Source of the DNA: Flavobacterium sp. YJ01
GTDB taxonomy: Bacteria; Bacteroidota; Bacteroidia; Flavobacteriales; Flavobacteriaceae
DNA length: 64,000 bases
NCBI RefSeq assembly: GCF_029320955.1
Contig: NZ_CP119757.1
Span: 310,001 to 374,000 of the forward strand
Reading direction: 5' to 3'
Positions 1 through 64,000 of this stretch are shown here, one piece after another; positions within the stretch are counted from its first letter, which is position 1; each line of letters starts with the position of its first letter. The notes beneath the pieces are model-generated. The model was not told the DNA's origin and searched no databases. It saw only the letters and a list, made by a program, of their open reading frames with translations. Both the position numbers and the translations under genes were made by a program.

Positions 1-1471
1 CTTCTTCAAAATCTCCAGGTTTCCATGTATTATTAAAAGCTCCTTTTTCTGGCCCATAAATACGGATATAGGCAAACCACCCTCTGTTTGGAATTGTTTT
101 TATCCATTGACCTTCTTTTCCCGCAGGAGCCTTTGGACCGAAGTATAAATCAATGCTATTTCCTCCTATTTTATCTTTAAGTTCAAACAAAGAGCGAAGT
201 GCCGCTTTATTCTGATCGGTTACAACCTGACTTCTTGTAATAGCATCATAAATCGTTATCGACCAAAATAATTTTGCTGGAACTGGAGTCGGAATTGTAA
301 GCTTATAAGTTTTTCCGCCATCGACATATTTTCCTTCAGCATCTTTAAGTCCAAGCCAATATAGTGATCCGCCTCCCTCTTTTCTTCTAAACATTGAAGG
401 AGATGCTCCGATGGCTTGATAAAACCAAGTTTCTCGTCCATCAAGATCTATATAATCTGTAGTGTTAAAATCTCCATCTTCAAATCGTAGTGCCACCCAT
501 TCCCATTGGCGATCTTTCCACACAATACGATCTGGACGACGATCAGCAAACGACTGTACTCTCATTTGTGCATTAGCTATTTTAGAAGCTTTTTCGAGAA
601 TTGCTTTCAATCTTTCATCTGGTTTAAAAGGTTGTCCTTTTTTAATTCCTAAAATAGCCAGTTCTCCATAATAATTGCGGTAACCTTCATAAACAGGTTC
701 TCGCTGTATTACATCATTCAGGTTTTCCCAGTATTTAATATTATTTTCCCATGCAACAGGAGTCGTATTTTGAGGTTTATCTGTAAGGTCAAGCCAATCT
801 GGTTCTTTCCAGTCTGCGGGTTTATTAAGCGGATACACTTTTACTGTTTTAATTCTGTGTAAAGCAGCTTTTACATCTCCTCCAACAGGAAGTGATCTTA
901 TACCAACAGTAAGATTATTTGAAGAGGATTTCCAAACATGGTAGCCAGAAGCAGGTACAACGCCTTTATAATCGGGAGGCAAAAGAAGATGTTTTCCTCC
1001 ATTACCAGCGTCAGGTCCAGGAATTCCCATATCGGCTACCCATCGCTGATTGACATCCATTGCCACGACAATAAGCGGGCCTTTAGGAATATCTATAATC
1101 ATTGGTCCTTTTGATAAATCAACAGGAATAGGTCCGTAAGGTGTATCTGAATTGAGTGTAAAACCTAGTTGCCCTGGTTTTGTATCTAAAGTTCCAAATG
1201 ATTTGTTTGGAATAATTTTAACACTGTCATTTCCTTTAACCAATGCTTCACCAGAAACAGTAGGATAGAAAAATTTATACGCTTGTATAGCGCGGGTAAG
1301 ATCTGCGTCATCGTAGGCTTTTTTAATTGTAGCTTCTGTAGGATAACCGCCAACAAATTCATAATCTGAAACAGATTCTGAGGAACTAGTACTGGTTGCT
1401 GTACTTTTAGCTTCTTTTTTACAACCCGCCATGACCAACAACAAGAAAGAGATATAGATTAATCTTTTCAT
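1..1471 (-). CDS. DUF1254/DUF1214 domain lipoprotein (3' end cut by window)
   Basis: About 490 codons are open on the minus strand and run off the left edge, so the C-terminus is missing, though probably only a few residues. The N-terminus MKRLIYISFLLLVMAGCKKE is a lipoprotein signal with the acylated Cys at residue 17, so the protein should be membrane-anchored outside the cytoplasm. The N-terminal half fits DUF1254 (LNSDTPYGP, GPLIVVAMDVNQRW) and the C-terminal half DUF1214 (GNSIDLYFGP, WFAYIRIYGPEKGAFNNTW). The biochemical role of this family is unknown; it is common in environmental bacteria. A TAnnTTTG promoter lies about 40 bases upstream, so it is probably the first gene of its transcript. 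Family call is confident, function is not. Confidence 0.85.
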   Translation of the reverse strand, partial: MKRLIYISFLLLVMAGCKKEAKSTATSTSSSESVSDYEFVGGYPTEATIKKAYDDADLTRAIQAYKFFYPTVSGEALVKGNDSVKIIPNKSFGTLDTKPGQLGFTLNSDTPYGPIPVDLSKGPMIIDIPKGPLIVVAMDVNQRWVADMGIPGPDAGNGGKHLLLPPDYKGVVPASGYHVWKSSSNNLTVGIRSLPVGGDVKAALHRIKTVKVYPLNKPADWKEPDWLDLTDKPQNTTPVAWENNIKYWENLNDVIQREPVYEGYRNYYGELAILGIKKGQPFKPDERLKAILEKASKIANAQMRVQSFADRRPDRIVWKDRQWEWVALRFEDGDFNTTDYIDLDGRETWFYQAIGASPSMFRRKEGGGSLYWLGLKDAEGKYVDGGKTYKLTIPTPVPAKLFWSITIYDAITRSQVVTDQNKAALRSLFELKDKIGGNSIDLYFGPKAPAGKEGQWIKTIPNRGWFAYIRIYGPEKGAFNNTWKPGDFEE

Positions 1472-1508
1472 ATAAATTGATTTAATTAGTTAAACTTCAA
1501 AACGTTAT

Positions 1509-1516
1509 CAAAGTTA
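1509..1516 (-). promoter_or_regulatory. Bacteroidota -7 promoter element of the DUF1254 gene
   Basis: TAACTTTG on the minus strand matches the TAnnTTTG consensus of the primary sigma factor of Bacteroidota. It lies 38 bases before the ATG at 1471. I saw no clear -33 TTTG. Confidence 0.5.
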
Positions 1517-1704
1517 TACTGCAATCAATTTAAAATTATTCTGAACCTCTAAATTTAGGTTTCAAATTATAATTTGGAACAAAGTTTTCTATTTGAATAG
1601 TTGAAATACGAAACACTGATGCACAAATTATATTTCGAAAAAAAAATATTCAATTAAAATGGATTACTGCTTTTCAGGTTTAAATATATTATGCAAAGTT
1701 TCGT

Positions 1705-2403
1705 TTAACAAATAAGCAATAAGCGATATTCACCTTCATTTTCTACAGGCGCTCTATGAATGCAAGGCAACACTTTTTGTTTTGGATGATCTACAGCTAG
1801 ACGCCAAAGATGCATTAATCCTAAATTAATAGGTTTTGCATCAGGTTTTAGCTGATAATGCAAATCAAAATAATTCTCCTTTAAAAAGGTTTCGAATTCA
1901 TCCCCTGGCCCATCATAAAGTTCTTTTAGCTTTGTTCGAATTTCTGGAAGTAGGATTTTTTGCTCTGCATGTGAATTAGAAACAATATCACTCGCCACTC
2001 CGTGATAGGTGCATAAAAAAGTATCGGTAGGAATTGGCGAACGATCAACGTGAAATGAATACACGTCTGTAGATATAAATTCAAATTCATCATCACGTTC
2101 ATAACACTTTAGTAAATTAAGCGATGGCGAAGCTCCAAAATCAGTTAATAATTGTAAATCATTTAAGATTATTTCTCTTGCTCTATTTCCCTTTTCTGAG
2201 AGTTGAAGCGCGATTAAATCTTCTGGAAAAACTTCTGTTATATTTTCTTTTAAAGATAATTTAGTTACAATCTCATTAAAATCGCCATCCAGAGTTCGGT
2301 GCCAGCATAATGCATTCATTTCTCCTTTGAAATCGGTATTTACAAGATCAGAAAAAGTCGATACAATTCCAATTTGATTGCTGTCAGAAAATGTATTTTT
2401 CAT
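1705..2403 (-). CDS. DUF1826-like protein, possible 2-oxoglutarate/Fe(II) oxygenase fold
   Basis: This 232-residue cytoplasmic protein has no signal peptide. Segments such as CWHRTLDG (residues 33-40), FHVDRSPIPTDTFLCTYHG (117-135) and CIHRAP (215-220) resemble the DUF1826 family. The HVD at 118-120, the distal His216 and the nearby Arg217/Arg227 are arranged like the HxD...H...R set of Fe(II)/2-oxoglutarate enzymes; that fold is my inference. The start codon overlaps the stop of the HxlR regulator by 4 bases (ATGA), so the two are translationally coupled and share a transcript. The regulator may respond to, or control, the metabolite this protein handles. The family name itself is uncertain. 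Confidence 0.55.
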   Translation of the reverse strand: MKNTFSDSNQIGIVSTFSDLVNTDFKGEMNALCWHRTLDGDFNEIVTKLSLKENITEVFPEDLIALQLSEKGNRAREIILNDLQLLTDFGASPSLNLLKCYERDDEFEFISTDVYSFHVDRSPIPTDTFLCTYHGVASDIVSNSHAEQKILLPEIRTKLKELYDGPGDEFETFLKENYFDLHYQLKPDAKPINLGLMHLWRLAVDHPKQKVLPCIHRAPVENEGEYRLLLIC

Positions 2404-2771
2404 TGTGATTGATTTGATTCTAAACGCTTCAAAATTAGGGTTCTTAAACGCGCCTCATGTTCATCTCCCCAATTTCCAATAGCTGAAATTACGGGAATTA
2501 AAGTTTTCCCAAAATCAGTTAGACTATATTCGACTTTTGGAGGCACAACTGGGTAAATAATCTTTGAGACTAGTTCATGCTCTTCTAATTCTTTTAGTTG
2601 AATATTCAAAACCCTACGCGAAGCATCAGGTATTTTTCGCTGTAATTCACTTGGACGTTTATGTCCCTGATCGATAAACCAAAGTAAACGAATCTTCCAT
2701 TTACCATATAAGACTTCCCCAATAAGATCAAGTCCGCAGTTTAAGTTCGGTATTATTTTTCTCTCATACAT
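2400..2771 (-). CDS. HxlR-family winged-helix transcriptional regulator
   Basis: A 123-residue protein with the HxlR winged-helix pattern: GEVLYGKWKIRLLWFIDQGH, then KRPSELQRKIPDASRRVLNIQ (recognition helix region), then LVSKIIYPVVPPKVEYSLTD for the wing. HxlR proteins bind DNA as dimers, and many sense electrophiles or redox through an N-terminal Cys; Cys12 here (LNCGLD) sits at that position. It is first in a two-gene minus-strand operon and divergent from an SDR oxidoreductase 135 bases away. That layout is typical of HxlR regulators controlling a neighbouring reductase. The ATG at 2771 is used; MYERKI is the usual family start. Confidence 0.9.
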   Translation of the reverse strand: MYERKIIPNLNCGLDLIGEVLYGKWKIRLLWFIDQGHKRPSELQRKIPDASRRVLNIQLKELEEHELVSKIIYPVVPPKVEYSLTDFGKTLIPVISAIGNWGDEHEARLRTLILKRLESNQSQ

Positions 2772-2843
2772 ATTACAAAATTAAACCTATATCTTAATCT
2801 ATGCAATAGGGGAAAAATTTATCCCTATATGAATCGTAACTCC

Positions 2844-2868
2844 GTACTTGTGAGTAACTAATGTACTT
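2844..2868 (+). promoter_or_regulatory. possible HxlR operator: direct repeat in divergent promoter region
   Basis: GTACTT occurs at 2844-2849 and again at 2863-2868, 19 bases apart, between the divergent HxlR and SDR genes. HxlR operators often contain GTAC-rich half sites. This is suggestive only. Confidence 0.25.
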
Positions 2869-2906
2869 CCGAGATTTGTACAAAAGAAATTTAAAACGAT
2901 TATAAG

Positions 2907-3689
2907 ATGGACTATCAAAATGAATTATCAGACAAAATTGCTTTAGTTACTGGCGGTACAAAAGGAGCTGGAAGAGCAATTGCAGAAAGACTCCTACAAG
3001 CTGGAGCAACAGTTATTATTACAGCAAGAAATGCGCCCGAAAATGAAAACAGCAATATGCATTTCATTCCTGCTGATTTGAGCAAGGCAGAAGGAACGCA
3101 AAAAGTAATCAACGAAGTTTTATCAACTTATGGTAGACTTGACATTCTAGTGAACAATCTTGGCTCTTCAGCAACGCCCGCTGGTGGTTTTGCAATGTTA
3201 ACTGATGAAGACTGGGAATCGACATTTATGGCTAATTTGTTTGCTCCTGTCCGACTAGACAGAGGTTTTTTACCAAAAATGATAGATCAAAAAAGTGGTG
3301 TAATTATTCACATAGCTTCTATTCAGGGCAAGCTGCCTTTATTTGATTCAACTTTGCCTTATGCCGCTGCAAAAGCAGGATTGATAAATTATAGTAAAAG
3401 TTTATCAAATGAAGTTACCCCCAAAGGTGTACGTGTGCTAACGGTTTCGCCAGGATGGATAAATACAACAGCATCGACAGCATGGCTGGGCGAGATTGCA
3501 AGAAATTCAAATATTACTGTAGAAGAAGCTCAACAAAGTGTTATGGATGCACTTGGCGGAATACCTTATGGACGACCTGCCCAACCCGAAGAAGTAGCTG
3601 AATTAGTTGGTTTTCTTGTTTCGCCAAGAGCTAGTTATTTAACAGGAACTGAATTTGTAATCGATGGAGGAACTGTACCAACTATTTAA
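2907..3689 (+). CDS. short-chain dehydrogenase/reductase (SDR) oxidoreductase
   Basis: A classical SDR of 260 residues, the usual length. It shows the NAD(P)-binding TGGTKGAG at residues 15-22, the VNNLGSS motif after the fourth strand, the catalytic Ser in HIASIQGK and YAAAK for Tyr and Lys, and ends with [12 protein letters not shown], typical of the Rossmann C-terminus. The substrate cannot be read from sequence. It is divergent from the HxlR regulator and is followed 20 bases later by an NTF2-like gene, so it probably forms a two-gene operon under HxlR control. The ATG at 2907 is the only sensible start. Confidence 0.92.
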
Positions 3690-3709
3690 TAACATCAAAA
3701 AATAAAAAC

Positions 3710-4033
3710 ATGAATTTACCGAAAGTAATAACAGACTTGATTAATGCACAAAATAATTTTGACAGCATTGCCTATACTAATTGTTTTTCTGAAACTGCTG
3801 AAGTGTTTGACGAAGGAAAAAAGCATAACGGAAAATCGAATATCCAGCATTGGATTGAAGAATCGAACAGAAAATACAAATCAGTAATGAAACCTCTTGA
3901 GTATACTGAAAATGGTATTTCAAGTATCTTATCTGCTGAATGCTCAGGTACATTTGACGGAAGTCCTATAATATTAAATTTTCATTTTGATATTATTGAT
4001 GAAAAAATTCAGCATTTGAAAGTTACAGGATAA
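3710..4033 (+). CDS. nuclear transport factor 2 / SnoaL-like family protein
   Basis: A 107-residue protein with the NTF2-like plan: an N-terminal helix (VITDLINAQNNFDSIAYTNC), the FSETAEVFDEGKKHNGKSNI strand and turn where family members have 'D.g....G...i', and a C-terminal beta sheet ending FHFDIIDEKIQHLKVTG. Proteins of this fold range from isomerases and cyclases to pseudoenzymes, so no reaction is assigned. It follows the SDR gene by 20 bases, shares its transcript and ends at a bidirectional terminator. Confidence 0.8.
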   Translation: MNLPKVITDLINAQNNFDSIAYTNCFSETAEVFDEGKKHNGKSNIQHWIEESNRKYKSVMKPLEYTENGISSILSAECSGTFDGSPIILNFHFDIIDEKIQHLKVTG

Positions 4034-4053
4034 AATTGTTCAGTAATGGCAAT

Positions 4054-4090
4054 AAAAAAAACTCTAAATCAATAATTTAGAGTTTTTTTT
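4054..4090. terminator. bidirectional rho-independent terminator
   Basis: The stem is CTCTAAAT/ATTTAGAG with A and T runs on either side. It serves the SDR operon on + and the NTF2-like gene at 4110-4487 on minus. Confidence 0.85.
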
Positions 4091-4109
4091 ATCGTTTATA
4101 TTTTTGAAT

Positions 4110-4487
4110 CTATTGCTTGGTCAATTCTGCCTCTGTATGCAATGCACAAAACCAATTATTGTTTTGTTTAATCCATGTAGAAGTGCAAGCGCATTTCATG
4201 GGAGGTTTTTGCTTATCATCTTTAATTCCTAATTCTATTATATATCCTATAATCGCTGTATTTTCTGCAATTAATTTCGTTTCAACATTAGAAATATTCA
4301 TTACTTTGATTTTGTCACCATCACCAGATTCAAACATCTTTTTAAACGTAGATTCGTCTACACTTTGCACACCGTTTTTACTGGCAACAATACAAGGAAA
4401 TAGCGTTAGGTTTTTAACCGTTTCATATTCATGATTTTCCATTCCATTCCAGTACTTTTTTTCTAGTTCAATAATTTGATTTTCCAT
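4110..4487 (-). CDS. DUF4440/NTF2-like protein
   Basis: A 125-residue cytoplasmic protein beginning MENQIIELEKKYWNGMENHE, the usual N-terminal helix of DUF4440/SnoaL-like proteins. A middle part, TKLIAENTAIIGYIIELGI, leads into the final strand pair with CTSTWIKQNNNWFCALHTEA, which matches the family ending 'fs.vw.k.ng.Wk.v..h.s'. The ATG at 4487 is preferred over the TTG two codons upstream. No substrate is inferred. It is convergent with the SDR operon across a shared terminator. Confidence 0.8.
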   Translation of the reverse strand: MENQIIELEKKYWNGMENHEYETVKNLTLFPCIVASKNGVQSVDESTFKKMFESGDGDKIKVMNISNVETKLIAENTAIIGYIIELGIKDDKQKPPMKCACTSTWIKQNNNWFCALHTEAELTKQ

Positions 4488-4540
4488 AATCAATCATCAT
4501 ATATTAATAAACAAGTGTATAGAGAATTTGATGAAAAGAG

Positions 4541-5053
4541 CTATTTATTATCAAATTCTCTGCGATTGTAAAAACCGTCATCATCACTATAATATACAGA
4601 GTCCGGATCATTTTCAGGATAATAAGATTTCATTACTCTTCTTTCATATTCCCTGTCAAAATTGTCGACACTGTTATATCTGTTTGTATTTCTAAAGGTA
4701 TTGTATCCAATATTGTTAGCCATAACAATTTTTGTGTCTTTATTAATACTCACAGATCCAATTGGTATAATAATATGGCTGTCTCCGTCTTTATAAACAA
4801 GCTCTCTGTTATTTTCGTTGGCTATAACATCGTGAACTTCATTTCGGCTATCTTCTATAAGTGCTTTATCTACTTTAACATCAAGATAAACAACACGTTC
4901 CATATCTTTATTTACCCAAAGATTATCAATTTTACCAATAGTGCGGTTGTCAGCATCTACAATTTTCCATCCTCTAACATCAGAATAATTAGATGCAACT
5001 TTATAATCCGATAACTCGTCTAGTTTGTATAAATTTCTATGTTTAGTTTCCAT
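4541..5053 (-). CDS. PRC-barrel domain protein
   Basis: A 170-residue soluble protein. Residues about 8-80 (YKLDELSDYKVASNYSDVRG, then DNRTIGKIDNLWVNKD and VVYLDVKVD) form a PRC-barrel, the small beta-barrel of photosynthetic reaction centre subunit H, RimM and many stress proteins. The C-terminal 50 residues are acidic, Tyr-rich and probably disordered. The ATG at 5053 behind AAAAAAGAAATT is a better start than the upstream TTG at 5080. It follows a small membrane protein gene by 10 bases. In Bacteroidota such genes are often stress-induced, but nothing here shows the inducer. Confidence 0.85.
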   Translation of the reverse strand: METKHRNLYKLDELSDYKVASNYSDVRGWKIVDADNRTIGKIDNLWVNKDMERVVYLDVKVDKALIEDSRNEVHDVIANENNRELVYKDGDSHIIIPIGSVSINKDTKIVMANNIGYNTFRNTNRYNSVDNFDREYERRVMKSYYPENDPDSVYYSDDDGFYNRREFDNK

Positions 5054-5063
5054 AATTTCTTTT

Positions 5064-5210
5064 TTAATTAACGTTTTCAACTTCTATAGTGCTTTCACTA
5101 GTACTCTGATGATCTACAAAGTAGATGTAATATACAATTGCACCAAGTATCAATAACAGTACAACCCAAGGCCATACTCTTTTCTTTTTCTCTATTTTTA
5201 TTTCAGCCAT
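5064..5210 (-). CDS. small single-pass membrane protein (48 residues)
   Basis: A short gene that length cut-offs would miss. It starts MAEIKIEKKKRVWPWVVLLL, continues ILGAIVYYIYFVD and ends in a Ser/Glu tail (HQSTSESTIEVENVN). The layout is a basic cytoplasmic N-terminus, one transmembrane helix at about residues 12-31 and a short outside tail. AAAAAAAGTT precedes the ATG. It ends 10 bases before the PRC-barrel gene on the same strand, so the two are almost certainly co-transcribed. Comparable small proteins are found beside stress and PRC-barrel genes in Flavobacteria; function unknown. Confidence 0.75.
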   Translation of the reverse strand: MAEIKIEKKKRVWPWVVLLLILGAIVYYIYFVDHQSTSESTIEVENVN

Positions 5211-5386
5211 AACTTTTTTTTTGATTTAATAATAATTTTAATAGTGTATTAAAGGTACAAATGACAAAAAACTATAAAGTATTAAATTTCAACAGGATGT
5301 TACAGAATTTCCAGTAAAGCTGATTTGCTGAATATGAAGATTTTTGATTAAAAAAGATTCTTATAAACTATTTTTTCAAGTAAAAA

Positions 5387-5417
5387 AAAAGCCCATTTCA
5401 TAGAAAATGGGCTTTCG
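5387..5417 (-). terminator. terminator of the aldo/keto reductase gene
   Basis: The stem is AAAGCCCATTT/AAAATGGGCTTT with a short loop, followed on the minus strand by a T run. It starts 10 bases after the stop at 5427. Confidence 0.9.
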
Positions 5418-5426
5418 GTTTATGGT

Positions 5427-6377
5427 TTAGCTCCACTCTGGGAACTGTGTTTTATTTAAATCAAGTTTTTCAATTGACTTTATATCAACGTCATCAAGTT
5501 TAAAATCAAAAATATTAAGATTTTCTATAATATGCGCTTTTTGCGAAGATCTCGGAATAGCAATAATACCACGTTGATAATGCCATCTTAAACTAACTTG
5601 CGCAGTCGTTTTACCGTATTTTTTAGCAATCTGAGTTAGTACTTCATTCGTAAAAAGACCATTTCTTCCTTCTGCAAAAGGAGCCCACGCTTCAACATGA
5701 ATATCATGTTTTTTAAGGACATTATAATCATTTTTCTGCTGAAAGTAAGCATGAGTTTCAATCTGATTCAGAACTGGTTTTACTTTGGCATAAGACAAAA
5801 GATCTGCCAATTGAGCCGTATCGAAATTACTTATACCAATTGCTTTAATTTTTCCAGCTTTATACAATTCTTCCATTGCTTTCCAAGATCCTTTTACATC
5901 ACCTCTCGGGCGGTGTATCAAATATAAATCAAGATAATCAAGCTGTAATTTTCTTAGTGTTTCTTCAAAACCTTTTTTGGCATTTTCATAACCAGCATCA
6001 TCAACCCATAATTTTGAGGTTACAAAAAGCTGTTTTCTATCAATTCCGCTTTGCTTTATTGCTTTTCCTATTGCTTCTTCATTTCCATACACTTTTGCGG
6101 TATCAATAAGACGGTAGCCTGCTGCAATAGCTTCTACAACAGATCGCTGGCATACGTCTCCGCTGAGTCCGTACGTTCCAAAACCGAGTATTGGCATTTT
6201 TAAGCCATTGTTCAGTTTAACAACTGGAATGTTTGCTACAGCATTATCTGTGGTCTCATTTGCGAATAATTCAGGCATACCGAACATACCTAAGTACATT
6301 CCAGCTGCAACGAATTTTGCACTATTTTGCAAAAACTTACGTCGGTTTATTTCGTTTTTTTGATTTTGAGAATTCAT
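5427..6377 (-). CDS. Tat-exported aldo/keto reductase
   Basis: A 316-residue protein. The N-terminus NRRKFLQNSAKFVAAGMYLG is a twin-arginine signal, so the enzyme should fold with its cofactor and be exported. The mature part is a typical AKR TIM barrel: LGFGTYGLSG, DTAKVYGNEEAIGKAI with catalytic Asp and Tyr, FVTSKLWVDD with catalytic Lys, YLIHRPRG with the His, IGISNFD, and IPRSSQKAHIIEN for NADP binding. It reduces carbonyls with NADPH; the substrate is unknown. Export of an NADPH-dependent enzyme is odd but known for Tat-tagged AKRs in this phylum. It forms a single-gene unit with its own terminator. Confidence 0.92.
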   Translation of the reverse strand: MNSQNQKNEINRRKFLQNSAKFVAAGMYLGMFGMPELFANETTDNAVANIPVVKLNNGLKMPILGFGTYGLSGDVCQRSVVEAIAAGYRLIDTAKVYGNEEAIGKAIKQSGIDRKQLFVTSKLWVDDAGYENAKKGFEETLRKLQLDYLDLYLIHRPRGDVKGSWKAMEELYKAGKIKAIGISNFDTAQLADLLSYAKVKPVLNQIETHAYFQQKNDYNVLKKHDIHVEAWAPFAEGRNGLFTNEVLTQIAKKYGKTTAQVSLRWHYQRGIIAIPRSSQKAHIIENLNIFDFKLDDVDIKSIEKLDLNKTQFPEWS

Positions 6378-6488
6378 GGTTTTGGAGTATTAGATAATTA
6401 TAAATAAAAATAAAGTTTTTATTTTTTCTAATACTGGTATGCAAACGAAAAAATTTCTAGAAGTAAAATTATAATGAGAATCTCAAAA

Positions 6489-6728
6489 TTACCTATTTCT
6501 AACTATATAGAAGAGTATTTCCTCTTCCAGTTCCCTAGATAGATTTTCAGACTCTAATTTATGCTGAAGATTTCTTTCGATTCTTTTATCGTAATTTTTA
6601 GTCTTAGATATGCTTACGCAATAGTCATCGCATATCATTTTAAATTTTTTATCTGCCATGTACATTTCTCTTATTGATTCGAAATATCCGGCAAACTTAA
6701 TATTGTACAATTCATCTGGCAGTGGCAT
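6489..6728 (-). CDS. small conserved-looking hypothetical protein
   Basis: A 79-residue, highly charged, probably all-helical cytoplasmic protein with no signal or membrane segment. Helical stretches include FAGYFESIREMYMADKKFKM and LESENLSRELEEEILFYIV. Two Cys lie at ICDDYC. I do not recognise a family. The composition looks like real coding sequence and the start ATG is well placed. It is isolated: the neighbours are an AKR gene downstream and a terminator-containing gap upstream. Confidence 0.6.
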   Translation of the reverse strand: MPLPDELYNIKFAGYFESIREMYMADKKFKMICDDYCVSISKTKNYDKRIERNLQHKLESENLSRELEEEILFYIVRNR

Positions 6729-7082
6729 AAATAACTATTTAAAAAGTTGATGACCTTATTCAATTCCAATAAAGATTAAAATTTCAGCTTAATAAAAACA
6801 TAGATAACTGACACTTATAAAATTAGATTATTTTTGCTTGAATAATCGCTCTCAAACATAGCAAAAAGGTTGCATTTTATAAGATGCAACCTTTTTTATA
6901 CTGGTCATTTGATAATCAAAAGATGAAATGAAGCATTAAGTGTGTAAGTTCAATACACACTGGGAGGTTCTTAAAAAAACAAGATAGTTCTCTCCTTTAT
7001 ATATAAATATGAATCAAGAAATTTGTTTCATGTTACAATCTGAAACAACATTGCTTATTATTTTTTCAAGTAATTGTATTTA
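6729..7082. other. gap between hypothetical gene and molybdenum locus
   Basis: I see no credible gene here. It holds a strong terminator (6863-6898) and two short inverted repeats: AGTGTGT/ACACACT at 6939-6961 and TTGTTTCA/TGAAACAA at 7023-7048. The latter may be the first stem after the operon that ends at 7083. The promoter for the 6728 gene should also be here. Confidence 0.5.
6863..6898. terminator. rho-independent terminator
   Basis: AAAGGTTGCAT pairs with ATGCAACCTTT, with A/T runs on both sides. It probably ends the minus-strand operon 7083-10755. Confidence 0.85.
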
Positions 7083-7598
7083 CTAATCTTTTGCAAACTT
7101 AATAATGAGATGCGACACCTCTAAAACCGAGCGCGCAGGTCTATTTTCTTCTGGCACAACCAAACGAAACGGTCCTACTCCATTTTCTAATGGTTTTCCG
7201 TCTTTCATATCAGCTAAAATGATAACTCTGTTTGTAAACGCTGCATCTAACTCTGCTAACGAAAAAACAACTTCATAGCCATCGCTTCCTCTCACGAGCA
7301 TATATTTTGTCAAGTTTTCTCCTTTAAGTTCTTTTCCCAAAGTTACTCCAGCCTGTTTCAATATTTCAATAATTGGAACTCCTGAATATTCTTGCAGTTT
7401 TCCTTCCCTATTTTTCATACTAGCTTGTACATGCGGAATCTTAGCAAAATCTGAAGCGCTAATAAAAAGTGGTTTTAGAACTTCTCCTTCTACTTTTAAA
7501 ATTGCTTCTTTAGAAGAATTTTGTGCTACTAAATTGTTGTGAAAACTTGAAAAAAATAATGTTGTGATTAAAATAAAGGATAAAAAGTGTTTTTTCAT
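7083..7598 (-). CDS. exported molybdopterin-binding (sulfite oxidase fold) domain protein without Cys ligand
   Basis: A 171-residue protein with a Sec signal peptide (cleavage about LVAQ-NSS) and then only the oxidoreductase molybdopterin-binding domain (PF00174): LKVEGEVLKPLFISASDF, EYSGVPIIEILKQAGV, MLVRGSDGYEVVFSLAEL, VGPFRLVVPEENRPARSV. In true sulfite oxidases and nitrate reductases a Cys in this domain binds molybdenum. There is no Cys anywhere in this protein, so it is more likely a pterin or molybdate binding protein than a redox enzyme. It is the last gene of an operon with a di-haem peroxidase and a TonB receptor, next to modABC. That context supports a periplasmic role in molybdenum handling. 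Confidence 0.8.
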   Translation of the reverse strand: MKKHFLSFILITTLFFSSFHNNLVAQNSSKEAILKVEGEVLKPLFISASDFAKIPHVQASMKNREGKLQEYSGVPIIEILKQAGVTLGKELKGENLTKYMLVRGSDGYEVVFSLAELDAAFTNRVIILADMKDGKPLENGVGPFRLVVPEENRPARSVLEVSHLIIKFAKD

Positions 7599-7609
7599 TT
7601 TCGTTATTT

Positions 7610-8716
7610 TTAATTGTTGATTGAATTCTTCAAATGCGGATCAGAAAATTTTGGATTACTAATAAATGTCGAATCCGTTAGCATTTTAAGAAAACTTATA
7701 ATATTTGATTTTTCGTCAGTTGTCAATCCTAGTTTTTTTCCATTTAAATCGTTAGAACTATTCCTTAAAGATACACTTAAAGTTTTACTGGCAATAATAT
7801 GTTCATTGTAATGATCTAATACTTCTTCTAAAGTTTTAAATCTTCCGTCGTGCATATATGGCGCAGTGAGTCCTATATTACGAAGCGTTGCAACTCGAAA
7901 TCTTCCTTTGTCATTTGCTGCTCCAGTAAATTCCTCACGACCAATGTCTTTTGGTTCTTCATCCAGACCATTGTTATGAAATAATTCCATATACATTTTG
8001 GGTGTTCCGTGACATTGTGCACAGTTTGCACCTCTAATATTCTTTTCTGGAATTGGCGAATTCATAAACAATTCCATGCCTTTTAATTCTTGTTCAGAAG
8101 GCTTATATTGATTTCTTAAATATTTATCATAACGAGAATCGGCAGATATTAAAGTGCGTTCAAATTGCGCAATTGCTTTAGTTATCTTATCTGAAGTTAT
8201 TTCTGCAGAACCAAATGCTTCTTTAAAAAGAATCGGATATTCTTTTGTTTTCTGAAGTTCTTTAACCGCTTTTTCTACATAATTTCCCATTTCGTGAGGA
8301 TCGTTAAGCGGAAACTTTGCTTGTTCTTCTAAACCTTTTGCTCTTCCGTCCCAGAAAAAATTTCGAACCCAAAGAAGATTCGCTAATGACATAGAACTGC
8401 GTTTTGTTGGCCTATTATCAATGCCTGAACTAAATGCTTTTCCGTCTGTAAAAGCAAGTTTTTGCTGATGACAGCTTGCGCAAGAAATTGTTTTGCTCGA
8501 AGATAACTTTGTTTCATAAAACAACATTCTTCCTAAATAAACACCTTGTTTAGTCGTTGGATTATCTTCTGGAATACTAATTCTATTTCCGAAATAATCT
8601 GGATATTCTAATTTATAAGGATCTACATATAGAGGTTCTATGTCAATGGCTGCCATGAAAATTCCGGCTGCCACCAACACAAATAATAAAATGATTTTTT
8701 TATAATGAGATTCCAT
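7610..8716 (-). CDS. di-haem cytochrome c peroxidase
   Basis: A 368-residue protein with an N-terminal hydrophobic anchor (residues 8-25) and two c-type haem sites, CASCH at 79-83 and CAQCH at 232-236, as in bacterial CcpA/MauG enzymes. The distal Met ligand of the high-potential haem is present in TAPYMHDGRF (Met288), so this looks like a canonical peroxidase reducing hydrogen peroxide in the periplasm. The ATG at 8716 is preferred to a TTG four codons upstream. It lies 11 bases before the molybdopterin-fold gene and 38 after the TonB receptor. Why a peroxidase belongs to a molybdenum locus is not obvious. Confidence 0.9.
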   Translation of the reverse strand: MESHYKKIILLFVLVAAGIFMAAIDIEPLYVDPYKLEYPDYFGNRISIPEDNPTTKQGVYLGRMLFYETKLSSSKTISCASCHQQKLAFTDGKAFSSGIDNRPTKRSSMSLANLLWVRNFFWDGRAKGLEEQAKFPLNDPHEMGNYVEKAVKELQKTKEYPILFKEAFGSAEITSDKITKAIAQFERTLISADSRYDKYLRNQYKPSEQELKGMELFMNSPIPEKNIRGANCAQCHGTPKMYMELFHNNGLDEEPKDIGREEFTGAANDKGRFRVATLRNIGLTAPYMHDGRFKTLEEVLDHYNEHIIASKTLSVSLRNSSNDLNGKKLGLTTDEKSNIISFLKMLTDSTFISNPKFSDPHLKNSINN

Positions 8717-8754
8717 ATTCACAATCAACTCTTTATTTCAAAACTATTTCTTTT

Positions 8755-10755
8755 TTATTGATTAAAGAAACGCAACGTTACAAAGAAATTTCTTCCTTCT
8801 TCTGGAAATCCTTCAACCAAACTATAATTTCTATCGAATATATTGCTTATTCCGGCATCAAGACTGAAATTTTTCAATATTTTTCCCGAAGCATAAAAAT
8901 TTAAAAGCGTATAATCTGGGACTCGTGTACCGTAACTTGTACTAAATCGAGCCGAATTAAATTCTGCGTTCGCGATTAAATGTAAAACTTTAAAAGGTTC
9001 ATATTCTATAGTTCCCATAACTTTTGTATTCGGAACATCTGTAAAATGAATCGTTGGATTCGTAATATTTTTTCTTTCTATATAAGTATAATTGACATTA
9101 AAAGATAAATTTTTTAAAATCGAATAATTAATCTGTGCTTCTACTCCGCGATATTCTGCTTCACCAAAATTCTGCATTTGCGATTTTCCAGGCTGCACAT
9201 TGCTTACACTCAAAATGGCATCGGTAATAGAACTATAAAATAATGCTGTTTGAAAAGTGATTTTTTCTAAGAAAGTCGCACTATAGTTAACTTCATAATT
9301 TAATGCTTCTTCTGGTTTTAAAACTGGATTCGGAATAGCGGTTCCCATTCTATAAGAATAACGATCTTTTATGGTTGCAAATCTTGTTTTCTGCGAAACT
9401 GTTGCCCCAAGTTTATTAGCTTCGTTCAACTGATAAAAAAGTCCGATCTGCAAATTGTAAGCATCGCTCGCAGCGGCCGCTGGATAATCTGAAATTACTT
9501 TGGTTGTACTGTTGTAATCTTGAGCCTGAATATTCTTTCTAATATTATAACTAGCGCCCGGAATTACAGTAAATTTATTTGAAATCTTAAATACATCTTC
9601 AATTCCAAATAAAATGGTATTGTCAATAAAATGGCGCACTGGTTCTCCTAAATTATGTTCTCTGTGAACATCTTCTTTAAAATGCACAGCAGCTTTAAAT
9701 TCATTTTTTGGTATAATTTGCGTATTGTATTCTACATTTCCTCCATAAGTATAATCGTCGTAAAGACTCTGAAAAGCATATCCTTTTGTCATCGTCGAAT
9801 ATGTTTTATCATCATAACTATTCAACGTGTTTTTGAATTTATCATAGTAAATTCTGGTCTTCAAACTATTCTGATCGTCGAGATTTGAATTCGAAATAAA
9901 ATAATAGCTTTCTTTGTTCCAAACTGGCCATTGCCAAAAACGCGGATTTGCTAAAAGTGAATTTTTGGTATCGCTTCCTGCATAAACAGGATTTCCTTTT
10001 TCTCCTTGCTGATTGATATAACCCAATGCATATTCGCTTTTTTTATTCGGAGTCCATCCTATTTTGAAAGTTATCTTCTGATCTTTTCGGTAGGAATTAT
10101 CTCTCTGTCCGCCATCTTCATTTTTCATCGGAACAAAATCAGAAGACATTCTGGTCGAATTTCTATCTAAATACGAATAACCTCCTTGCAAATAAAACTT
10201 TCCGAGATTAGAACCAATATTGATGTTTCCGCGATAACCATTATCGTTAATTGCACCCAAAGCGCCGTCATATTCTAACTTTTTTAAAGGTTTTCTAGAA
10301 ATAAGATTAATGGCTCCTCCTAAAGAATTTGGACCGTAAAGAACAGACGAAAATCCTTTTGAGACATCTACAGCCGCCAAATCGAAAGTTGTAAATCTAG
10401 CTAAATCAACATAACCATCATAAGGAACGTAAACTGGAATTCCATCCATATAAACTGGCACTTGCCTCAAATCAAAACCTCGTACAGAAACCATCGATTC
10501 GTTTCTTGGTCCTGACGCTGTTAAAGTTACGCCAGGAAGCAGATTTAATGCTTTTGAAACCTCCACTTTGTTTTGAGATTCCATTTTTTTTGATGTAATT
10601 CTATTCAAAGTATCTCTCTTTTGATTCTGAGTTATTACTACTTCGCCTAGAATAAAAATATTTGATGTTTTTAGAGAATCTGTTTCGCTTTTCCTGTTTT
10701 GCTGTGAAAATCCTATCAGCGGAAGAAGTATAAATACTGCAAATTTTAGTTTCAT
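8755..10755 (-). CDS. TonB-dependent outer membrane receptor of the molybdenum locus
   Basis: A 666-residue receptor with signal peptide (MKLKFAVFILLPLIGFSQQ), plug domain (EVVITQNQKRDTL, then LLPGVTLTASGPRNESMVSV and RGFD, then VLYGPNSLGGAINLISRKP) and a barrel ending in FVTLRFFNQ with terminal aromatic residues. There is no carboxypeptidase-regulatory extension. It resembles small-ligand receptors such as those for siderophores and metal complexes. It heads an operon with a peroxidase and a molybdopterin-fold protein and abuts modABC. I infer uptake of molybdate, tungstate or a chelate or cofactor of them; sequence alone does not prove the ligand. Confidence 0.85.
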   Translation of the reverse strand: MKLKFAVFILLPLIGFSQQNRKSETDSLKTSNIFILGEVVITQNQKRDTLNRITSKKMESQNKVEVSKALNLLPGVTLTASGPRNESMVSVRGFDLRQVPVYMDGIPVYVPYDGYVDLARFTTFDLAAVDVSKGFSSVLYGPNSLGGAINLISRKPLKKLEYDGALGAINDNGYRGNINIGSNLGKFYLQGGYSYLDRNSTRMSSDFVPMKNEDGGQRDNSYRKDQKITFKIGWTPNKKSEYALGYINQQGEKGNPVYAGSDTKNSLLANPRFWQWPVWNKESYYFISNSNLDDQNSLKTRIYYDKFKNTLNSYDDKTYSTMTKGYAFQSLYDDYTYGGNVEYNTQIIPKNEFKAAVHFKEDVHREHNLGEPVRHFIDNTILFGIEDVFKISNKFTVIPGASYNIRKNIQAQDYNSTTKVISDYPAAAASDAYNLQIGLFYQLNEANKLGATVSQKTRFATIKDRYSYRMGTAIPNPVLKPEEALNYEVNYSATFLEKITFQTALFYSSITDAILSVSNVQPGKSQMQNFGEAEYRGVEAQINYSILKNLSFNVNYTYIERKNITNPTIHFTDVPNTKVMGTIEYEPFKVLHLIANAEFNSARFSTSYGTRVPDYTLLNFYASGKILKNFSLDAGISNIFDRNYSLVEGFPEEGRNFFVTLRFFNQ

Positions 10756-10770
10756 GGTTAATGGTATTTT

Positions 10771-10862
10771 CAGTATGTTTTAAAATGAATACTGACGGTT
10801 AAAAAAAATCTATTTTGGTTAATTACGTAGTTATTAGTTTGTAAAAATAAGTATTTATACTT
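10771..10862 (-). promoter_or_regulatory. inverted repeats upstream of the TonB receptor
   Basis: Two short inverted repeats lie between the receptor ATG and the end of modC: CAGTAT/ATACTG at 10771-10794 (near the start, probably in the 5' UTR) and AAGTAT-TT-ATACTT at 10849-10862. They could be an mRNA hairpin and an operator. No TAnnTTTG promoter was clear. Confidence 0.3.
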
Positions 10863-10895
10863 AAATAAAATAAGTAATTTGATTTTTTTCCATTT

Positions 10896-11771
10896 TTATG
10901 TCAGAATCTGAATTATAGGATTAAATGCTTTAGAAGCTACTAACACTTTTTGTCCGATTTTATATTCTTGTGCTTCGTCTTCGGTCGCAATAACTTTTAT
11001 AATATTATTTCCAGAAGAAACTTGGACAACATATATAATATCACTTTTAGTAATACTTATTATTTCTCCTGTAATTTGAAATTTACTGCTGATTCTTTTT
11101 TCTGAAAAGACATTTTGAGGCGTTCCTTCTTTTATAATTTTACCATGATCAAGAACAATTACTTTATCAGAAAGTTTGAAAATTTCTGAAATGGAATGAC
11201 TTACCATTAAAGTTGTTAGATTATATTTTTGATGAATTTGTAAAATATAATCCTGAAGTTTAAATCTCATTTCATCATCCAAAGCCGATAGCGGTTCATC
11301 GAGTAAGAGAATTTCGGGTTTACGAACAATTGCTCTGGCCAAAGCAACACGCTGTTTTTGTCCGCCAGATAAATTTTGAGGCTTACTATTTTGAAGTGAT
11401 TGCAATTCCATTAATTCAATTAGTTCATAAACAATTTCTTTTGAATCGTTTTTAGATAAAGCAAATTCCAAATTTTCTTTTACAGTCAAATTTGGAAATA
11501 AGGCAAAATCTTGAAATACAAACCCAACGGAACGTTTTTGAATAGGAAGATGAAACTTTTTATTAGAATCGTCCCAAATTGATTCTTCTACTTTTACACT
11601 AACTTTTTCTGCTTTGGTCAGAGCTGATAAAATGCGAAGTATTGTTGTTTTTCCAGCTCCAGAATTTCCATAAATAGAAACAAATTGTCCTTTTTCAATA
11701 GTCAAAGAAATATCCAATGGCAATTTTCCATTTGCTGTCTCGAGCATTTTATAGGCATCAATTTGTATCAT
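10896..11771 (-). CDS. modC: molybdate ABC transporter ATP-binding protein
   Basis: A 291-residue ABC ATPase with Walker A GNSGAGKT, Q-loop VFQDFALFPNLTV, signature LSGGQKQR, Walker B ILLLDEPLSALD and H-loop VSHS. The last 65 residues form a TOBE/Mop domain (ITGEIISITKSDIIYVVQV), as in ModC proteins, where it binds oxyanion or contributes to inhibition. It should energise import through ModB. The ATG overlaps the modB stop by one base (TAATG), so translation is coupled. It is the last gene of modA-Mop-modB-modC. Confidence 0.92.
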   Translation of the reverse strand: MIQIDAYKMLETANGKLPLDISLTIEKGQFVSIYGNSGAGKTTILRILSALTKAEKVSVKVEESIWDDSNKKFHLPIQKRSVGFVFQDFALFPNLTVKENLEFALSKNDSKEIVYELIELMELQSLQNSKPQNLSGGQKQRVALARAIVRKPEILLLDEPLSALDDEMRFKLQDYILQIHQKYNLTTLMVSHSISEIFKLSDKVIVLDHGKIIKEGTPQNVFSEKRISSKFQITGEIISITKSDIIYVVQVSSGNNIIKVIATEDEAQEYKIGQKVLVASKAFNPIIQILT

Positions 11772-12445
11772 TAATAAAGAATAGTTTTTCGGGATTTATT
11801 ATGAATTAAATGAACAGCCAAAAGAATAGCAAAAGAAAACGCGAACAATATTCCTGCATAAATATTGGCATTATCGTAATTCATCGATTCAACTTCTTCA
11901 TAAATTGCAATCGAAACCACTTTTGTTTCCTCTGGAATGCTTCCTCCAACCATTAAAACTACTCCAAATTCTCCTAAAGTGTGGGCAAATGTCATAATTA
12001 TACCCGTAAATAATGAGGCACGAATATTAGGAAGCAATATTTTTGTTATGGTCGTTAATCGAGATTTTCCTAAAGTAAAAGAGGCTTCTTGCAACGCGGG
12101 CGGCAGATTTTTTAATCCTGATAAAATCGGATTTACCATAAAAGGTAAACTGTACAGCACCGAAGCCAGAATTAATCCTTCAAAAGTAAAAACCAATCTT
12201 ACATCAAAATAATCAGATAAAAACTTTCCAAAAGCATTTTCTGGACTAAAAGCTATCAATAAGTAAAAACCTAAAACAGATGGCGGCAAAACTAAAGGAA
12301 GACTTATTAGAGCTTCAATCACAGCTTTTAATTTAAACCTACTGTAGCACAACCAATAACAAAGCGGAATCGAAACCACTAACAGAATAATTGTTGTGAT
12401 TAAAGCCAATTTTGCTGTGAGCCATAAAGGATCTAAATTAATCAT
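11771..12445 (-). CDS. modB: molybdate ABC transporter permease
   Basis: A 224-residue inner membrane protein with five or six predicted helices. It has the permease EAA loop LQEASFTLGKSRLTTITKIL (residues about 119-138), which docks on ModC, and the ModB-typical SLPLVLPPSVLGFYLL and THTLGEFGVVLMVGG-like stretch (here AHTLGEFGVVLMVGGSIP). It forms the molybdate channel. It overlaps the Mop gene by 8 bases and modC by one base. Confidence 0.93.
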   Translation of the reverse strand: MINLDPLWLTAKLALITTIILLVVSIPLCYWLCYSRFKLKAVIEALISLPLVLPPSVLGFYLLIAFSPENAFGKFLSDYFDVRLVFTFEGLILASVLYSLPFMVNPILSGLKNLPPALQEASFTLGKSRLTTITKILLPNIRASLFTGIIMTFAHTLGEFGVVLMVGGSIPEETKVVSIAIYEEVESMNYDNANIYAGILFAFSFAILLAVHLIHNKSRKTILY

Positions 12446-12842
12446 CGGCAGATAAGCTTACTTCGTTAGTTTTTATCAAGGCAATTACGTTGTCATTTTC
12501 TTTTAAATTTAGTTGTTCGCAAGCGTTACTGGTAATAATGGATTGTATATTTTGTTGGTCTGCAAGTAAATTAATCTGACTAAGTATAATTCCTTTTTTT
12601 ACAGATTTAACAATGCATGGAATTTGATTTTGAACACTAATTTGCAGATTTAAATCTTTAGAAATAATTACTTCTGTTTCTTTAAAAATAATTTTAACCG
12701 CTTGACTTTCTTTTAAATAATCGGCTGAATCTGGAGTATCTAAAACTATAGAAGAAAAAATAAAATCATGAGATTTGACTTTTACTAACGAAATGCCTTC
12801 AAAAGATTGAATTTCAGATATATTTCCTTTTAATATATTCAT
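12438..12842 (-). CDS. di-Mop (TOBE) molybdate-binding protein
   Basis: A 134-residue cytoplasmic protein made of two Mop repeats: residues about 1-64 (ILKGNISEIQSFEGISLVKV) and 68-130 (NQIPCIVKSVKKGIILSQI, ITSNACEQLNLKENDNVIAL). Such molbindins bind molybdate or tungstate between subunits and store it or pass it on; the same domain is the sensor in ModE and the tail of ModC. It lies between modA and modB with overlaps of 4 and 8 bases, so it is made with the transporter. It has no DNA-binding domain and so is not ModE. Confidence 0.85.
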   Translation of the reverse strand: MNILKGNISEIQSFEGISLVKVKSHDFIFSSIVLDTPDSADYLKESQAVKIIFKETEVIISKDLNLQISVQNQIPCIVKSVKKGIILSQINLLADQQNIQSIITSNACEQLNLKENDNVIALIKTNEVSLSADD

Positions 12843-13612
12843 TTCGTTTTGGTGTCGTATCCGTAATATTTTAAAATTGAAGTCGCCTTTTTTGAAGATA
12901 TAAAATTATAAAATTTTAGAGCATTTGCATTGTCTTTTCCGTGTTTCAATATTACGCATCCTTGTTCTAAAGGAGAATGGCTTTTTTCTGGAATAATATA
13001 ATATTTTCCTCTCTCTTTTTTCATATTTGGCGTAAGAACGAGAGATAAAGCCGTGATGCCAATATCTGCATTTCCAGTTGTTACAAACTGAGTCGCTTGC
13101 GTGATATTATCTCCAAAAACAAGTTTGCTTTTGACTTTATCATATATTTTGTAAAATTTCAAGCTTTCGACAGCTTTTTCGCCATAAGGCGCAGTTAAAG
13201 GATTTCCGATTGCTATTTTACGAACAGAAACTTCTAAAAGACTATTAATCTTTTTAGTGTTTGGATCTGTTTTTTTACTCCAAATAACCAATTTTCCAAC
13301 GGCATACATTTTTACTTTTGAAGCCGTAAATTTATTTTTTTCCAATTGATTGGGATAATCCATATCGGCAGAAAAAAACAAATCAAATGGAGCACCATTA
13401 GAAATCTGCTCATAAAATTTTCCCGAAGCTCCGTAAGTAATCTGCGGATTTATACCAGGATTTTGACTCTTAAAAACCGTATTTATAGAGTCTAAAGCTA
13501 TTTTAAGATTTGCCGCAGCAACAATTGTAAATTTCTGTTGTGCATTTACAGTCCCAAAAAATAATAGCAGCAACATTGTCAAATGAGACAAAAATCTTTT
13601 CCTAGTCTTCAT
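12839..13612 (-). CDS. modA: molybdate ABC transporter substrate-binding protein
   Basis: A 257-residue exported protein. The signal peptide ends near TVNA-QQ. The mature part is ModA-like: FTIVAAANLKIALDSI, PQITYGASGKFYEQISNGAP, FDLFFSADMDYP, AIGNPLTAPYGEKAVESL, VTTGNADIGITALSL. The Ser and backbone ligands typical of ModA are in ASGKF and the NPLTAPYG loop. It catches molybdate or tungstate in the periplasm for ModB/ModC. It is the first gene of the mod operon, with palindromes in its upstream region. Confidence 0.93.
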   Translation of the reverse strand: MKTRKRFLSHLTMLLLLFFGTVNAQQKFTIVAAANLKIALDSINTVFKSQNPGINPQITYGASGKFYEQISNGAPFDLFFSADMDYPNQLEKNKFTASKVKMYAVGKLVIWSKKTDPNTKKINSLLEVSVRKIAIGNPLTAPYGEKAVESLKFYKIYDKVKSKLVFGDNITQATQFVTTGNADIGITALSLVLTPNMKKERGKYYIIPEKSHSPLEQGCVILKHGKDNANALKFYNFISSKKATSILKYYGYDTKTK

Positions 13613-13622
13613 GCCAAATTAA

Positions 13623-13666
13623 TCATTTTGGTCATTTTTGATACAAAATGAGCCATTAGTTAATGG
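13623..13666 (-). promoter_or_regulatory. palindromes upstream of modA (candidate operators)
   Basis: TCATTTTG (13623-13630) is repeated inverted as CAAAATGA (13644-13651). CCATTA-GT-TAATGG lies at 13653-13666. Both are 11-54 bases before the modA start, where a molybdenum-responsive repressor would act. No ModE gene is in the window. Confidence 0.4.
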
Positions 13667-13738
13667 TAAAAATAGGCATTCTAAAGCAGATTTTAAAGCC
13701 GATTATTTTTTAAAAAGCAAAAAGCAATTTGTTTGGTG

Positions 13739-13918
13739 TTAACTTTTATTAATCAAGTCCCAAACAAGATCAAGCGTCAGCAAGGTTTTTAAACGAGTTC
13801 CGCAACTTAAATAAATCCAAGTTCCTAGAGATTCTTCTGCTGCAAACATGCAGGTAATCTGAGAAATATTAACGGTATATTGTGTGAGGTCGTCGGTTCT
13901 AAATTGGATTGTTTTCAT
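13739..13918 (-). CDS. small hypothetical protein
   Basis: A 59-residue protein starting MKTIQFRTDDLTQYTVNISQ at an ATG with TTTTAAA before it; a TTG seven codons upstream is less likely. The beta-rich, aromatic sequence (GTWIYLSCGTRLKTLLTLDL) looks like a small single-domain fold and not noise. Family unknown. An inverted repeat TGTAAATG/CATTTACA (13945-13969) sits just upstream and may be its operator. Confidence 0.5.
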   Translation of the reverse strand: MKTIQFRTDDLTQYTVNISQITCMFAAEESLGTWIYLSCGTRLKTLLTLDLVWDLINKS

Positions 13919-14183
13919 TTTAAAAGATATTTGGGGCAAAATAGTGTAAATGCAAAATGTCCATTTACATTACGGTCAAATCTATTCAATAATGCTGATT
14001 TGTCTTTTAAATACGATTTAAACTAACATTACTTTTAAAACCTAAATTTTCGATAACTATAAGAAAAAACTACACTTTTCAATCTAATTATTAAGAATAT
14101 GTAAAATATAAAATACAACAAAGATTGTATAACAGTTTTGCTTTAATAAAAAGTACATTTGAATGTTTCTTAAAATTATTATC

Positions 14184-14666
14184 ATGAAAAATCTTCTGAC
14201 AATTCTAATCGTTATTTTCTTTTTCTCTTGCCAGCAAAAAGAGAATAAAAACACTGCTGTTTCTTCAATAGATTCTACTTCTGTAAAGCAAAATAAAGAG
14301 CCTAAAAAAGAAAAAAACAAACAGATTGGCGATACTATTTTTATGAATTTTAAAAATGGACAAGAAACATTTGTTGCGGAAGGAGTTTTAGATTCTCTCC
14401 ATTCAAAAATTTACATAAAATTTGATAATGAAGATTTGGGCGAAATAAATGCGACAATTATTCCAAATAAAGAAAAAGCTAATATTCGTTTCAATCAAAT
14501 TATTTTTCCTGATAAAACTTCAGACGGACCTTTTGGAATGGACTTAAAAACACAACTCAACCAAAAAGGAAAAACTATTTTGGTAATTGGACATTCACTA
14601 ATGGCTGAAAATCCTTATTATGGCAAATTTAAAGTTGAATTAAAGCATAAAAAAACTGGAAAATAG
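14184..14666 (+). CDS. hypothetical lipoprotein
   Basis: A 160-residue protein. MKNLLTILIVIFFFSCQQKE is a lipoprotein signal with lipid-modified Cys16; the better start is ATG 14184, not an in-frame ATG seven codons earlier. After a Lys/Glu/Ser linker (about residues 18-48) comes a beta-rich domain (TFVAEGVLDSLHSKIYIKF, GKTILVIGHSLMAENPYYG). I do not recognise the domain. It is a single gene convergent with the YheT-type hydrolase gene. Confidence 0.7.
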   Translation: MKNLLTILIVIFFFSCQQKENKNTAVSSIDSTSVKQNKEPKKEKNKQIGDTIFMNFKNGQETFVAEGVLDSLHSKIYIKFDNEDLGEINATIIPNKEKANIRFNQIIFPDKTSDGPFGMDLKTQLNQKGKTILVIGHSLMAENPYYGKFKVELKHKKTGK

Positions 14667-14673
14667 GAGAATT

Positions 14674-15639
14674 CTAAGCAGATTTACAGGATTCAAAAAA
14701 ATTAAAAGCTCTTTTTTCTGCGTAGGAATAAGTAGAATCTCTTAAAGGAAAAGCACAATGTCCACCATATTTAGGAGTTTCGAGATAAACATAAGCGCTT
14801 TCTTTAGCAATTGCTCTCGGATAACATCTTTCTCCTAAAAAAGGATCGTCAAGCGAATTGATAATCAAAACTGGCGTAGTAATATTAACTAGCGAAAATT
14901 CTGGAGAAACGCGCTGATAGTAATCATCGCGACTGGCAAAACCATGAAGTGGAGCCGTAAAGTACTGATCTACTTCTTCAAAAGAAGTAATTTTATCAAT
15001 TTGATCGCTATTAATAAAATCTGGAAATTGTGCCGCTTTGTATTTCAATTTCTTTTTAATGTCTATTGTAAAATTCTTTAGATAGACTTTGTTAAAACCT
15101 TGTTTAAGAACTTCTGCACTTGTTGCAATATGCGTAGGAACGGAAATCGAAACGGCGGCTTTTATGCGTTGATCGATTTTTGTCCAACCCAAGTAATTTA
15201 AAAGCTGCACTCCTCCCATTGAATATCCGATTAAATAGACATCTTCAAATCCTTTATTAAAAACAAATTGCACCACTTCATCTAAATCATCTACCGCGCC
15301 ATGATGATAGAGCCTTGGAAGTCGATTCATTTCTCCACCGCAAGTCCGATTATTCCATGCAAAAACTGAAAAACCTTTTTGGTCAAAATAAGTAGCACAG
15401 CTATTATTGTAAGTTCTTCTAGAATCTCCTTCTAAACCATGACATAAAATAATGGCCTTTTTAGAATCATTAATTATAAAATCGATATTAATAAAATCAC
15501 CGTCTTTTAGTTCGTGTTTTGTTCTTGTGTATTCTGGAACATCAAACTTCTTGATCAAAGCCGCATAAATAGTAGAAATATGCCTGTTTCGATGCATTAA
15601 AGAAGGAAAATTATATTCTGACTGTTCAATTATTGGCAT
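14674..15639 (-). CDS. YheT-family alpha/beta hydrolase
   Basis: A 321-residue cytoplasmic protein with the YheT plan: the N-terminal HRNRHISTIYAAL, the oxyanion region ILCHGLEGDSRRTY, FAWNNRTCGGEMNRLPRLYH, nucleophile elbow GYSMGG (Ser140), Asp in NSLDDPFL (about 264) and His in YGGHCAF (His294). These proteins are lipid- or ester-hydrolase-like with unknown natural substrates. The length matches the family. It is convergent with the preceding lipoprotein gene with a 7-base gap. Confidence 0.9.
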   Translation of the reverse strand: MPIIEQSEYNFPSLMHRNRHISTIYAALIKKFDVPEYTRTKHELKDGDFINIDFIINDSKKAIILCHGLEGDSRRTYNNSCATYFDQKGFSVFAWNNRTCGGEMNRLPRLYHHGAVDDLDEVVQFVFNKGFEDVYLIGYSMGGVQLLNYLGWTKIDQRIKAAVSISVPTHIATSAEVLKQGFNKVYLKNFTIDIKKKLKYKAAQFPDFINSDQIDKITSFEEVDQYFTAPLHGFASRDDYYQRVSPEFSLVNITTPVLIINSLDDPFLGERCYPRAIAKESAYVYLETPKYGGHCAFPLRDSTYSYAEKRAFNFFESCKSA

Positions 15640-15756
15640 GATGAAAAGTTTTTTGTCCTTATAACAAATTTAAGAAATCAATTAATACCTTTTTATTTCG
15701 TTTAAAAAAATAAGAACTCAATTTCGAAATAAAGTTTTCTGTTTAATAAAAATAGT

Positions 15757-15764
15757 TACATTTG
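15757..15764 (+). promoter_or_regulatory. -7 promoter element of the attenuator leader
   Basis: TACATTTG matches TAnnTTTG and lies 19 bases before the first leader-peptide ATG. The mRNA should begin at about 15771. Confidence 0.6.
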
Positions 15765-15783
15765 CCATTCAATAAAAAAAGAA

Positions 15784-15861
15784 ATGAAAAACTTAATTAC
15801 AATTATTTGTAGCATTAACACAATTATCGGCGATAATCGTGAGGAGTGTCTTTTTAATTAA
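15784..15861 (+). CDS. leader peptide 1 of tandem attenuator (Ile/Thr rich, 25 residues)
   Basis: It starts MKNLITIICSINTIIGDN and ends REECLFN. Seven of the first 15 residues are Ile and three of the whole peptide are Thr or Cys near Ile runs, the pattern of an amino-acid-sensing leader. The 3' codons (GTGAGGAG, 15839-15846) can pair with CTCC-TCA within the following terminator stem. Ribosome stalling on the Ile codons would leave this antiterminator segment free. Confidence 0.75.
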   Translation: MKNLITIICSINTIIGDNREECLFN

Positions 15862-15880
15862 GTTTAACAAACTATATACA

Positions 15881-15911
15881 AAAAAACCTCCCTCAACCGG
15901 GAGGTTTTTTT
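15881..15911 (+). terminator. attenuator terminator 1
   Basis: AAAACCTCCC pairs with GGGAGGTTTT around a TCAACC loop, followed by a T run, 20 bases after the stop of leader peptide 1. Confidence 0.9.
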
Positions 15912-15923
15912 ATTTGATAAAAC

Positions 15924-15980
15924 ATGAAAAATTTAAATTCTATTATTATTAGCGCAATTATTATTACCTGTCTCTTTTGA
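15924..15980 (+). CDS. leader peptide 2 of tandem attenuator (Ile rich, 18 residues)
   Basis: The peptide reads MKNLNSIIISAIIITCLF: six Ile in two runs of three. It starts 13 bases after terminator 1 and is followed by a second terminator. GACGAG at its stop codon (15979-15984) can pair with CTC-A-GTC (16015-16021) in terminator 2, giving an alternative antiterminator. Confidence 0.8.
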   Translation: MKNLNSIIISAIIITCLF

Positions 15981-16007
15981 CGAGTCGGAATTATATTGTC
16001 TATAATC

Positions 16008-16043
16008 AACCTTTCTCAGTCAAAACGAGAAAGGTTTTTTTTT
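16008..16043 (+). terminator. attenuator terminator 2
   Basis: AACCTTTCTC pairs with GAGAAAGGTT, followed by a run of nine T. It lies 45 bases before the ilvN-like start. Confidence 0.9.
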
Positions 16044-16087
16044 ACTTCAAAATTAAAATTAACCTAAACGGATTTGAAAAAAAACAA

Positions 16088-16585
16088 ATGAAAGAACAAC
16101 ACAACTTAACGATTTACACAGAAGACCGATTTGATTTAATCAATAAAATTTCACTCGTTTTTACGCGAAGAAATATTAAAATCGAAAGTCTCAATATTTC
16201 ACTTTGTGAAATTGATGATATTTATAAATACACGATTTTAATAACTGAAACTCCTGATGCAGTTAGAAATATTGCGCTTCAAATAGAAAAAATTATAGAA
16301 GTTTTTAAATGTACTTATCATACCAATCAAGACATTGTTTGGACACAAGTGGTTTTGTTTAAAATACCTACAAATCAAATTATTATAAATAAAAAATTGA
16401 ATGATATGCTTAAAAAATATAATGCAAAACATCTTTCTGTTGACAACACTTATACCATATTTGAATTTACAGTCCAAGAAATACAAAGTATTAATTTGGT
16501 AAAAGAACTTAAAAAATTTGAACTTGTTGAATTTGTAGAAAGTTCCAGAATTGCGATTGCTAAATCTGGAAAGGGATTTAAATAG
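16088..16585 (+). CDS. ilvN: orphan acetolactate synthase small (regulatory) subunit homologue
   Basis: A 165-residue protein. Residues 6-80 form an ACT domain (LTIYTEDRFDLINKISLVFT, RRNIKIESLNISLCEID, YKYTILITETPDAVRNIALQ) and the rest fits the ALS_ss_C domain ending KKFELVEFVESSRIAIAKSG. The length matches IlvN/IlvH, which bind valine and activate and feedback-inhibit acetolactate synthase. No ilvB or other branched-chain gene is nearby; the flanks are a hydrolase and a DapA-family gene. It is diverged (Lys/Ile-rich) but intact. Two leader peptide-terminator units precede it. A longer upstream in-frame start would place the terminator inside the gene, so I use 16088. Confidence 0.88.
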   Translation: MKEQHNLTIYTEDRFDLINKISLVFTRRNIKIESLNISLCEIDDIYKYTILITETPDAVRNIALQIEKIIEVFKCTYHTNQDIVWTQVVLFKIPTNQIIINKKLNDMLKKYNAKHLSVDNTYTIFEFTVQEIQSINLVKELKKFELVEFVESSRIAIAKSGKGFK

Positions 16586-16601
16586 AATTTCATTAAATAA
16601 A

Positions 16602-16632
16602 AAGCCTGCAAAATAAAACTTTGCAGGCTTAT
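16602..16632. terminator. bidirectional terminator between ilvN-like and DapA-family genes
   Basis: AAGCCTGCAAA pairs with TTTGCAGGCTT. It lies between two convergent genes. Confidence 0.85.
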
Positions 16633-16639
16633 ATTCTCA

Positions 16640-17521
16640 TTATTTAAAAGAATTCAGAATAGTTTCTAGCTGATTAATTTCCTCTTTCTCCAATGATTGA
16701 AGAGGTTTTCTTAAATGTCCTCCATCAATGCCTTGAAGATTTAAACCAGCTTTTATTGCTCTAGGCAATCCCTTCTCAACAATAAACTTTAAAAGATTAA
16801 TCTGTTTATAAAATAATTTTTGAGCTTCATTAAAATCATTTTTTTGTACAGCTTCATATAATGCTAAATTGAGCTCTGGAATTAAATTTGGCGCAGCTGT
16901 ACACCATCCAGTAGCTCCCGCAGCAAAAGCAGACAATGCCAATGGATTTGATCCATTAAAAAAAGCTACATCATCTCCTAATTCTTTCTTTAAATAATGC
17001 ATTCGCTGAACATCTCCTGTACTTTCTTTAATCATTGTAATATTTGGTATTTCCAAAAGGCGTTTTAATAATTTCGGAGACATGTCAACTCCAGCTGTTG
17101 CCGGATTATTATAAGCCATAATCGGAATAGAAATTTCTCTAGCTACAGCATCATAATGTTTTACAATTTCATCATCACTCAGTTTCCAATAACTCATCGG
17201 AATAATCATTACGGCATCCACTCCAGCCTTTTCTGCTTCTTTTGCATGAAAAATGGTTCTTTCGGTAGTAAGATTTGATACGCCAGCTAAAATCGGAACT
17301 CTTCCTTTTACCTGTTCAACTGTGGCTGTTGTTATAGCTAGTTTTTCTTCGTCATTTAGATAAGGCATAACTCCTGTACTTCCTAATGGTGCAAGAACAT
17401 GAGAACCTGAAACTATTAAACGTTCTAAGAGATTTTTGTATAAAGTAATATCTACTTTTTCATTTTCATCAAATGGTGTGATCGGATAGGCAATAATGCC
17501 TTTAAATTTTGTATCGTTCAT
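16640..17521 (-). CDS. dihydrodipicolinate synthase / N-acetylneuraminate lyase family protein
   Basis: A 293-residue TIM-barrel aldolase of standard family length. The pyruvate-binding GSTG is at 47-50, the general-base Tyr137 in MAYNNPATAG and the Schiff-base Lys165 in MIKESTGD. The family condenses or cleaves pyruvate adducts (DapA, NanA, KDG aldolase and others). Its setting, 15 bases after a cupin gene and beside a sialate esterase, argues against housekeeping DapA and for a catabolic aldolase of sugar acids or amino-acid-like compounds. The exact substrate is not readable. Confidence 0.88.
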   Translation of the reverse strand: MNDTKFKGIIAYPITPFDENEKVDITLYKNLLERLIVSGSHVLAPLGSTGVMPYLNDEEKLAITTATVEQVKGRVPILAGVSNLTTERTIFHAKEAEKAGVDAVMIIPMSYWKLSDDEIVKHYDAVAREISIPIMAYNNPATAGVDMSPKLLKRLLEIPNITMIKESTGDVQRMHYLKKELGDDVAFFNGSNPLALSAFAAGATGWCTAAPNLIPELNLALYEAVQKNDFNEAQKLFYKQINLLKFIVEKGLPRAIKAGLNLQGIDGGHLRKPLQSLEKEEINQLETILNSFK

Positions 17522-17536
17522 GTATTTCTTCTTAAT

Positions 17537-17998
17537 TTATAAATCTCTTCCTTCTTCTTCTCTCAATGCTACGCCCAAATTCTGTAATTGAGGCGCATTT
17601 TCAGTCGCAATATATTTTGCACTTTCTGTGTCGCTTAAATTTTGATGTCTGTGCCATGTCCATGCTGGAATATAAACGGCGTCACCTGCTTTCCATTCTA
17701 CTTTCTGATCTTCTATTTCAGTAAAACCTGAACCTTCAATAACATACAAAAGCGTTTCGTAAGTATGCCTGTGTCTATTAGTTAATTGTCCTGGCAACAA
17801 TCCACCAATTGTCATGCTTACATTTTTACTTGGCAGATCGACAAAAAATACTGGATGTTTTCGTTCTGTAGAAAACTGATTGTGTTCGCCTGCATTTTCA
17901 ACATTTCGATGAATTAATTTTTCAGGCATTGTAAAACTTGGTCTAGCAAAAGTCTGATGAAAATCTTTTGATGAGAATTTTTTTTCATTCGTTTCCAT
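17537..17998 (-). CDS. cupin domain protein
   Basis: A 153-residue single-domain cupin with motif 1 PGQLTNRHRHTYETLLYVIEG (two His, Glu) and motif 2 WKAGDAVYIPAWTWHRHQN (His). These ligands normally bind one divalent metal ion, so it may be a dioxygenase, isomerase or sugar-binding regulator. The ATG at 17998 is chosen over an upstream TTG. It is the first gene of a two-gene operon with the DapA-family aldolase and divergent from the sialate esterase. Confidence 0.82.
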   Translation of the reverse strand: METNEKKFSSKDFHQTFARPSFTMPEKLIHRNVENAGEHNQFSTERKHPVFFVDLPSKNVSMTIGGLLPGQLTNRHRHTYETLLYVIEGSGFTEIEDQKVEWKAGDAVYIPAWTWHRHQNLSDTESAKYIATENAPQLQNLGVALREEEGRDL

Positions 17999-18190
17999 AA
18001 TAATTATCTTTTTAGTTTTTGCATTATTGCGAGACAAAAATAGGATGACATTGGAATATCAAACTGATACAGTTTTTATATTATCCAGTAGTCCAGATAT
18101 TAAAACTTTGATATTAAAAAGCTTCAGGATGCAACAGGACACATGCCAAACTATATTTAGCTATTTTTGAAACTATTCAAAAAAGAAAAA

Positions 18191-19651
18191 ATGAATTACA
18201 ACAAACTGACTTTATCATTTTTAAGTATTTTTCTTGTCTTAAACTTCAATGCTTTCAGCCAAATTACACTTCCAAAAATTTTAGGCCATAATATGGTTTT
18301 ACAACAAAACAAAGAAGTATCAATTTGGGGAACTGCAAGCGCGGGCGAAAAAGTATCGGTAGATTTTGCTGGACAAAATAAAACAACGATTGCTGATGTT
18401 TCGGGCAAATGGTCGTTAAAATTAAAACCAATGAAAGCGTCTTTTACGCCACGCGAAATGACGATAAAAGGAACAAATACTATTGTTCTAAAAAATATCT
18501 TAATTGGCGAAGTTTGGCTTTGTTCTGGACAATCTAATATGGAATATGCCATGAGAAAATATAGCAAATTTGAAACCGCTACAAAGGGTTACAAACCACC
18601 AGAAGATGATTTGAATAAAGCTGACAATCTGAATATCCGTATTTTTTTAGATCGCAGAAAATATATGGAACCAAGTCCTGAACATTTAGGATGGGATGCG
18701 GCAATGGGAAAACCTTTAGTAGATTTTTCTGCTGTAGGATATTATTTTGCTAAAAATTTGTATGCCAAATTAAACGTTCCTATCGGGATGATTTCTGCCG
18801 CAGTTCCAGGAAGCAGAATTGAGCCTTGGATTCAGGCTTCTAAAATGGAAATAACTCCTAAATTGAAAAATGGCAAAACATTAGAAAAACTTAGTGCAGA
18901 TGGTGGCGATTCTGGAAAGTTTTATGATACCATGATTCAGCCTTTAATTCCCTACACCTTAAAAGGATTTCTTTGGTATCAAGGAGAATCGAATTGTTTT
19001 TTGAATGAAAATATTCGTTATGCTTACAAGTTTAAAACGTTAATAGAAAGCTGGCGAAATGATTGGAATGATGAAAATTTACCTTTTTATTTTGTACAGC
19101 TTGCTCCTTACGCATATTCGACTACCAAAGATGAGCGCCAGCATAGTGCTGAACAGCTTCCTGAATTTTGGGAATCGCAAAAACTGGCACTTCATCTAAA
19201 GAATACCAACACAATTGCTATTACTGATTTGGTTGATAGTATTGCTGATCTTCATCCAGGATACAAGTGGGAAATTGGCAGACGTTTAAGTCTTCTTGCT
19301 GCAAATAAAACTTACGGACAAAAAAATATCGTTTGGTCTGGTCCTGTTTACGAAAAAATGAAAGTTATTGATAATACAATCGAAATTACTTTTTCTGAAA
19401 CAGGTAGCGGTTTAGCAAGTCGCGACGGAAAACCTCTTAATTGGTTTACGATTGCAGGAAATGATGGAAAATTTGTAAAAGCGCAAGCAGAAATAAAAGG
19501 AGATAAAATCATTCTTTCAGCATCAGAAATCCCTCATCCGGTTTCTGCTCGTTTTGGGTGGAATGAAGCTGCACAATCTAATTTTATAAATAAAGAAGGA
19601 TTACCTGCCGTTCCTTTCCGAACTGATAATCCTTGGGATAAACTTTTTTAG
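18191..19651 (+). CDS. sialate O-acetylesterase (SGNH hydrolase)
   Basis: A 486-residue exported enzyme; the signal peptide ends near NAFSQ. It has the sialate O-acetylesterase plan: LPKILGHNMVLQQ at the start, block with catalytic Ser in CSGQSNMEYAM, MISAAVPGSRIEPWI, LWYQGESN and a late DLHPG containing Asp/His. Such enzymes remove O-acetyl groups from sialic acids, or from hemicellulose sugars in Bacteroidota. The start ATG at 18191 follows AAAAGAAAAA. It is divergent from the cupin/aldolase operon, which may process the same carbohydrate, but this is a guess. Confidence 0.88.
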   Translation: MNYNKLTLSFLSIFLVLNFNAFSQITLPKILGHNMVLQQNKEVSIWGTASAGEKVSVDFAGQNKTTIADVSGKWSLKLKPMKASFTPREMTIKGTNTIVLKNILIGEVWLCSGQSNMEYAMRKYSKFETATKGYKPPEDDLNKADNLNIRIFLDRRKYMEPSPEHLGWDAAMGKPLVDFSAVGYYFAKNLYAKLNVPIGMISAAVPGSRIEPWIQASKMEITPKLKNGKTLEKLSADGGDSGKFYDTMIQPLIPYTLKGFLWYQGESNCFLNENIRYAYKFKTLIESWRNDWNDENLPFYFVQLAPYAYSTTKDERQHSAEQLPEFWESQKLALHLKNTNTIAITDLVDSIADLHPGYKWEIGRRLSLLAANKTYGQKNIVWSGPVYEKMKVIDNTIEITFSETGSGLASRDGKPLNWFTIAGNDGKFVKAQAEIKGDKIILSASEIPHPVSARFGWNEAAQSNFINKEGLPAVPFRTDNPWDKLF

Positions 19652-19666
19652 TTGAATTTTCAAAAT

Positions 19667-19702
19667 GAAAAAAGAGCACTTTACGGGTGCTCTTTTTATA
19701 TT
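19667..19702. terminator. bidirectional terminator
   Basis: AAAAAGAGCAC pairs with GTGCTCTTTTT. It separates the convergent esterase and L,D-transpeptidase genes. Confidence 0.9.
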
Positions 19703-19719
19703 TTTCGTCTTTTGGGATT

Positions 19720-20322
19720 TTAATAATAAACCGAAAGTAAAATTTTTGAATTTGAACTGTCAATGATTTTTTCAAGTCTTTTGAAAAACACTTCACTTAC
19801 CATTGGACAGCCGTGACTGTTGATAATATAGTATCCTTGTTCGTCTGTAGGAACTTCTCTGTATTTGTGCAACACAATAGCTCTTTTCATAGCGTTGTTG
19901 TTAGTTTCATCCATACCGGCTAGTCTAAAAGCTTTTCCGAATACGCCGTTATAAGCTTTTTCTACAGAATATCTTCCTAAAGAAGTGCAGTTTGAATTTG
20001 GAGCATTGCTAAATTGAAGGATATCACCTTTAATTCCAGTTTCTGAACCAGATCCGTGTGCAACTAATCCTTGATCTAGAATTTGGTTGTTCTCTAAATC
20101 GTAAACAAAAAAGCGATTTTTTCCAGATTTGATTTTCATATCCACAAGAAAAGCAATTTTGCTATTGTATTTGTGGTTCGATTTAGTAAACTCCTTAATT
20201 TCGTTTACATGCTCGTTAAGTCTTGCGAACGCAATATCATCTAATATATCTTTCTTCTCCGTTACGTTGTAGGTTGTAAAGGAAGTTAAAGAAAAAAGCA
20301 GTGCCATAAAAAATATTCTCAT
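19720..20322 (-). CDS. murein L,D-transpeptidase catalytic domain family protein
   Basis: A 200-residue exported protein. The signal peptide covers about residues 1-20. The YkuD_2-type catalytic region has LVDMKIKSGKNRFFVYDLEN, HGSGSETGIKGD, SLGRYSVEKAYNG and INSHGCPMVSEVFF with the catalytic Cys in the SHGC motif. It should crosslink peptidoglycan stems or attach proteins to them in the periplasm; some members hydrolyse instead. It is a single gene with its own promoter. Confidence 0.85.
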   Translation of the reverse strand: MRIFFMALLFSLTSFTTYNVTEKKDILDDIAFARLNEHVNEIKEFTKSNHKYNSKIAFLVDMKIKSGKNRFFVYDLENNQILDQGLVAHGSGSETGIKGDILQFSNAPNSNCTSLGRYSVEKAYNGVFGKAFRLAGMDETNNNAMKRAIVLHKYREVPTDEQGYYIINSHGCPMVSEVFFKRLEKIIDSSNSKILLSVYY

Positions 20323-20509
20323 ATAGAAGGCAATAGTTTAAGTTAAAAAAAGATTTGGGTGTCTATTCATACTTTAATGCTGCAAAATTATATGGAAAGT
20401 TTATACAATTCCCACATTCAAGTGTTAAAGATATAATAAATATTTGAAAATGCGATACTTAACTGTTAAAATTTCCTTTAAAAAGTCGACTTTAACATTT
20501 TAAGAAATA

Positions 20510-20542
20510 AAAAATCCTGCACCAATTACTGATGCAGGACTA
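20510..20542 (-). terminator. terminator of the SusCD operon
   Basis: GTCCTGCAT pairs with TGCAGGA across an 11-base loop, followed on the minus strand by TTTTTTA. It is 26 bases after the SusD stop. Confidence 0.85.
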
Positions 20543-20568
20543 TCTATTTTGAGATTATTATCTAAAAA

Positions 20569-21993
20569 TTATTTAGCGTCAAACCATAATTTTGTTGTTA
20601 GCAAATCTTTTCCTTGAACAGCGATTGCTGCTTGATAGCTATTTCCGTTTAATGATTGCTCAGTTCCAGGATAAAAGAAACGAGAAGGTATTTTTCCGTC
20701 CAAAACTGTAGCTGGACCAGCAGTTAATACAGGATAATCTAATCTTCTCCATTCTGTAAAAGCATCTAGACCTTGTCCATAAAATGCAATCCATTTTTGA
20801 GTTCCAATTGATTTAGCATAATTTGAAGCATCGTACTTTACACTAGCCTGATTAAGATAATTAGAAATCGCTGTTGCATCGGTAATACCAAATTGATTAA
20901 ATGATGCTGTAATCGCATTTTTATAAAGTGTTTCGGCATCTCCAGAAATATAACCACGAGCCGCCGCTTCAGCAAGATTAAATAAAACTTCAGAGTAAGA
21001 ATAAATTACAGCTGGCGAAGTTGAAGTCAAGAAATAAGTTCCCGGTTTCGATGTTTTAGCAAAACCTTGATTATTCGCATCACTGTTAGATAATCCGTTT
21101 GCTCCTCCAACGTAAGTACCAACACTTGCGTCTGATGGCAATTGTGCATAAACTGGTAAACGCGGATCTGAAAATTCTTTTAACTTATCAACCATAGTTT
21201 TCGAAATACGGAAATCATCACGAGTTTCAAACCAAGCAGAAGCAGGATTTTGCTGAGGTGAACTGATATAAGTAAATTTGAAAGTATCAGCATTACTGCT
21301 TAATACTCCTGCTGCATCACTAGTTGCATCAATTGCCGCTTGTTTCGCCAAAGCAGGTTCTTTATCGGAAATTCTCAAGGCAATTCTCAAACGAAGTGAG
21401 TTTACATATCTTTTCCATTTTAAAATATCTCCTTTGTAAACCAAATCACCTGTTACTGTACCATTTGTAGTACTTAATAAAGATTGCGCTTGTTTTAAAT
21501 CTTCTAGCAAACCTGTATAAACTTCTTTTTGAGTATTATAAGCAGGCGTTACTTTCAATCCCGCTTCTTTGTAAGGAATACTTCCGTAAGCATCTGTCAG
21601 CAAAAGAAATGTCCAAGAACGAAGCGTTAAAGCAATTCCTTTGTAATTAGAATTGGCTTGTGCATCTGGAAAATTAATTATCGTATTTAAATCTGTAATT
21701 AAAGTTGCGTAACCCGTATTCCACAAAGAAGTGAAAGATGTATTAGAAACATCGTATCTATCTGGTTCTGTATACTGGATTTTAGCCCAATGCTGAACAA
21801 ACAACAAAGATGAATTAAAGTTATTAGCATCTCCCCAGTACAAGTCCGATCCCTGTTTTAATGTTCCCGTTAGCAAATAAGGCGCCAAAGGAGTTTCGGT
21901 CGCGTTCGGATTTTTATTAATATCATCCAAAGTATCACTGCAAGAAGTCAGTGTCAATCCGAATAAGATTATATATGATAGCTTTTTTAGCAT
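20569..21993 (-). CDS. SusD/RagB-type outer membrane lipoprotein
   Basis: A 474-residue lipoprotein with lipobox LTLTSC (Cys18). It is of the shorter SusD-like type (SusD-like_2): INKNPNATETPLAPYLLTGT, LLTDAYGSIPYKEAG, YKGDILKWKRYVNSLRLRIA, and the end WRRLDYPVL, RFFYPGTE. The lipid anchor places it outside over the SusC barrel, where it gates ligand entry. It follows SusC by 12 bases. There are no glycoside hydrolases next to it, so the ligand need not be a glycan. Confidence 0.92.
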   Translation of the reverse strand: MLKKLSYIILFGLTLTSCSDTLDDINKNPNATETPLAPYLLTGTLKQGSDLYWGDANNFNSSLLFVQHWAKIQYTEPDRYDVSNTSFTSLWNTGYATLITDLNTIINFPDAQANSNYKGIALTLRSWTFLLLTDAYGSIPYKEAGLKVTPAYNTQKEVYTGLLEDLKQAQSLLSTTNGTVTGDLVYKGDILKWKRYVNSLRLRIALRISDKEPALAKQAAIDATSDAAGVLSSNADTFKFTYISSPQQNPASAWFETRDDFRISKTMVDKLKEFSDPRLPVYAQLPSDASVGTYVGGANGLSNSDANNQGFAKTSKPGTYFLTSTSPAVIYSYSEVLFNLAEAAARGYISGDAETLYKNAITASFNQFGITDATAISNYLNQASVKYDASNYAKSIGTQKWIAFYGQGLDAFTEWRRLDYPVLTAGPATVLDGKIPSRFFYPGTEQSLNGNSYQAAIAVQGKDLLTTKLWFDAK

Positions 21994-22005
21994 GATTTCG
22001 TGTTT

Positions 22006-25000
22006 TTAGAATTTAAGATTAACATTAAGACTGAAATTTCTGGTTGTTGGCAAAGCCAAACTTTCCAAACCTTGTGCATTTCCTGTATTGAAAGCAGTTT
22101 CAGGATCGATATTCGGCGCATCTTTATAGATGAAAAATAAATTACGCCCAACTGCAGTAATACTTGCTCCCTCTAATCCCAGTTTTTTAGCAAATGCTTT
22201 TGTAAAATTATATGACAATTTGATTTCTCTCATTTTTACAAAAGTTGAGCTGTATATGTAAGCTTCGCTAATGTTGTATGAAGCTTTGTAATATTCCTGA
22301 GCACTAAGTACTGTAGTGTTTGGACTTCCATTTTCGTACACTCCATTAAAAATCATACCATCATCATATACAGTAGCTCCACCTGGCGCAGTTCCGTTAA
22401 CTAATGTTTTTGTTGTACCGTTTAAGTAATAATTTAAACCACCATTTTCGGCACCACGACCTGGAAGTGTATTAGCCAATACTCCTGTGTAAGTACCAGT
22501 TCTGTTTGTTCCTGAGAAAATTTCTCCACCTACACTTGCATCTACAAGGAATGATAATTCTAAATTTTTATAAGTCAAAGTATTCGTAACACCAGCAAGA
22601 TAGTCTGGAGTATAATGTCCTAAAACTCTCTTTGTCGGATCAGCTTTTGGCAATCCGTTTGCTCCTACTACGATATTTCCGCTAGCATCACGCAAATAAG
22701 CCGTTCCATAAAGTGCTCCGTAAGCTTGTCCAACAGATGCCAAAACATCAACACCTCCAGATGAACCTATTGTGTAATTCTGAATCTGTTTTGCATAATC
22801 CAAAATCTCCACTTTACTTCTATTTCTAGAATAATTTGCTCCAATATTCCATTTGAAGTTTTCTGTCTGAATTGGACTTCCGTCTAATTGAATTTCAATA
22901 CCACTATTGTTTATTTTTCCAGCATTGATTAACTGTGAATTATAACCACTTGAAGCCGTTGTTTTGATTTCTAAAATCTGATCGAAACTGTTTGTGTTGT
23001 AATAAGCAACATCAAAATGCAATCTGTTTTTCCAGAAAGTTGCCTCTAAACCAACCTCAGTAGAACGTGTTGTTTCTGGTTTTAAATTCTCATTCAATTT
23101 CTTTTGTGAAGAAGTTTGAATTGGATTTCCATCAAATGCTGTCTGGAAATTATAAATTGTAGATAATTGGTACGGATCTGCATCATTTCCTACTTCAGAC
23201 CATCCTCCTCGTAATTTCAAGAAATCAAGTGTATTGCTTTTAATTTTTAATGCTTCCGTTAAAACTAAACTTCCGTTAACCGAAGGATAAAAATAAGAAC
23301 GGTTACTGCTTGGCAATGTTGAAGACCAGTCATTACGCGCTGTTAAGTTCAAATAAGCATAGTTTTTATATCCTAATTGTGCAGACGCATAAGCACTATA
23401 AACTCTCAATCTTGATAATGTATTCGAAGATGTCAAAGGATCTCTTGAGTTTGTTAAAGTGTACAAATCTGGTACCGCCAAACGTGGTGCTTTTTGGTAA
23501 TTGTTTGCATCGCTGTGATTACGAATATTAAATCCGGCAAGAGCATCTAAACTGAAATCATCTGTTAGCTTTTTCGTGTAAGTAAAAATACCTTCTGTAT
23601 TTTGCTCATTTACAGTGTAAGCATCTTCAGCATAAGATCCGAATGGCGTTCCGTTTGTACCATATTTGATAGTATATTTTCTTCTATCATTATAATAATC
23701 AACTCCTGTACGGAATCTGAAATTAAGACCTTCAGCCAATTTTGCGTCTAAGTGAACATCTCCAATAATACGATTACGTTGCTGACTTGTAGTATTGTAA
23801 TAAGCATTCCAATAAGGATTGCTGTAGTAACTGTTGTTCCAGTTAACATCACGATTGCTTTGAAGCTGATTAATATCAACCTGACGACCAAACCAAAGAA
23901 ACTGAAGCATTACACCCGCAGCACGGTTTCCAGAAGGTCCACCTGGTAAAGCTGGCGCATTGGTAGTAATGTAATTACCCGTTACTCCCACTTTAATATT
24001 TTTAGAAATCTGATAATTGGTATTAATAGTAAAGTTTGTTTTGTTTACTTCGCTATTAGGAACCGTTCCCAATTGTTTTTGATTATTTACTCCTAAACGA
24101 AAATCTGATTTTTCATCTGATTTAGCAACAGAAATACTATTATCGTAAGTAACTCCTGTATTAAAAAAGTCTTTTACATTGTTTGGATGTGCAACAAAAG
24201 GTACTGCCACTCCATTTGAGTAAAATTGCGGAATAAGTCTTCCGTCTAATCTTGGTCCCCAGCTTTCGTCAACTCCATCATTTATTCCGCCACCTTTTCC
24301 ATCAACAAAACTAAATCTTCCGTTTGAACCTTGTCCGTATGAATTTTGGAAACTTGGCAAAGTAGCAACCTGAGAAATTGTAATACCAGAATTTAAAGTG
24401 ATTCCTAAACCTTTCTGGCTTTTTCCTGATTTTGTAGTAATTAAAACAACTCCATGTGCTGCACGAGATCCGTAAAGCGCCGCCGCATTTGGCCCTTTTA
24501 ATACCGTTAAAGTTTCAATATCATTCGGGTTTAAATCTGCAATTGCATTTTTAAAGTCACGCGTTGCTCCACCAACACTTCCTAACTGCGAGTTATCTAC
24601 AGGAACTCCATCTACTACAAATAACGGCTGATTATTTCCCGCAATCGAAGTTTCTCCACGAATAATAATACGAGAAGATCCCATATCTCCTTGAGAATTT
24701 GTAATACGAACACCAGCTAATTTTCCGCTAAGACTGTTTAAGAAATTAGTTTCTTTCGTCTCGGCAATATCTCTGTTTTTAAGTGCTTGAGTTGTATATC
24801 CTAAAGACTTTTTTTCTTTAGAAATACCTAAAGCCGTAACCACAACTTCCGACAATTGATTTTGCTCTTCTGTAAGTTCAATAACAACAGCATTTTTATC
24901 GACAACAACTTCTGCTTTTTTATAACCTAAAAAGCTTACTAATAAAGTATAAGGGAATTTTTGTCCGGTTTGGAAATAAAATTTTCCGTCAAAATCTGTC

Positions 25001-25182
25001 TGAACTCCGTGCGTAGTTCCTTTTATGTTAATTGAAGCTCCAATAACGGGCTCTTTTGTAACAGCATCAATTACGATTCCTTCTAGTTTTGACTGAATTA
25101 ACGGCTTTGTTTCTTGCGCGTTAACTCCTATGGAAATCAACAAAATACATAACCATGTATATCTTTCTAATTTTTTTTTCAT
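22006..25182 (-). CDS. SusC/RagA-type TonB-dependent transporter
   Basis: A 1058-residue outer membrane transporter with signal peptide (cleaved near GVNAQ), a carboxypeptidase regulatory-like domain at about residues 30-110 (LEGIVIDAVTKEPVIGASIN), plug with TALGISKEKKSLGYTTQALK and NPNDIETLTVLKGPNAAALY, and a C-terminal barrel ending LPTTRNFSLNVNLKF. It pairs with the SusD gene. The ATG follows AAACAAAGTA. The long leader carries a Cys-rich peptide gene, suggesting control by sulfur or cysteine supply, so a sulfur-containing or peptide ligand is possible. Confidence 0.95.
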   Translation of the reverse strand: MKKKLERYTWLCILLISIGVNAQETKPLIQSKLEGIVIDAVTKEPVIGASINIKGTTHGVQTDFDGKFYFQTGQKFPYTLLVSFLGYKKAEVVVDKNAVVIELTEEQNQLSEVVVTALGISKEKKSLGYTTQALKNRDIAETKETNFLNSLSGKLAGVRITNSQGDMGSSRIIIRGETSIAGNNQPLFVVDGVPVDNSQLGSVGGATRDFKNAIADLNPNDIETLTVLKGPNAAALYGSRAAHGVVLITTKSGKSQKGLGITLNSGITISQVATLPSFQNSYGQGSNGRFSFVDGKGGGINDGVDESWGPRLDGRLIPQFYSNGVAVPFVAHPNNVKDFFNTGVTYDNSISVAKSDEKSDFRLGVNNQKQLGTVPNSEVNKTNFTINTNYQISKNIKVGVTGNYITTNAPALPGGPSGNRAAGVMLQFLWFGRQVDINQLQSNRDVNWNNSYYSNPYWNAYYNTTSQQRNRIIGDVHLDAKLAEGLNFRFRTGVDYYNDRRKYTIKYGTNGTPFGSYAEDAYTVNEQNTEGIFTYTKKLTDDFSLDALAGFNIRNHSDANNYQKAPRLAVPDLYTLTNSRDPLTSSNTLSRLRVYSAYASAQLGYKNYAYLNLTARNDWSSTLPSSNRSYFYPSVNGSLVLTEALKIKSNTLDFLKLRGGWSEVGNDADPYQLSTIYNFQTAFDGNPIQTSSQKKLNENLKPETTRSTEVGLEATFWKNRLHFDVAYYNTNSFDQILEIKTTASSGYNSQLINAGKINNSGIEIQLDGSPIQTENFKWNIGANYSRNRSKVEILDYAKQIQNYTIGSSGGVDVLASVGQAYGALYGTAYLRDASGNIVVGANGLPKADPTKRVLGHYTPDYLAGVTNTLTYKNLELSFLVDASVGGEIFSGTNRTGTYTGVLANTLPGRGAENGGLNYYLNGTTKTLVNGTAPGGATVYDDGMIFNGVYENGSPNTTVLSAQEYYKASYNISEAYIYSSTFVKMREIKLSYNFTKAFAKKLGLEGASITAVGRNLFFIYKDAPNIDPETAFNTGNAQGLESLALPTTRNFSLNVNLKF

Positions 25183-25274
25183 TACTTTGTTTTAGTTTAA
25201 TAAATGAAGAGCAAAAGGATAGTTTTACTACACTTTTGCTTTCTTCTAGAGATGTACAATTTCTTTAAGCTTCG

Positions 25275-25298
25275 CCATTTCTGTTCCAGCAGAAATGG
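25275..25298 (-). other. leader hairpin upstream of susC
   Basis: CCATTTCTG pairs with CAGAAATGG across a 6-base loop. On the minus strand there is no T run after it, so it is not a terminator for this mRNA; on the plus strand TTTTCTTTTTTT follows. It may instead stabilise or regulate the susC mRNA. A second weaker stem, GCAAAAG/CTTTTGC, lies between it and the susC ATG. Confidence 0.5.
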
Positions 25299-25349
25299 TT
25301 TTCTTTTTTTATCTACACATTCGTTTTTTCATTTTTACTTTTTTTTTGG

Positions 25350-25379
25350 TTAATACTTTTTAAACTGGCTTTTATACAT
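25350..25379 (-). CDS. nine-codon mini-ORF with strong Shine-Dalgarno in the susC leader
   Basis: The minus strand reads CGGAGGTGAAATC before ATG, a near-perfect Shine-Dalgarno, rare in this AT-rich genome. The ORF encodes MYKSQFKKY and stops. It lies between the Cys-rich leader and susC. It may be translated as part of a regulatory leader; chance is possible. Confidence 0.35.
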   Translation of the reverse strand: MYKSQFKKY

Positions 25380-25446
25380 GATTTCACCTCCGAAAAGGAT
25401 TCATCTTATTTGAAAAATTTGAGTGATTTTTATAAAGTGGAGAATT

Positions 25447-25533
25447 TTAATTGCACCAACACATCAGGCAAGACATGCCAGAAGTTATTTTTTGAGAAGT
25501 GAAATCGATAATATGTAATCTTGAAGTGTTCAT
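25447..25533 (-). CDS. Cys-rich leader peptide (28 residues) upstream of susC
   Basis: It starts MNTSRLHIIDFTSQKITSG and ends MSCLMCWCN, with three Cys in the last seven residues. The ATG lies 30 bases after a TACTTTTG promoter element, so it is the first ORF of the susC mRNA, 264 bases before susC. The size, position and concentration of one scarce amino acid fit an attenuator or translational sensor for cysteine. No obvious terminator follows on this strand, so the mechanism would not be simple transcription termination. Confidence 0.65.
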   Translation of the reverse strand: MNTSRLHIIDFTSQKITSGMSCLMCWCN

Positions 25534-25562
25534 TATTTTTAAATTCTACTAATTTGATAGAA

Positions 25563-25570
25563 CAAAAGTA
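25563..25570 (-). promoter_or_regulatory. -7 promoter element of the leader-susC-susD operon
   Basis: TACTTTTG (minus strand) matches TAnnTTTG, 30 bases before the leader peptide ATG. Confidence 0.6.
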
Positions 25571-25758
25571 AATTAAAAATTTTAATGTGAAAATTTTTTG
25601 CAGTCTTTTTGCAAAAAAAATGTTAACAAAAACGTTTTCTTAAATATAAAACACTAAAAACATGATAGTTGAAATAGCAACTCCAAACGGAAATCATGTA
25701 AGTATTTTATTAAAAACATCTAAAAGTCATACTCTTTTTAAACTTTTTACAAATGAAA

Positions 25759-25803
25759 AAGACCAGATCATTATCATAAACATGACATTGATCTGGTCTT
25801 TTC
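25759..25803. terminator. terminator
   Basis: AAAGACCAGATCA pairs with TGATCTGGTCTTT across a 19-base loop, with A and T runs on both sides. It ends the cysteine-hydrolase-like gene at 25860-26336 on the minus strand. Confidence 0.75.
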
Positions 25804-25859
25804 CAAAAAACTTCATTTAAAAAAGTTTTCAACTCATAAGCTAAAAAATGTATAAATAA

Positions 25860-26336
25860 TTATGGGACACATTCATTCTTTAAAATATTTTTTTTCAAAA
25901 CATATTCATTACCAATTGCTTCTACTTTAAAACCCAAATCTTTCGCTGTACGAACTGTTGGATCATTAAACATATCGCTCATCATTCCGATAATGGTTAA
26001 ATGTTCAATTTGTTTAGTATTTAAATAATTAAACAAATCAGTTCCTGAAAAGCTATTTGCAGTGTTTTTTACAATAATCATTTCTCCTTCTATCGGAGCA
26101 ACTTCTTCATATATTTGAGAACCATAACTTCCAGAAATAAAAAAAGAGGCATTTTTATTTAATGCAATATGTTGTACATGAATTACAGTTTTTCTTTTTT
26201 TTCTAAAATCGTTCAGCAATTTTTTAGCAATAGAAGCTACTTCATAACTTCCTTTGAATTCCATTTTTCCTTTATAGAAATATTCGTTCTGAATATCAAT
26301 TAACAATAATGCTGATTTAGTATATTTTCTCTTCAT
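25860..26336 (-). CDS. isochorismatase-like protein lacking the catalytic Cys
   Basis: A 158-residue protein with the cysteine hydrolase (isochorismatase/nicotinamidase) fold: LLLIDIQNEYF with Asp14, VKNTANSFSGTDL with Lys90, and IIGMMSDMFNDPTVRTAKDL, where the family has 'GmmT..CV..T.R.A.dlG'. The catalytic Cys is replaced by Phe123 and the following Val by Asn. It therefore cannot do the usual covalent chemistry and is probably a pseudoenzyme or binding protein. Length and frame are otherwise intact. Confidence 0.8.
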   Translation of the reverse strand: MKRKYTKSALLLIDIQNEYFYKGKMEFKGSYEVASIAKKLLNDFRKKRKTVIHVQHIALNKNASFFISGSYGSQIYEEVAPIEGEMIIVKNTANSFSGTDLFNYLNTKQIEHLTIIGMMSDMFNDPTVRTAKDLGFKVEAIGNEYVLKKNILKNECVP

Positions 26337-26948
26337 TCTTGATATATTAATTGAAAACTGCTGCTTTCAGACACATTATTTATCTAATATAATACTCATC
26401 AAACCAAATAACTTCGGACCCCTCTAAAGCGATTGGCAGTACAGCAAAATTATTTGAGTAAACTTTGCATCTTTTACGAAACCAGCAGTCCAACAAAAAA
26501 AGTTACTAAACGAAAGATTAAATCTCTTGCTTCAATAAAAAAATTTGATTGCGAAACTAACAATAAGAAGAAGCAAAAATTGAGGCGTTTCTTTACAAAT
26601 TACGTAATAGATAAAATATTCTAAACAACAAAAAAACATAAAACACTACTAAACAATACTTTAAAAAAAAGACAATAATTAAATGCTGAAAAATCTCAAT
26701 CTTCATCAATTTGTTGAATTTCTGGTTTTGATAAGCACTTTATAAGAAGAAAAAGAAAAATAGAGTCGTTACTTTTAGTCTCAAAAATTTTTATATAACA
26801 CATTAAAATTTAATGTTGTTAAGAAAAAAAAGAGTTAGCATTATTTTAAAAAATATTAAGTACATTACCTTTCCAAAATAAACTTTATTCCATCAAAAAT
26901 TGAATTTCCATATTCTTGGAGATTATTCAATTTTATAATCTATAATAC
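26337..26948. other. AT-rich gap between divergent genes
   Basis: No convincing gene. A TAATTTTG -7 element reading toward the isochorismatase-like gene is at 26443-26450. A short Lys-rich plus-strand reading frame (26433-26624) has no start support. The rest is very AT-rich and probably holds the promoter of the 26949 regulator. Confidence 0.4.
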
Positions 26949-28493
26949 ATGCACTTAAAAACTACTTTTCTCTTTATTCTATTTTTTCTTTCCAATTACT
27001 TGGGTTATTCACAGAAATCATTCAATGAAATTTATACTGAAACCTATCAAGTTTTATTAAGTTCAAATCCAAAAAAAGCGCTTAGCAATACCGATTATTT
27101 ATACAGAATTGCAAAAATTAATTCTGATAAAATTAAAACCCGTATGCTTAAAGCTCATATTTTATACCAATACGGACTTAATAATGAAGCAATAGCTGCT
27201 CTAAAAGAAGCTGAAGAATTTGCCTTAATAGATAAAGATTTTGTAGTACAATCTAAAATATATGGCTTTATGGCTTCGCTTTATCGCGAAAGCGAAATAT
27301 TTCATGTTGGAAAAACTTATCTTAACAAAGCGGTTTTAATTAGCAGAAAAATAAAAGATAAAAGCGAAATGTATAGATTTCAAGGAAATTTATCTCAGGA
27401 ATTAGCCTGTTACGAATTACTCGATTCTAATTATGCAAAAGCAATTAAACATCTTAAAAAAGGGATTCAATTGTTTGAAAAAGCTGAAGGTACAAGCGAT
27501 AAAAACTACCAAATTGCAATCAACGACGAGCTTATTGCTCGAAATTATCTAGAATTAAAGAGAAATGATTCTGCTTTGTTTCATTATGAAAAGGCAGAAA
27601 AAGAACTTCAATCATCACTATCTTATGACAGTCCGTTGAGAGGTTTTATTTATAATGGAATTGCAAATGTATACACTTCATTAAAAGATTATAAAAAAGC
27701 AAAGCTTAATTACAAAAAAGCAGAAGAAATTGCGGAGAAATCAGACTATTCTGCGCTAAAACAAGAGGTTTACAATTCTCTGATGGAATTTTACAAAGGC
27801 ACTGACACCAAAAAATACATTACTTACAATGAAAAAAATCTGGAGTTAACAAAAGCTGAAAATGACAATAAAAAAGTAATTGCAGATGATTTAATAAAAA
27901 CGCTTCAAAAAAAGCATTTAGACAGTCAGTCTGAATATGAAAAAACCAAATTTGTAATTATTGGTATTTGTCTTTTCGCTATTTTTTGCACTGTTGCCAT
28001 TTATTTTTTTAAAAGGAAACAGGATTATAAAAAAATCAGAGATTTTATTCATAACGCTAAACCATCTCAAAACATAGAAATTGATATTGAGAAGAAAGAA
28101 ATTGCCAAAGAATACATGTCTGAAGCTACTGAAAATAGCATTTTGCAAAGCATAAAAGAATTTGAAAAATCATTGTCTTTTTTAAATAAAGCGCTGTCTT
28201 TAAACTCTGTTGCAGCAGAATTAAATGTCAATCATCGTTATTTGTCTTATGTTATTAATAAACATAAATCAAAAGATTTTGCCAGCTATATCAATGAGTT
28301 GAGAATAAATTATATTATTGATCGCTTAAAAAATGATGATTCTTATTTAAAATACAAAATCAGTTATCTTGCCGACCAAGCTGGTTTTGCTTCACATAGC
28401 AGATTTACGATTACATTTAAAAAAGTAACCGGCGTTTCACCTCTAACGTTTATTACCTATCTTCAAAATAATCCTGAAAATAAAAACAGCTAA
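26949..28493 (+). CDS. TPR-containing membrane regulator with AraC-type DNA-binding domain
   Basis: A 514-residue protein with a signal peptide (ending near NYLGYSQ), TPR repeats over about residues 30-320 (NYAKAIKHLKKGIQLFEKAE, YKKAKLNYKKAEEIAEKS), one transmembrane helix at about 335-354 (FVIIGICLFAIFCTVAIYF) and a C-terminal AraC helix-turn-helix (LNKALSLNSVAAELNVNHRY, ISYLADQAGFASHSRFTITF). The layout places the TPRs in the periplasm and the DNA-binding domain in the cytoplasm, so it is a one-protein sensor-regulator of the type common in Flavobacterium. Target and signal unknown; it stands alone. Confidence 0.88.
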   Translation: MHLKTTFLFILFFLSNYLGYSQKSFNEIYTETYQVLLSSNPKKALSNTDYLYRIAKINSDKIKTRMLKAHILYQYGLNNEAIAALKEAEEFALIDKDFVVQSKIYGFMASLYRESEIFHVGKTYLNKAVLISRKIKDKSEMYRFQGNLSQELACYELLDSNYAKAIKHLKKGIQLFEKAEGTSDKNYQIAINDELIARNYLELKRNDSALFHYEKAEKELQSSLSYDSPLRGFIYNGIANVYTSLKDYKKAKLNYKKAEEIAEKSDYSALKQEVYNSLMEFYKGTDTKKYITYNEKNLELTKAENDNKKVIADDLIKTLQKKHLDSQSEYEKTKFVIIGICLFAIFCTVAIYFFKRKQDYKKIRDFIHNAKPSQNIEIDIEKKEIAKEYMSEATENSILQSIKEFEKSLSFLNKALSLNSVAAELNVNHRYLSYVINKHKSKDFASYINELRINYIIDRLKNDDSYLKYKISYLADQAGFASHSRFTITFKKVTGVSPLTFITYLQNNPENKNS

Positions 28494-28536
28494 AAGACAT
28501 CGTTTTATTGAAGTAAAAATTCTGAAAATTATAGAC

Positions 28537-28571
28537 AAAAAAAACTCCAAATTACTTTGGAGTTTTTTTTG
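28537..28571. terminator. bidirectional terminator
   Basis: AAACTCCAAA pairs with TTTGGAGTTT across a short loop. It lies between the TPR-AraC gene and the convergent gene at 28585. Confidence 0.9.
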
Positions 28572-28584
28572 TTTTTATAGAATA

Positions 28585-29037
28585 TTACATTTCGTTCAAT
28601 TCATTAAACTCGTGTAAAGATTTTAATGTGCTTTCGTAAAACAAAATTGCAGCAATTAAATTTCCTTTATCAGAGTAAGGCATCATTTTTCTCTGAAACT
28701 CTACAGTTGTTTCTAAGAAAGTTGTTGTACCAACTGCTTGTCCGTCTAATACTTTTTTATGGTCATTGTCGTCTGGAATACCTAAGTCTGCCATTGTAAC
28801 ACCTGGTTTAGTAACCAAAGCGATATAAGGCAACGTTTTTACTAAAACCTTGATACGCTCGATGTACAATTCTAAAAGTTCTCCTTTTTGCATACCAGCT
28901 AATTCTTTCTGATCGTGGTATTTACGGATTATGGCTGTTGTACTGATAATACTTTTAGGTGCATTCTTTGCTTGTGCTGAAACAGCCACAGTCGTTAAAA
29001 AGCAAAGAAAACTTAGTAAAAAAATTTTACTTTTCAT
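28585..29037 (-). CDS. exported hypothetical protein
   Basis: A 150-residue protein with signal peptide MKSKIFLLSFLCFLTTVAVS and cleavage near SAQA. The mature part is mostly helical and charged (AIIRKYHDQKELAGMQKGEL, LYIERIKVLVKTLPYI) with a loop VTKPGVTMADLGIPDDNDHK. Codons are less AT-rich than those of neighbours, as for a well-expressed gene. I do not recognise a family; it is probably a soluble periplasmic protein. Confidence 0.75.
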   Translation of the reverse strand: MKSKIFLLSFLCFLTTVAVSAQAKNAPKSIISTTAIIRKYHDQKELAGMQKGELLELYIERIKVLVKTLPYIALVTKPGVTMADLGIPDDNDHKKVLDGQAVGTTTFLETTVEFQRKMMPYSDKGNLIAAILFYESTLKSLHEFNELNEM

Positions 29038-29173
29038 TGTCTTAAGTAGATTTGGTTATTGGATCACAGCAAAAGTATATAATTTAACTTAAATTACAAG
29101 TTTATTATTTTATTTTTTTAGTTTAAGTTGCTGTTAAGTCGTTCTATAACAAAAGAGAGGAATATTTGTTAGA

Positions 29174-29806
29174 TTATTTTATTACTCTAAAGCGTCCTGG
29201 ATATTTTATATAGATACTTTTTCTGTTTCCATAATAATCCATAAAATCTTCGCAGACAAAAACGGCATGCGCAGTCGACCACGCGACAACACCGCAAAAT
29301 TCGCTTCCAGATTCTCTTTTAAGCTTTTCAACTTGCTTGCCTATTTTGAATCCTAAATATTTATAAATTGTTGGTGTGTAAACAGAACCATCTTCTAAAT
29401 CTTCCAATGCACTTTCAAAAGTCGATTGTTTATCAATAATTTGTTTGTATTTAGCCATTACAGCATAAGTCAAAATAGCATACTCTACAATTTTTGCGCT
29501 TTCTTCGGTATCTTTAATGAAAACAAAATCAGCAGATATTTTGGCTTTATTCAATTCATCACTTTTCAAATTAAATGATGCATTATTTTTTAATGTGATT
29601 TTGTATGAATTGTCGTTTAATTTTTCGCTTACAAAAAGATTATCCAATCCGTAAACATTTAAGGCGGCTTTAATAAAAGCAATTGAAGAACAATTGGTAC
29701 GTTCTCCTTGTTTGAAGCTTTCAAATATTTTATCTGAACTTAATTGCGAATAGGAATTTGAACAAACAAATAGGAACAGAAAAAATATTGAGGTAACGAA
29801 TTTCAT
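29174..29806 (-). CDS. exported papain-like cysteine peptidase-fold protein (inferred)
   Basis: A 210-residue protein; ATG 29806 is chosen because MKFVTSIFFLFLFVCSNSYS is then a clean signal peptide. The segment KQGERTNCSSIAFIKAAL has Gln33 six residues before Cys39, the spacing of the oxyanion-hole Gln and catalytic Cys in papain and calpain. A later WSTAHAVFVCEDF has His180 with acidic residues and Asn194 behind it, as for the His and Asn/Asp of that triad. No family is recognised by name, so peptidase activity is my inference. It ends KYPGRFRVIK. Confidence 0.6.
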   Translation of the reverse strand: MKFVTSIFFLFLFVCSNSYSQLSSDKIFESFKQGERTNCSSIAFIKAALNVYGLDNLFVSEKLNDNSYKITLKNNASFNLKSDELNKAKISADFVFIKDTEESAKIVEYAILTYAVMAKYKQIIDKQSTFESALEDLEDGSVYTPTIYKYLGFKIGKQVEKLKRESGSEFCGVVAWSTAHAVFVCEDFMDYYGNRKSIYIKYPGRFRVIK

Positions 29807-29940
29807 TGTCTTTGGTAATTTATTTTTGTTTCCCAAATACTTTCGGGAGATTCTACAAATCTATAAAAATCAAATTATATTTTTTTTTAGTTCTTCATTT
29901 TTATCAAAAAAAGCCAATTTTAACATTTATATAAAAAGAA

Positions 29941-29972
29941 AAACGCCTCTCAAAAGACGGAGGCGTTTTCAT
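29941..29972 (-). terminator. terminator of the small acidic/basic protein gene
   Basis: AAACGCCTC pairs with GAGGCGTTT across a 10-base loop. It begins 4 bases after the stop at 29976. Confidence 0.85.
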
Positions 29973-29975
29973 ATT

Positions 29976-30170
29976 CTATTTTTTTTCTTCATTATTCAGC
30001 TTATCATCAAAGTCAGGTTCTTCGCCTTTAAACTTCTTGCTGTCTGCATCATAATTTTCATCATTTGTCAAAACTTCATCGTGATCTTTGTATTGATGTT
30101 TTCTTGTATCACTTCGATTGTTAGAATCGTTTTTATTATTGCTGTTCGGAATCGGGCTATTCGTTTTCAT
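29976..30170 (-). CDS. small hydrophilic disordered protein
   Basis: A 64-residue protein almost wholly made of Asn, Asp, Lys, Glu and Ser (MKTNSPIPNSNNKNDSNNRS, KKFKGEEPDFDDKLNNEEKK). It is probably unstructured. Such proteins are common in Flavobacterium and often linked to stress, but no function can be read here. It has its own terminator directly after the stop, which supports it as a real gene. Confidence 0.65.
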   Translation of the reverse strand: MKTNSPIPNSNNKNDSNNRSDTRKHQYKDHDEVLTNDENYDADSKKFKGEEPDFDDKLNNEEKK

Positions 30171-30308
30171 AACTTTACGTTTTAAAATGTTTTATAAAAT
30201 TACTTCAAATCCTCCCCTTTTAACTTATACAATCATTTCTAAAAATTATAAAATATTACTGCAAAACAAGTTCTTACAACTCTTAAAATTTCTTCTAAAA
30301 AATAATTC

Positions 30309-30316
30309 TAATTTTG
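30309..30316 (+). promoter_or_regulatory. -7 promoter element of the zinc-ribbon monooxygenase
   Basis: TAATTTTG matches TAnnTTTG, 27 bases before the ATG at 30344. Confidence 0.55.
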
Positions 30317-30343
30317 TATCACTAAAAAATTACACCAGAAAAT

Positions 30344-31774
30344 ATGTGGACTATTTGCCCAGAATGTCAAGGACAAAGTAAGAAAAGCCAAAGACTTACC
30401 AAGAAAGTTAGGCTTCATTACCAAGCGGCATTAGAACAATTTGAAAAAAATAATAACGAAGGTGTTGCTCCTATTCGTCCGAAAGCGCATAAAATTGTCT
30501 GTTTAAAATGTTCTGGATCCGGTTTAATTTCTGCCGAAACTTCTATTATCCCAAATAAAGAAACTTATCCTCATGTCGCTATCATTGGTGCGGGAATTGG
30601 CGGCGTTGCATTGGCTGTAGCTTGTCTTCATCGCGGAATTCCATTTACAATTTACGAACGTGATGAAAACTTCGAATCGCGTTCTCAAGGCTACGGATTA
30701 ACTTTACAACAAGCTAGTAAAGCAATTCAAGGATTGGGAATTTTTTCTTTAAATGGTGTCGTTTCTACTAGACATTTGGTTCATACTATTGAAGGCAAAG
30801 TAATTGGAGAATGGGGAATTAGAAAATGGTTGGAATCTGAAGAGAAAAAAGCAACCAAACGAACTAATATGCACATAGCGCGTCAGGCTTTACGTTTAGC
30901 TTTATTAGAGCAATTAGGCGATCATAATATTATAAAATGGAACCATCAATTAATTGATTTTAAAGAACAAGAAAACGAAAGCATTGATTTAACTTTTCAA
31001 GTAAATGGAGAAATAAAAACAGCTAAAGGAGATCTTTTAGTTGGTGCAGACGGAATACGAAGTTCAGTGCGAAGATTATTAATTGGCGACGAAACTACAC
31101 CATTGCGATATTTAGATTGTATCGTGATATTAGGAATTTGCCCATTGCATTCTTTAGAAAATCTAAATAGTTCCTTATTAGATTCTGCAACCGTTTTTCA
31201 AACGGCAAACGGACACGAGCGAATTTACATTATGCCTTATGATGCAGATTCGGTAATGTGGCAGCTTAGTTTTCCGATGTTAGAAGAAAAGGCAAAAGAA
31301 TTAAGTGTTAAAGGACCAAAAGCCTTAAAAGAAGAAGCAATTCGCAGAACACAATGGCACGATCCTATTCCGCAAATTTTATTGGCAACCGAAGAAAATA
31401 AAATCTCAGGTTATCCCGTTTATGATAGAGAATTACTAAATCCAGAATTGCTTTCAAAAGGAAAACAAGTTACTTTAATTGGCGATGCAGCGCACCCAAT
31501 GAGCCCGTTTAAAGGACAAGGCGCAAATCAGGCTTTATTAGATGCGCTTTCTTTGGCGCGTAAAATATTTAAAGGTTGTAAATCGCCAGCGTATTGGAAA
31601 AAAGCCGGAATTAGAGAAAGTGTTTTGAATGAATTTGAGGCAGAAATGCTAAAACGAAGCGCTGTAAAAGTAAAAGATTCAGCAAAAGCGGCAGAATTTC
31701 TGCATTCTGAAATTGTACTTCACGAAGCAAATGAACCGAGAGGTCGATGCTTGAAGAAAAAAGATTTTAAGTAA
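30344..31774 (+). CDS. FAD-dependent monooxygenase with N-terminal DnaJ-type zinc ribbon
   Basis: A 476-residue fusion. Residues 1-65 hold two CxxC pairs, CPEC (5-8) and CLKCSGSG (53-60), separated by a helical KKSQRLTKKVRLHYQAALEQ segment, as in the cysteine-rich region of DnaJ. From about residue 75 comes a p-hydroxybenzoate hydroxylase-type flavoprotein: VAIIGAGIGGVALAV (dinucleotide binding), LLVGADGIRSSVR and LIGDAAHPMSPFKGQGANQA (FAD ribityl contact). It is related to TetX-like monooxygenases. Substrate unknown. It precedes a sigma-54 controlled gene but has its own standard promoter. Confidence 0.88.
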   Translation: MWTICPECQGQSKKSQRLTKKVRLHYQAALEQFEKNNNEGVAPIRPKAHKIVCLKCSGSGLISAETSIIPNKETYPHVAIIGAGIGGVALAVACLHRGIPFTIYERDENFESRSQGYGLTLQQASKAIQGLGIFSLNGVVSTRHLVHTIEGKVIGEWGIRKWLESEEKKATKRTNMHIARQALRLALLEQLGDHNIIKWNHQLIDFKEQENESIDLTFQVNGEIKTAKGDLLVGADGIRSSVRRLLIGDETTPLRYLDCIVILGICPLHSLENLNSSLLDSATVFQTANGHERIYIMPYDADSVMWQLSFPMLEEKAKELSVKGPKALKEEAIRRTQWHDPIPQILLATEENKISGYPVYDRELLNPELLSKGKQVTLIGDAAHPMSPFKGQGANQALLDALSLARKIFKGCKSPAYWKKAGIRESVLNEFEAEMLKRSAVKVKDSAKAAEFLHSEIVLHEANEPRGRCLKKKDFK

Positions 31775-31806
31775 TTTATGTTCTCAAATTAAGAACGTAA
31801 ATCTAG

Positions 31807-31822
31807 TGGCATATTTCTTGAA
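31807..31822 (+). promoter_or_regulatory. sigma-54 promoter of the MBL-fold hydrolase gene
   Basis: TGGCATATTTCTTGAA fits the -24/-12 pattern TGGCA-N6-TTG. It is 39 bases before the ATG at 31861. An inverted repeat GTTCT/AGAAC lies just upstream at 31779-31795. Confidence 0.7.
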
Positions 31823-31860
31823 AAATAATAGTAATTATTAACTAATTAAAACTTATAATC

Positions 31861-32541
31861 ATGAAAGTTACTTATTACGGACATTCTTGTTTTTCGGTTT
31901 TTACCAATGGAAAACACATACTTTTTGATCCTTTTATCAGTCCAAATGAATTAGCAAAAGAGGTTGATATTGATGCCATAAAAGCAGATTATATTTTAAT
32001 TTCTCACGCGCATTACGATCACATTTTGGACGTAGGAAGAATTGCAAAAAATACGGGCGCTAAAGTGCTTGGAAATTTTGAAATTTACAATTGGCTATTA
32101 AAACAAGGAATTGAAAATGCACACCCAATAAATCCAGGCGGAAAATTTGATTTCGATTTTGGAACTGTAAAATGTGTGATAGCACAGCATCCTAGCAGTT
32201 TTATGGACGGTTCTTATGGCGGAATTGCCTGTGGTTTTGTGTTGACGACTCCAGAAGGAAATTTTTACTACAGCGGAGATACCGCCTTAACTTTAGACAT
32301 GCAGATTATTCTAAAATTCACCAAACTTGATTTTGCTGTTTTCCCAATTGGCGACGGACTTACAATGGGAATTGAAGAAGCAATCGAAGCTTCTAAATTG
32401 GTTGGCGTTCATAAAATCTTAGGCGTTCATTACGATACTTTTGGCTTTATTATAATGGATCATCAAAAAGCTTTAGAAGCATTCAAAAATGCAAATCTTG
32501 ACCTTTATTTACCAAAAATAAATACTACAATAGACTTATAA
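31861..32541 (+). CDS. UPF0173-type metal-dependent hydrolase (metallo-beta-lactamase fold)
   Basis: A 226-residue cytoplasmic protein of the UPF0173/YtkL type: YYGHSCFSVFTNGKHILFDP at the start, metal site SHAHYDH at about 53-59, GGIACGFVLTTPEGNFYYSG with metal-ligand Asp after it (GDT), and final His in ILGVHYDTFG. The usual length is matched. The reaction of this family is not known. It has its own sigma-54 promoter and is followed by a long palindrome, and it belongs to the cluster around the sigma-54 regulator. Confidence 0.9.
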   Translation: MKVTYYGHSCFSVFTNGKHILFDPFISPNELAKEVDIDAIKADYILISHAHYDHILDVGRIAKNTGAKVLGNFEIYNWLLKQGIENAHPINPGGKFDFDFGTVKCVIAQHPSSFMDGSYGGIACGFVLTTPEGNFYYSGDTALTLDMQIILKFTKLDFAVFPIGDGLTMGIEEAIEASKLVGVHKILGVHYDTFGFIIMDHQKALEAFKNANLDLYLPKINTTIDL

Positions 32542-32561
32542 TTCAAATGATTTTCATTGTT

Positions 32562-32595
32562 ATATTTCGCTAAAAAAATTCTTTTAGCGAAATAT
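32562..32595. promoter_or_regulatory. 14-bp perfect inverted repeat with TTTCGCT core
   Basis: ATATTTCGCTAAAA (32562-32575) is repeated inverted as TTTTAGCGAAATAT (32582-32595). No T run follows, so it is not a normal terminator. The TTTCGCT...AGCGAAA core recurs at 39253-39280 upstream of a sigma-54 promoter. Confidence 0.6.
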
Positions 32596-32641
32596 CATGA
32601 TGCTTAAAATCAAAAGACAAATCCATCAAAATAAAAATCAT

Positions 32642-32677
32642 AAAAAAAGGAATAGCTGCTGACACTATTCCTTTTAA
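32642..32677 (-). terminator. terminator of the alpha/beta hydrolase gene
   Basis: AAAAGGAATAG pairs with CTATTCCTTTT. On the minus strand a T run follows. It is 55 bases after the stop at 32732. Confidence 0.85.
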
Positions 32678-32731
32678 CACATAATATTTCTTTTAGAAAA
32701 TTACTATGCGCGATAAAAATTCTAAATGCTA

Positions 32732-33568
32732 TTATGTGTACTTTACAAAATTGATAATATGTTTTGAAGTTAATTCAGGAAACTGATGTTGTGGCGCGTG
32801 TCCAGTTCCTGAATAAACAACCATTTGCGCATTGGTCATCTGATTGAAAAAAGAATACCAATTTTCGACCGCAAAACTAATATCATGATCTCCAGAAATA
32901 ATCAAAATTGACGTTTTGGTCTTTTTAATTTGTTCTCTAAAATTCAAAACGTCCTCTCTAAAACCATCGCCTCCACCAAAATACAATTGAAAAACATCCA
33001 TTGTGGAAGGAATTTTTGAAACATCAATTTTTTTATGAATTCTATCGTGTGAAGCCTTTGCCGCCAATTTGCTAGATTCTGATTTGGGTTCAAAAAACAA
33101 AACAATTTCATCCTCAAAATCATTCAGCGGTTTCAAAGCGGCATCAAAAAAGGCTTGTTCTATCGGAATCTCATTTTTACCAGGAGGATTCGTGCCAATT
33201 AAAACTGCATGTGTTACCAAATTAGGATATAATAAAGTCGCTGCCTGCGCTACTAATCCGCCATAAGACCAGCCCAAAACTACAATCGAATCTATCTTCA
33301 AAATATCAGCAAGATCTTTAATATCTTTAGCAACAACAGTTAAATCTGGCGTCAAACTTCCTGTAGACGAACCAATTCCAGAATAATCAAATACGATAAC
33401 ATTGAACTTTTTTGCCATCAATGCTATAAATAAAGGATCCCAAGTGTCTAGAGTTCCTCTAAAACGGTTCACAAAAAATACTGCTTTTCCTTTCCCGTAA
33501 GAACGATAAGCAATTTTACGATCGCCTGCATCGGCAAAACGTGTCTCTGCATCATAAATTTTTTTCAT
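32732..33568 (-). CDS. alpha/beta-fold hydrolase
   Basis: A 278-residue cytoplasmic protein with an alpha/beta hydrolase fold: GKAVFFVNRFRGTLDTWDPL (oxyanion region, with an unusual NRF in place of HG), FDYSGIGSSTG, nucleophile elbow GWSYGG, Asp in ISGDHDISF and His in GTGHAPQHQF. Such enzymes cleave esters, epoxides, C-C bonds or haloalkanes. It is divergent from another alpha/beta hydrolase at 33856. I found no sigma-54 promoter for it. Confidence 0.88.
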   Translation of the reverse strand: MKKIYDAETRFADAGDRKIAYRSYGKGKAVFFVNRFRGTLDTWDPLFIALMAKKFNVIVFDYSGIGSSTGSLTPDLTVVAKDIKDLADILKIDSIVVLGWSYGGLVAQAATLLYPNLVTHAVLIGTNPPGKNEIPIEQAFFDAALKPLNDFEDEIVLFFEPKSESSKLAAKASHDRIHKKIDVSKIPSTMDVFQLYFGGGDGFREDVLNFREQIKKTKTSILIISGDHDISFAVENWYSFFNQMTNAQMVVYSGTGHAPQHQFPELTSKHIINFVKYT

Positions 33569-33781
33569 AATTATAATTTAAAGGTTGGAGTCAATAATTC
33601 TTTCAATGAAATTGGCAAAGATTAAACCAAAACAAAAAACAACTGAAAACAAGGCTTTTACATTCAATTACACTATTTCTAATTATGATATTTCAATAAT
33701 TAAAACCAGTTTTTAACGATATTTAATAACTGTAAAATCGTAAATAGCAAGAATGCTTTTATAATCAATACTTTACAAAAA

Positions 33782-33797
33782 AGGCATTCCTTTTGTT
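33782..33797 (+). promoter_or_regulatory. sigma-54 promoter of the 33856 hydrolase gene
   Basis: AGGCATTCCTTTTGTT fits GGCA-N6-TTG with correct -24/-12 spacing, 59 bases before the ATG. Confidence 0.55.
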
Positions 33798-33855
33798 TTT
33801 AATATGCAAACCACTTTCGCTTTTCTGAAAAAACAATCTTAATGATCAAGTAGTT

Positions 33856-34638
33856 ATGTATTTATCTAATAAAAAGACGATTATGTTTATTACAGGGGCA
33901 TTTATTAGTCATTCTTGCTGGGAAGAATGGATTGTTTTTTTTGAAAATAAAGGTTATAAAACCGTCGCGCCGCCATGGCCTTATAAAAATGAAACCGCAG
34001 AAAAATTAAGGCAAACTAATTCTTCTAAAATTGCCACAATTCGGCTAAACGATTTATTGGATTATTACACAGAAATTATCGAAAAACTTCCCGAAAAACC
34101 AATTCTTATTGGGCATTCTTACGGAGGTCTTTTGACACAATTATTGCTTCAAAAAGATTTGGGTTCGGCTGGAATTTGTTTGCATTCTATTCCGCCAAGT
34201 AATGTCATTTATTATAATTTTTCTTTTTATCGAAAGATCTGGAGCACTTTTAATTTCTTTCATTCTAGAAAAAAAAACTATTTATTGCCTTTTAAAAAAT
34301 GGCAAAATTTCTTCACCAATCAAATGTGTTTTGAGGAACAAAAAACAACCTACGAAAAACTAGTAATTCCAGAATCAAAACTTGTTTTTTGCGATATTTT
34401 TTCCAATTCGGCTAAAATAGATTTCAAGAAAAAACACGCTCCAATTTTATTTTTATCAGGTTCAGAAGATCATTTTGTTAAAGTTTCTATTCAATATTCC
34501 AATTTCAAAAAATATAAAAACATTCATTCGATAACATGCTATAAAGAGTTTAAAGACAGTAATCATTTGGTTTTAAAACAACAAAATTGGGAATGCATTG
34601 CAGAATTTATCTCAAACTGTTTGGAGAAACTTTCTTAA
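33856..34638 (+). CDS. alpha/beta-fold hydrolase
   Basis: A 260-residue protein with FITGAFISHSCWEEW at the oxyanion region, nucleophile elbow GHSYGG, Asp in LSGSEDHFVKV and His in KDSNHLVLK. It is closely similar in plan to the protein at 41858-42628 (both have a '...SCWEEWIVFFENKGYKT'-type start), so the two are likely paralogues acting on related substrates. It has a sigma-54 promoter and ends convergently with, and overlapping by 4 bases, the sigma-54 regulator gene. Confidence 0.88.
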   Translation: MYLSNKKTIMFITGAFISHSCWEEWIVFFENKGYKTVAPPWPYKNETAEKLRQTNSSKIATIRLNDLLDYYTEIIEKLPEKPILIGHSYGGLLTQLLLQKDLGSAGICLHSIPPSNVIYYNFSFYRKIWSTFNFFHSRKKNYLLPFKKWQNFFTNQMCFEEQKTTYEKLVIPESKLVFCDIFSNSAKIDFKKKHAPILFLSGSEDHFVKVSIQYSNFKKYKNIHSITCYKEFKDSNHLVLKQQNWECIAEFISNCLEKLS

Positions 34639-36602
34639 CTGATTTCTCTTTTTATTTCCAGTTTTTTAATCTTAGAATTTAATGTCGAAGGATGAATATC
34701 TAAAATTTCTGCCGCACCGCCCGCGCCAGAAATTTTTCCGTTGCATTTTTTTAGAATGTACAAAATATAATCTCTTTCGTTTTCTAAAATCGTTTTGATA
34801 GAAAATGGCTCTCCCGTTTGTTCAGGATGCATTTTTGAAGACATCGAAAGTTCAATTTCTTTAATCGTATTTCCATCTGTCAGCAAAATAGCGCGTTGTA
34901 TTACATGTTCGAGTTCTCTGATATTTCCAGGCCAATTGTAATTCATAATTTGCTGCAGTACAAAATCAGAAAGATTTGGCGCTTTTCTTCCCATTTTTTC
35001 GCTGTAAACTTTTATAAAATGATTGGCTAAATCTGGAATATCTTCTTTTCGTTTTTTTAATGAAGGAACCATTATCGGAAAAACGTGCAAACGATAATAC
35101 AAATCCATTCGAAATCTACCAGCAGCAACTTCTTCTTCGAGATTTTTGTTGGTTGCGGCAATAATACGAACATCAATTTTTATAGAAGACATTCCGCCAA
35201 CGCGTTCAATTTCTCTTTCTTGCAAAACGCGCAGCAATTTTACTTGAAGTTCTAAAGACATCTCTCCTATTTCGTCTAAAAAAATAGTACCGCCGTCTGC
35301 CAATTCAAATTTGCCAATTCTTCTGTCCATTGCGCTCGTAAAAGCGCCTTTTTCGTGGCCAAAAAGCAACGATTCTGCCAGATTTTCTGGAATTGCGCCA
35401 CAATTTATAATGACAAGTGGCTTTTCTTTTCTTGGAGATAAGGCATGAATATTTTGCGCAATCTTCTCTTTTCCAGTTCCGCTTTCGCCTAAAACCAAAA
35501 CAGAAGTATCTGAAGGCGCGACTTTTCGGATGTAATTAAAAACTGAAACCATTTGAGAACTATTGCCAATAATTCCTTCAAAACCTTCTGAAATTGGCTT
35601 ATTGTTTTTAATTTCTACCTTTTTCTTTACCGAAACAGCATCTTCATTAGAATAAATTTTAGCAATAAACTGAGAAAAAATAGGCTCGATTGAACTTAAA
35701 AGTTTTAAATTTTCTTGACTATAAATATTTAAATTTCGACTGTAAAAAGTAAAATGATAGCTCTGAATAGTTGCCACATAAACGGGAAAAACCAAATACG
35801 ATTTGATTCCGAAATTATGAGAAATCAACGCTCTTATTGGCGCTTCCTGAAAGTTATTTATTAAAGACTCTTCACTATAAATTATTGGTTCTTTATCAAT
35901 TTTCGACTTTCTGTAAGTTTCATTTATCTCTTTTTCAGAAACTTCCGAAATTTGAGAAAGTTTTTTCAAATCAATAATCTGATATAAATCTAAATTTTTA
36001 CGGAGAACTCCCAACTTATCATAATGAGTTGACGTTACAAAACCAGCTTCTAAATAATCAAATGGAATATAAGTTTGAATTGTTTTAGCGAAAGCTAGAA
36101 GTGCATCTTCTTTTTTTAGGTTTGAATTTACAATTTCTGCTATTTCATTTTGCAACTGAAATTGCTGTTTTAGCTGGGATTCTAAACTATATTGCTGACG
36201 ATAAAATGCTATTTCTAAAGTTGTTAAAACATCTTGATCGCGAAAAGGTTTTACAATAAAACCATAAGGATGCGTAGTTTTTGCCTGATCTAAAATACTT
36301 TTACTCGAATTGGCAGAAATAAATATAAAACCAATATTTTTTTCTTTTAAAAAGTGTGCTAATTCGATACCATTTCTAGTTCCTTTCAGCATAATATCTA
36401 AGAAAACAAGATCTGGTTTTTCTATTTCAATTTGCTCCAAAGCTTGTTCAACCGAACGTGCAATTCCTGTTACTTCGTAGTTTGCTTTTTCGAGAATTAA
36501 CTGTAAATCGTGCGCTTCAATAAATTGATCTTCTACAATTAAAATTCGTTTTTTCAAAACTGAAGAAACAGCTTCATGTCCGTTATCGGCTGAGTTTTTC
36601 AT
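34635..36602 (-). CDS. sigma-54-dependent response regulator (REC-GAF-AAA+-HTH)
   Basis: A 655-residue enhancer-binding protein. Receiver domain at about 18-135 with phospho-acceptor Asp69 (LVFLDIMLKG), a GAF-like region at about 165-320, the sigma-54 AAA+ domain at about 340-570 (Walker A GESGTGKE, loop GAFTSA, Walker B GGTIFLDEIGEM, sensor and R-finger region RMDLYYRL) and a C-terminal Fis-type HTH (GGAAEILDIHPSTLNSKIKK). The sigma-54 contact loop reads GAFTSA where GAFTGA is the rule. It should open sigma-54 promoters, and three lie within 5 kb. The divergent histidine kinase is its likely partner. Confidence 0.93.
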   Translation of the reverse strand: MKNSADNGHEAVSSVLKKRILIVEDQFIEAHDLQLILEKANYEVTGIARSVEQALEQIEIEKPDLVFLDIMLKGTRNGIELAHFLKEKNIGFIFISANSSKSILDQAKTTHPYGFIVKPFRDQDVLTTLEIAFYRQQYSLESQLKQQFQLQNEIAEIVNSNLKKEDALLAFAKTIQTYIPFDYLEAGFVTSTHYDKLGVLRKNLDLYQIIDLKKLSQISEVSEKEINETYRKSKIDKEPIIYSEESLINNFQEAPIRALISHNFGIKSYLVFPVYVATIQSYHFTFYSRNLNIYSQENLKLLSSIEPIFSQFIAKIYSNEDAVSVKKKVEIKNNKPISEGFEGIIGNSSQMVSVFNYIRKVAPSDTSVLVLGESGTGKEKIAQNIHALSPRKEKPLVIINCGAIPENLAESLLFGHEKGAFTSAMDRRIGKFELADGGTIFLDEIGEMSLELQVKLLRVLQEREIERVGGMSSIKIDVRIIAATNKNLEEEVAAGRFRMDLYYRLHVFPIMVPSLKKRKEDIPDLANHFIKVYSEKMGRKAPNLSDFVLQQIMNYNWPGNIRELEHVIQRAILLTDGNTIKEIELSMSSKMHPEQTGEPFSIKTILENERDYILYILKKCNGKISGAGGAAEILDIHPSTLNSKIKKLEIKREIS

Positions 36603-36761
36603 AAGTGAGTAAATTTTATATTATCTTGCACTTAATTAATTGAAACAAAAATAGTTAATTATCACAATTAAAATAAATGATTTCCAAAAATAGATAAATT
36701 AAAATCACATTTAATATTAATTTTCATATTAATTTATAATTTCAAGAAAGTAATTTGTGTA

Positions 36762-36769
36762 TATATTTG
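36762..36769 (+). promoter_or_regulatory. -7 promoter element of the histidine kinase gene
   Basis: TATATTTG matches TAnnTTTG, 38 bases before the ATG at 36808. Confidence 0.5.
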
Positions 36770-36807
36770 TTAATTAAAAACTTACTAAAAATATAATTCA
36801 ATATACT

Positions 36808-39243
36808 ATGAAGATATTTTACTCTCTTTGTTTAATATTCTTTATTCTAATTAATTCTGAGGCACAAAATCATCCTGCAACAGCAAATTATGATTTAAAG
36901 AAGAAACGTTTGCTAATTCAAACTTGCTCCACTTATTTATTTAATTCCAATCAAGGATCAATTGATGCCGATAGTTCGGTGGTTTTAACATGTAAAGCTT
37001 ATAAACTTCCCGTCTTATTAGCTTATGATGAAGGTTATAATGATGGAACTTATCTTATTGGAAATGATTTAATTGAAAAAGGAAATCTTGAAGCCGTAAA
37101 ACAGCTTTTTTCTAAATCTAAAGGAGAAGACAAATTAAAACTAGCATTTCAATTAGGAAATTTTTATTTGTTTCAATCCTTTGCAAAACCTGACGATTTA
37201 AAAAATGCCAATTTCTATATTTCTGAAGCTATAAAAATAAGCAAGCAATTGAAAATCAAAAAGTGGCAAGACGAAAGTGCAATGCTTTTGGGTAAATTTT
37301 ATTTCCAAATTAATAATTATCCAGAAAGTAAAAAATGCTTTCAACAGGTTGTCGCACAATGCAGAAAAGAAAAGAACAAAGCTGCTCTGGCTTATGCTTT
37401 GCTAAATCAAGCAAGTTATCAATATGATTTAGATCCAGAGAAAGAAAAAATCTTAAAAGAAGCTCAAATTTTATACGAAGAATTAGGCATTCCTGAAAAA
37501 GTAATTGAAGCAAAAATGAAGATTTGCACCATTTATTTCTGGCACGGAAAAATTAATGATGCAAAAAAAATACTGTATCAAAATATTGCTGCCATGAGAA
37601 AAATCGGTTTTAGACAACAGCAATTTGGAGAGACAACAATTTCATATATAGAAGGTGTTCAGTTTAATATAAAAAGTGCGTTTTATTATGCTTTAAAAAG
37701 TGTAGAAACTATGGAAAACACCAAAGACTACACCTTTGCCGATATTTTCTACATGAGATTAGGATTGATTTATTTAAATATGGGGCATTATGATGAAGCT
37801 TCTAAAATGGCTGAAAAAAGTATTCAATACGGACAAAACGTTTTTAACAGCGGTAGTTGGTACAAAAGTTTTGTAACGGCAGCAGCTTCTCTTTCTATGA
37901 AAGGAAAAAATAAAGAGGCAATTGAATACATGAATACGGTTACGAGTAAATTTTCGCCTCCGAATAACTTTGACAAAATGCTGGTTAATTTTGCCTACGC
38001 GAATTGTTATGCAAGAATTAAAAATTATGGCACAGCCGAAAAATATTTCGAAAAAACTGCTGCAGCTGCAGATGCTTTAGAGTCTCCGCAAACTCATAGA
38101 GATGTTTGTAACAGCTATTCTACTATCGCACTGTTTTACGCTAATCGCGCTGATTATAAGAACACTAAATATTATGTTGAAAAAATAGATCAATTATCAA
38201 AAAAGTATAATAAAAACTATGGTTCAGAAGCTCTCTATATGTCAATTTATAAATTGGATTCTGCAAATGGAGATTTTAAATCTGCACTAGTGAATCACAA
38301 AATCTACAAGAAATTTAGTGATTCGCTTATGGATTATGCAAAAAACAAACAAATTGAAGAACTTAAAATTCAATATGAAAGCGTAAATAAAGAACAAAAA
38401 ATCAAGCTTTTAAGTCAAGAAACATCTCTTCAAGAAAATGCTCTCAAAAAATCAAAATTATTAAATACGCTTTCTATTTGGAGCTTGGTTTTATTACTGA
38501 TTACGATTGCTTTATTGTATAACAGATATCGACTGAAACAAAAAAATAATGCCGAATTAGAACTTAAAGAAAAAGAAATCAATCAGAAAAACATCAATTT
38601 AAGGCATTTGCTTGATGAAAAAGAATGGCTTTTGAAAGAAATTCATCATCGTGTAAAAAACAATCTTCAAACCGTAATAAGCCTTTTAAATTCGCAATCG
38701 GCTTATTTAGAAAATGATATGGCACTTTCAGCCATTAAAAACAGCCAGCATCGTATACATTCTATGTCATTGATTCATCAGAAATTATACAATTCTGAAA
38801 ATATTTCTACGATCAATATGCCAAATTACATCAAAGAATTGGTCGAATATTTACGTGAATCATTTTCGCTTGGTCAACGAATTCGTTTCGAAATAAAAAT
38901 AGATCCTTTAGAATTGGATGTTGCTCAGGCAGTTCCACTTGGACTTATTTTAAATGAATCTATCACAAATTCAATAAAATATGCTTTTCCAGAAAATCGC
39001 ATAGGATTGATTTATGTAACCTTAGAGGCGACTTCAGAAAATAAATATCTTTTAACCATTGCTGATAATGGAGTTGGTTTTGATACTGATATCAATTCTA
39101 AAAAAATCAATTCTTTCGGATTAAGTTTAATTAAGGGTTTGAGCGACGATTTGGAAGCGCATTTTTCTATGGAAAATAAAAACGGAACAATTCTTAAAAT
39201 TGAGTTTTCTAAAGAATTTCCAATCATCGAAAAAAGAAAATAA
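36808..39243 (+). CDS. TPR-repeat sensor histidine kinase (HisKA_2 type)
   Basis: An 811-residue protein with signal peptide (ending near NSEAQNH), TPR repeats over about residues 90-520 in the periplasm, a transmembrane helix at about 552-572 (LSIWSLVLLLITIALLYN), a coiled-coil linker, and a HisKA_2 dimerisation domain with KEIHHRVKNNLQTVISLL (phospho-His about 613) followed by a HATPase (LILNESITNSIKYAFPE, TIADNGVGFD). It phosphorylates a response regulator. The divergent sigma-54 regulator, 205 bases away, is the obvious partner. The signal sensed is unknown. Confidence 0.92.
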   Translation: MKIFYSLCLIFFILINSEAQNHPATANYDLKKKRLLIQTCSTYLFNSNQGSIDADSSVVLTCKAYKLPVLLAYDEGYNDGTYLIGNDLIEKGNLEAVKQLFSKSKGEDKLKLAFQLGNFYLFQSFAKPDDLKNANFYISEAIKISKQLKIKKWQDESAMLLGKFYFQINNYPESKKCFQQVVAQCRKEKNKAALAYALLNQASYQYDLDPEKEKILKEAQILYEELGIPEKVIEAKMKICTIYFWHGKINDAKKILYQNIAAMRKIGFRQQQFGETTISYIEGVQFNIKSAFYYALKSVETMENTKDYTFADIFYMRLGLIYLNMGHYDEASKMAEKSIQYGQNVFNSGSWYKSFVTAAASLSMKGKNKEAIEYMNTVTSKFSPPNNFDKMLVNFAYANCYARIKNYGTAEKYFEKTAAAADALESPQTHRDVCNSYSTIALFYANRADYKNTKYYVEKIDQLSKKYNKNYGSEALYMSIYKLDSANGDFKSALVNHKIYKKFSDSLMDYAKNKQIEELKIQYESVNKEQKIKLLSQETSLQENALKKSKLLNTLSIWSLVLLLITIALLYNRYRLKQKNNAELELKEKEINQKNINLRHLLDEKEWLLKEIHHRVKNNLQTVISLLNSQSAYLENDMALSAIKNSQHRIHSMSLIHQKLYNSENISTINMPNYIKELVEYLRESFSLGQRIRFEIKIDPLELDVAQAVPLGLILNESITNSIKYAFPENRIGLIYVTLEATSENKYLLTIADNGVGFDTDINSKKINSFGLSLIKGLSDDLEAHFSMENKNGTILKIEFSKEFPIIEKRK

Positions 39244-39252
39244 GTAGCTAAT

Positions 39253-39310
39253 GATTTCGCTTTTCTTTTATAGCGAAATCTCACTAATCTAAATCCGTTT
39301 AGCGAAATAT
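39253..39310 (+). promoter_or_regulatory. candidate upstream activating sites for the sigma-54 regulator
   Basis: GATTTCGCT (39253-39261) is repeated inverted as AGCGAAATC (39272-39280), and a further half site TTTAGCGAAATAT lies at 39298-39310. They are 60-116 bases before the -24 element at 39369, the right distance for an enhancer-binding protein. The first stem could also act as an inefficient end for the kinase mRNA. Confidence 0.5.
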
Positions 39311-39368
39311 AGCGCATTTATTCTTCTGAAAAAGCGCTAAATAGCTATTAATAGGCATTTTATTGACA

Positions 39369-39384
39369 TGGCATATAAATTGGT
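39369..39384 (+). promoter_or_regulatory. sigma-54 promoter of the exported two-gene operon
   Basis: TGGCATATAAATTGGT fits TGGCA-N6-TTG with correct -24/-12 spacing. Transcription should start near 39395, 24 bases before the ATG. Confidence 0.75.
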
Positions 39385-39418
39385 TTCTTGAGCAAATTAA
39401 CACTCAAAACCATTTATT

Positions 39419-40162
39419 ATGAAAAAATCAATATTGCTATTAATCATTCTATTTGTTAATTATGGCACTGCAAAAGCTTGTGATAAATGCAGTACTTATA
39501 ACAATGAAGATTTTAAAATTAAATCGGCCACAATTACCCACAAAGCAGATTTAGGTCTTACCGTTTGGGATATTAAAGTAGAAGGAACTGCAGGAAAAAC
39601 AATGCCTAAACCTGTCGGACAACTAAACGGTGCGCCGGTTTTGGCTTATGTCTTTCCGACTACTTTAAAATCCTCTGATATTGGTTTCGGTCAAGCCGAA
39701 GGGATTGTGGCGCTTGCTCTTACGTCTCATCCTGATTTTGAAGATACACCGCTTTGGGATGAAAATCTAGACGGAAATTATCTTAATGACGGACTAATCT
39801 GGCATGCGCATTGGGTTTTACTTGTTGAAGACAAACGCGTTGCCGGCGGGCTTTCGGTAAAAGAATTTACAAAAGGTGATCCAAATGTAGTTTTACCGCC
39901 AACAAATCCTGGAATGGCAATGTATATGGACAGTCCGGGTTTTCATATTGTGGCAAAAGGAAATTCGATAAAAGTTATTGTACCAGATTTTAGAATCAAC
40001 AACAAAACCAATTTCAAATTCGATGCTGTAAGCTGTTACATGGAAGTTAGCACGGGCGCTGGCGGTTCTCACGATTCTGAGGGTTCTAAACCAATGCTTG
40101 GCGTTTACAAAGTATATACCGTTGCCAGCGGTAATCTTTCATTGCCTTATGCTGTAAAATAA
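39419..40162 (+). CDS. exported hypothetical protein under sigma-54 control
   Basis: A 247-residue protein with a signal peptide cleaved near GTAKA, then CDKCSTYNNED with two Cys. The mature part is beta-rich and has conserved-looking loops VLAYVFPTTLKSSDIGFG, LTSHPDFEDTPLWDENLDGN, and LIWHAHWVLLVEDKRVAG whose His-Ala-His could bind metal. I do not recognise the family. It is the first gene behind a sigma-54 promoter and is followed 25 bases later by an exported alpha/beta hydrolase, so both act in the periplasm or outside. Confidence 0.75.
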   Translation: MKKSILLLIILFVNYGTAKACDKCSTYNNEDFKIKSATITHKADLGLTVWDIKVEGTAGKTMPKPVGQLNGAPVLAYVFPTTLKSSDIGFGQAEGIVALALTSHPDFEDTPLWDENLDGNYLNDGLIWHAHWVLLVEDKRVAGGLSVKEFTKGDPNVVLPPTNPGMAMYMDSPGFHIVAKGNSIKVIVPDFRINNKTNFKFDAVSCYMEVSTGAGGSHDSEGSKPMLGVYKVYTVASGNLSLPYAVK

Positions 40163-40187
40163 AAAATTAATCTAAGTTTTAAACATC

Positions 40188-41225
40188 ATGAAAATATCAA
40201 GCTTTTTAAAAATGATCGTAATTCCATATATAATTTTAACCAATATGACTATGAAAAGTTATGCCCAAACAGATTATGCTTCAGATCCGCATTTAACGCC
40301 AGCCGTAAAAGCCTTTTTAAAACCTTTAAATGCTGGTGGCGCACCGTTAGAATCTCTTCCAGTTCCAGATGCGCGTAATGTTTTGGTTGGTGCGCAAAAT
40401 GCTTTTAAAGTAGATTTATCTGGAATTGAAGAATCGGAAAAAGAAATTACATCAGACGGTTACAAAATCAAACTTAATATAGTTCGTCCTGCGGGTGCAA
40501 AAGGTAAACTTCCTGTTTTTATGTTCATTCACGGCGGCGGCTGGGTTTTAGGCGATTATCCGACACATAAAAGAATGGTTCGCGATTTGACTGTTCTTAC
40601 TGGCTATGTTGGCGTTTTTGTCAATTATTCTTTAGCGCCAGAAACAAAATATCCGCAGCCTGTAAATGAAGTGTACGCAGCAGCAAAATGGATTGCAGCG
40701 CACGGAAGCGAAATTAATGTTGATGGAAGTAAATTAGGAATTGTTGGAAATAGTGCTGGCGGAAACCTTGCTACAGCAAGCGCTCTGATGGCGAAAGAAA
40801 AAGGAACTCCTTTATACAAAGTTCAAATTCTTTTCTGGCCAGTAACCGATGCCAATTTTGAAACAGAATCGTATAAACAATATGGCAAACAACGCTTTTT
40901 AACCGATACTTTAATGCAATGGATGTGGAATCAATATGTTGATCCTTCAAAAAGAAAAGAAATCTATGCTTCGCCATTGCAAGCCAGTTTAGCACAACTA
41001 AAAGGTTTGCCACCAACTTTAATTCAAGTCGCTGAAAATGACATTTTAAGAGATGAAGGAGAAGCTTACGGACGTAAATTAAGCGATGCAGGAGTTGTTG
41101 TTACAACGGTCCGTTACAATGACGTAATTCACGATTTTGGTTTGTTAAATGGTCTGGCAGAAATTCCGCAAACGAAAGCTTTATTTCTTCAAGCTGCCGC
41201 AGAACTTAAAAAATATTTGAAGTAA
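40188..41225 (+). CDS. exported alpha/beta hydrolase of the hormone-sensitive-lipase type
   Basis: A 345-residue protein with a signal peptide (cleaved near KSYAQT). It has the HSL-type oxyanion HGGGW in FIHGGGWVLGDYPTHKR, nucleophile elbow GNSAGG, Asp in VAENDILRDEGEAYG and His in NDVIHDFGLL. Enzymes of this class cleave short acyl or aryl esters. The second gene of the sigma-54 operon, it may work with the preceding exported protein. Confidence 0.9.
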   Translation: MKISSFLKMIVIPYIILTNMTMKSYAQTDYASDPHLTPAVKAFLKPLNAGGAPLESLPVPDARNVLVGAQNAFKVDLSGIEESEKEITSDGYKIKLNIVRPAGAKGKLPVFMFIHGGGWVLGDYPTHKRMVRDLTVLTGYVGVFVNYSLAPETKYPQPVNEVYAAAKWIAAHGSEINVDGSKLGIVGNSAGGNLATASALMAKEKGTPLYKVQILFWPVTDANFETESYKQYGKQRFLTDTLMQWMWNQYVDPSKRKEIYASPLQASLAQLKGLPPTLIQVAENDILRDEGEAYGRKLSDAGVVVTTVRYNDVIHDFGLLNGLAEIPQTKALFLQAAAELKKYLK

Positions 41226-41311
41226 ATCATTGTGCAAAAAAAATCATAACAAACTAAAAATAAACACTTTACAAAATAAATCCGTAAATTTAATTTCAAA
41301 TAATTGAAGTT

Positions 41312-41851
41312 ATGCTAAAGCAAGAAAACACCGGATTAATTTTAATTGACGTTCAAGGAAAACTGGCTCAAATTGTAAACGAAAGCGAAAAATTAGCCTT
41401 AAATCTAGAAAAATTAATTCGTGGTTGTCAAATACTTTCAATTCCGATAATTTGGGCAGAGCAAAATCCGAAAGGACTTGGAGCAACGATTCCGCAATTA
41501 GATAGATTATTAGCTCATCAAAAACCAATTGAAAAATATAGTTTTAATGCATTTGCTAATGAAACTTTTCAGAAAGCGATTATTGATTCTGGTAAAACAC
41601 AGTGGCTAATATGTGGCATAGAAGCACATATTTGTGTGTATCAAACTGCTATGGGATTTTTAGAACATAATTTTGAAGTAGAAATTGTGGCAGATTGCAT
41701 TTCTTCAAGAACAAAAGAAAGTATTGATATTGCCGTGCAAAAACTTCAACATAAAGGAATAGGAATAACAACTCTTGAAATGTGTCTTTATGAACTTGTT
41801 AGAGACTCCAGACGAGAAATTTTTAAAGAAATTCTAACTTTAATCAAATAA
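41312..41851 (+). CDS. isochorismatase-family cysteine hydrolase
   Basis: A 179-residue protein with the full triad: Asp13 in LILIDVQGK, Lys75 in IEKYSFNAF and Cys108 in CGIEAHICVYQTA. This YcaC/nicotinamidase-like group hydrolyses small amides or related compounds; the substrate is unknown. It contrasts with the Cys-less relative at 25860. It is followed after 6 bases by an alpha/beta hydrolase gene, so the two form an operon. Confidence 0.9.
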   Translation: MLKQENTGLILIDVQGKLAQIVNESEKLALNLEKLIRGCQILSIPIIWAEQNPKGLGATIPQLDRLLAHQKPIEKYSFNAFANETFQKAIIDSGKTQWLICGIEAHICVYQTAMGFLEHNFEVEIVADCISSRTKESIDIAVQKLQHKGIGITTLEMCLYELVRDSRREIFKEILTLIK

Positions 41852-41857
41852 AAAATC

Positions 41858-42628
41858 ATGTCAAAATCAAAAAATATTGTGCTTATTCATGGAAACTTCG
41901 TCAACGACAATACGTGGGCAGAATGGAAACAGCATTATGAAAATAAGGGTTATACTGTTTACACGCCTGCAAACCCCGGACACGAAGGAAATCCTGCTGA
42001 ATTGAGAACAAAAGTTCATCCAGATTTGACTAAAACCGGTTTTATAGATGTGGTAAATAATATTAGCAGATTAATAGATTCATTACCAGAAAAACCTTTA
42101 GTTATTGGTCATTCTATGGCTGGAATGGCTGCCTTAAAGTTAGTCGAATTAGGAAAAGCTGCCGCAGGAGTTAGTATTGATGGTGCACCTCCTAAAAACG
42201 TCTTTCCGCCATTTCAAACGTTAAAAACGGTATTGCCTGCTTTTGGTTTCTTCTCTTCCAAAAAATATTTTATGGGAAGTCGCGATTGGTATGATTATGC
42301 TTTTTTTAATACGATTCCAGAAACGCAGAGAAAAATTGCTTTTGAAAAGTATGCAGTCCCAGAAAGTTATAAAGTCAGTAGAGAATTGGTTTTAAATTCT
42401 TTTTCAAATATCAATTTCAAAAAGCCACATCAGCCCATTCTTTTTATCGGCGGCGGTAACGATCATATCTTTCCTCCCAACCTAACTCAAACAATTGCTA
42501 AAAAATATAGAGACAATGCTGGACGTGTAGATCTAAAAATATTTGACGGCAAAAGTCATTTTATTTGTGGAGAACCTGGATGGGAAAGTGTTGCGGACTA
42601 TATTTTAAGTTGGTACGAAGCCTTATAA
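41858..42628 (+). CDS. alpha/beta-fold hydrolase
   Basis: A 256-residue protein with IVLIHGNFVNDNTWAEWKQH at the oxyanion region, nucleophile elbow GHSMAG, Asp in FIGGGNDHIFPP and His in DGKSHFICGEPGWE. It resembles the 33856 protein through its length. It follows the isochorismatase-family gene by 6 bases. Substrate unknown. Confidence 0.9.
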   Translation: MSKSKNIVLIHGNFVNDNTWAEWKQHYENKGYTVYTPANPGHEGNPAELRTKVHPDLTKTGFIDVVNNISRLIDSLPEKPLVIGHSMAGMAALKLVELGKAAAGVSIDGAPPKNVFPPFQTLKTVLPAFGFFSSKKYFMGSRDWYDYAFFNTIPETQRKIAFEKYAVPESYKVSRELVLNSFSNINFKKPHQPILFIGGGNDHIFPPNLTQTIAKKYRDNAGRVDLKIFDGKSHFICGEPGWESVADYILSWYEAL

Positions 42629-42651
42629 ATTAAAAAAAATAATCCCGATAG

Positions 42652-42681
42652 TGCTAATCTAAATAGGTTAGCATTTTTTTT
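42652..42681 (+). terminator. terminator of the isochorismatase-hydrolase operon
   Basis: TGCTAATC pairs with GGTTAGCA (one G-U) across a 6-base loop, followed by eight T. Confidence 0.85.
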
Positions 42682-42711
42682 GAGCATATTCAACTGAAAT
42701 TGATAAATTTG
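42679..42711 (+). promoter_or_regulatory. promoter of the Na+/H+ antiporter gene
   Basis: TTTG at 42679-42682 and TAAATTTG at 42704-42711 fit the -33 and -7 elements of Bacteroidota. The spacing is at the long end (21 bases). The ATG is 61 bases after. Confidence 0.5.
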
Positions 42712-42771
42712 AACAAAGAAATACCTATATAAGGTTAAAATATTGTTGACTTTTAAATTAAAAAATAAAGA

Positions 42772-44346
42772 ATGCTCGAAAACTTTCCTTTCTATTTAGC
42801 TATTATTTTAGTCATTTTATTGCTAATTATGTTAGCTGATAAAATAAAAGTAGCTTATCCTGTATTATTGGTTTTAGCTGGATTAGCGATTAGTTTTATT
42901 CCGAAAGTTCCCGTGATACAAATCGAGCCCGATCTTATCTTTTTTATATTTCTGCCTCCCTTATTATACGAAGCTGCGTGGGCAGTTTCTTGGAAAGAAT
43001 TATGGCGCTGGAGACGCATTATTACCAGTTTTGCTTTTATAGTTGTTTTTCTTTCGGCACTTTCTGTTGCTTTAGTAGCCAATTATTTTATTCCAGGATT
43101 TTCTCTTGCTTTGGGCTTTTTATTGGGCGGAATTGTCTCTCCTCCAGATGCTGTAAGTGCTGGCGCGATTTTAAAATTTGTTAAAGTTCCAAAAACTATG
43201 TCGTCTATTTTAGAGGGAGAAAGTTTACTGAATGATGCTTCTTCTTTAATCATTTTCAGATTTGCTATGATTGCTGTAGCGACCGAGCAATTTATTTTTT
43301 ACAAAGCGGCAATTAGTTTCAGCTGGATGATATTTGGCGGAGTCGGAATTGGTTTATTAATCGGCTGGATTTTCATGAAAGCGCATAAATATCTGCCAAC
43401 AAATGCCAATGTCGATATCGTGTTAACGCTTCTTGCTCCTTATATAATGTATCTTATAGCTGAAGAAGTTCACAGTTCTGGCGTTTTAGCGGTGGTGAGC
43501 GGCGGACTGCTTTTATCTAATAACAGACATCGATTTCTGAGCAGTAAATCGAGAATACAAGGCGTAAATGTGTGGGAAAGCCTATCTTTTATCTTAAACG
43601 GCTTGGTTTTTATGCTAATTGGTTTAGATCTTCCTCAAATTACTTCTGGACTTGAAGGGGTTAGTCTTTCTACCGCAATCGGATATGGCGTTTTAATTAC
43701 ATTTGTTTTAATAGTTAGCAGAATATTATCGGCTTATGGCGCTGTAATTGTAACGCTAATTGCCCGTAATTTTATTACCGTTGCCGACCGAAGACATCCT
43801 GGGTACAAAACTCCTTTCATTTTAGGCTGGACAGGAATGCGAGGCGTTGTTTCGTTAGCTGCGGCACTATCAATTCCTGTTTATTTGGATAATGGAAACG
43901 GTTTTCCTCAGCGAAACCTTATTTTATTCATCACCTTTATTGTGATTCTTTTGACTTTACTGATTCAAGGTTTAACGCTTCCGTATTTCATTAAAAAAAT
44001 AAAATTAGATAATATTTACGATCCCGTTTCTCCAGAAGAAGCTGCTGTCATTTTAAAAAGAGATTTGGCAGCGCACGCTTTACATTATTTAAAAACTACT
44101 TACAATGATCAGTTAGAAAGTAACGCTTCTCTACAGCAACTAATTCTAAAATGGGAACAGCATAGCAAAGGAATTGAGGACGAGTCAATTGGAAATGAAC
44201 TAAAAGCAATTTATCTCGATTTGCTAAATCAGCAAAGGCAATGGCTGATTAACCGAAATAAAGAAGATCAAAATATAGACGAATCTGTTATTAGAAAACA
44301 AATGTATTATCTGGATCTTGAAGAAGAAAAACTGATTCATTTTTAA
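42772..44346 (+). CDS. Na+/H+ antiporter, CPA1 family
   Basis: A 524-residue protein with 11-12 predicted membrane helices over about residues 4-415. The transport signature is in GGIVSPPDAVSAGAI (about 121-135) and EGESLLNDASSLIIFRFAM (Asn-Asp motif of CPA1 exchangers). The cytoplasmic tail of about 110 residues is helical and charged (LESNASLQQLILKWEQHSKG). It exchanges protons for Na+ or another monovalent cation at the inner membrane. Single-gene unit with its own promoter. Confidence 0.93.
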   Translation: MLENFPFYLAIILVILLLIMLADKIKVAYPVLLVLAGLAISFIPKVPVIQIEPDLIFFIFLPPLLYEAAWAVSWKELWRWRRIITSFAFIVVFLSALSVALVANYFIPGFSLALGFLLGGIVSPPDAVSAGAILKFVKVPKTMSSILEGESLLNDASSLIIFRFAMIAVATEQFIFYKAAISFSWMIFGGVGIGLLIGWIFMKAHKYLPTNANVDIVLTLLAPYIMYLIAEEVHSSGVLAVVSGGLLLSNNRHRFLSSKSRIQGVNVWESLSFILNGLVFMLIGLDLPQITSGLEGVSLSTAIGYGVLITFVLIVSRILSAYGAVIVTLIARNFITVADRRHPGYKTPFILGWTGMRGVVSLAAALSIPVYLDNGNGFPQRNLILFITFIVILLTLLIQGLTLPYFIKKIKLDNIYDPVSPEEAAVILKRDLAAHALHYLKTTYNDQLESNASLQQLILKWEQHSKGIEDESIGNELKAIYLDLLNQQRQWLINRNKEDQNIDESVIRKQMYYLDLEEEKLIHF

Positions 44347-44462
44347 AACATTCATCTAAAATTCATTTAAAAAGAAATATCTTTATACGTACGAAAACGG
44401 AAAATGAAAAAGGATAAAATTGTATCGAATTTATAGTTGAGAACTAACTTAATTTTCTCTTT

Positions 44463-45257
44463 ATGAAGAATTTATTTTCTAAAAAAATAGCAGCAATTTT
44501 ACTTGTAGCTGTTATTGCATTAGTTGTGGTTTTTAAGATGTACTCTGAAGAAAAAACTCCTTTAAAACCAGTAAAAAAATCTTATCCACCAGGAGTTGTT
44601 TTTACTTTTGACGACGATTATATTGACGATTGGTACAACGCTGAAAAACTATTACATCCGCTAGGTTGGAAAGCAACCTTTTTTGTTTGCTGGTACGGAA
44701 GTTTGACCAGAGATCAAAAAGACAAATTACATTATTTGCAAGATATGGGACATGATATTGCAGGTCATGGTTATAATCATTTGAATGCATTGAAATATTC
44801 AAAAGAATTTGGAATACAGAAATATATAGAAGATGATATAATTCCTTTGAAAGCTGAAATGAAAAAAGACGGTTTCAACATTCATTCTTTTGCGTATCCT
44901 GATGGCGCACGCGATGCCGAATTAGACAAAGAATTATTGAAACATTTTGATATTATTCGAGGCACAACTTATGATGAAATTCCTGCTCCACAACAATATT
45001 GTTATTACGAAGGAAATCGCTTAGTTTATGGATTAGGAATTGATGACGATTACAAACAATTTAATATTCCGTATTATAAAACTTTATTGGATTATGCCAA
45101 AGCGCATGATAAAATCGTGATTTTTTACGGTCATAAAACGGTTGAAAATGCAGACGAAAAAATCGAAACGCCTCTTTATGCTTTAGAAGAACTTTGCAAA
45201 TATACCAAAGAAAAAGGGTTGAAATTTTATACCATTGACGATCTTTCTAAATTGTAA
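44463..45257 (+). CDS. polysaccharide deacetylase family protein
   Basis: A 264-residue protein with an N-terminal signal anchor (AAILLVAVIALVVVFKM, residues 10-26) and a NodB domain: FTFDDDYIDDW (Asp50/51 metal and base), KATFFVCWYG, GHDIAGHGYNHLNA (His102 and His106 metal ligands), FAYPDGARD and VIFYGHKTVE. It probably removes N- or O-acetyl groups from cell-wall or extracellular glycans on the outside of the inner membrane. Isolated gene upstream of a two-component system. Confidence 0.88.
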   Translation: MKNLFSKKIAAILLVAVIALVVVFKMYSEEKTPLKPVKKSYPPGVVFTFDDDYIDDWYNAEKLLHPLGWKATFFVCWYGSLTRDQKDKLHYLQDMGHDIAGHGYNHLNALKYSKEFGIQKYIEDDIIPLKAEMKKDGFNIHSFAYPDGARDAELDKELLKHFDIIRGTTYDEIPAPQQYCYYEGNRLVYGLGIDDDYKQFNIPYYKTLLDYAKAHDKIVIFYGHKTVENADEKIETPLYALEELCKYTKEKGLKFYTIDDLSKL

Positions 45258-45344
45258 TTTCCTTTTATTTCAAAAAATGACAAAAAAGTATTCTGATTTG
45301 AATTTAGAGAATTACTTTTAGTCCATCTATTTGCAATTACTGCT

Positions 45345-46037
45345 ATGAATAAAGTATTATTAGTTGAAGACGATCCGAGAGTAGCTTCTTTTATTATTAG
45401 AGGACTTGAAGAACAACTTTATCAGGTTAAAAATATCAATAAAGGTTTTGACGCCATTAATGAAGTAATGGAAAATCAGTATGATATTATTATACTCGAT
45501 ATTATGCTTCCTGATTTAACTGGTTTTGAAGTCTGCGAAATCTTAAGAGGCAGAAAAATAATTGTACCTATACTTATTCTTAGCGCTTTAGACACACCTC
45601 ACGAAAAAGTAAAAGGACTTCAGGCTGGAGCCGACGATTATTTGGCAAAACCTTTCATGTTTGAAGAACTTTTGGCTCGAATAAACGCGCAGCTTCGTCG
45701 TTCTGAATTTAGCAGCGGAATTTTAGATTTTCAATCGTATGCTGGAATTGAAATTAATATGAAAGAACAAAGCGCCACGAGAGACGGAAAAGAACTTAAT
45801 CTTTCTTCTAGAGAATTAAAATTGCTGATTTTTTTCATGAAAAACCGTGAAAAAGCACTTTCTAGAATTGCAATTGCGGAAGCCGTTTGGAATCTGGATC
45901 TTGATATGAATACCAATACCGTTGATGTTTACATTAATTATCTACGAAATAAAATAGACAAGAACTTCCCTACTCCGCTTATTCATACTATAAAAGGAAC
46001 TGGATATATGCTCAAAAACAAGATCAATGAATCTTAA
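45345..46037 (+). CDS. OmpR/PhoB-family response regulator
   Basis: A 230-residue protein. Receiver with VEDD and phospho-Asp52 (ILDIMLPD), Lys in DDYLAKPF, and a winged-helix C-terminal domain (LNLSSRELKLLIFFMKNREK, TNTVDVYINYLRNKIDKNFP, TIKGTGYML). It overlaps the histidine kinase gene by 11 bases. OmpR/PhoB proteins bind tandem repeats of about 10-11 bp, which are seen 1.4 kb downstream of this gene, before the TonB receptor. Confidence 0.94.
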   Translation: MNKVLLVEDDPRVASFIIRGLEEQLYQVKNINKGFDAINEVMENQYDIIILDIMLPDLTGFEVCEILRGRKIIVPILILSALDTPHEKVKGLQAGADDYLAKPFMFEELLARINAQLRRSEFSSGILDFQSYAGIEINMKEQSATRDGKELNLSSRELKLLIFFMKNREKALSRIAIAEAVWNLDLDMNTNTVDVYINYLRNKIDKNFPTPLIHTIKGTGYMLKNKINES

Positions 46038-47388
46038 AACCAAATTATCCGTCAATTCGACATTGCTTTTTGCTTTTATAGTTGGACTTGTGCTGGCTGG
46101 TTCTTTTTTGCTTTTTAAAAAACATAGACAGGAACTTTATTATGAAAGACTCGAAGACAGTGCTTTAATAACGGCTTTTTTTTATTTTGAAAAAGATGAA
46201 ATCACTAAAAATGACAGTTCGCGTTACCAAACTATAGAAATTGAATATAAGAAAATCACCAACCAATCTATCAGAATTTACAATGCTAAAACAAAAGAAC
46301 TTTATCTGCATGATGGACTTGATATTCAACTAAATGATCTAGAATTAAAAGCCATTTCTAAAAACAGAATTTTACATTTTACAAAAGAAGAGAGACAATT
46401 TACAGGTTTATTTTATAAAGATAATCAGGGCGATTTTATTATTGTCGTTTCTGGAATTGATACCGTTGGCGACCAACAATTAGATGTTCTTGGTTTAATT
46501 TTTATTCTTTCGTATTTATTTGTAATTCCGCTTAATTTCTTTATTGGAAGATATTTAGCAAAACAAACTTTTAGGCCTTTTGAAGATGTTATTGCAAAAG
46601 TAAACACGATTACGACAGAAAATCTGCATTCTAGACTCGAAATGCCAACAAGCGGAAAAGATGAAGTTCGAGAACTTATTACGACTTTTAATTATCTTTT
46701 AGAAAGACTGGAAAGCGGTATTACGATTCAGAATAATTTCCTGAAAAATGCCTCACACGAACTAAAAACGCCGCTTACTATTATTATTGGAGATATTGAT
46801 GTTTCGTTGCAACAACCCAGAACTAACGAGCAATATGAAGAAGTTTTAAAATCGCTTCGAAAAGATACTTTCCATTTAAAATCTATTTTAGACGGACTTT
46901 TAGTTTTATCTGGATTGCAAGTTGGCGAACCTGACCAAATGGAAAACATAAGAATTGATGAAATTTTATGGAATGTTCTTGAAAAAAAGGCAATTGAATA
47001 TCCCGAATCTAAAGTATCTCTTAATTTGGAAGCCATTCAAAATGAAGAATTACTTTCTGTTCAAGCCAATAAACATATGCTTTTTACGGCGCTATATAAT
47101 ATTGTAGATAATGCTATAAAGTTTTCTTTTCCTGCGCCTGTAAGTATTTTTGCTTTAGAAAAAGATAAAAAACTTTTAATAAAAATTATCGATCAAGGTT
47201 CTGGAATTGCAGAAAAAGACAAAGAATCTATTTTTGATCTCTTTTTTAGAAGTGATCGTACGCGTCATATAAAAGGTCAAGGTTTAGGACTTTTTATAAC
47301 TATGGAAATTTTAAAACGCCATCATATTACTTTAACGGTCGATTCTGAGCTAGAAAAAGGAACTAGTTTTTCACTTTTATTTCCTTAG
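46027..47388 (+). CDS. sensor histidine kinase (HAMP-HisKA-HATPase)
   Basis: A 453-residue EnvZ-like kinase. TM1 at about 10-30, a periplasmic sensor of about 120 residues, TM2 at about 157-177 (LGLIFILSYLFVIPLNFF), HAMP, HisKA with SHELKTPLTIIIGDID (phospho-His) and HATPase (IVDNAIKFSFPAP, IDQGSGIAEKD, GQGLGLFITMEIL). Partner of the overlapping response regulator. The sensor domain has no recognised fold, so the signal is unknown. Confidence 0.94.
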   Translation: MNLKTKLSVNSTLLFAFIVGLVLAGSFLLFKKHRQELYYERLEDSALITAFFYFEKDEITKNDSSRYQTIEIEYKKITNQSIRIYNAKTKELYLHDGLDIQLNDLELKAISKNRILHFTKEERQFTGLFYKDNQGDFIIVVSGIDTVGDQQLDVLGLIFILSYLFVIPLNFFIGRYLAKQTFRPFEDVIAKVNTITTENLHSRLEMPTSGKDEVRELITTFNYLLERLESGITIQNNFLKNASHELKTPLTIIIGDIDVSLQQPRTNEQYEEVLKSLRKDTFHLKSILDGLLVLSGLQVGEPDQMENIRIDEILWNVLEKKAIEYPESKVSLNLEAIQNEELLSVQANKHMLFTALYNIVDNAIKFSFPAPVSIFALEKDKKLLIKIIDQGSGIAEKDKESIFDLFFRSDRTRHIKGQGLGLFITMEILKRHHITLTVDSELEKGTSFSLLFP

Positions 47389-47446
47389 AAAAAGTAGAAT
47401 AAAATAGCGTTAATTTAAATTTCAAAAATGACGATTTCTCTAGTTG

Positions 47447-47507
47447 GTAACATTCTCGTAACACTCTAATCTATCTCTAATCTGGTTTAAATCTACCTCT
47501 AATCCCT
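47447..47507 (+). promoter_or_regulatory. 11-bp tandem repeat array (likely response-regulator sites)
   Basis: Five units in 11-bp register: GTAACATTCTC, GTAACACTCTA, ATCTATCTCTA, ATCTGGTTTAA, ATCTACCTCTA. CTCTAATC recurs at 47464, 47475 and 47497. The period equals one helical turn, as in Pho boxes. It lies 59 bases after the kinase stop and 180 before the TonB receptor. Confidence 0.6.
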
Positions 47508-47685
47508 TTATTTCTGGGATTTTCAGCAAAGTCTTGATTTTAAAGACTTACAGACTTATTTATAAAATAACCTATCCATTATCATAAATTAACATTGTCA
47601 TTTTTTTTGATTTTTCGTTAACAAAAGCCTTAAATCGAAAACAAGTAAAGAGAGTTTCTTTGTCGAAAATAATAACTAAAATAAC

Positions 47686-50600
47686 ATGACAAAACTAAAA
47701 CTCTTATTCACGGCTTTAATGCTTCTTACTGCAGGAAGTATTTTTGCTCAGATTACTACTTCTTCTTTGTCTGCTAAAGTCAACGATGGAACAACTGCAG
47801 TTATCGATGCCGAAGTTACTCTAACTCATTTACCTACAAATGCTGTTTACAGAGCAACTACAGACAAACAAGGTCGATTCAGTTTCGAAAATTTAAATGC
47901 CGGCGGTCCTTACGAATTAGAAATTAAAAGTAAAGACACCAAAGATTATTCAAATGCTCAAATTCATTTAGCGCTTGGCGACAATGATTTGCCAACAATT
48001 GTAGTTGGAAAAGCAGATAATAATGTTTTGGAAGAAGTTGTAATTACAAGTTCTAAACCTTCTTCTAAAAATAATGGTACAAACATCAACGAAAAACAAG
48101 TAAACGGACTTCCATTAATAAACCGCGGAATTCAAGATGTTACTAAATTGGTTCCGCAGAGTTCGAACAACTCTTTTGCTGGAACAAACTTTAGATACAA
48201 CAACGTCACTATTGACGGTTCTATTAATAACGATGCGATTGGTTTTAGTCCGTCTTTAGGAGGTCAATCGGGAACTTCTGGAATGCCAGGAAGCAGTACG
48301 CGTTCTAACTCAATCAGTTTAGATGCCATTCAAGATATTCAGGTTTACATTGCTCCTTACGATATTAAATTAGGAAACTTTTTGGGAGGAAGCGTGAATG
48401 CCGTAACAAGAAGCGGAACAAATACTGTAAGCGGATCTATTTATTCTTACGGTAGAAGTGCCACACTTACAGGTCCGAACAATGCTGGTGACGGTTCTAA
48501 AATGCCTAAAGCGTTTGGAGATTACCAAATCGGATTTAGATTAGGTTTGCCAATTGTAAAAGATAAATTATTCTTTTTTACGAATATGGAATATGCTGAA
48601 AGAACAGATCCAATTTTCTACAATGCTGGACAAACAGATGCCAACGGAAAATTGACTTCTTTGGTTGATAATGCAACTGCTGAACAAATTTCGAACTTCG
48701 TAAAAACAAACTACGGATTTGATCCAGGAACTTATGGTTCTTATAACAACTTCGCAAAAAGCCAGAAATTCTTCAATAAATTAGATTGGAAAATTAACGA
48801 TAAACATTCGATCTCTTTACGAAACAATACGGTAGTTTCTCAAGCAACAAACTTAGAGCGAGATGCCGCAAACTTCCGTTTCTCAGGAATGGATTTTACA
48901 CAAAAAAACCAATCTATTAGTACGGTTTTAGAGCTTAAAAGTCATTTTAACAGTCAATGGTCGAACTCTTTTATTGCTAGTTATTCTGCTATTAAAGATT
49001 ATCGTGATCCTAAATCGAACAATATTATGTTCCCTCAAACAGAAATTGGATACAATGGAGGAACAATTTTCTTAGGAAATGATCGTGAAGCGACTGTTTT
49101 CAACATGAAACAAAATACAGCCGAACTTACAGATAACCTTACTTACAAAACAGGAAATCATACTTTATTATTTGGTACGCACAACGAATTTTACGACATT
49201 AATTACGGATTTGTAAATGCTTTAAACGGAAGAGTTTCCTACAAGTCTCTTGCAGATTTCTACAATAAACTTCCTACTCGTGTTCGTGGAACTTATCCGT
49301 TTGACGGTTCTACAAGAGATGAAATCTTTGATAATCCTTATGCAAAATTCAAAGTAAATCTTTACAGTGTTTATGCTCAAGACGAAATTAGAGTTGGAAG
49401 CAGATTAAAAGTAACGCCTGGTGTTCGTGTAGATTATACAGACATTCCAAACAAACCGAAATTAAGTCCGCAAGTTCAAAATTCTCCAGCTGATCCAAAC
49501 TACGGAACAACTTATACATACACGCCTTTAAGCCAAATTAAAAATAATTTCTTCAGTACGGCTTTAGTTTCTCCAAGAATTGGTTTTACTTATAATGTTG
49601 ATGAAGATAAAACATTTGTAATTCGCGGAGGTTCTGGAGTATTTACAGGAAGAATTCCGTTTGCTTGGTTAGGCTATGCCTATTATAATGATGGTGTTGG
49701 TTACGGAAGTTACGATAAAAACAACCTTACAGCTGCTCAAGTTGCGGCTGCGGGAGATCCTTTGGCAACAGGCGGACTTAACGGATATCATGATGCAACT
49801 CCAAAAGTACAAGCCGATTTAGTAGACAATAAATTTAAAATGCCAGCTGTTTTAAGAAATTCATTGGCTTTTGATAAAACTATTGATGGTTATAAATTTA
49901 CTGTTGAAGGTATTTACACAAAAGTAATTCGCGATTTAGAATTTCAACAAGTAAATAAAACGGATAATCCAACTTATTTTTCTTATGATACTAAACATGA
50001 AATGCCAATTTATGCAGCAAACATAAATTCTGCTTTCTCAAATGCATATTTGTTATCAAACACTGATAAAGGTTACCGTTACAGCATAACAGAAATGATT
50101 TCTAAAACTTACGATTTCGGTTTTAACTTTATGGTGGCATATACTTATGGTAATTCTCGCGATATTACAAACGGAATTCGTAATTCTATGGAAAGTAACT
50201 TCCAAATGAATCAATCGTTGACACCAAATAATCCGCAATTGGCAACTTCTAACTTTAACATTAAACACAGAATTGTTTCTAATGTTGGATATGGAGTAAA
50301 ATTAGCATCAAACAATACATTATCAGCTAATGTTTATTTTAATGCACAATCAGGAAATCCATTTTCTTGGGGATTTGTAAATTCAACAATTGCAGGAACT
50401 GGACAAGCAGCAGGATTGGCTTACATCTTTAAAGATGCTGCAGAAGCTGCAAAATATATCGGAGTAAATTCAGCAGGAGTTCCATCTGCAACGGCTGCAC
50501 AGCAAGTAGCAGATTACGAAGCTTTTATTAATGGAAATGATTATTTAAAAAGTAGAAGAGGAACTTTCACGCAAAGAAATGGCGATACAACACCTTGGAA

Positions 50601-50901
50601 CATTCAAGCTGATTTGAAATTGATGGATGAAATTCAGGTTACTAAAGTCGGAACTTTCCAAATTTCATTTAGCGTGGCAAACGTTGGAAACTTAATCAAC
50701 AAAGATTGGGGAAGAAGTTATTTCGTTCCAAACACGTACAATTCAACAGCAAATATTGGTTTAACAAAATCAGGAAACCTTGGCGGAGTTGCTACAGGAG
50801 ATCCAACTTATACGTTCCAAAAACCTACTTCAACACCTTATACTGTAGATCAGTTAGCGTCTAGATTTCAAGGACAATTTGGAGTTAGATATTCATTCTA
50901 A
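47686..50901 (+). CDS. Oar-like TonB-dependent receptor
   Basis: A 1071-residue outer membrane protein with signal peptide (ending GSIFAQ), a carboxypeptidase regulatory-like domain at about 22-105 (SAKVNDGTTAVIDAEVTLTH, YRATTDKQGRFSFENLNAGG), a plug (VVITSSKPSSKNNGTNINEK, LDAIQDIQVYIAPYDIKLG, GGSVNAVTRSGTN) and a barrel ending GQFGVRYSF. This is the Oar-type layout of Flavobacteria and myxobacteria. It has no SusD partner. Repeats upstream suggest control by the neighbouring OmpR-type system. Ligand unknown; some members carry peptides or exported proteins. Confidence 0.92.
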   Translation: MTKLKLLFTALMLLTAGSIFAQITTSSLSAKVNDGTTAVIDAEVTLTHLPTNAVYRATTDKQGRFSFENLNAGGPYELEIKSKDTKDYSNAQIHLALGDNDLPTIVVGKADNNVLEEVVITSSKPSSKNNGTNINEKQVNGLPLINRGIQDVTKLVPQSSNNSFAGTNFRYNNVTIDGSINNDAIGFSPSLGGQSGTSGMPGSSTRSNSISLDAIQDIQVYIAPYDIKLGNFLGGSVNAVTRSGTNTVSGSIYSYGRSATLTGPNNAGDGSKMPKAFGDYQIGFRLGLPIVKDKLFFFTNMEYAERTDPIFYNAGQTDANGKLTSLVDNATAEQISNFVKTNYGFDPGTYGSYNNFAKSQKFFNKLDWKINDKHSISLRNNTVVSQATNLERDAANFRFSGMDFTQKNQSISTVLELKSHFNSQWSNSFIASYSAIKDYRDPKSNNIMFPQTEIGYNGGTIFLGNDREATVFNMKQNTAELTDNLTYKTGNHTLLFGTHNEFYDINYGFVNALNGRVSYKSLADFYNKLPTRVRGTYPFDGSTRDEIFDNPYAKFKVNLYSVYAQDEIRVGSRLKVTPGVRVDYTDIPNKPKLSPQVQNSPADPNYGTTYTYTPLSQIKNNFFSTALVSPRIGFTYNVDEDKTFVIRGGSGVFTGRIPFAWLGYAYYNDGVGYGSYDKNNLTAAQVAAAGDPLATGGLNGYHDATPKVQADLVDNKFKMPAVLRNSLAFDKTIDGYKFTVEGIYTKVIRDLEFQQVNKTDNPTYFSYDTKHEMPIYAANINSAFSNAYLLSNTDKGYRYSITEMISKTYDFGFNFMVAYTYGNSRDITNGIRNSMESNFQMNQSLTPNNPQLATSNFNIKHRIVSNVGYGVKLASNNTLSANVYFNAQSGNPFSWGFVNSTIAGTGQAAGLAYIFKDAAEAAKYIGVNSAGVPSATAAQQVADYEAFINGNDYLKSRRGTFTQRNGDTTPWNIQADLKLMDEIQVTKVGTFQISFSVANVGNLINKDWGRSYFVPNTYNSTANIGLTKSGNLGGVATGDPTYTFQKPTSTPYTVDQLASRFQGQFGVRYSF

Positions 50902-50930
50902 AAAAGTTTGTGTTTATTTTTTTTCACTAT

Positions 50931-50970
50931 CTCCCAGTTTCAATGCTTAGAAACTGGGAGATTTTTATTT
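50931..50970 (+). terminator. terminator of the Oar-like receptor gene
   Basis: CTCCCAGTTTC pairs with GAAACTGGGAG, followed by ATTTTTATTT. It starts 30 bases after the stop. Confidence 0.9.
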
Positions 50971-51035
50971 AAGTAAGGTGTGAATTTGACAACAAAACAG
51001 ATTTCAGATATAACATTTTAGAATTCAGGTATTTG

Positions 51036-51043
51036 TAAATTTG
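51036..51043 (+). promoter_or_regulatory. -7 promoter element of the small gene at 51066
   Basis: TAAATTTG matches TAnnTTTG, 22 bases before the ATG. Confidence 0.6.
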
Positions 51044-51065
51044 AAAAATCTTAAATACAAACGCC

Positions 51066-51269
51066 ATGAAAAATCTACAAATAAATAAAAGCGAAAATAA
51101 AGTTGTGTGCAACAATCGTTTAAGCGTTTGTGCAGGAGATAATAACGAATTAATATTTCGTAAAACTTACGTAGGAGATTGGGGAGATTGGGATGAAAAA
51201 CCAAATAATACATTCCAAGAACAGAACAATTATTTAGACGAAAATACAACTATTTCTACAGCTGTATAA
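51066..51269 (+). CDS. small hypothetical protein with Cys pair and WGDWD motif
   Basis: A 67-residue protein with no signal or membrane segment. It starts MKNLQINKSENKVVCNNRLS, continues VCAGDNNEL, then has an aromatic core YVGDWGDWDEKPNN and a polar tail. Its own -7 element, 22 bases upstream, and the clear break from the preceding terminator support a real gene. The plan (a Lys/Leu/Ile leader and a Cys/Trp/Asp-rich core) is loosely like a modified-peptide precursor, but no maturation enzyme is near. Confidence 0.6.
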   Translation: MKNLQINKSENKVVCNNRLSVCAGDNNELIFRKTYVGDWGDWDEKPNNTFQEQNNYLDENTTISTAV

Positions 51270-51315
51270 ATTGTAATACAAGCGAATTCTGTGTAATATC
51301 TTATTTAAAAAGCTA

Positions 51316-51558
51316 TTACACTAGAACGCTTATGGTATTACTCAAATTTTCTTTGACGATAAAATCGAGAATAAATTCTCTTACTTCATTTTTTGCTTCG
51401 GTTTCGAAAGAGTTGATATGAAATTCTTCATCCTTATCACTGATGTGTATAATTTCGGTATATCCTTTAGTAATTAAACTGCCTTTCAACTTAATTAAAT
51501 TAAATTGCTGTTTGCCATCTAATTCTTTACGAACCTGTAGTTTTATAGCTCTTCCCAT
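51316..51558 (-). CDS. small hypothetical protein
   Basis: An 80-residue cytoplasmic protein starting MGRAIKLQVRKELDGKQQFN; the TTG two codons upstream is less likely. Beta strands early (NLIKLKGSLITKGYTEIIHI) are followed by a helix (SFETEAKNEVREFILDFIVK). Looks like a genuine small alpha/beta domain; family not recognised. Confidence 0.55.
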   Translation of the reverse strand: MGRAIKLQVRKELDGKQQFNLIKLKGSLITKGYTEIIHISDKDEEFHINSFETEAKNEVREFILDFIVKENLSNTISVLV

Positions 51559-51728
51559 ATGCAAATTCTTTTAATTAATTAACTATCATTTAATTATAAA
51601 TTTAAAACAATTAATCAATCAAAACTTTTTTTTAACACAGGTCACAACCCACTATTTATCAACACCTTATAAACATTTTATTCTTATTAAAAAGAGCTAA
51701 AAATGCTGTAAAATAAGGGCTTAGCAAA

Positions 51729-52748
51729 TTACTTTCCAACAAACTGTTTATCACTCAACGTTTTCATAAAGGCAATTAGATTGTTTTTTTCCAACTCAGA
51801 CAACGGAATTCTCTTACCATTATTCTTAAAAATCGGATCTAAATTATCTGCATCTAAAACTCCCTTATCAAAATAATCCAGAACTGATTTTAAATCAGAA
51901 AACTGTCCAAAACTACCATAAGGAGCTGTATATTCAATATTTCTCAAACTTGGAACACGAAAACTCATAAAATCTGAAGCAATTCCCGTAACGCGTCCGC
52001 GTCCAGCTTCGTTTGTATCTTTATTTAAAGGAAAGCCGATATTTCTAAAACTCTGATCCGTAAATAATTCTCCCGAATGACAACTGGCACATTTCTGCTG
52101 AAAGGTTTTATAGCCTTCTAATTCGCTTTCTGTAAAAGTTTCGCCTTCATTTCGTTTTACTTTATCATATTTACTGTTGGAAGAAATTAAAGTATATTCA
52201 AATTGCGCAATACTTTTATAGATTCTTTCTGGTGTAATTTCTCCATCGCCATAAGCTTTTCTAAATAAAACTTTATAATCCGAATCGTCCTTAATTTTAC
52301 CGATAACTTCTAAAATGGAAGAATCCATTTCTTCATGCGTTATAATCGGAACTAACGGTTGGGTTTCCAATTGCAGTTTGCTTCCATCCCAATTGTAAAA
52401 TTTTAGAAATAATAAATTCTGAAGCGATGGCGCATTACGAAGTCCTACTCTGCCCTGAATTCCAATTGCTTGCGGCTTATCATCAGAAAAAGCATTTGCC
52501 TGAATATGACAGCTTGCGCATGAAATCGTATTATCTGCACTGAATCTTTTATCAGAAAAAAGTTTTTCACCTAATTCTACACCGTATTGTGTTGGTTTAT
52601 TCAAACTCGCAAAACTATTTATTTCTGGAAAACCCGATGGAATATTTAAAGCAATTTCAGGATTATCAATAGCAATCATGTCAGCATCGTCATTATTACA
52701 AGACGTTAATAATGAAAGCATTGATATAAAAACAAATATTTTTTTCAT
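51729..52748 (-). CDS. MbnH-like di-haem enzyme (cytochrome c peroxidase/MauG family)
   Basis: A 339-residue lipoprotein (lipobox LLTSC, Cys17) with two c-type haem sites, CASCH at 77-81 and CASCH at 220-224. In the canonical relative at 7610-8716 the distal Met is in TAPYMHDGRF; here the segment reads TAPYGSFGQF (residues 274-283), so the Met ligand is replaced by Gly. That departure is expected for MauG/MbnH enzymes, which use bis-Fe(IV) chemistry to modify a partner protein. The gene follows an MbnP-like gene. MbnH converts a Trp of MbnP to kynurenine for copper binding, so I propose that role here. Confidence 0.85.
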   Translation of the reverse strand: MKKIFVFISMLSLLTSCNNDDADMIAIDNPEIALNIPSGFPEINSFASLNKPTQYGVELGEKLFSDKRFSADNTISCASCHIQANAFSDDKPQAIGIQGRVGLRNAPSLQNLLFLKFYNWDGSKLQLETQPLVPIITHEEMDSSILEVIGKIKDDSDYKVLFRKAYGDGEITPERIYKSIAQFEYTLISSNSKYDKVKRNEGETFTESELEGYKTFQQKCASCHSGELFTDQSFRNIGFPLNKDTNEAGRGRVTGIASDFMSFRVPSLRNIEYTAPYGSFGQFSDLKSVLDYFDKGVLDADNLDPIFKNNGKRIPLSELEKNNLIAFMKTLSDKQFVGK

Positions 52749-52766
52749 TTTAAATGAATTTTAAAA

Positions 52767-52796
52767 AGCCGTCTGATTTTATTCTCAGACGGCTCT
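52767..52796 (-). terminator. intercistronic terminator between mbnP-like and mbnH-like genes
   Basis: AGCCGTCTGA pairs perfectly with TCAGACGGCT across an 8-base loop, with TTTTT after it on the minus strand. It lies 9 bases after the MbnP stop and 19 before the MbnH ATG, so it should limit enzyme relative to substrate protein. Confidence 0.85.
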
Positions 52797-52804
52797 GAAA
52801 TATT

Positions 52805-53671
52805 TTAGTTTTCTACACTACTAACAGAAAACATTCCGCTAATATCGCTTGAACCATTTCCTCCTAAATTGTCCACAAATTTTACCATTTGTGCCGCAGT
52901 ATGAACGTTCGGAGTTGCATTATCATTCATTCCTGTTCCTGTAGACAAAGTAATCGTGTTGATTTTTCCGCTCAATAATTTATCAAAATCAGCTTTAATT
53001 TTAATTTTTGGCGCTTTGCTTCCCACAATCGCATTTGTAGTTAAGTTCAACGTAATATCTCTATAGGCATTTACACCTTGTGTGTAGTTTGGAGCAGTTC
53101 CTTCAACCGTACTTCCGGTATGAATTGACATCGTTTTATTATCCGTATCATAAAATCCTTCTACTTTTGTAAAACGGTAGCCACTTCCCCATTCCCACAT
53201 CATTTGCGTGTCGTTTGCCCCTGCAGCTGCATAGAAATTTGGAAAACGTACTTGATCTAGAGTGTTTTGTTCTGGTTTGATTCCCAACCCAAATTTAATC
53301 TGCTTGTAAGTGGCAGACGGAATATTGCTTAAAACGTAGCTCAAAGAAGATGTTTTAGATTGGTCAATTACAGTTGCGCCTTTGTCTAAATCATTTACGT
53401 TGTAAGGAACTTCAGTTCCATTATCTTTCACCAAACGAATATTACTGATCACGTATTTCAATTCTGAAAAATGATGAATTTGCCCAGCCGCCGAAGTATT
53501 TGCAGTTGCAGAAGTTGATGTTGCATTTCCAAGAACAATCGTGTTACTTTTAAATGTATTCGTAAATTCTAGCGTTACATTGTTCGCAACTGGATTATCA
53601 TCATCACTTGAACATGATACGAAAGCCAATGCGGCAACTGATAATAATAGGTATTTTTTAAAATTTTGCAT
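52805..53671 (-). CDS. MbnP-like copper-binding lipoprotein
   Basis: A 288-residue lipoprotein (lipobox AFVSC, Cys20). The beta-rich domain shows the MbnP pattern: VTLEFTNTF, GQIHHFSELKYVISNIRLVK, SLSYVLSNIPSATYKQIKFG, LGIKPEQNT and the hallmark MMWEWGSGYRFTKVEGFY, which holds the Trp residues likely to be oxidised by MbnH. In the studied homologues (MbnP, CorA) such modification creates a copper site. The gene precedes the MbnH-like gene, separated by a terminator, and follows a TonB receptor gene with OprC-type copper ligands. Confidence 0.85.
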   Translation of the reverse strand: MQNFKKYLLLSVAALAFVSCSSDDDNPVANNVTLEFTNTFKSNTIVLGNATSTSATANTSAAGQIHHFSELKYVISNIRLVKDNGTEVPYNVNDLDKGATVIDQSKTSSLSYVLSNIPSATYKQIKFGLGIKPEQNTLDQVRFPNFYAAAGANDTQMMWEWGSGYRFTKVEGFYDTDNKTMSIHTGSTVEGTAPNYTQGVNAYRDITLNLTTNAIVGSKAPKIKIKADFDKLLSGKINTITLSTGTGMNDNATPNVHTAAQMVKFVDNLGGNGSSDISGMFSVSSVEN

Positions 53672-53730
53672 TTTGTGATATTTAAATTTTTGTATTTCTA
53701 TTTTTTAAAATTGATGTATAACATTTTTTC

Positions 53731-53871
53731 AACACATAGAAACATAGATTTTATTTAAAATAATTAATAAATAAGATTTTAAAAAGAAACTAGTTTCTAA
53801 CACATAGCTATGTTTGTTAATGCAAGTGAAACGCCTTTTTCCAAGCATTCAAACCTATGTTTCTATGTGTT
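53731..53871. repeat. palindromic intergenic repeat, copy 1 (141 bp)
   Basis: It is bounded by a perfect 17-bp inverted repeat: AACACATAGAAACATAG (53731-53747) and CTATGTTTCTATGTGTT (53855-53871). Inside are AGAAACTAGTTTCT (palindrome) and CACATAGCTATG. A related copy, 190 bp with an extra 56 bases, lies at 62495-62684. No ORF. Confidence 0.85.
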
Positions 53872-53880
53872 AAATATTTT

Positions 53881-54258
53881 TCAACGTTTAGCAAAAAATA
53901 AAATAGGCGGCGGAACAAAAATTTCTAAATAAGGTTCAAAATGACCAAATTCTTTATAAATCAATACTTTATTATTTATCATTTTTAGAATGTGAACTGG
54001 AAAATCAAAATTCTGATTCTGAAGGATATCTATTTTTTTGAAAATACTATTTAACTCCAAATCGTTCTTTTCAGACTTTTCTAATTCTTTCTTTAAATGA
54101 CATTTTCCATGGCATTGTAATTCTGGTTTAGCTTTATTTTCGCAGAATTCTTTTTCTATATCTTGCTGATTCAGTTTAAAGTGCACAACAATAAGTGCCT
54201 GTTGGAACGAAACCAACAAGAACAAAATCGTCATTGTGAAACTAAAAACTTTTTTCAT
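53881..54258 (-). CDS. exported CxGxC small protein of the copper locus
   Basis: A 125-residue protein with signal peptide MKKVFSFTMTILFLLVSFQ. The mature part begins VVHFKLNQQDIEKEFCENKA and holds the cluster LQCHGKCHLKKELEKSEKND: Cys-His-Gly-Lys-Cys-His, a likely metal or redox site. It ends PPPILFFAKR. It starts 1 base after the TonB receptor ends, so it is co-transcribed. Proteins with this CxGxC-LxK pattern sit beside copper genes in many Bacteroidota; the function is not known. A homologue with the same motif lies at 57429. Confidence 0.75.
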   Translation of the reverse strand: MKKVFSFTMTILFLLVSFQQALIVVHFKLNQQDIEKEFCENKAKPELQCHGKCHLKKELEKSEKNDLELNSIFKKIDILQNQNFDFPVHILKMINNKVLIYKEFGHFEPYLEIFVPPPILFFAKR

Positions 54259-54259
54259 T

Positions 54260-56239
54260 TTATAAAGTGAATTTTAAAGAAGTAAAAATGTTACGTCCCA
54301 TTCTCGAAATATTTCCCCAATCGGCATAAGTGCTGTAATATTCATTTAATAAATTTTCTGCACCAACTTGAACCGTCGTTTTTACTTTATTGATTTTAAA
54401 AGAATAATCAGCAGAAAGATTCCAAATCGTATACGCCGAAGTTAAATCCTCCCCATATTCTGGACTGTAATTAATTTGTTCAAAATCGCCATTTACAGAA
54501 GTTTGGATTCCTAAATTTTTATGCATAAAATGTAGCGAAGTCTGGTAACTCAACGGACGTATAAAAGGTAAATTTCCACCTAAATTATCCATTCCGCGCG
54601 CATACATTAAGGTTCCTTTCCAATGCAAATGTTCTAAAATATCGTAACCTGCATTCACAGAAAAATTTAAAAGTGTCGCATAATCTAATGAAGTATAACC
54701 TTTTACACCAACCGATTGATAATTCATCGGACTTCCCATACTCAAAATTCTTCCAATAATATAATTCTGGATATAGAAATAATTTACTTTTCCTTGAAGA
54801 CTGAATTTCTCGTTTTTAAAACCCGCGCTTGCATTTCCTTCGTATGAAATTTCATTTTTCAAATTTGGATCTCCGATATAATCGTAACGGTCAAAACTAT
54901 TGTAAATGTAATATCCGTAACCTTCAGAAACAGAAGGCGCTCTGTGACCGTAACCCGCTCCAACAGAAAAATCAAACTGGTCAATATTTAATTGATAACC
55001 CGCATGAAGATTTGGTAAAAATCTCGTTTTTTCCTGTGGCGCTCCTGGATGAAAAATCCAGTTGAATTCTACATATTTTGAGTAATTGTAATTCACGCCC
55101 AAAGAACCGCCCAAATTCACCTGACTTTTATCTGAAATGTCCCAAGAATTATTCATCGAAAGTCCCGCGTAACGTGTTGTTACCCAAGGCCAGCTGTAGG
55201 CAAACATCGTTCTTTTGCTTCGATCTTGCGGATACATTCGCATTTCTGCAATAGACAAATTATCGTACGCATTCAATTGAATTTCAGCCGCATAATTATC
55301 TTTTTTCAAATTTGCTTTAGACACCAAACCATACGTAGTGCTCCAACCTGGCATATCCATATGAACCAGATTTTCAGGACGCGTCGTATCATCCATATAA
55401 TGCTCAATGGCATTAAAATAGATTTTCGTATCAATCACTTTTACCAAACCATTTTCAAATAATTGTTTGTAAGCAGCCGAAGTTATCAGCGCTCTAGAAA
55501 GTGATAAATCCATTGGAAGCGCCGGAAAACCAACATCTTTAGCCATATCAAAAATCGCATCGACTCTTACGGCAGATAATTCGCTTGTTTTATACGCCAA
55601 ACCAATCGAAGTATTGAACTTTTTATATTGTGAATGTTTTACTTCGTTATCATTTCCGTCATAATAATTGTCTGCTTTTCGGTACGAAATACTTCCGTCG
55701 GCTACAAATTTATTGCTTGAATAGGAGACATTTCCAAGATTGAAAAACTGTTTGTTGTTGAATTCGAATCCGCTTTGATAGGCTCCGTTCCATTTTCTTT
55801 GAGCGCTAAATGGTGTGCTTTTTCTTTTTAAATCAATACTTCCCGCAACAGTTGCGCCGTGAAGACTTCCTTCTTGCCCTGATTTGATATCAATTGCCGA
55901 AAGATTATTGCTTTCTACATAAGAAGTAATCGGATCCATTTTATCGGTACAAGCGCCAAAAACGTGCATTCCGTCAATTGTAACGGTCGAACGTTCTGTA
56001 CTCATATTATTTAGCAAAGGTTCCCAAGCGTAAGCTCCGCGTTTTATAAAACTTATATTATCTGAAGAAGATAAAAATTCATCAACCGAAACCGCCATTT
56101 TCATTTCTGTTTCGATCTTCTTTTTAGTGGCGTTTTTTACTGTTACTTCTTCTAAATTTTTGATGCTGTCGTGATGCGCGTGCGGATTTTGAGCGTTAAC
56201 AGACATTCCCAAAAAAAGCAGCATTATAATATATTTCAT
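54260..56239 (-). CDS. OprC/NosA-like copper TonB-dependent receptor
   Basis: A 659-residue receptor; ATG 56239 is chosen because MKYIIMLLFLGMSVNAQ is a clean signal peptide. The plug has GMHVFGACTDKMDPITSYVE with Cys97 and Met101 as CxxxM. The early barrel has NAIEHYMDDTTRPE with His280 and Met282 as HxM, 183 residues after the Cys. In OprC of Pseudomonas these four ligands (Cys143, Met147, His323, Met325) bind copper, with the same spacing to within three residues. The His-rich start NPHAHHD is also notable. It ends FTSLKFTL. It should import copper ions. It lies within a probable operon of exported metal proteins. Confidence 0.9.
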   Translation of the reverse strand: MKYIIMLLFLGMSVNAQNPHAHHDSIKNLEEVTVKNATKKKIETEMKMAVSVDEFLSSSDNISFIKRGAYAWEPLLNNMSTERSTVTIDGMHVFGACTDKMDPITSYVESNNLSAIDIKSGQEGSLHGATVAGSIDLKRKSTPFSAQRKWNGAYQSGFEFNNKQFFNLGNVSYSSNKFVADGSISYRKADNYYDGNDNEVKHSQYKKFNTSIGLAYKTSELSAVRVDAIFDMAKDVGFPALPMDLSLSRALITSAAYKQLFENGLVKVIDTKIYFNAIEHYMDDTTRPENLVHMDMPGWSTTYGLVSKANLKKDNYAAEIQLNAYDNLSIAEMRMYPQDRSKRTMFAYSWPWVTTRYAGLSMNNSWDISDKSQVNLGGSLGVNYNYSKYVEFNWIFHPGAPQEKTRFLPNLHAGYQLNIDQFDFSVGAGYGHRAPSVSEGYGYYIYNSFDRYDYIGDPNLKNEISYEGNASAGFKNEKFSLQGKVNYFYIQNYIIGRILSMGSPMNYQSVGVKGYTSLDYATLLNFSVNAGYDILEHLHWKGTLMYARGMDNLGGNLPFIRPLSYQTSLHFMHKNLGIQTSVNGDFEQINYSPEYGEDLTSAYTIWNLSADYSFKINKVKTTVQVGAENLLNEYYSTYADWGNISRMGRNIFTSLKFTL

Positions 56240-56243
56240 GTTT

Positions 56244-57167
56244 TTAGAATAAAGTATCAATATAAAGTTCACTTTTAACTCCTTCAATTCCAGGCGTAAA
56301 ATCGGTTGGAACCACAGTTCCTTTTAAAATCAATCCGTTTTGATTCATCATAATTAAATTCAGCGTCCAATTTCCCGTCATCGTATAATTGACAACACCG
56401 TGATACAAACCATCGTTTTCTTGTACCAAATCTTTATTGTTTGGCGAAGAGTGATTTCCCATAGAAGGTTCGGGCATTCTTGGATCTAATTTTAAGGTAA
56501 AACCAGTTACTTCTGAATAAGAAAATTGACTCGGATCAGGAAAAGTTCCCGCAGAAGTCGTTGGTTTATTGTATTTGTAAATGCCCGCAACCAATTTGTT
56601 TTCAGAAACCGTTGGTTTTTGAGGAGAAACCAAAGCGATAAAATACTGCTCGCCGTCATTTCCTGTAAATGCCGTCATATTCAAGTTTTTATTGCTTTGT
56701 TTTTGAACAGAAATATCTTTATTGATATCATATTTCTGATTATCAGCAGTAAAACTCATATATAGTTTCCAACTTGCTGTAGTTGTGCTTTCGCCAGTAA
56801 AAACAGAATATCCAACATAATATTTATTTGTCGCATCGTAAGCTATTTTATATTCATGCGGGCAAGAACTTTTGCTTCCGTCTGCATTCGTAATTATTGG
56901 CAAAAAAGTTACAGCAGAAGTATTTAAAATTTGATTTGTTTGTGTATTCAAAACTTTGACATGAAGCTCATTATAACCTTTATAGAATGTCCCGTTTAAA
57001 GCGTCAATAGTAATTTTGTAATTACCGCTAGTAAGTGAAACTGCTTCTTTAAATTCATAAGATTCTGGAACTTGAGAACCAGTTTCTGCTTCGTAATCTG
57101 TTTTGTCAATGGTACAAGAAGTAATTGCAAAAAGTAATGCAAATACTAGAAAATTAAAAGATTTCAT
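56244..57167 (-). CDS. YtkA-like lipoprotein of the copper locus
   Basis: A 307-residue lipoprotein (lipobox AITSC, Cys18); ATG 57167 is chosen for the signal peptide MKSFNFLVFALLFAITSC. It has two similar beta domains, the first with YKITIDALNGTFYKGYNELH, VKVLNTQTNQIL, CPHEYKIAYD and YYVGYSVFTGESTTTASWKL, the second from about residue 180. The pattern fits YtkA/FixH-like domains, found beside copper-handling proteins. It stops 4 bases before the TonB receptor start. It probably receives or binds ligand in the periplasm. Confidence 0.7.
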   Translation of the reverse strand: MKSFNFLVFALLFAITSCTIDKTDYEAETGSQVPESYEFKEAVSLTSGNYKITIDALNGTFYKGYNELHVKVLNTQTNQILNTSAVTFLPIITNADGSKSSCPHEYKIAYDATNKYYVGYSVFTGESTTTASWKLYMSFTADNQKYDINKDISVQKQSNKNLNMTAFTGNDGEQYFIALVSPQKPTVSENKLVAGIYKYNKPTTSAGTFPDPSQFSYSEVTGFTLKLDPRMPEPSMGNHSSPNNKDLVQENDGLYHGVVNYTMTGNWTLNLIMMNQNGLILKGTVVPTDFTPGIEGVKSELYIDTLF

Positions 57168-57428
57168 TTTGTAATGAATGTTTTTAAAACTGTTTAAATT
57201 GTAGCAGAATGCCATGAAGTTTCGAAAATCAAAACATGACAAATGCCGTGAACTTACAAGAATAAGATCAACAGTTTCGGCTATAAAGGAAAAATGTAAA
57301 TAAAACTAACGCCGTAAATAAACGTAGCGAATTCTTGAAGTGAAAACACATTACATTTATATTGCATATAGCATTGAATTCATTGCAATGATTTCAAATA
57401 GGATACAAATTAAACTGGAAACTCTGAT

Positions 57429-57803
57429 CTAAGCCAAACAGAGCGGTGGATGAAAAGTAAGATTAGAAGCCTTGATAGGTTTCTTTTCGAATAAAATTGA
57501 AGCATTTTCTTTTGATTCTACTAAAGAAATAACTGAAAATTTAACTTCAGGAGAATTTTGAACATATACCAATTCTAGTTTTTCTTTCAGACTATCTTGC
57601 TTTTTCTCGTTATCAGCATATTTTTTTATGCTCTTTTGAAGTTCGCATCGACCGTTACAAGAATTAAAAACTGATTTACGTTGCACACAAATAGTTTGCG
57701 CAATTTCTTTTTGATTTATTTTGAAGGAAGCATAAATGAACAAGCTGCCAAAAGATGGCGACAAGATTAAAATGGAAAGCACTATGATAAATAATCTTTT
57801 CAA
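57429..57803 (-). CDS. exported CxGxC small protein, second copy
   Basis: A 124-residue protein with an uncleaved or Sec signal (KRLFIIVLSILILSPSFGSL) and the conserved FKINQKEIAQTICVQRKSVF, then NSCNGRCELQKSIKKYADNE with CxGxC as in the 53881 protein. Only the TTG at 57803 gives a plausible start, and a TACTTTTG promoter element 24 bases upstream supports it. It is the first gene of the copper locus. It ends FHPPLCLA with a further Cys. Function unknown. Confidence 0.7.
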   Translation of the reverse strand: MKRLFIIVLSILILSPSFGSLFIYASFKINQKEIAQTICVQRKSVFNSCNGRCELQKSIKKYADNEKKQDSLKEKLELVYVQNSPEVKFSVISLVESKENASILFEKKPIKASNLTFHPPLCLA

Positions 57804-57826
57804 TTGCTTGAATTATGTTTCGGCAA

Positions 57827-57834
57827 CAAAAGTA
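57827..57834 (-). promoter_or_regulatory. -7 promoter element of the copper locus
   Basis: TACTTTTG (minus strand) matches TAnnTTTG, 24 bases before the TTG start at 57803, and helps fix that start. Confidence 0.6.
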
Positions 57835-57989
57835 CACACTATTTTGTATTTATTTTAACGAAATGCAATTTTTTATTTAATAAAAGATGTTTTTGTCTTA
57901 TTTAATAACTGTGATTAATAAAACTATTTTAAAAATTGCAATAACGTTAAAATAATTACAGAAATCCAATTTAGAGCTTAAAACAAAAG

Positions 57990-58024
57990 AAAAATGCTAA
58001 ACGTAATGTTTAGCATTTTTTTGT
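57990..58024. terminator. terminator of the glycoside hydrolase operon
   Basis: AAATGCTAAAC pairs with GTTTAGCATTT, with A and T runs on both sides, about 30 bases after the stop at 58053. Confidence 0.9.
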
Positions 58025-58052
58025 CATGTTTTTAATAAAAAGCAAAAATGAT

Positions 58053-59174
58053 TTAATTGTATAATTGATCAAAAAGTTCTGGTGAAGCTTTTAAATATTT
58101 GTCTTTCCCAACTTCTTCATTCCATTTTTTGGTAATGAAATCGCTTAATTGCAATCTGGAATCAATTCCTTTAAAAGTTGGATTTACTTTCCATCTTGGT
58201 TTGTCTTTCCAATTAGCATTAATATAACTTATTGCTTTTACCGTTTTCGGATTATCGTTTATGGTTTTAAAAAACGGAACAAACCATTCTTCCCAAGCCA
58301 TTTTTGCTTGTTCCGGATTCGAAAGTTTCATTTCTTTTGTCAAACCTGTATTTCCTTTCGGATCATTTTTCCAATCGGTTGACGTTGGCGCTGCTTCACA
58401 AATAAAAACAGGTTTATTTTTAGCTTTCGCGAAAGCAATCATATTTTCCTGCTTGTAATTATTAAAGAATGAAAAACCGCACCAATCAACATAATTGTCG
58501 CCAGGATACCATTTTTCAAGATCTTCTAAAGTGCTTTCAAACCCTTTTGACTGCCAGACATAAGCGACATTAGTCACGCCTTGTTCGTCCAATTTATCTT
58601 TAATATGTCTAAAAGCATTGATGTAAGCCACTCTTTCGTATCTATTCCAAGGTCCGTCAAATTCAAAACCAATTCGCAGAAAAACAGGACGTTTTCCTAA
58701 ACTCTTAAAAAATTCCCCCATTTTTTTGATGTAAGAATCCAATTCGCCACTTGCAATTTTCTCTTCAGTATCAATTATCGCCAGACCAATTGCCAAAGCC
58801 GAGTTTTTAAAATCAGCATCATTTAATTGTAAAGACATATTCTCTGGCCCGTCTCCCCAATCTGCCGTTTCGTAAATTCCGTTTAAACCTGAGTATGTAA
58901 AGGAATGTCCATCAAATTCTTCTGTGACGCCTGGCATAATATCGGTATACATTGTAAATCCGCCAGGTGCGGGAAAATGGTCAAAATAACCGTTTTTATC
59001 TTTTTCCGTTCCGCCCAAAGCATCATTTTCTTGACCAATAAATAGAATTACTTCGCCATCTTTTGGCTCAAATTTGGCACGTTTAATTTCTATTAATTCC
59101 GCTATTTTCGGTGGATTCTGTTTACAGCTCAACATCAAAACAGAAAGTCCAATAATAAAATATCTTAATTTCAT
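58053..59174 (-). CDS. GH26-like glycoside hydrolase lipoprotein
   Basis: A 373-residue lipoprotein (lipobox LMLSC, Cys17); ATG 59174. The TIM-barrel shows a clan-A pattern: FLRIGFEFDGPWNRYER with acid/base Glu171, VTNVAYVWQSKG, and KPVFICEAAP with nucleophile Glu260. The combination resembles GH26 (mannanases, xylanases). Its lipid anchor places it at the cell surface or in the periplasm. It is last in the operon MFS-GH43-GH26, 17 bases after GH43. GH family is likely but the substrate is not proven. Confidence 0.75.
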   Translation of the reverse strand: MKLRYFIIGLSVLMLSCKQNPPKIAELIEIKRAKFEPKDGEVILFIGQENDALGGTEKDKNGYFDHFPAPGGFTMYTDIMPGVTEEFDGHSFTYSGLNGIYETADWGDGPENMSLQLNDADFKNSALAIGLAIIDTEEKIASGELDSYIKKMGEFFKSLGKRPVFLRIGFEFDGPWNRYERVAYINAFRHIKDKLDEQGVTNVAYVWQSKGFESTLEDLEKWYPGDNYVDWCGFSFFNNYKQENMIAFAKAKNKPVFICEAAPTSTDWKNDPKGNTGLTKEMKLSNPEQAKMAWEEWFVPFFKTINDNPKTVKAISYINANWKDKPRWKVNPTFKGIDSRLQLSDFITKKWNEEVGKDKYLKASPELFDQLYN

Positions 59175-59191
59175 AAATCTAAAATCTAAAA

Positions 59192-60775
59192 TCAACAATC
59201 TAAAATCTTATACTCAAACCAATCAAAATCGGCATGAACAGAATTCGTTGCCAAATCTTGACAACACAATCCGACCAAACATCCCGTAAAAGCTGGACGG
59301 TAACGTTCGCTTTCGTCACGAACATAATCATCTGACAAAATGCTCATATCTAGTTTTTCTCCGATTTTTTCAAAATGATTTCCATCCTTACTAAATAGAA
59401 ATTGCAATTTATCATGGTTAATGGTTGCTCTCAGAAGTATTTCTTGAATTCCCGTCACGATAATAATTTCTTTTTGTTCAATTATTTTATAATTACAACA
59501 GCTAACAATAGAAAGAATCTTTTGATTTCCACTTTTCGTTATATGCAAATAATGATAATGTCCTGTATTATAATACAAAACCAAACCAGCTAAATGCTGA
59601 AACTTAGTCGGTTCAAAACGTATCGAAGCCGTAATTTCTGCTTTAAAATGCTGTAATCTTCTCGCTACCAACGCTTGCGTATGTGTAGACGTGAGAGATT
59701 CTTTTCCTTTTAATCTTAAAAATCCTGGACGTTCTGCCAAAGAAATCCATTCTTCTGATTGTGGGATTCTTAAGGTTTGAAAATCTATCGGCAATGTATC
59801 AGCATCAAAATGCTCTTTTTCAAGACTTTCGTCAAAAAAAACTTCTTGTAAGTTTGGAGAAGGAATTTCTAAACGAGGTAAATTGGAACCTGAATTCAAA
59901 TATGGCCAATCGTTTTTCCAAACAATTTCTTCAATTGCGGTTTCTCTTCCTAAAATACATCTTCCCTGAACAGTTAGCGGTCGACTTACCAAAAATGCAA
60001 CATACCAATCTCCATTTTGAGTTTCTACAAAAGAAGCGTGTCCCGCTTTTTGCAATTCATATTCTGGCGAATTTCTCGCTGTTAAAATCGGGTTTTCTGG
60101 ATGATTTTCATAAGGTCCAGAAATGTTTCTAGAACGCATAACGGTTTCTGCATGACCATATTCTGTTCCGCCTTCGGCAAGAATTAAATAATAATAGCCG
60201 TTTCGTTTATATAAATGCGGACCTTCGGTAAAACCTAAATCAGTTCCTGACGTTAAATAGAAAATTTCTCCAACTAATTTTTGTACTTCTGTATCATATT
60301 CCTGAAGTTCGATTCCTCCAAAAAATTTTCCATTTCTGTGATCGACCAACATATTAATGTACCAAGTTTTTCCATCATTATCATGAAAAAAAGAACCGTC
60401 AAAACCCGCTGATGTCAAGTAAACTGGTTCGCTCCAATCTCCTAAAATATCATTTGTCGTTACAACATAATTTGGTGTGTCTTTCCAAACGCCGTCAAAC
60501 GATTTTACATTCGTGTAAACCAAATAAAAAACACCATTTTTATAAGACAAACAAGGCGCCCAAACTCCGCAGGAATCGGGAACTCCTTTCATATCTAATT
60601 GAGAAATTCGATTGAGCGGATGCGCAACTACTTTCCAATTTTTAAGATCTTTTGAATGATGAATCTGCACGCCTGGAAACCATTCAAATGTGGATGTTGC
60701 GATGTAATAATCATCTCCAACTCTACAAATTGAAGGATCTGGATTGAAACCTTTTAAGATTGGGTTCTGAATCAT
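59192..60775 (-). CDS. GH43 beta-xylosidase/alpha-L-arabinofuranosidase
   Basis: A 527-residue enzyme with no signal peptide, so probably cytoplasmic. The five-bladed propeller has base Asp13 in GFNPDPSICRVGDDYY, pKa Asp126 in AGFDGSFFHDNDG and acid Glu184 in GFTEGPHLYKRNG. The C-terminal 200 residues form the beta-sandwich of the XynB type (PTKFQHLAGLVLYYNTGHYH). It cleaves xylo-oligosaccharides or arabinose side chains. It starts 5 bases before the MFS gene ends in the operon order, so the two are tightly coupled. Confidence 0.92.
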   Translation of the reverse strand: MIQNPILKGFNPDPSICRVGDDYYIATSTFEWFPGVQIHHSKDLKNWKVVAHPLNRISQLDMKGVPDSCGVWAPCLSYKNGVFYLVYTNVKSFDGVWKDTPNYVVTTNDILGDWSEPVYLTSAGFDGSFFHDNDGKTWYINMLVDHRNGKFFGGIELQEYDTEVQKLVGEIFYLTSGTDLGFTEGPHLYKRNGYYYLILAEGGTEYGHAETVMRSRNISGPYENHPENPILTARNSPEYELQKAGHASFVETQNGDWYVAFLVSRPLTVQGRCILGRETAIEEIVWKNDWPYLNSGSNLPRLEIPSPNLQEVFFDESLEKEHFDADTLPIDFQTLRIPQSEEWISLAERPGFLRLKGKESLTSTHTQALVARRLQHFKAEITASIRFEPTKFQHLAGLVLYYNTGHYHYLHITKSGNQKILSIVSCCNYKIIEQKEIIIVTGIQEILLRATINHDKLQFLFSKDGNHFEKIGEKLDMSILSDDYVRDESERYRPAFTGCLVGLCCQDLATNSVHADFDWFEYKILDC

Positions 60776-60780
60776 ATATC

Positions 60781-62319
60781 TTATTTTACGAAATCAATTT
60801 CTATTTGTTCTAATGATTTTCCTTTGGTTTCGGGCAAGATTTTATACAATATGAAGAAACCGATTAATGCAATTCCTCCAAAAATAGAGAAGGTAAATGC
60901 ATTGCCTAAATTGGATAATTCCCAAGGAAAAACCTGCTGAACAATCCAGCTTACAAATCCGTTTACAAAACCGATTACGCCAATTGCCAAACCACGGTAA
61001 CGATTTGGATATAATTCGGATAATAAAACCCACATTACTGGCCCAAGCGAAAAGGCAAAACAGGCAATAAATCCCATTACGCCAACCAAAACCAAAACAG
61101 CATTCATTTGAGTTGCCATTTCTAAAATTGTCCCTTCATTTTTAGCATAAATCTGATCCCCTAAAAGCGTTTTCATTTCGTTTTTAAATGCAATATCATT
61201 CTCGTAAATTTTACCTGCAATCGGTTTTAACTTTACTGCAATTGAATTTTCTAAAAGCGTTATTTTATCTAAAGTTAATTGATATTTTGCTTCTTTAAAT
61301 CCGTACGCGCATAAAGCCATACTAATTGCAATTCCAGCAATACCAACTAATAATAAAGGACGACGTCCCATTTTATCAATTAAAAACATGGCTACAATCG
61401 TAAAAGCTACTGTTATAAAACTCAACAGAACTCCCGAAGAAAAAGATGCATCATTGCCAATTCCGGTTTGTTTAAAAATAGATGTTGCGTAAAAGTAAAT
61501 TGCATTAATTCCGGTAATCTGCTGTAAAATTCCAATGACCAATCCGACCGTAAAAACGAATTTTAATGCGGGTTTAAAAAGGTCTTTTATTTTTAGTTTT
61601 TCCGTATTTTGATTGTCTTCTTTTAAACTTTCTAAAATAGTTTCAGTTTCTAATTTGGCTTTTTCTATTCCATGCATGGAAATCAAAACTTTTTTAGCTT
61701 CATCATCTCTTTTTTGGGTAAACAACCAACGCGGACTTTCTGGCACAAAAAACAAGAAAATATAATAGATAATAGACGGAATAATAACAATTCCGAGCAT
61801 CCAACGCCAAACATTTGCTTCTGTTAGAAAACTTGTTTGCCCAGAAGTATACAGATAATTGATGTAATAATTGCTCAAAAAAGCAGCAAAAAATCCTAAT
61901 ACAATATTGAGTTGCTGAATGGAAACTAATTTTCCTCTGTTTTCTGCCAAAGAAACTTCTGCAATATAAGTTGGCGCAATTACCAAAGCAATTCCAAATG
62001 CGATTCCGCCAATCATACGGGCGATATAAAGCATTTCATAAGAAAAACTATAAGCAGACAAAACGATGGATAAAGCATATAAAAAAGCGGCAAGAATCAG
62101 TAATTTTTTTCTTCCGATTATATCGCTTAAACGTCCTGAAATCAGCATGGCAAACATTGCCGTAAAAGAAGGTGAACTTACCACCCAGCCTGTTTGAAAA
62201 TCGTTCAGATTAAATTCGGGACCAACGTAAGACATGACTCCAGAAATAATTCCGGCATCAAAACCAAACAAAAATCCTCCTAAAGAAACTACAAAAGCGG
62301 CAAATATTGATTTTTTCAT
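60781..62319 (-). CDS. MFS sugar/H+ symporter (XylE-like)
   Basis: A 512-residue inner membrane protein with 12 predicted helices and the sugar porter signatures GRLSDIIGRKKLL, PESPRWLFTQKRD, DKMGRRPLLL and PETKGKSLEQIE. An extra soluble loop of about 70 residues (LDKITLLENSIAVKLKPIAG, KNEMKTLLGDQIYAKNEG) lies between helices 8 and 9, longer than in XylE. It brings xylose or another monosaccharide in for the GH43 enzyme. It follows a regulatory region with the terminator of the SusD gene. Confidence 0.92.
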   Translation of the reverse strand: MKKSIFAAFVVSLGGFLFGFDAGIISGVMSYVGPEFNLNDFQTGWVVSSPSFTAMFAMLISGRLSDIIGRKKLLILAAFLYALSIVLSAYSFSYEMLYIARMIGGIAFGIALVIAPTYIAEVSLAENRGKLVSIQQLNIVLGFFAAFLSNYYINYLYTSGQTSFLTEANVWRWMLGIVIIPSIIYYIFLFFVPESPRWLFTQKRDDEAKKVLISMHGIEKAKLETETILESLKEDNQNTEKLKIKDLFKPALKFVFTVGLVIGILQQITGINAIYFYATSIFKQTGIGNDASFSSGVLLSFITVAFTIVAMFLIDKMGRRPLLLVGIAGIAISMALCAYGFKEAKYQLTLDKITLLENSIAVKLKPIAGKIYENDIAFKNEMKTLLGDQIYAKNEGTILEMATQMNAVLVLVGVMGFIACFAFSLGPVMWVLLSELYPNRYRGLAIGVIGFVNGFVSWIVQQVFPWELSNLGNAFTFSIFGGIALIGFFILYKILPETKGKSLEQIEIDFVK

Positions 62320-62393
62320 TTAAAATTACGGTTGTTACTATTTCATAAATTTGTTCTTATGAGAACTAAATCGTTTGAAATTTAGTTAAATTT

Positions 62394-62432
62394 TTAAAAA
62401 GTTGAGCTGTTTTTATCAAACAGCCCAACTCA
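62394..62432 (-). terminator. terminator downstream of the SusD gene
   Basis: AGTTGGGCTGTTT pairs with AAACAGCTCAACT (one mismatch), followed on the minus strand by TTTTT. The repeat copy at 62495-62684 lies between it and the SusD stop at 62714, and the MFS promoter should be in 62320-62393. Confidence 0.8.
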
Positions 62433-62494
62433 GACTAACATGAAATTAACTATAAACTACTTGTGAGGTGAGAGTAATTCATCGAAATAATTTA

Positions 62495-62684
62495 AACACA
62501 TAGAACCATAGTTTTTTAAAACTTATGAAAAGACTGTAGAAAGAAACTAGTTTCTAACACATAGTTCACGCAGTGACTTGCGGAGATTCCTCGTTCCTCG
62601 GAATGACAAGATTATGCAGACTATGTTCATTTAAACAAGTGAAACGCCTTTTACAGAGATTCAAATTCTATGATTCTATGTGTT
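62495..62684. repeat. palindromic intergenic repeat, copy 2 with 56-bp insertion
   Basis: It has the same ends as copy 1: AACACATAGAACCATAG (62495-62511) and CTATGATTCTATGTGTT (62668-62684), and shares the core AAGAAACTAGTTTCTAACAC and the segment CAAGTGAAACGCC. Between the two halves is an extra 56 bases (62565-62620) with ATTCC/GGAAT arms (GATTCCTCGTTCCTCGGAAT), absent from copy 1. Confidence 0.8.
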
Positions 62685-62713
62685 GAAATAAACTACACTC
62701 AACGAATTACTTC

Positions 62714-64000
62714 CTAATATCCTGGATTTTGAATTAAAACGGTCGCTCCCACTTGCTGAATTTCTGATGCTGGAATTGGCAATAATTCGTCTCTTCCCAC
62801 AACAAAAACTTTTCCAACCGCTTCGAGAGCAGCTTTAGCATCGCTCCAGCGCACTAAATCGGTATATCTGTCCCAACCTTCTGTTGCCAATTCTCTTCTT
62901 CTTTCATCTTTAACCCCTTGCAAAGTGTAAGCTGGAATTTTCGGATTTCCTGCTCCGTAAGCTCTTTCGGTTACTAATTTATAAGAACTTGCTCCGCTTA
63001 AAACGCCTGTTCCGCCCATTAATGTGGCTTCAGCATGCATTAAAAGCACATCTGCATAACGAATGATTTTTTCATTTAATGGAGAGTCCGCATAATTTTG
63101 CAAACCGTCTTGAACTGCAGGCGGAATCCAATATTTGTACATACTTGCTTTAGATTTGAAAGCTGCCGTTCCAGTTGGCCAGAAATAATTGTAAGTATCG
63201 GTTCCAAAAACCCACTGTCCTTCTGTAGCAAAATTGATTGAGCCGTCTGGATTGGTACTGCAATTACAAGAAATAGCGCCTCTTCCGCCTCTTACAATTG
63301 TTTGTGGTGTTATAAAAGTGTATTCTTTTCTTCGGTCAGAATTATCATAAAAATCAATCAATTCTTGCCTTGGAACACTATTTCCGACAGCGCTGTTTCC
63401 AACCGAACTATTAAACAAAAATCCGAACATTTGATGTGTTGAAGAACCTTGATTTGAGTAACTCTGCCCGCCTTCAAAATTATTGTATAAAGAACCGCTG
63501 ATGTAACCAATTTCAAAAATCGATTCTTTTCCATATTCATTATTCAAATCCCAATTGTCTTCAAATTTTTCTTCTAACGAATAACCTAATTTCATTACTT
63601 CTTCGCAATATTTAACGGTTTCATTATAATCTTTCTGATATAAATTGGCTTTCGCTAAAAAAGCATAAGCCGCGCCTTTTGTTGCTCTTCCTTTTTTTGC
63701 CGCAACCGTTGGTAAAGTCTGAGCTGCATCTAATAAATCTTTTTCAATCTGCACATAAACTTCTGCGGCTGTAGCTTTTGGCTTTTTAAAATTATAAGAA
63801 GCATCTTTTATATATTCTGTAATTAAAGGAACGCCTCCAAAATGTTTCACTAATTCGAAATAAGCGAATCCACGTAAAAATTTGGCTTGCGCAATAAGCT
63901 GATTTTTAAAAGCTTCATCTTTTATTTTTTCAGTTTCTGTAATTATTCCAATTGCCGTATTGGCTCTCGAAATCATCGTGTACCATTTTTTCCACATTCC
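62714..64000 (-). CDS. SusD/RagB-type lipoprotein (5' end cut by window)
   Basis: At least 428 residues on the minus strand run off the right edge, so the N-terminus and lipobox are missing. The SusD plan is clear: AKFLRGFAYFELVKHFGGVP, TRATKGAAYAFLAKANLYQK-type TPR helices, YADVLLMHAEATL, and near the end LQGVKDERRRELATEGWDRY and DLVRW. It binds a hydrolysis product at the surface, with a SusC that should lie further right. The nearby GH43, MFS and GH26-like genes point to a hemicellulose such as arabinoxylan or mannan. Confidence 0.93.
   Translation of the reverse strand, partial: GMWKKWYTMISRANTAIGIITETEKIKDEAFKNQLIAQAKFLRGFAYFELVKHFGGVPLITEYIKDASYNFKKPKATAAEVYVQIEKDLLDAAQTLPTVAAKKGRATKGAAYAFLAKANLYQKDYNETVKYCEEVMKLGYSLEEKFEDNWDLNNEYGKESIFEIGYISGSLYNNFEGGQSYSNQGSSTHQMFGFLFNSSVGNSAVGNSVPRQELIDFYDNSDRRKEYTFITPQTIVRGGRGAISCNCSTNPDGSINFATEGQWVFGTDTYNYFWPTGTAAFKSKASMYKYWIPPAVQDGLQNYADSPLNEKIIRYADVLLMHAEATLMGGTGVLSGASSYKLVTERAYGAGNPKIPAYTLQGVKDERRRELATEGWDRYTDLVRWSDAKAALEAVGKVFVVGRDELLPIPASEIQQVGATVLIQNPGY

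Follow-up and report, generated by a model that had tools for sequence, protein, structure and literature searches.

Small CxGxC proteins as putative copper-sensing leaders of a probable copper-uptake operon in Flavobacterium

Introduction

A six-gene locus of Flavobacterium sp. YJ01, in which a TonB-dependent receptor, a YtkA-like lipoprotein and an MbnP/MbnH-type pair stand together with two small CxGxC proteins, raises the question of what these two small proteins do there. Copper uptake and copper sensing appear to be little known in Bacteroidota, a major phylum, and the nascent-chain copper switch has so far been studied in other bacteria. CruR and CutF are proteobacterial copper-sensing leader ORFs (PMC9426467, PMC9973294). 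The CruR (DUF2946) leader ORF heads the cruR-bfrG/crtA-PepSY_TM operon, and the hosts named for CruR are Proteobacteria and a few Planctomycetes, Firmicutes and Deinococcus; copper leader ORF operons with OprC-type receptors or MbnPH are also listed, mostly from Proteobacteria (PMC9426467). CutF acts in the presence of copper, switching on a copper oxidase, and has 45 residues between its motifs (PMC9973294). A preliminary description of the window (the whole stretch of 64,000 nucleotides analyzed) had placed the set in a line of copper import, which would imply a carrier role for the CxGxC proteins. This role was not supported: they look like leader-type sensors, and we consider it likely that two nascent-chain copper sensors gate both halves of a copper-starvation operon.

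Results

Organization of the locus

The ORF list of the window contains six ORFs of this locus, all on the minus strand and spanning positions 51729-57803, which confirmed the one-strand set described previously (TonB receptor, YtkA-like lipoprotein, two CxGxC ORFs and MbnP/MbnH); all features given below are also on this strand. The operon is preceded by a glycosidase-like gene (58053-59198), and a terminator-like hairpin (57990..58020) lies between the two; it is a consensus match only, in a region where 6 such hairpins were found and 3.7 were expected. Closer to the first gene, TACTTTTG (57827..57834) matches TAnnTTTG, which we take to be the Bacteroidota -7 box, with no TTG at the usual -33 distance from it.

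The first gene encodes leader A (57429..57803), a small exported-type protein with a TTG start, the residues C39 and C49xG51xC53, and the end FHPPLCLA-stop. It is followed by a gap of 261 nt (57168..57428), and a 309-nt stretch over this gap has an RNA fold whose stability exceeds that of all 100 of its shuffled versions (z -3.2). Next come the YtkA-like lipoprotein (56244..57167, with an ATG at 57167, listed as a TTG ORF from 57242) and the OprC-like TonB-dependent receptor (54260..56239, with an ATG at 56239). Leader B (53881..54258) starts 1 nt behind the receptor; it is the second small exported-type CxGxC ORF, with the same Cys motif as leader A and the end FVPPPILFFAKR-stop. A gap of 209 nt (53672..53880) separates it from the MbnP-like lipoprotein (52805..53671), behind which lies the MbnH/MauG-like di-haem lipoprotein (51729..52748) with two CASCH motifs. 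The gap behind leader B contains a perfect 17-nt inverted repeat (arms 53731-53747 and 53855-53871), for which a regulatory role was rejected because its arms recur throughout the genome, 101 of them being found when one mismatch is allowed, against 0 in the backward control. The genes for YtkA, receptor, MbnP and MbnH keep the same order at five other loci of relatives, indicating that the gene set is more than chance; both leaders are present at three of these loci (L054, L056, L177) and leader A only at two (L053, L164).

The receptor and the YtkA-like lipoprotein

Copper acquisition, as proposed in the preliminary description, was supported by the OprC ligands of the receptor, the MbnP fold, and the copper genes adjoining most related leaders. 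Comparison of the receptor with OprC structures by phmmer gave 6fok as best match (E 2.8e-9). All four ligands aligned: Cys97 and Met101 (CxxxM) with the Cys and Met of OprC in GACTDKMD/GACPNRMD, and His280 and Met282 (HxM) with its His and Met in EHYMDD/DHIMDN, with residues numbered from an ATG that is residue 17 of the ORF listed with a TTG start. The OprC model TIGR01778 scored the receptor at 73.3 bits (cut-off 472), so that it is OprC-like and no proven equivalog. The NCBIfam haem/transferrin receptor model scored higher than this copper-receptor model (85.9 bits, both far under cut-off), as would suit a haem or siderophore receptor in a locus serving iron. This reading is nevertheless very improbable, given the four aligned OprC ligands, kept as C, M, H, M in 30 of 56 leader-linked receptors, and the presence of MbnP, SCO1 and cupredoxin among the neighbors.

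The group of 56 receptors was joined by single linkage, 31 of them matching the window receptor directly. Another 18 have NHN[AS]L and lack the Cys/Met ligands, and a PepSY_TM-type gene is among the next genes in 12 of 40 leader-receptor units, both of which resemble CrtA with PepSY_TM; CrtA is reported mostly from beta/gamma-Proteobacteria (PMC12914433). The CxxxM-HxM ligands are common to the window receptor, OprC of Pseudomonas (PMC8610252) and an OprC-like receptor of Bizionia argentinensis (PMC11213822), whereas the linkage to YtkA, MbnPH and two leaders distinguishes the window receptor from these two. The former statement that such a locus had no description in this phylum needs qualification: searches of the open-licence literature found none of the combined set in Bacteroidota, and the receptor of B. 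argentinensis had been reported. The YtkA-like lipoprotein scored just under the cut-off (25.0 against 25.9 bits), and a paralog elsewhere in the genome scored above it (41.7 bits).

The MbnP/MbnH pair

The MbnP-like protein scored 121 bits with PF20243 (cut-off 27), with no other match at E 0.001 in the genome, and carries the motif MMWEWGSGYRFTKVEG, confirming the earlier reading of an MbnP-like protein with a WxW-type motif; with TIGR04052 it scored 61.6, under the cut-off of 140. A direct phmmer search of the PDB gave a chance match only, while profile and structure model reached MbnP 7l6g, whose six chains were the only PDB matches of the model at E <=0.001. Both the PF20243 score and the MbnP fold of the model place the protein in the MbnP family. 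WEW and HxG are kept, the C-terminal HxH is absent, and W161 and H184 are invariant across 37 MbnPs (37 of the 41 at hand were aligned). The MbnH-like protein scored 166.8 bits with CCP_MauG, upholding a di-haem enzyme, but its assignment to the MbnH family was not obtained: TIGR04039 gave 196 bits, under the cut-off of 363, and a Phe occupies the haem-2 Tyr position. The best PDB match of its profile was MbnH 6e1c, in which the Tyr at the aligned place is presumably a haem ligand, as in MauG.

In the window protein, PYGSFG and DYF replace PYMHDG and HY. All six receptor-linked operons sampled encode an MbnH with PYGSFG and with F (five) or M (one) at the Tyr position, whereas the other MbnH-like proteins have Tyr in 55 of 56 and PY[MF]H[DN]G in 56 of 56; two further matches lacking the motif (the second of L048, and L120) were left out of this comparison. 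The MbnPs of the same six operons lack HxH[NA] near the end, which is present in 28 of 51 other MbnPs. A chemistry like that in Methylosinus, in which MbnH converts an MbnP Trp to kynurenine and so gives a periplasmic or surface carrier its copper site, agrees with the exclusive match of the MbnP model to 7l6g, the invariance of W161 and H184, and 6e1c as best match of MbnH. These deviations in 6/6 operons make such chemistry doubtful, and we think it possible but on the whole not the better bet; the oxidation, not supported in the form told previously, is uncertain. A Tyr is present one residue before the missing position, so the haem ligand may be shifted. The MbnH variants are thereby flagged as enzymes whose chemistry should differ. 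The pair resembles known MbnP/MbnH in fold, WxW motif and gene pairing (PMC3621798; PDB 7l6g, 6e1c). In Methylosinus, MbnPH pairs also occur in isolation close to MbnT-like TonB receptors (PMC3621798); the operon type of the window differs by its OprC-like receptor, and by lacking the MbnH ligand Tyr and the C-terminal HxH of MbnP.

The CxGxC leader family

Of 395 genomes sampled from Bacteroidota, 151 have members of the CxGxC family. With a profile restricted to the N-terminal part, 114 leader ORFs were collected from the window and 120 regions that had been fetched with full-length profiles; starts were chosen by script, and one CxGxC ORF of 193 aa (L032) had been removed on visual inspection ahead of the first count. 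All 114 members have three Cys in the arrangement C-x9/10-CxGxC (10 places before CxGxC in 112, 11 in 2) and a Pro-Pro at most 15 residues from the C-terminus, against a background of 39/1206 other ORFs (80-200 aa, same regions) with PP in the last 16 residues. Among these regions were 20 whose full-length profile match ended before the C-terminus, and the Pro-Pro was present in 20/20 of them. In a second scan, a profile of the N-terminal part only matched in 88 of 159 genomes, and PP occurred in the last 15 residues of 47/50 matches (30 listed loci plus 20 from the 23 weakest matches in the list, 5 of the places already belonging to the first set) against 17/262 in the background; the three others, all of one genus, end in PVPWG or HVPRG. 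A homologous-protein search, in which 120 of 1196 matches were listed, contributed no sequences to these counts.

The last Cys lies 63-74 residues from the Pro-Pro (n=114), a constancy that is partly expected, as length tends to be conserved within a protein family, and 1-5 residues follow the Pro-Pro in 110/114. The residue before it is H (54), R (22), P (18), K (7), Q (7) or another (6). Pro-Pro is invariant in an alignment of 110 sequences, and the third bases of its codons vary (15/16 combinations); therefore the protein is held, not the RNA. A structure model of leader A of modest quality (pTM 0.46) has a hydrophobic N-terminal helix (residues 2-29), which suggests export, and residues 80-124, including the Pro-Pro, without structure (pLDDT 51-58).

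Neighbors, gaps and promoters of the leaders

A TonB receptor (40), MbnP (37), YtkA (14) or SCO1 (6) is the first downstream ORF of at least 150 aa in 97/114 leaders; when YtkA comes first, a receptor follows in 13 of the 14. The other 17 first neighbors are not clearly copper genes, 3 being AraC-like by one representative (Pfam labels of neighbor groups come from one or two representatives each). The third leader of the genome stands at the head of a set with YtkA, an OprC-like receptor and a cupredoxin. The median gap from leader to first ORF is 110 nt and the next gap 31 nt; measured from the most upstream possible start, the gaps are minimum values. A shared RNA structure in the gaps was not supported, 12 gaps of the genus aligning poorly. 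TAnnTTTG has a density of 3.6/kb before leaders, 0.65/kb inside them and 0.28/kb in the gap behind. Not every leader opens a transcript, since 56/114 have no TAnnTTTG within 150 nt, and 25/114, leader B included, lie less than 60 nt behind a same-strand ORF of at least 100 aa.

This close placing of 25 leaders, together with the three kept Cys, the hydrophobic helix and the copper genes nearby, would also suit ordinary periplasmic copper carriers or storage peptides acting in trans, with the C-terminal Pro-Pro as a docking tail. We judge this rather unlikely: the model gives leader A no structure over its last 45 residues, where Pro-Pro is nevertheless invariant next to the stop; the promoter box stands before the gene and not behind it, where the gap is longer; and the same kind of leader heads different cargo.

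Proposed mechanism

Starting from the observed anatomy, conservation and neighbors of the leaders, the receptor ligands and the MbnP fold, nascent-chain sensing would proceed as follows. Each small CxGxC protein would be made first and then exported, and translation would pause near the end of the ORF, at [H/R/K/P/Q]-Pro-Pro, in most cases with 2-4 codons left to the stop. A Pro-Pro by itself does not necessarily stall a ribosome; RAPP and RGPP are the motifs reported to stall most readily (PMC12992588). About 67 residues would separate the cysteines from Pro-Pro at the pause, and the lengths of tunnel and channel suggest that the Cys loop would be out of the ribosome tunnel, on the outer side of SecYEG. 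At low copper the pause would persist and the downstream genes would be expressed, the YtkA lipoprotein and OprC-like receptor first, then MbnP and MbnH via leader B. Binding of copper(I) to the three cysteines would end the pause and thereby turn the genes off, a sign of control proposed by analogy with CruR and in view of the cargo's part in import. The receptor would import ionic copper through its CxxxM-HxM site, and MbnP and MbnH, lipoproteins whose probable roles are copper binding and redox chemistry, would supply or take up this copper.

With less assurance, we lean slightly towards the broader view that Bacteroidota have phylum-wide copper-sensing arrest peptides, distinct from DUF2946, with a three-Cys site that would read copper beyond SecYEG, about 67 residues from the stall site, and stackable in one operon, receptor and MbnP/MbnH being gated sequentially. 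The leader family marks likely copper-uptake operons across Bacteroidota, would offer a control step that uses no transcription factor, and makes nascent-chain copper sensing directly testable in a laboratory Flavobacterium.

Relation to known leader peptides

The CxGxC leaders share the anatomy of CruR and CutF, small exported-type Cys proteins with Pro-Pro a few residues from the stop, and resemble CruR in the kept Cys-to-PP spacing, the long gap, and the first place in operons with TonB receptors (OprC type too), PepSY_TM, SCO and MbnPH (PMC9426467). They differ from CruR in having C-x9/10-CxGxC instead of CXXC, about 65 intervening residues to the Pro-Pro instead of 45 from Cys motif to RAPP, and mostly HPP, RPP or PPP instead of RAPP. 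Membership in DUF2946 was not supported: PF11162 had no match in the genome at E 1, and DUF2946 is absent from the 25 families listed for 110/114 members (30 more families, with at most one member each, fall outside that listing).

CutF-like proteins were defined as having fewer than 150 aa, PP within 15 C-terminal residues, a signal peptide and a same-strand gene behind, and their list D holds 5,334 proteins, 19% (40% normalized) from Bacteroidota (PMC9973294). That bulk count of 2023 already took in CutF-like proteins from Bacteroidota. Both window leaders have PP in the last 15 residues and a same-strand gene within 1,000 nt; the family fits this rule in length, Pro-Pro and gene position, the N-terminal helix in the model of leader A being a candidate signal peptide, and, given the Bacteroidota share, may be in list D. 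A term search of the main text of PMC9973294 did not find MbnP, and its sections on CutF-like proteins describe no Bacteroidota family.

Within Bacteroidota, uORF clusters with C-terminal Pro (NSP-stop/NAP-stop) adjoin secA or secDF on the upstream side (PMC10987492, PMC12992588). Like these and RAPP-type arrest peptides, the window leaders are small exported-type ORFs with a C-terminal Pro motif upstream of putatively regulated genes, but a search for RAPP/RGPP would miss their HPP.

Operon Layout and the CxGxC Leader Family

The window spans bases 310001-374000 of a 5.48-Mb, single-contig genome and carries the operon on its minus strand at 51729-57803. In reading order the operon starts with a small CxGxC ORF (leader A, 57429-57803), followed after a gap of 261 nt by a gene for a YtkA-like lipoprotein and, starting 4 nt past it, by a TonB receptor gene. 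A second small CxGxC ORF (leader B) is located 1 nt past the receptor gene, and a gap of 209 nt separates it from the MbnP-like and then the MbnH-like gene. The preliminary description had reported the two CxGxC proteins, which are indeed present in the operon, and had missed that Pro-Pro stands a few residues before the end of both. An observation apart is that the gap behind leader B contains an element of about 140 bp (53731-53871) bounded by 17-nt inverted repeats without a mismatch; arms of this repeat (at most one mismatch) occur 101 times across the genome, as in a MITE-like repeat family.

Using a 28-sequence profile, the leader family was detected in 151 of 395 Bacteroidota genomes and in 67 of 170 genera; among the best 120 of 1196 homologues, the named organisms were Flavobacterium. 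In 120 fetched genome regions and the window, a profile restricted to the N-terminal part picked 114 leader ORFs. All 114 contained CxGxC, a third Cys ahead of it, and Pro-Pro within the last 15 residues; among 1206 other ORFs of comparable length, 39 had Pro-Pro within the last 16 residues. Since the regions had originally been chosen by full-length profiles or by MbnP, two freer sets were checked. Pro-Pro was found in 20/20 regions whose profile match ended before the C-terminus. A scan with the N-terminal part only matched 88 of 159 genomes, and 47 of the 50 matches examined (5 already in the first set) carried Pro-Pro within the last 15 residues (background 17/262). The three exceptions, all from one genus, have PVPWG or HVPRG at the stop, and a MetA-type barrel and MbnP stand behind them. 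When 110 of the 114 leaders were aligned, only C39, C49, G51, C53, P119, and P120 were invariant. Across the 114, Pro-Pro stood 63-74 residues after the last Cys (median 67.5). The third bases of the Pro-Pro codons vary freely, and in a predicted model of leader A, of modest quality, the C-terminal 45 residues were unstructured.

Among the matches listed from open-licence papers, no description was found of this family, of the three-Cys plus HPP-type motif or its spacing, of a tie of CxGxC leaders to MbnP/MbnH pairs and OprC-like receptors, or of two such leaders in one operon. The family may be included in the list of 5,334 CutF-like proteins, a fifth of them from Bacteroidota (PMC9973294, available part).

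Transcription and Proposed Control

A terminator-like hairpin lies between the operon and the preceding gene. Across the 114 leaders, the gap behind the leader had a median of 110 nt versus 31 nt for the next gap, and the -7 box TAnnTTTG occurred at 62 sites in the 17.1 kb before leaders and at 5 sites in the 17.9 kb of gaps behind them, a 13-fold difference in density; 56 leaders had no such box before them. The longer gap and the position of most boxes before the leader indicate that leader and cargo genes most likely form one transcript. We consider it fairly probable that this is a copper-starvation operon gated twice by putative nascent-chain copper sensors; our confidence is slightly lowered because some leaders (25/114) closely follow another ORF.

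In the available parts of the reports, CruR of Bordetella requires Pro-Pro near the stop for expression at low copper and its Cys motif for shut-off by copper, spacing being important (PMC9426467), and CutF has the opposite sign of control (PMC9973294). By analogy, the CruR-type sign would be expected for the Bacteroidota leaders, since their cargo is mostly uptake machinery. A pause site about 67 residues from the cysteines, in comparison with about 45 residues in CruR and CutF as far as described in those parts, would bring the sensor loop to the outer opening of SecYEG or past it. Downstream, control could be exerted by Rho-dependent termination or by opening of the start site. Shine-Dalgarno pairing is little used in Bacteroidota.

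Genes Behind the Leaders

Counting only ORFs of 150 aa upward, the first gene behind the leader encoded a receptor in 40 of the 114 cases, MbnP in 37, YtkA in 14, SCO1 in 6, and another product in 17. A receptor came next in 13 of the 14 YtkA units, and 5 of the 6 SCO1 units continued with a member of the Fe/Mn superoxide dismutase group (labeled from its representative). For 20 of the 23 weakest matches from the second scan, the genes behind the leader begin with a MetA-type barrel in 12, with MbnP in 3, and with a receptor and an AraC-like gene in one case each, the first gene of the other 3 being unlabeled; MbnP was among the next two genes in 9 of the 12 barrel units. A third leader of the host genome (217119-217481) is followed by genes for YtkA and for an OprC-like receptor in which all ligands are kept, and then by cupredoxin and NorB-like genes.

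In four regions (L051, L055, L172, and L173) a leader with SCO1 and the superoxide dismutase group gene directly precedes an MbnP/MbnH unit with its own leader, possibly a copper-sparing switch. Two regions carry a tandem pair of leaders ahead of one receptor (L131, 6972-7976; L176, 7053-7976). Of the 37 MbnP-first units, 26 have a MetA-type barrel (PF13557, one representative) no more than 7 kb behind MbnP (e.g., L172, 7341-8300); the 4 receptor-linked units among the 37 are all outside these 26.

The OprC-Like Receptor

The proposal that the receptor carries the four copper ligands of OprC (PMC8610252, available part) was borne out: it matched OprC structures (E 2.8e-9), and the alignment paired its Cys, Met, His, and Met with their OprC counterparts. 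NCBIfam scoring gave it 73 bits for copper receptors (cut-off 472) and 86 bits for haem receptors (cut-off 324), too low in both cases, and therefore we classify it from its sequence as OprC-like, not as an established OprC. The receptor-group ORFs at places 1-3 behind leaders numbered 56: all four ligands were kept in 30, Gly replaced Cys in 3, and 18 had the NHN[AS]L motif of another receptor type; two were halves of one split ORF and three differed otherwise. A PepSY_TM-type gene was among the next genes in 12 of the 40 receptor-first units, resembling CrtA operons, where such a gene is likewise near the receptor. The available parts of earlier reports describe a flavobacterial OprC-like receptor (PMC11213822), receptors of OprC types as well as MbnP/MbnH behind CruR in other phyla (PMC9426467), and MbnP/MbnH pairs near MbnT-like receptors (PMC3621798).

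MbnP and MbnH

The only PDB matches of the predicted MbnP model at E ≤0.001 were chains of MbnP 7l6g. The WxW region was aligned by profile, and W161 and H184 were invariant in 37 MbnPs. In 6/6 sampled operons with the pair behind an OprC-like receptor, MbnH contained PYGSFG and MbnP lacked HxH[NA] near its end, a motif present in 28 of 51 other MbnPs. At the position occupied by Tyr in 55 of 56 other MbnH-like proteins and in 6e1c, these six MbnHs have Phe (5) or Met (1); peroxidase 1iqc has Met there (alignment read by eye). Receptor-linked MbnHs have a Tyr one residue ahead of the lost one, and either the ligand would have moved by one residue or the enzyme would have another activity. It is doubtful, judging from these residues, that the kynurenine formation proposed earlier can be carried over as given to the MbnP and MbnH of this operon.

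Acidic residues after the lipobox Cys are a mark of cell-surface export. The sequences CSSDDD and CNNDDA hint that the lipoproteins carrying them may be exported to the cell surface.

A second MbnH-like di-haem protein is encoded at 7610-8728 (CCP_MauG, 199.5 bits) and keeps PYMHDG and HY. It lies within 7083-12445, flanked on one side by a molybdopterin-oxidoreductase-like protein and on the other by a TonB receptor, with an ABC ATPase and permease adjoining; the single PF20243 match of the genome is located elsewhere.
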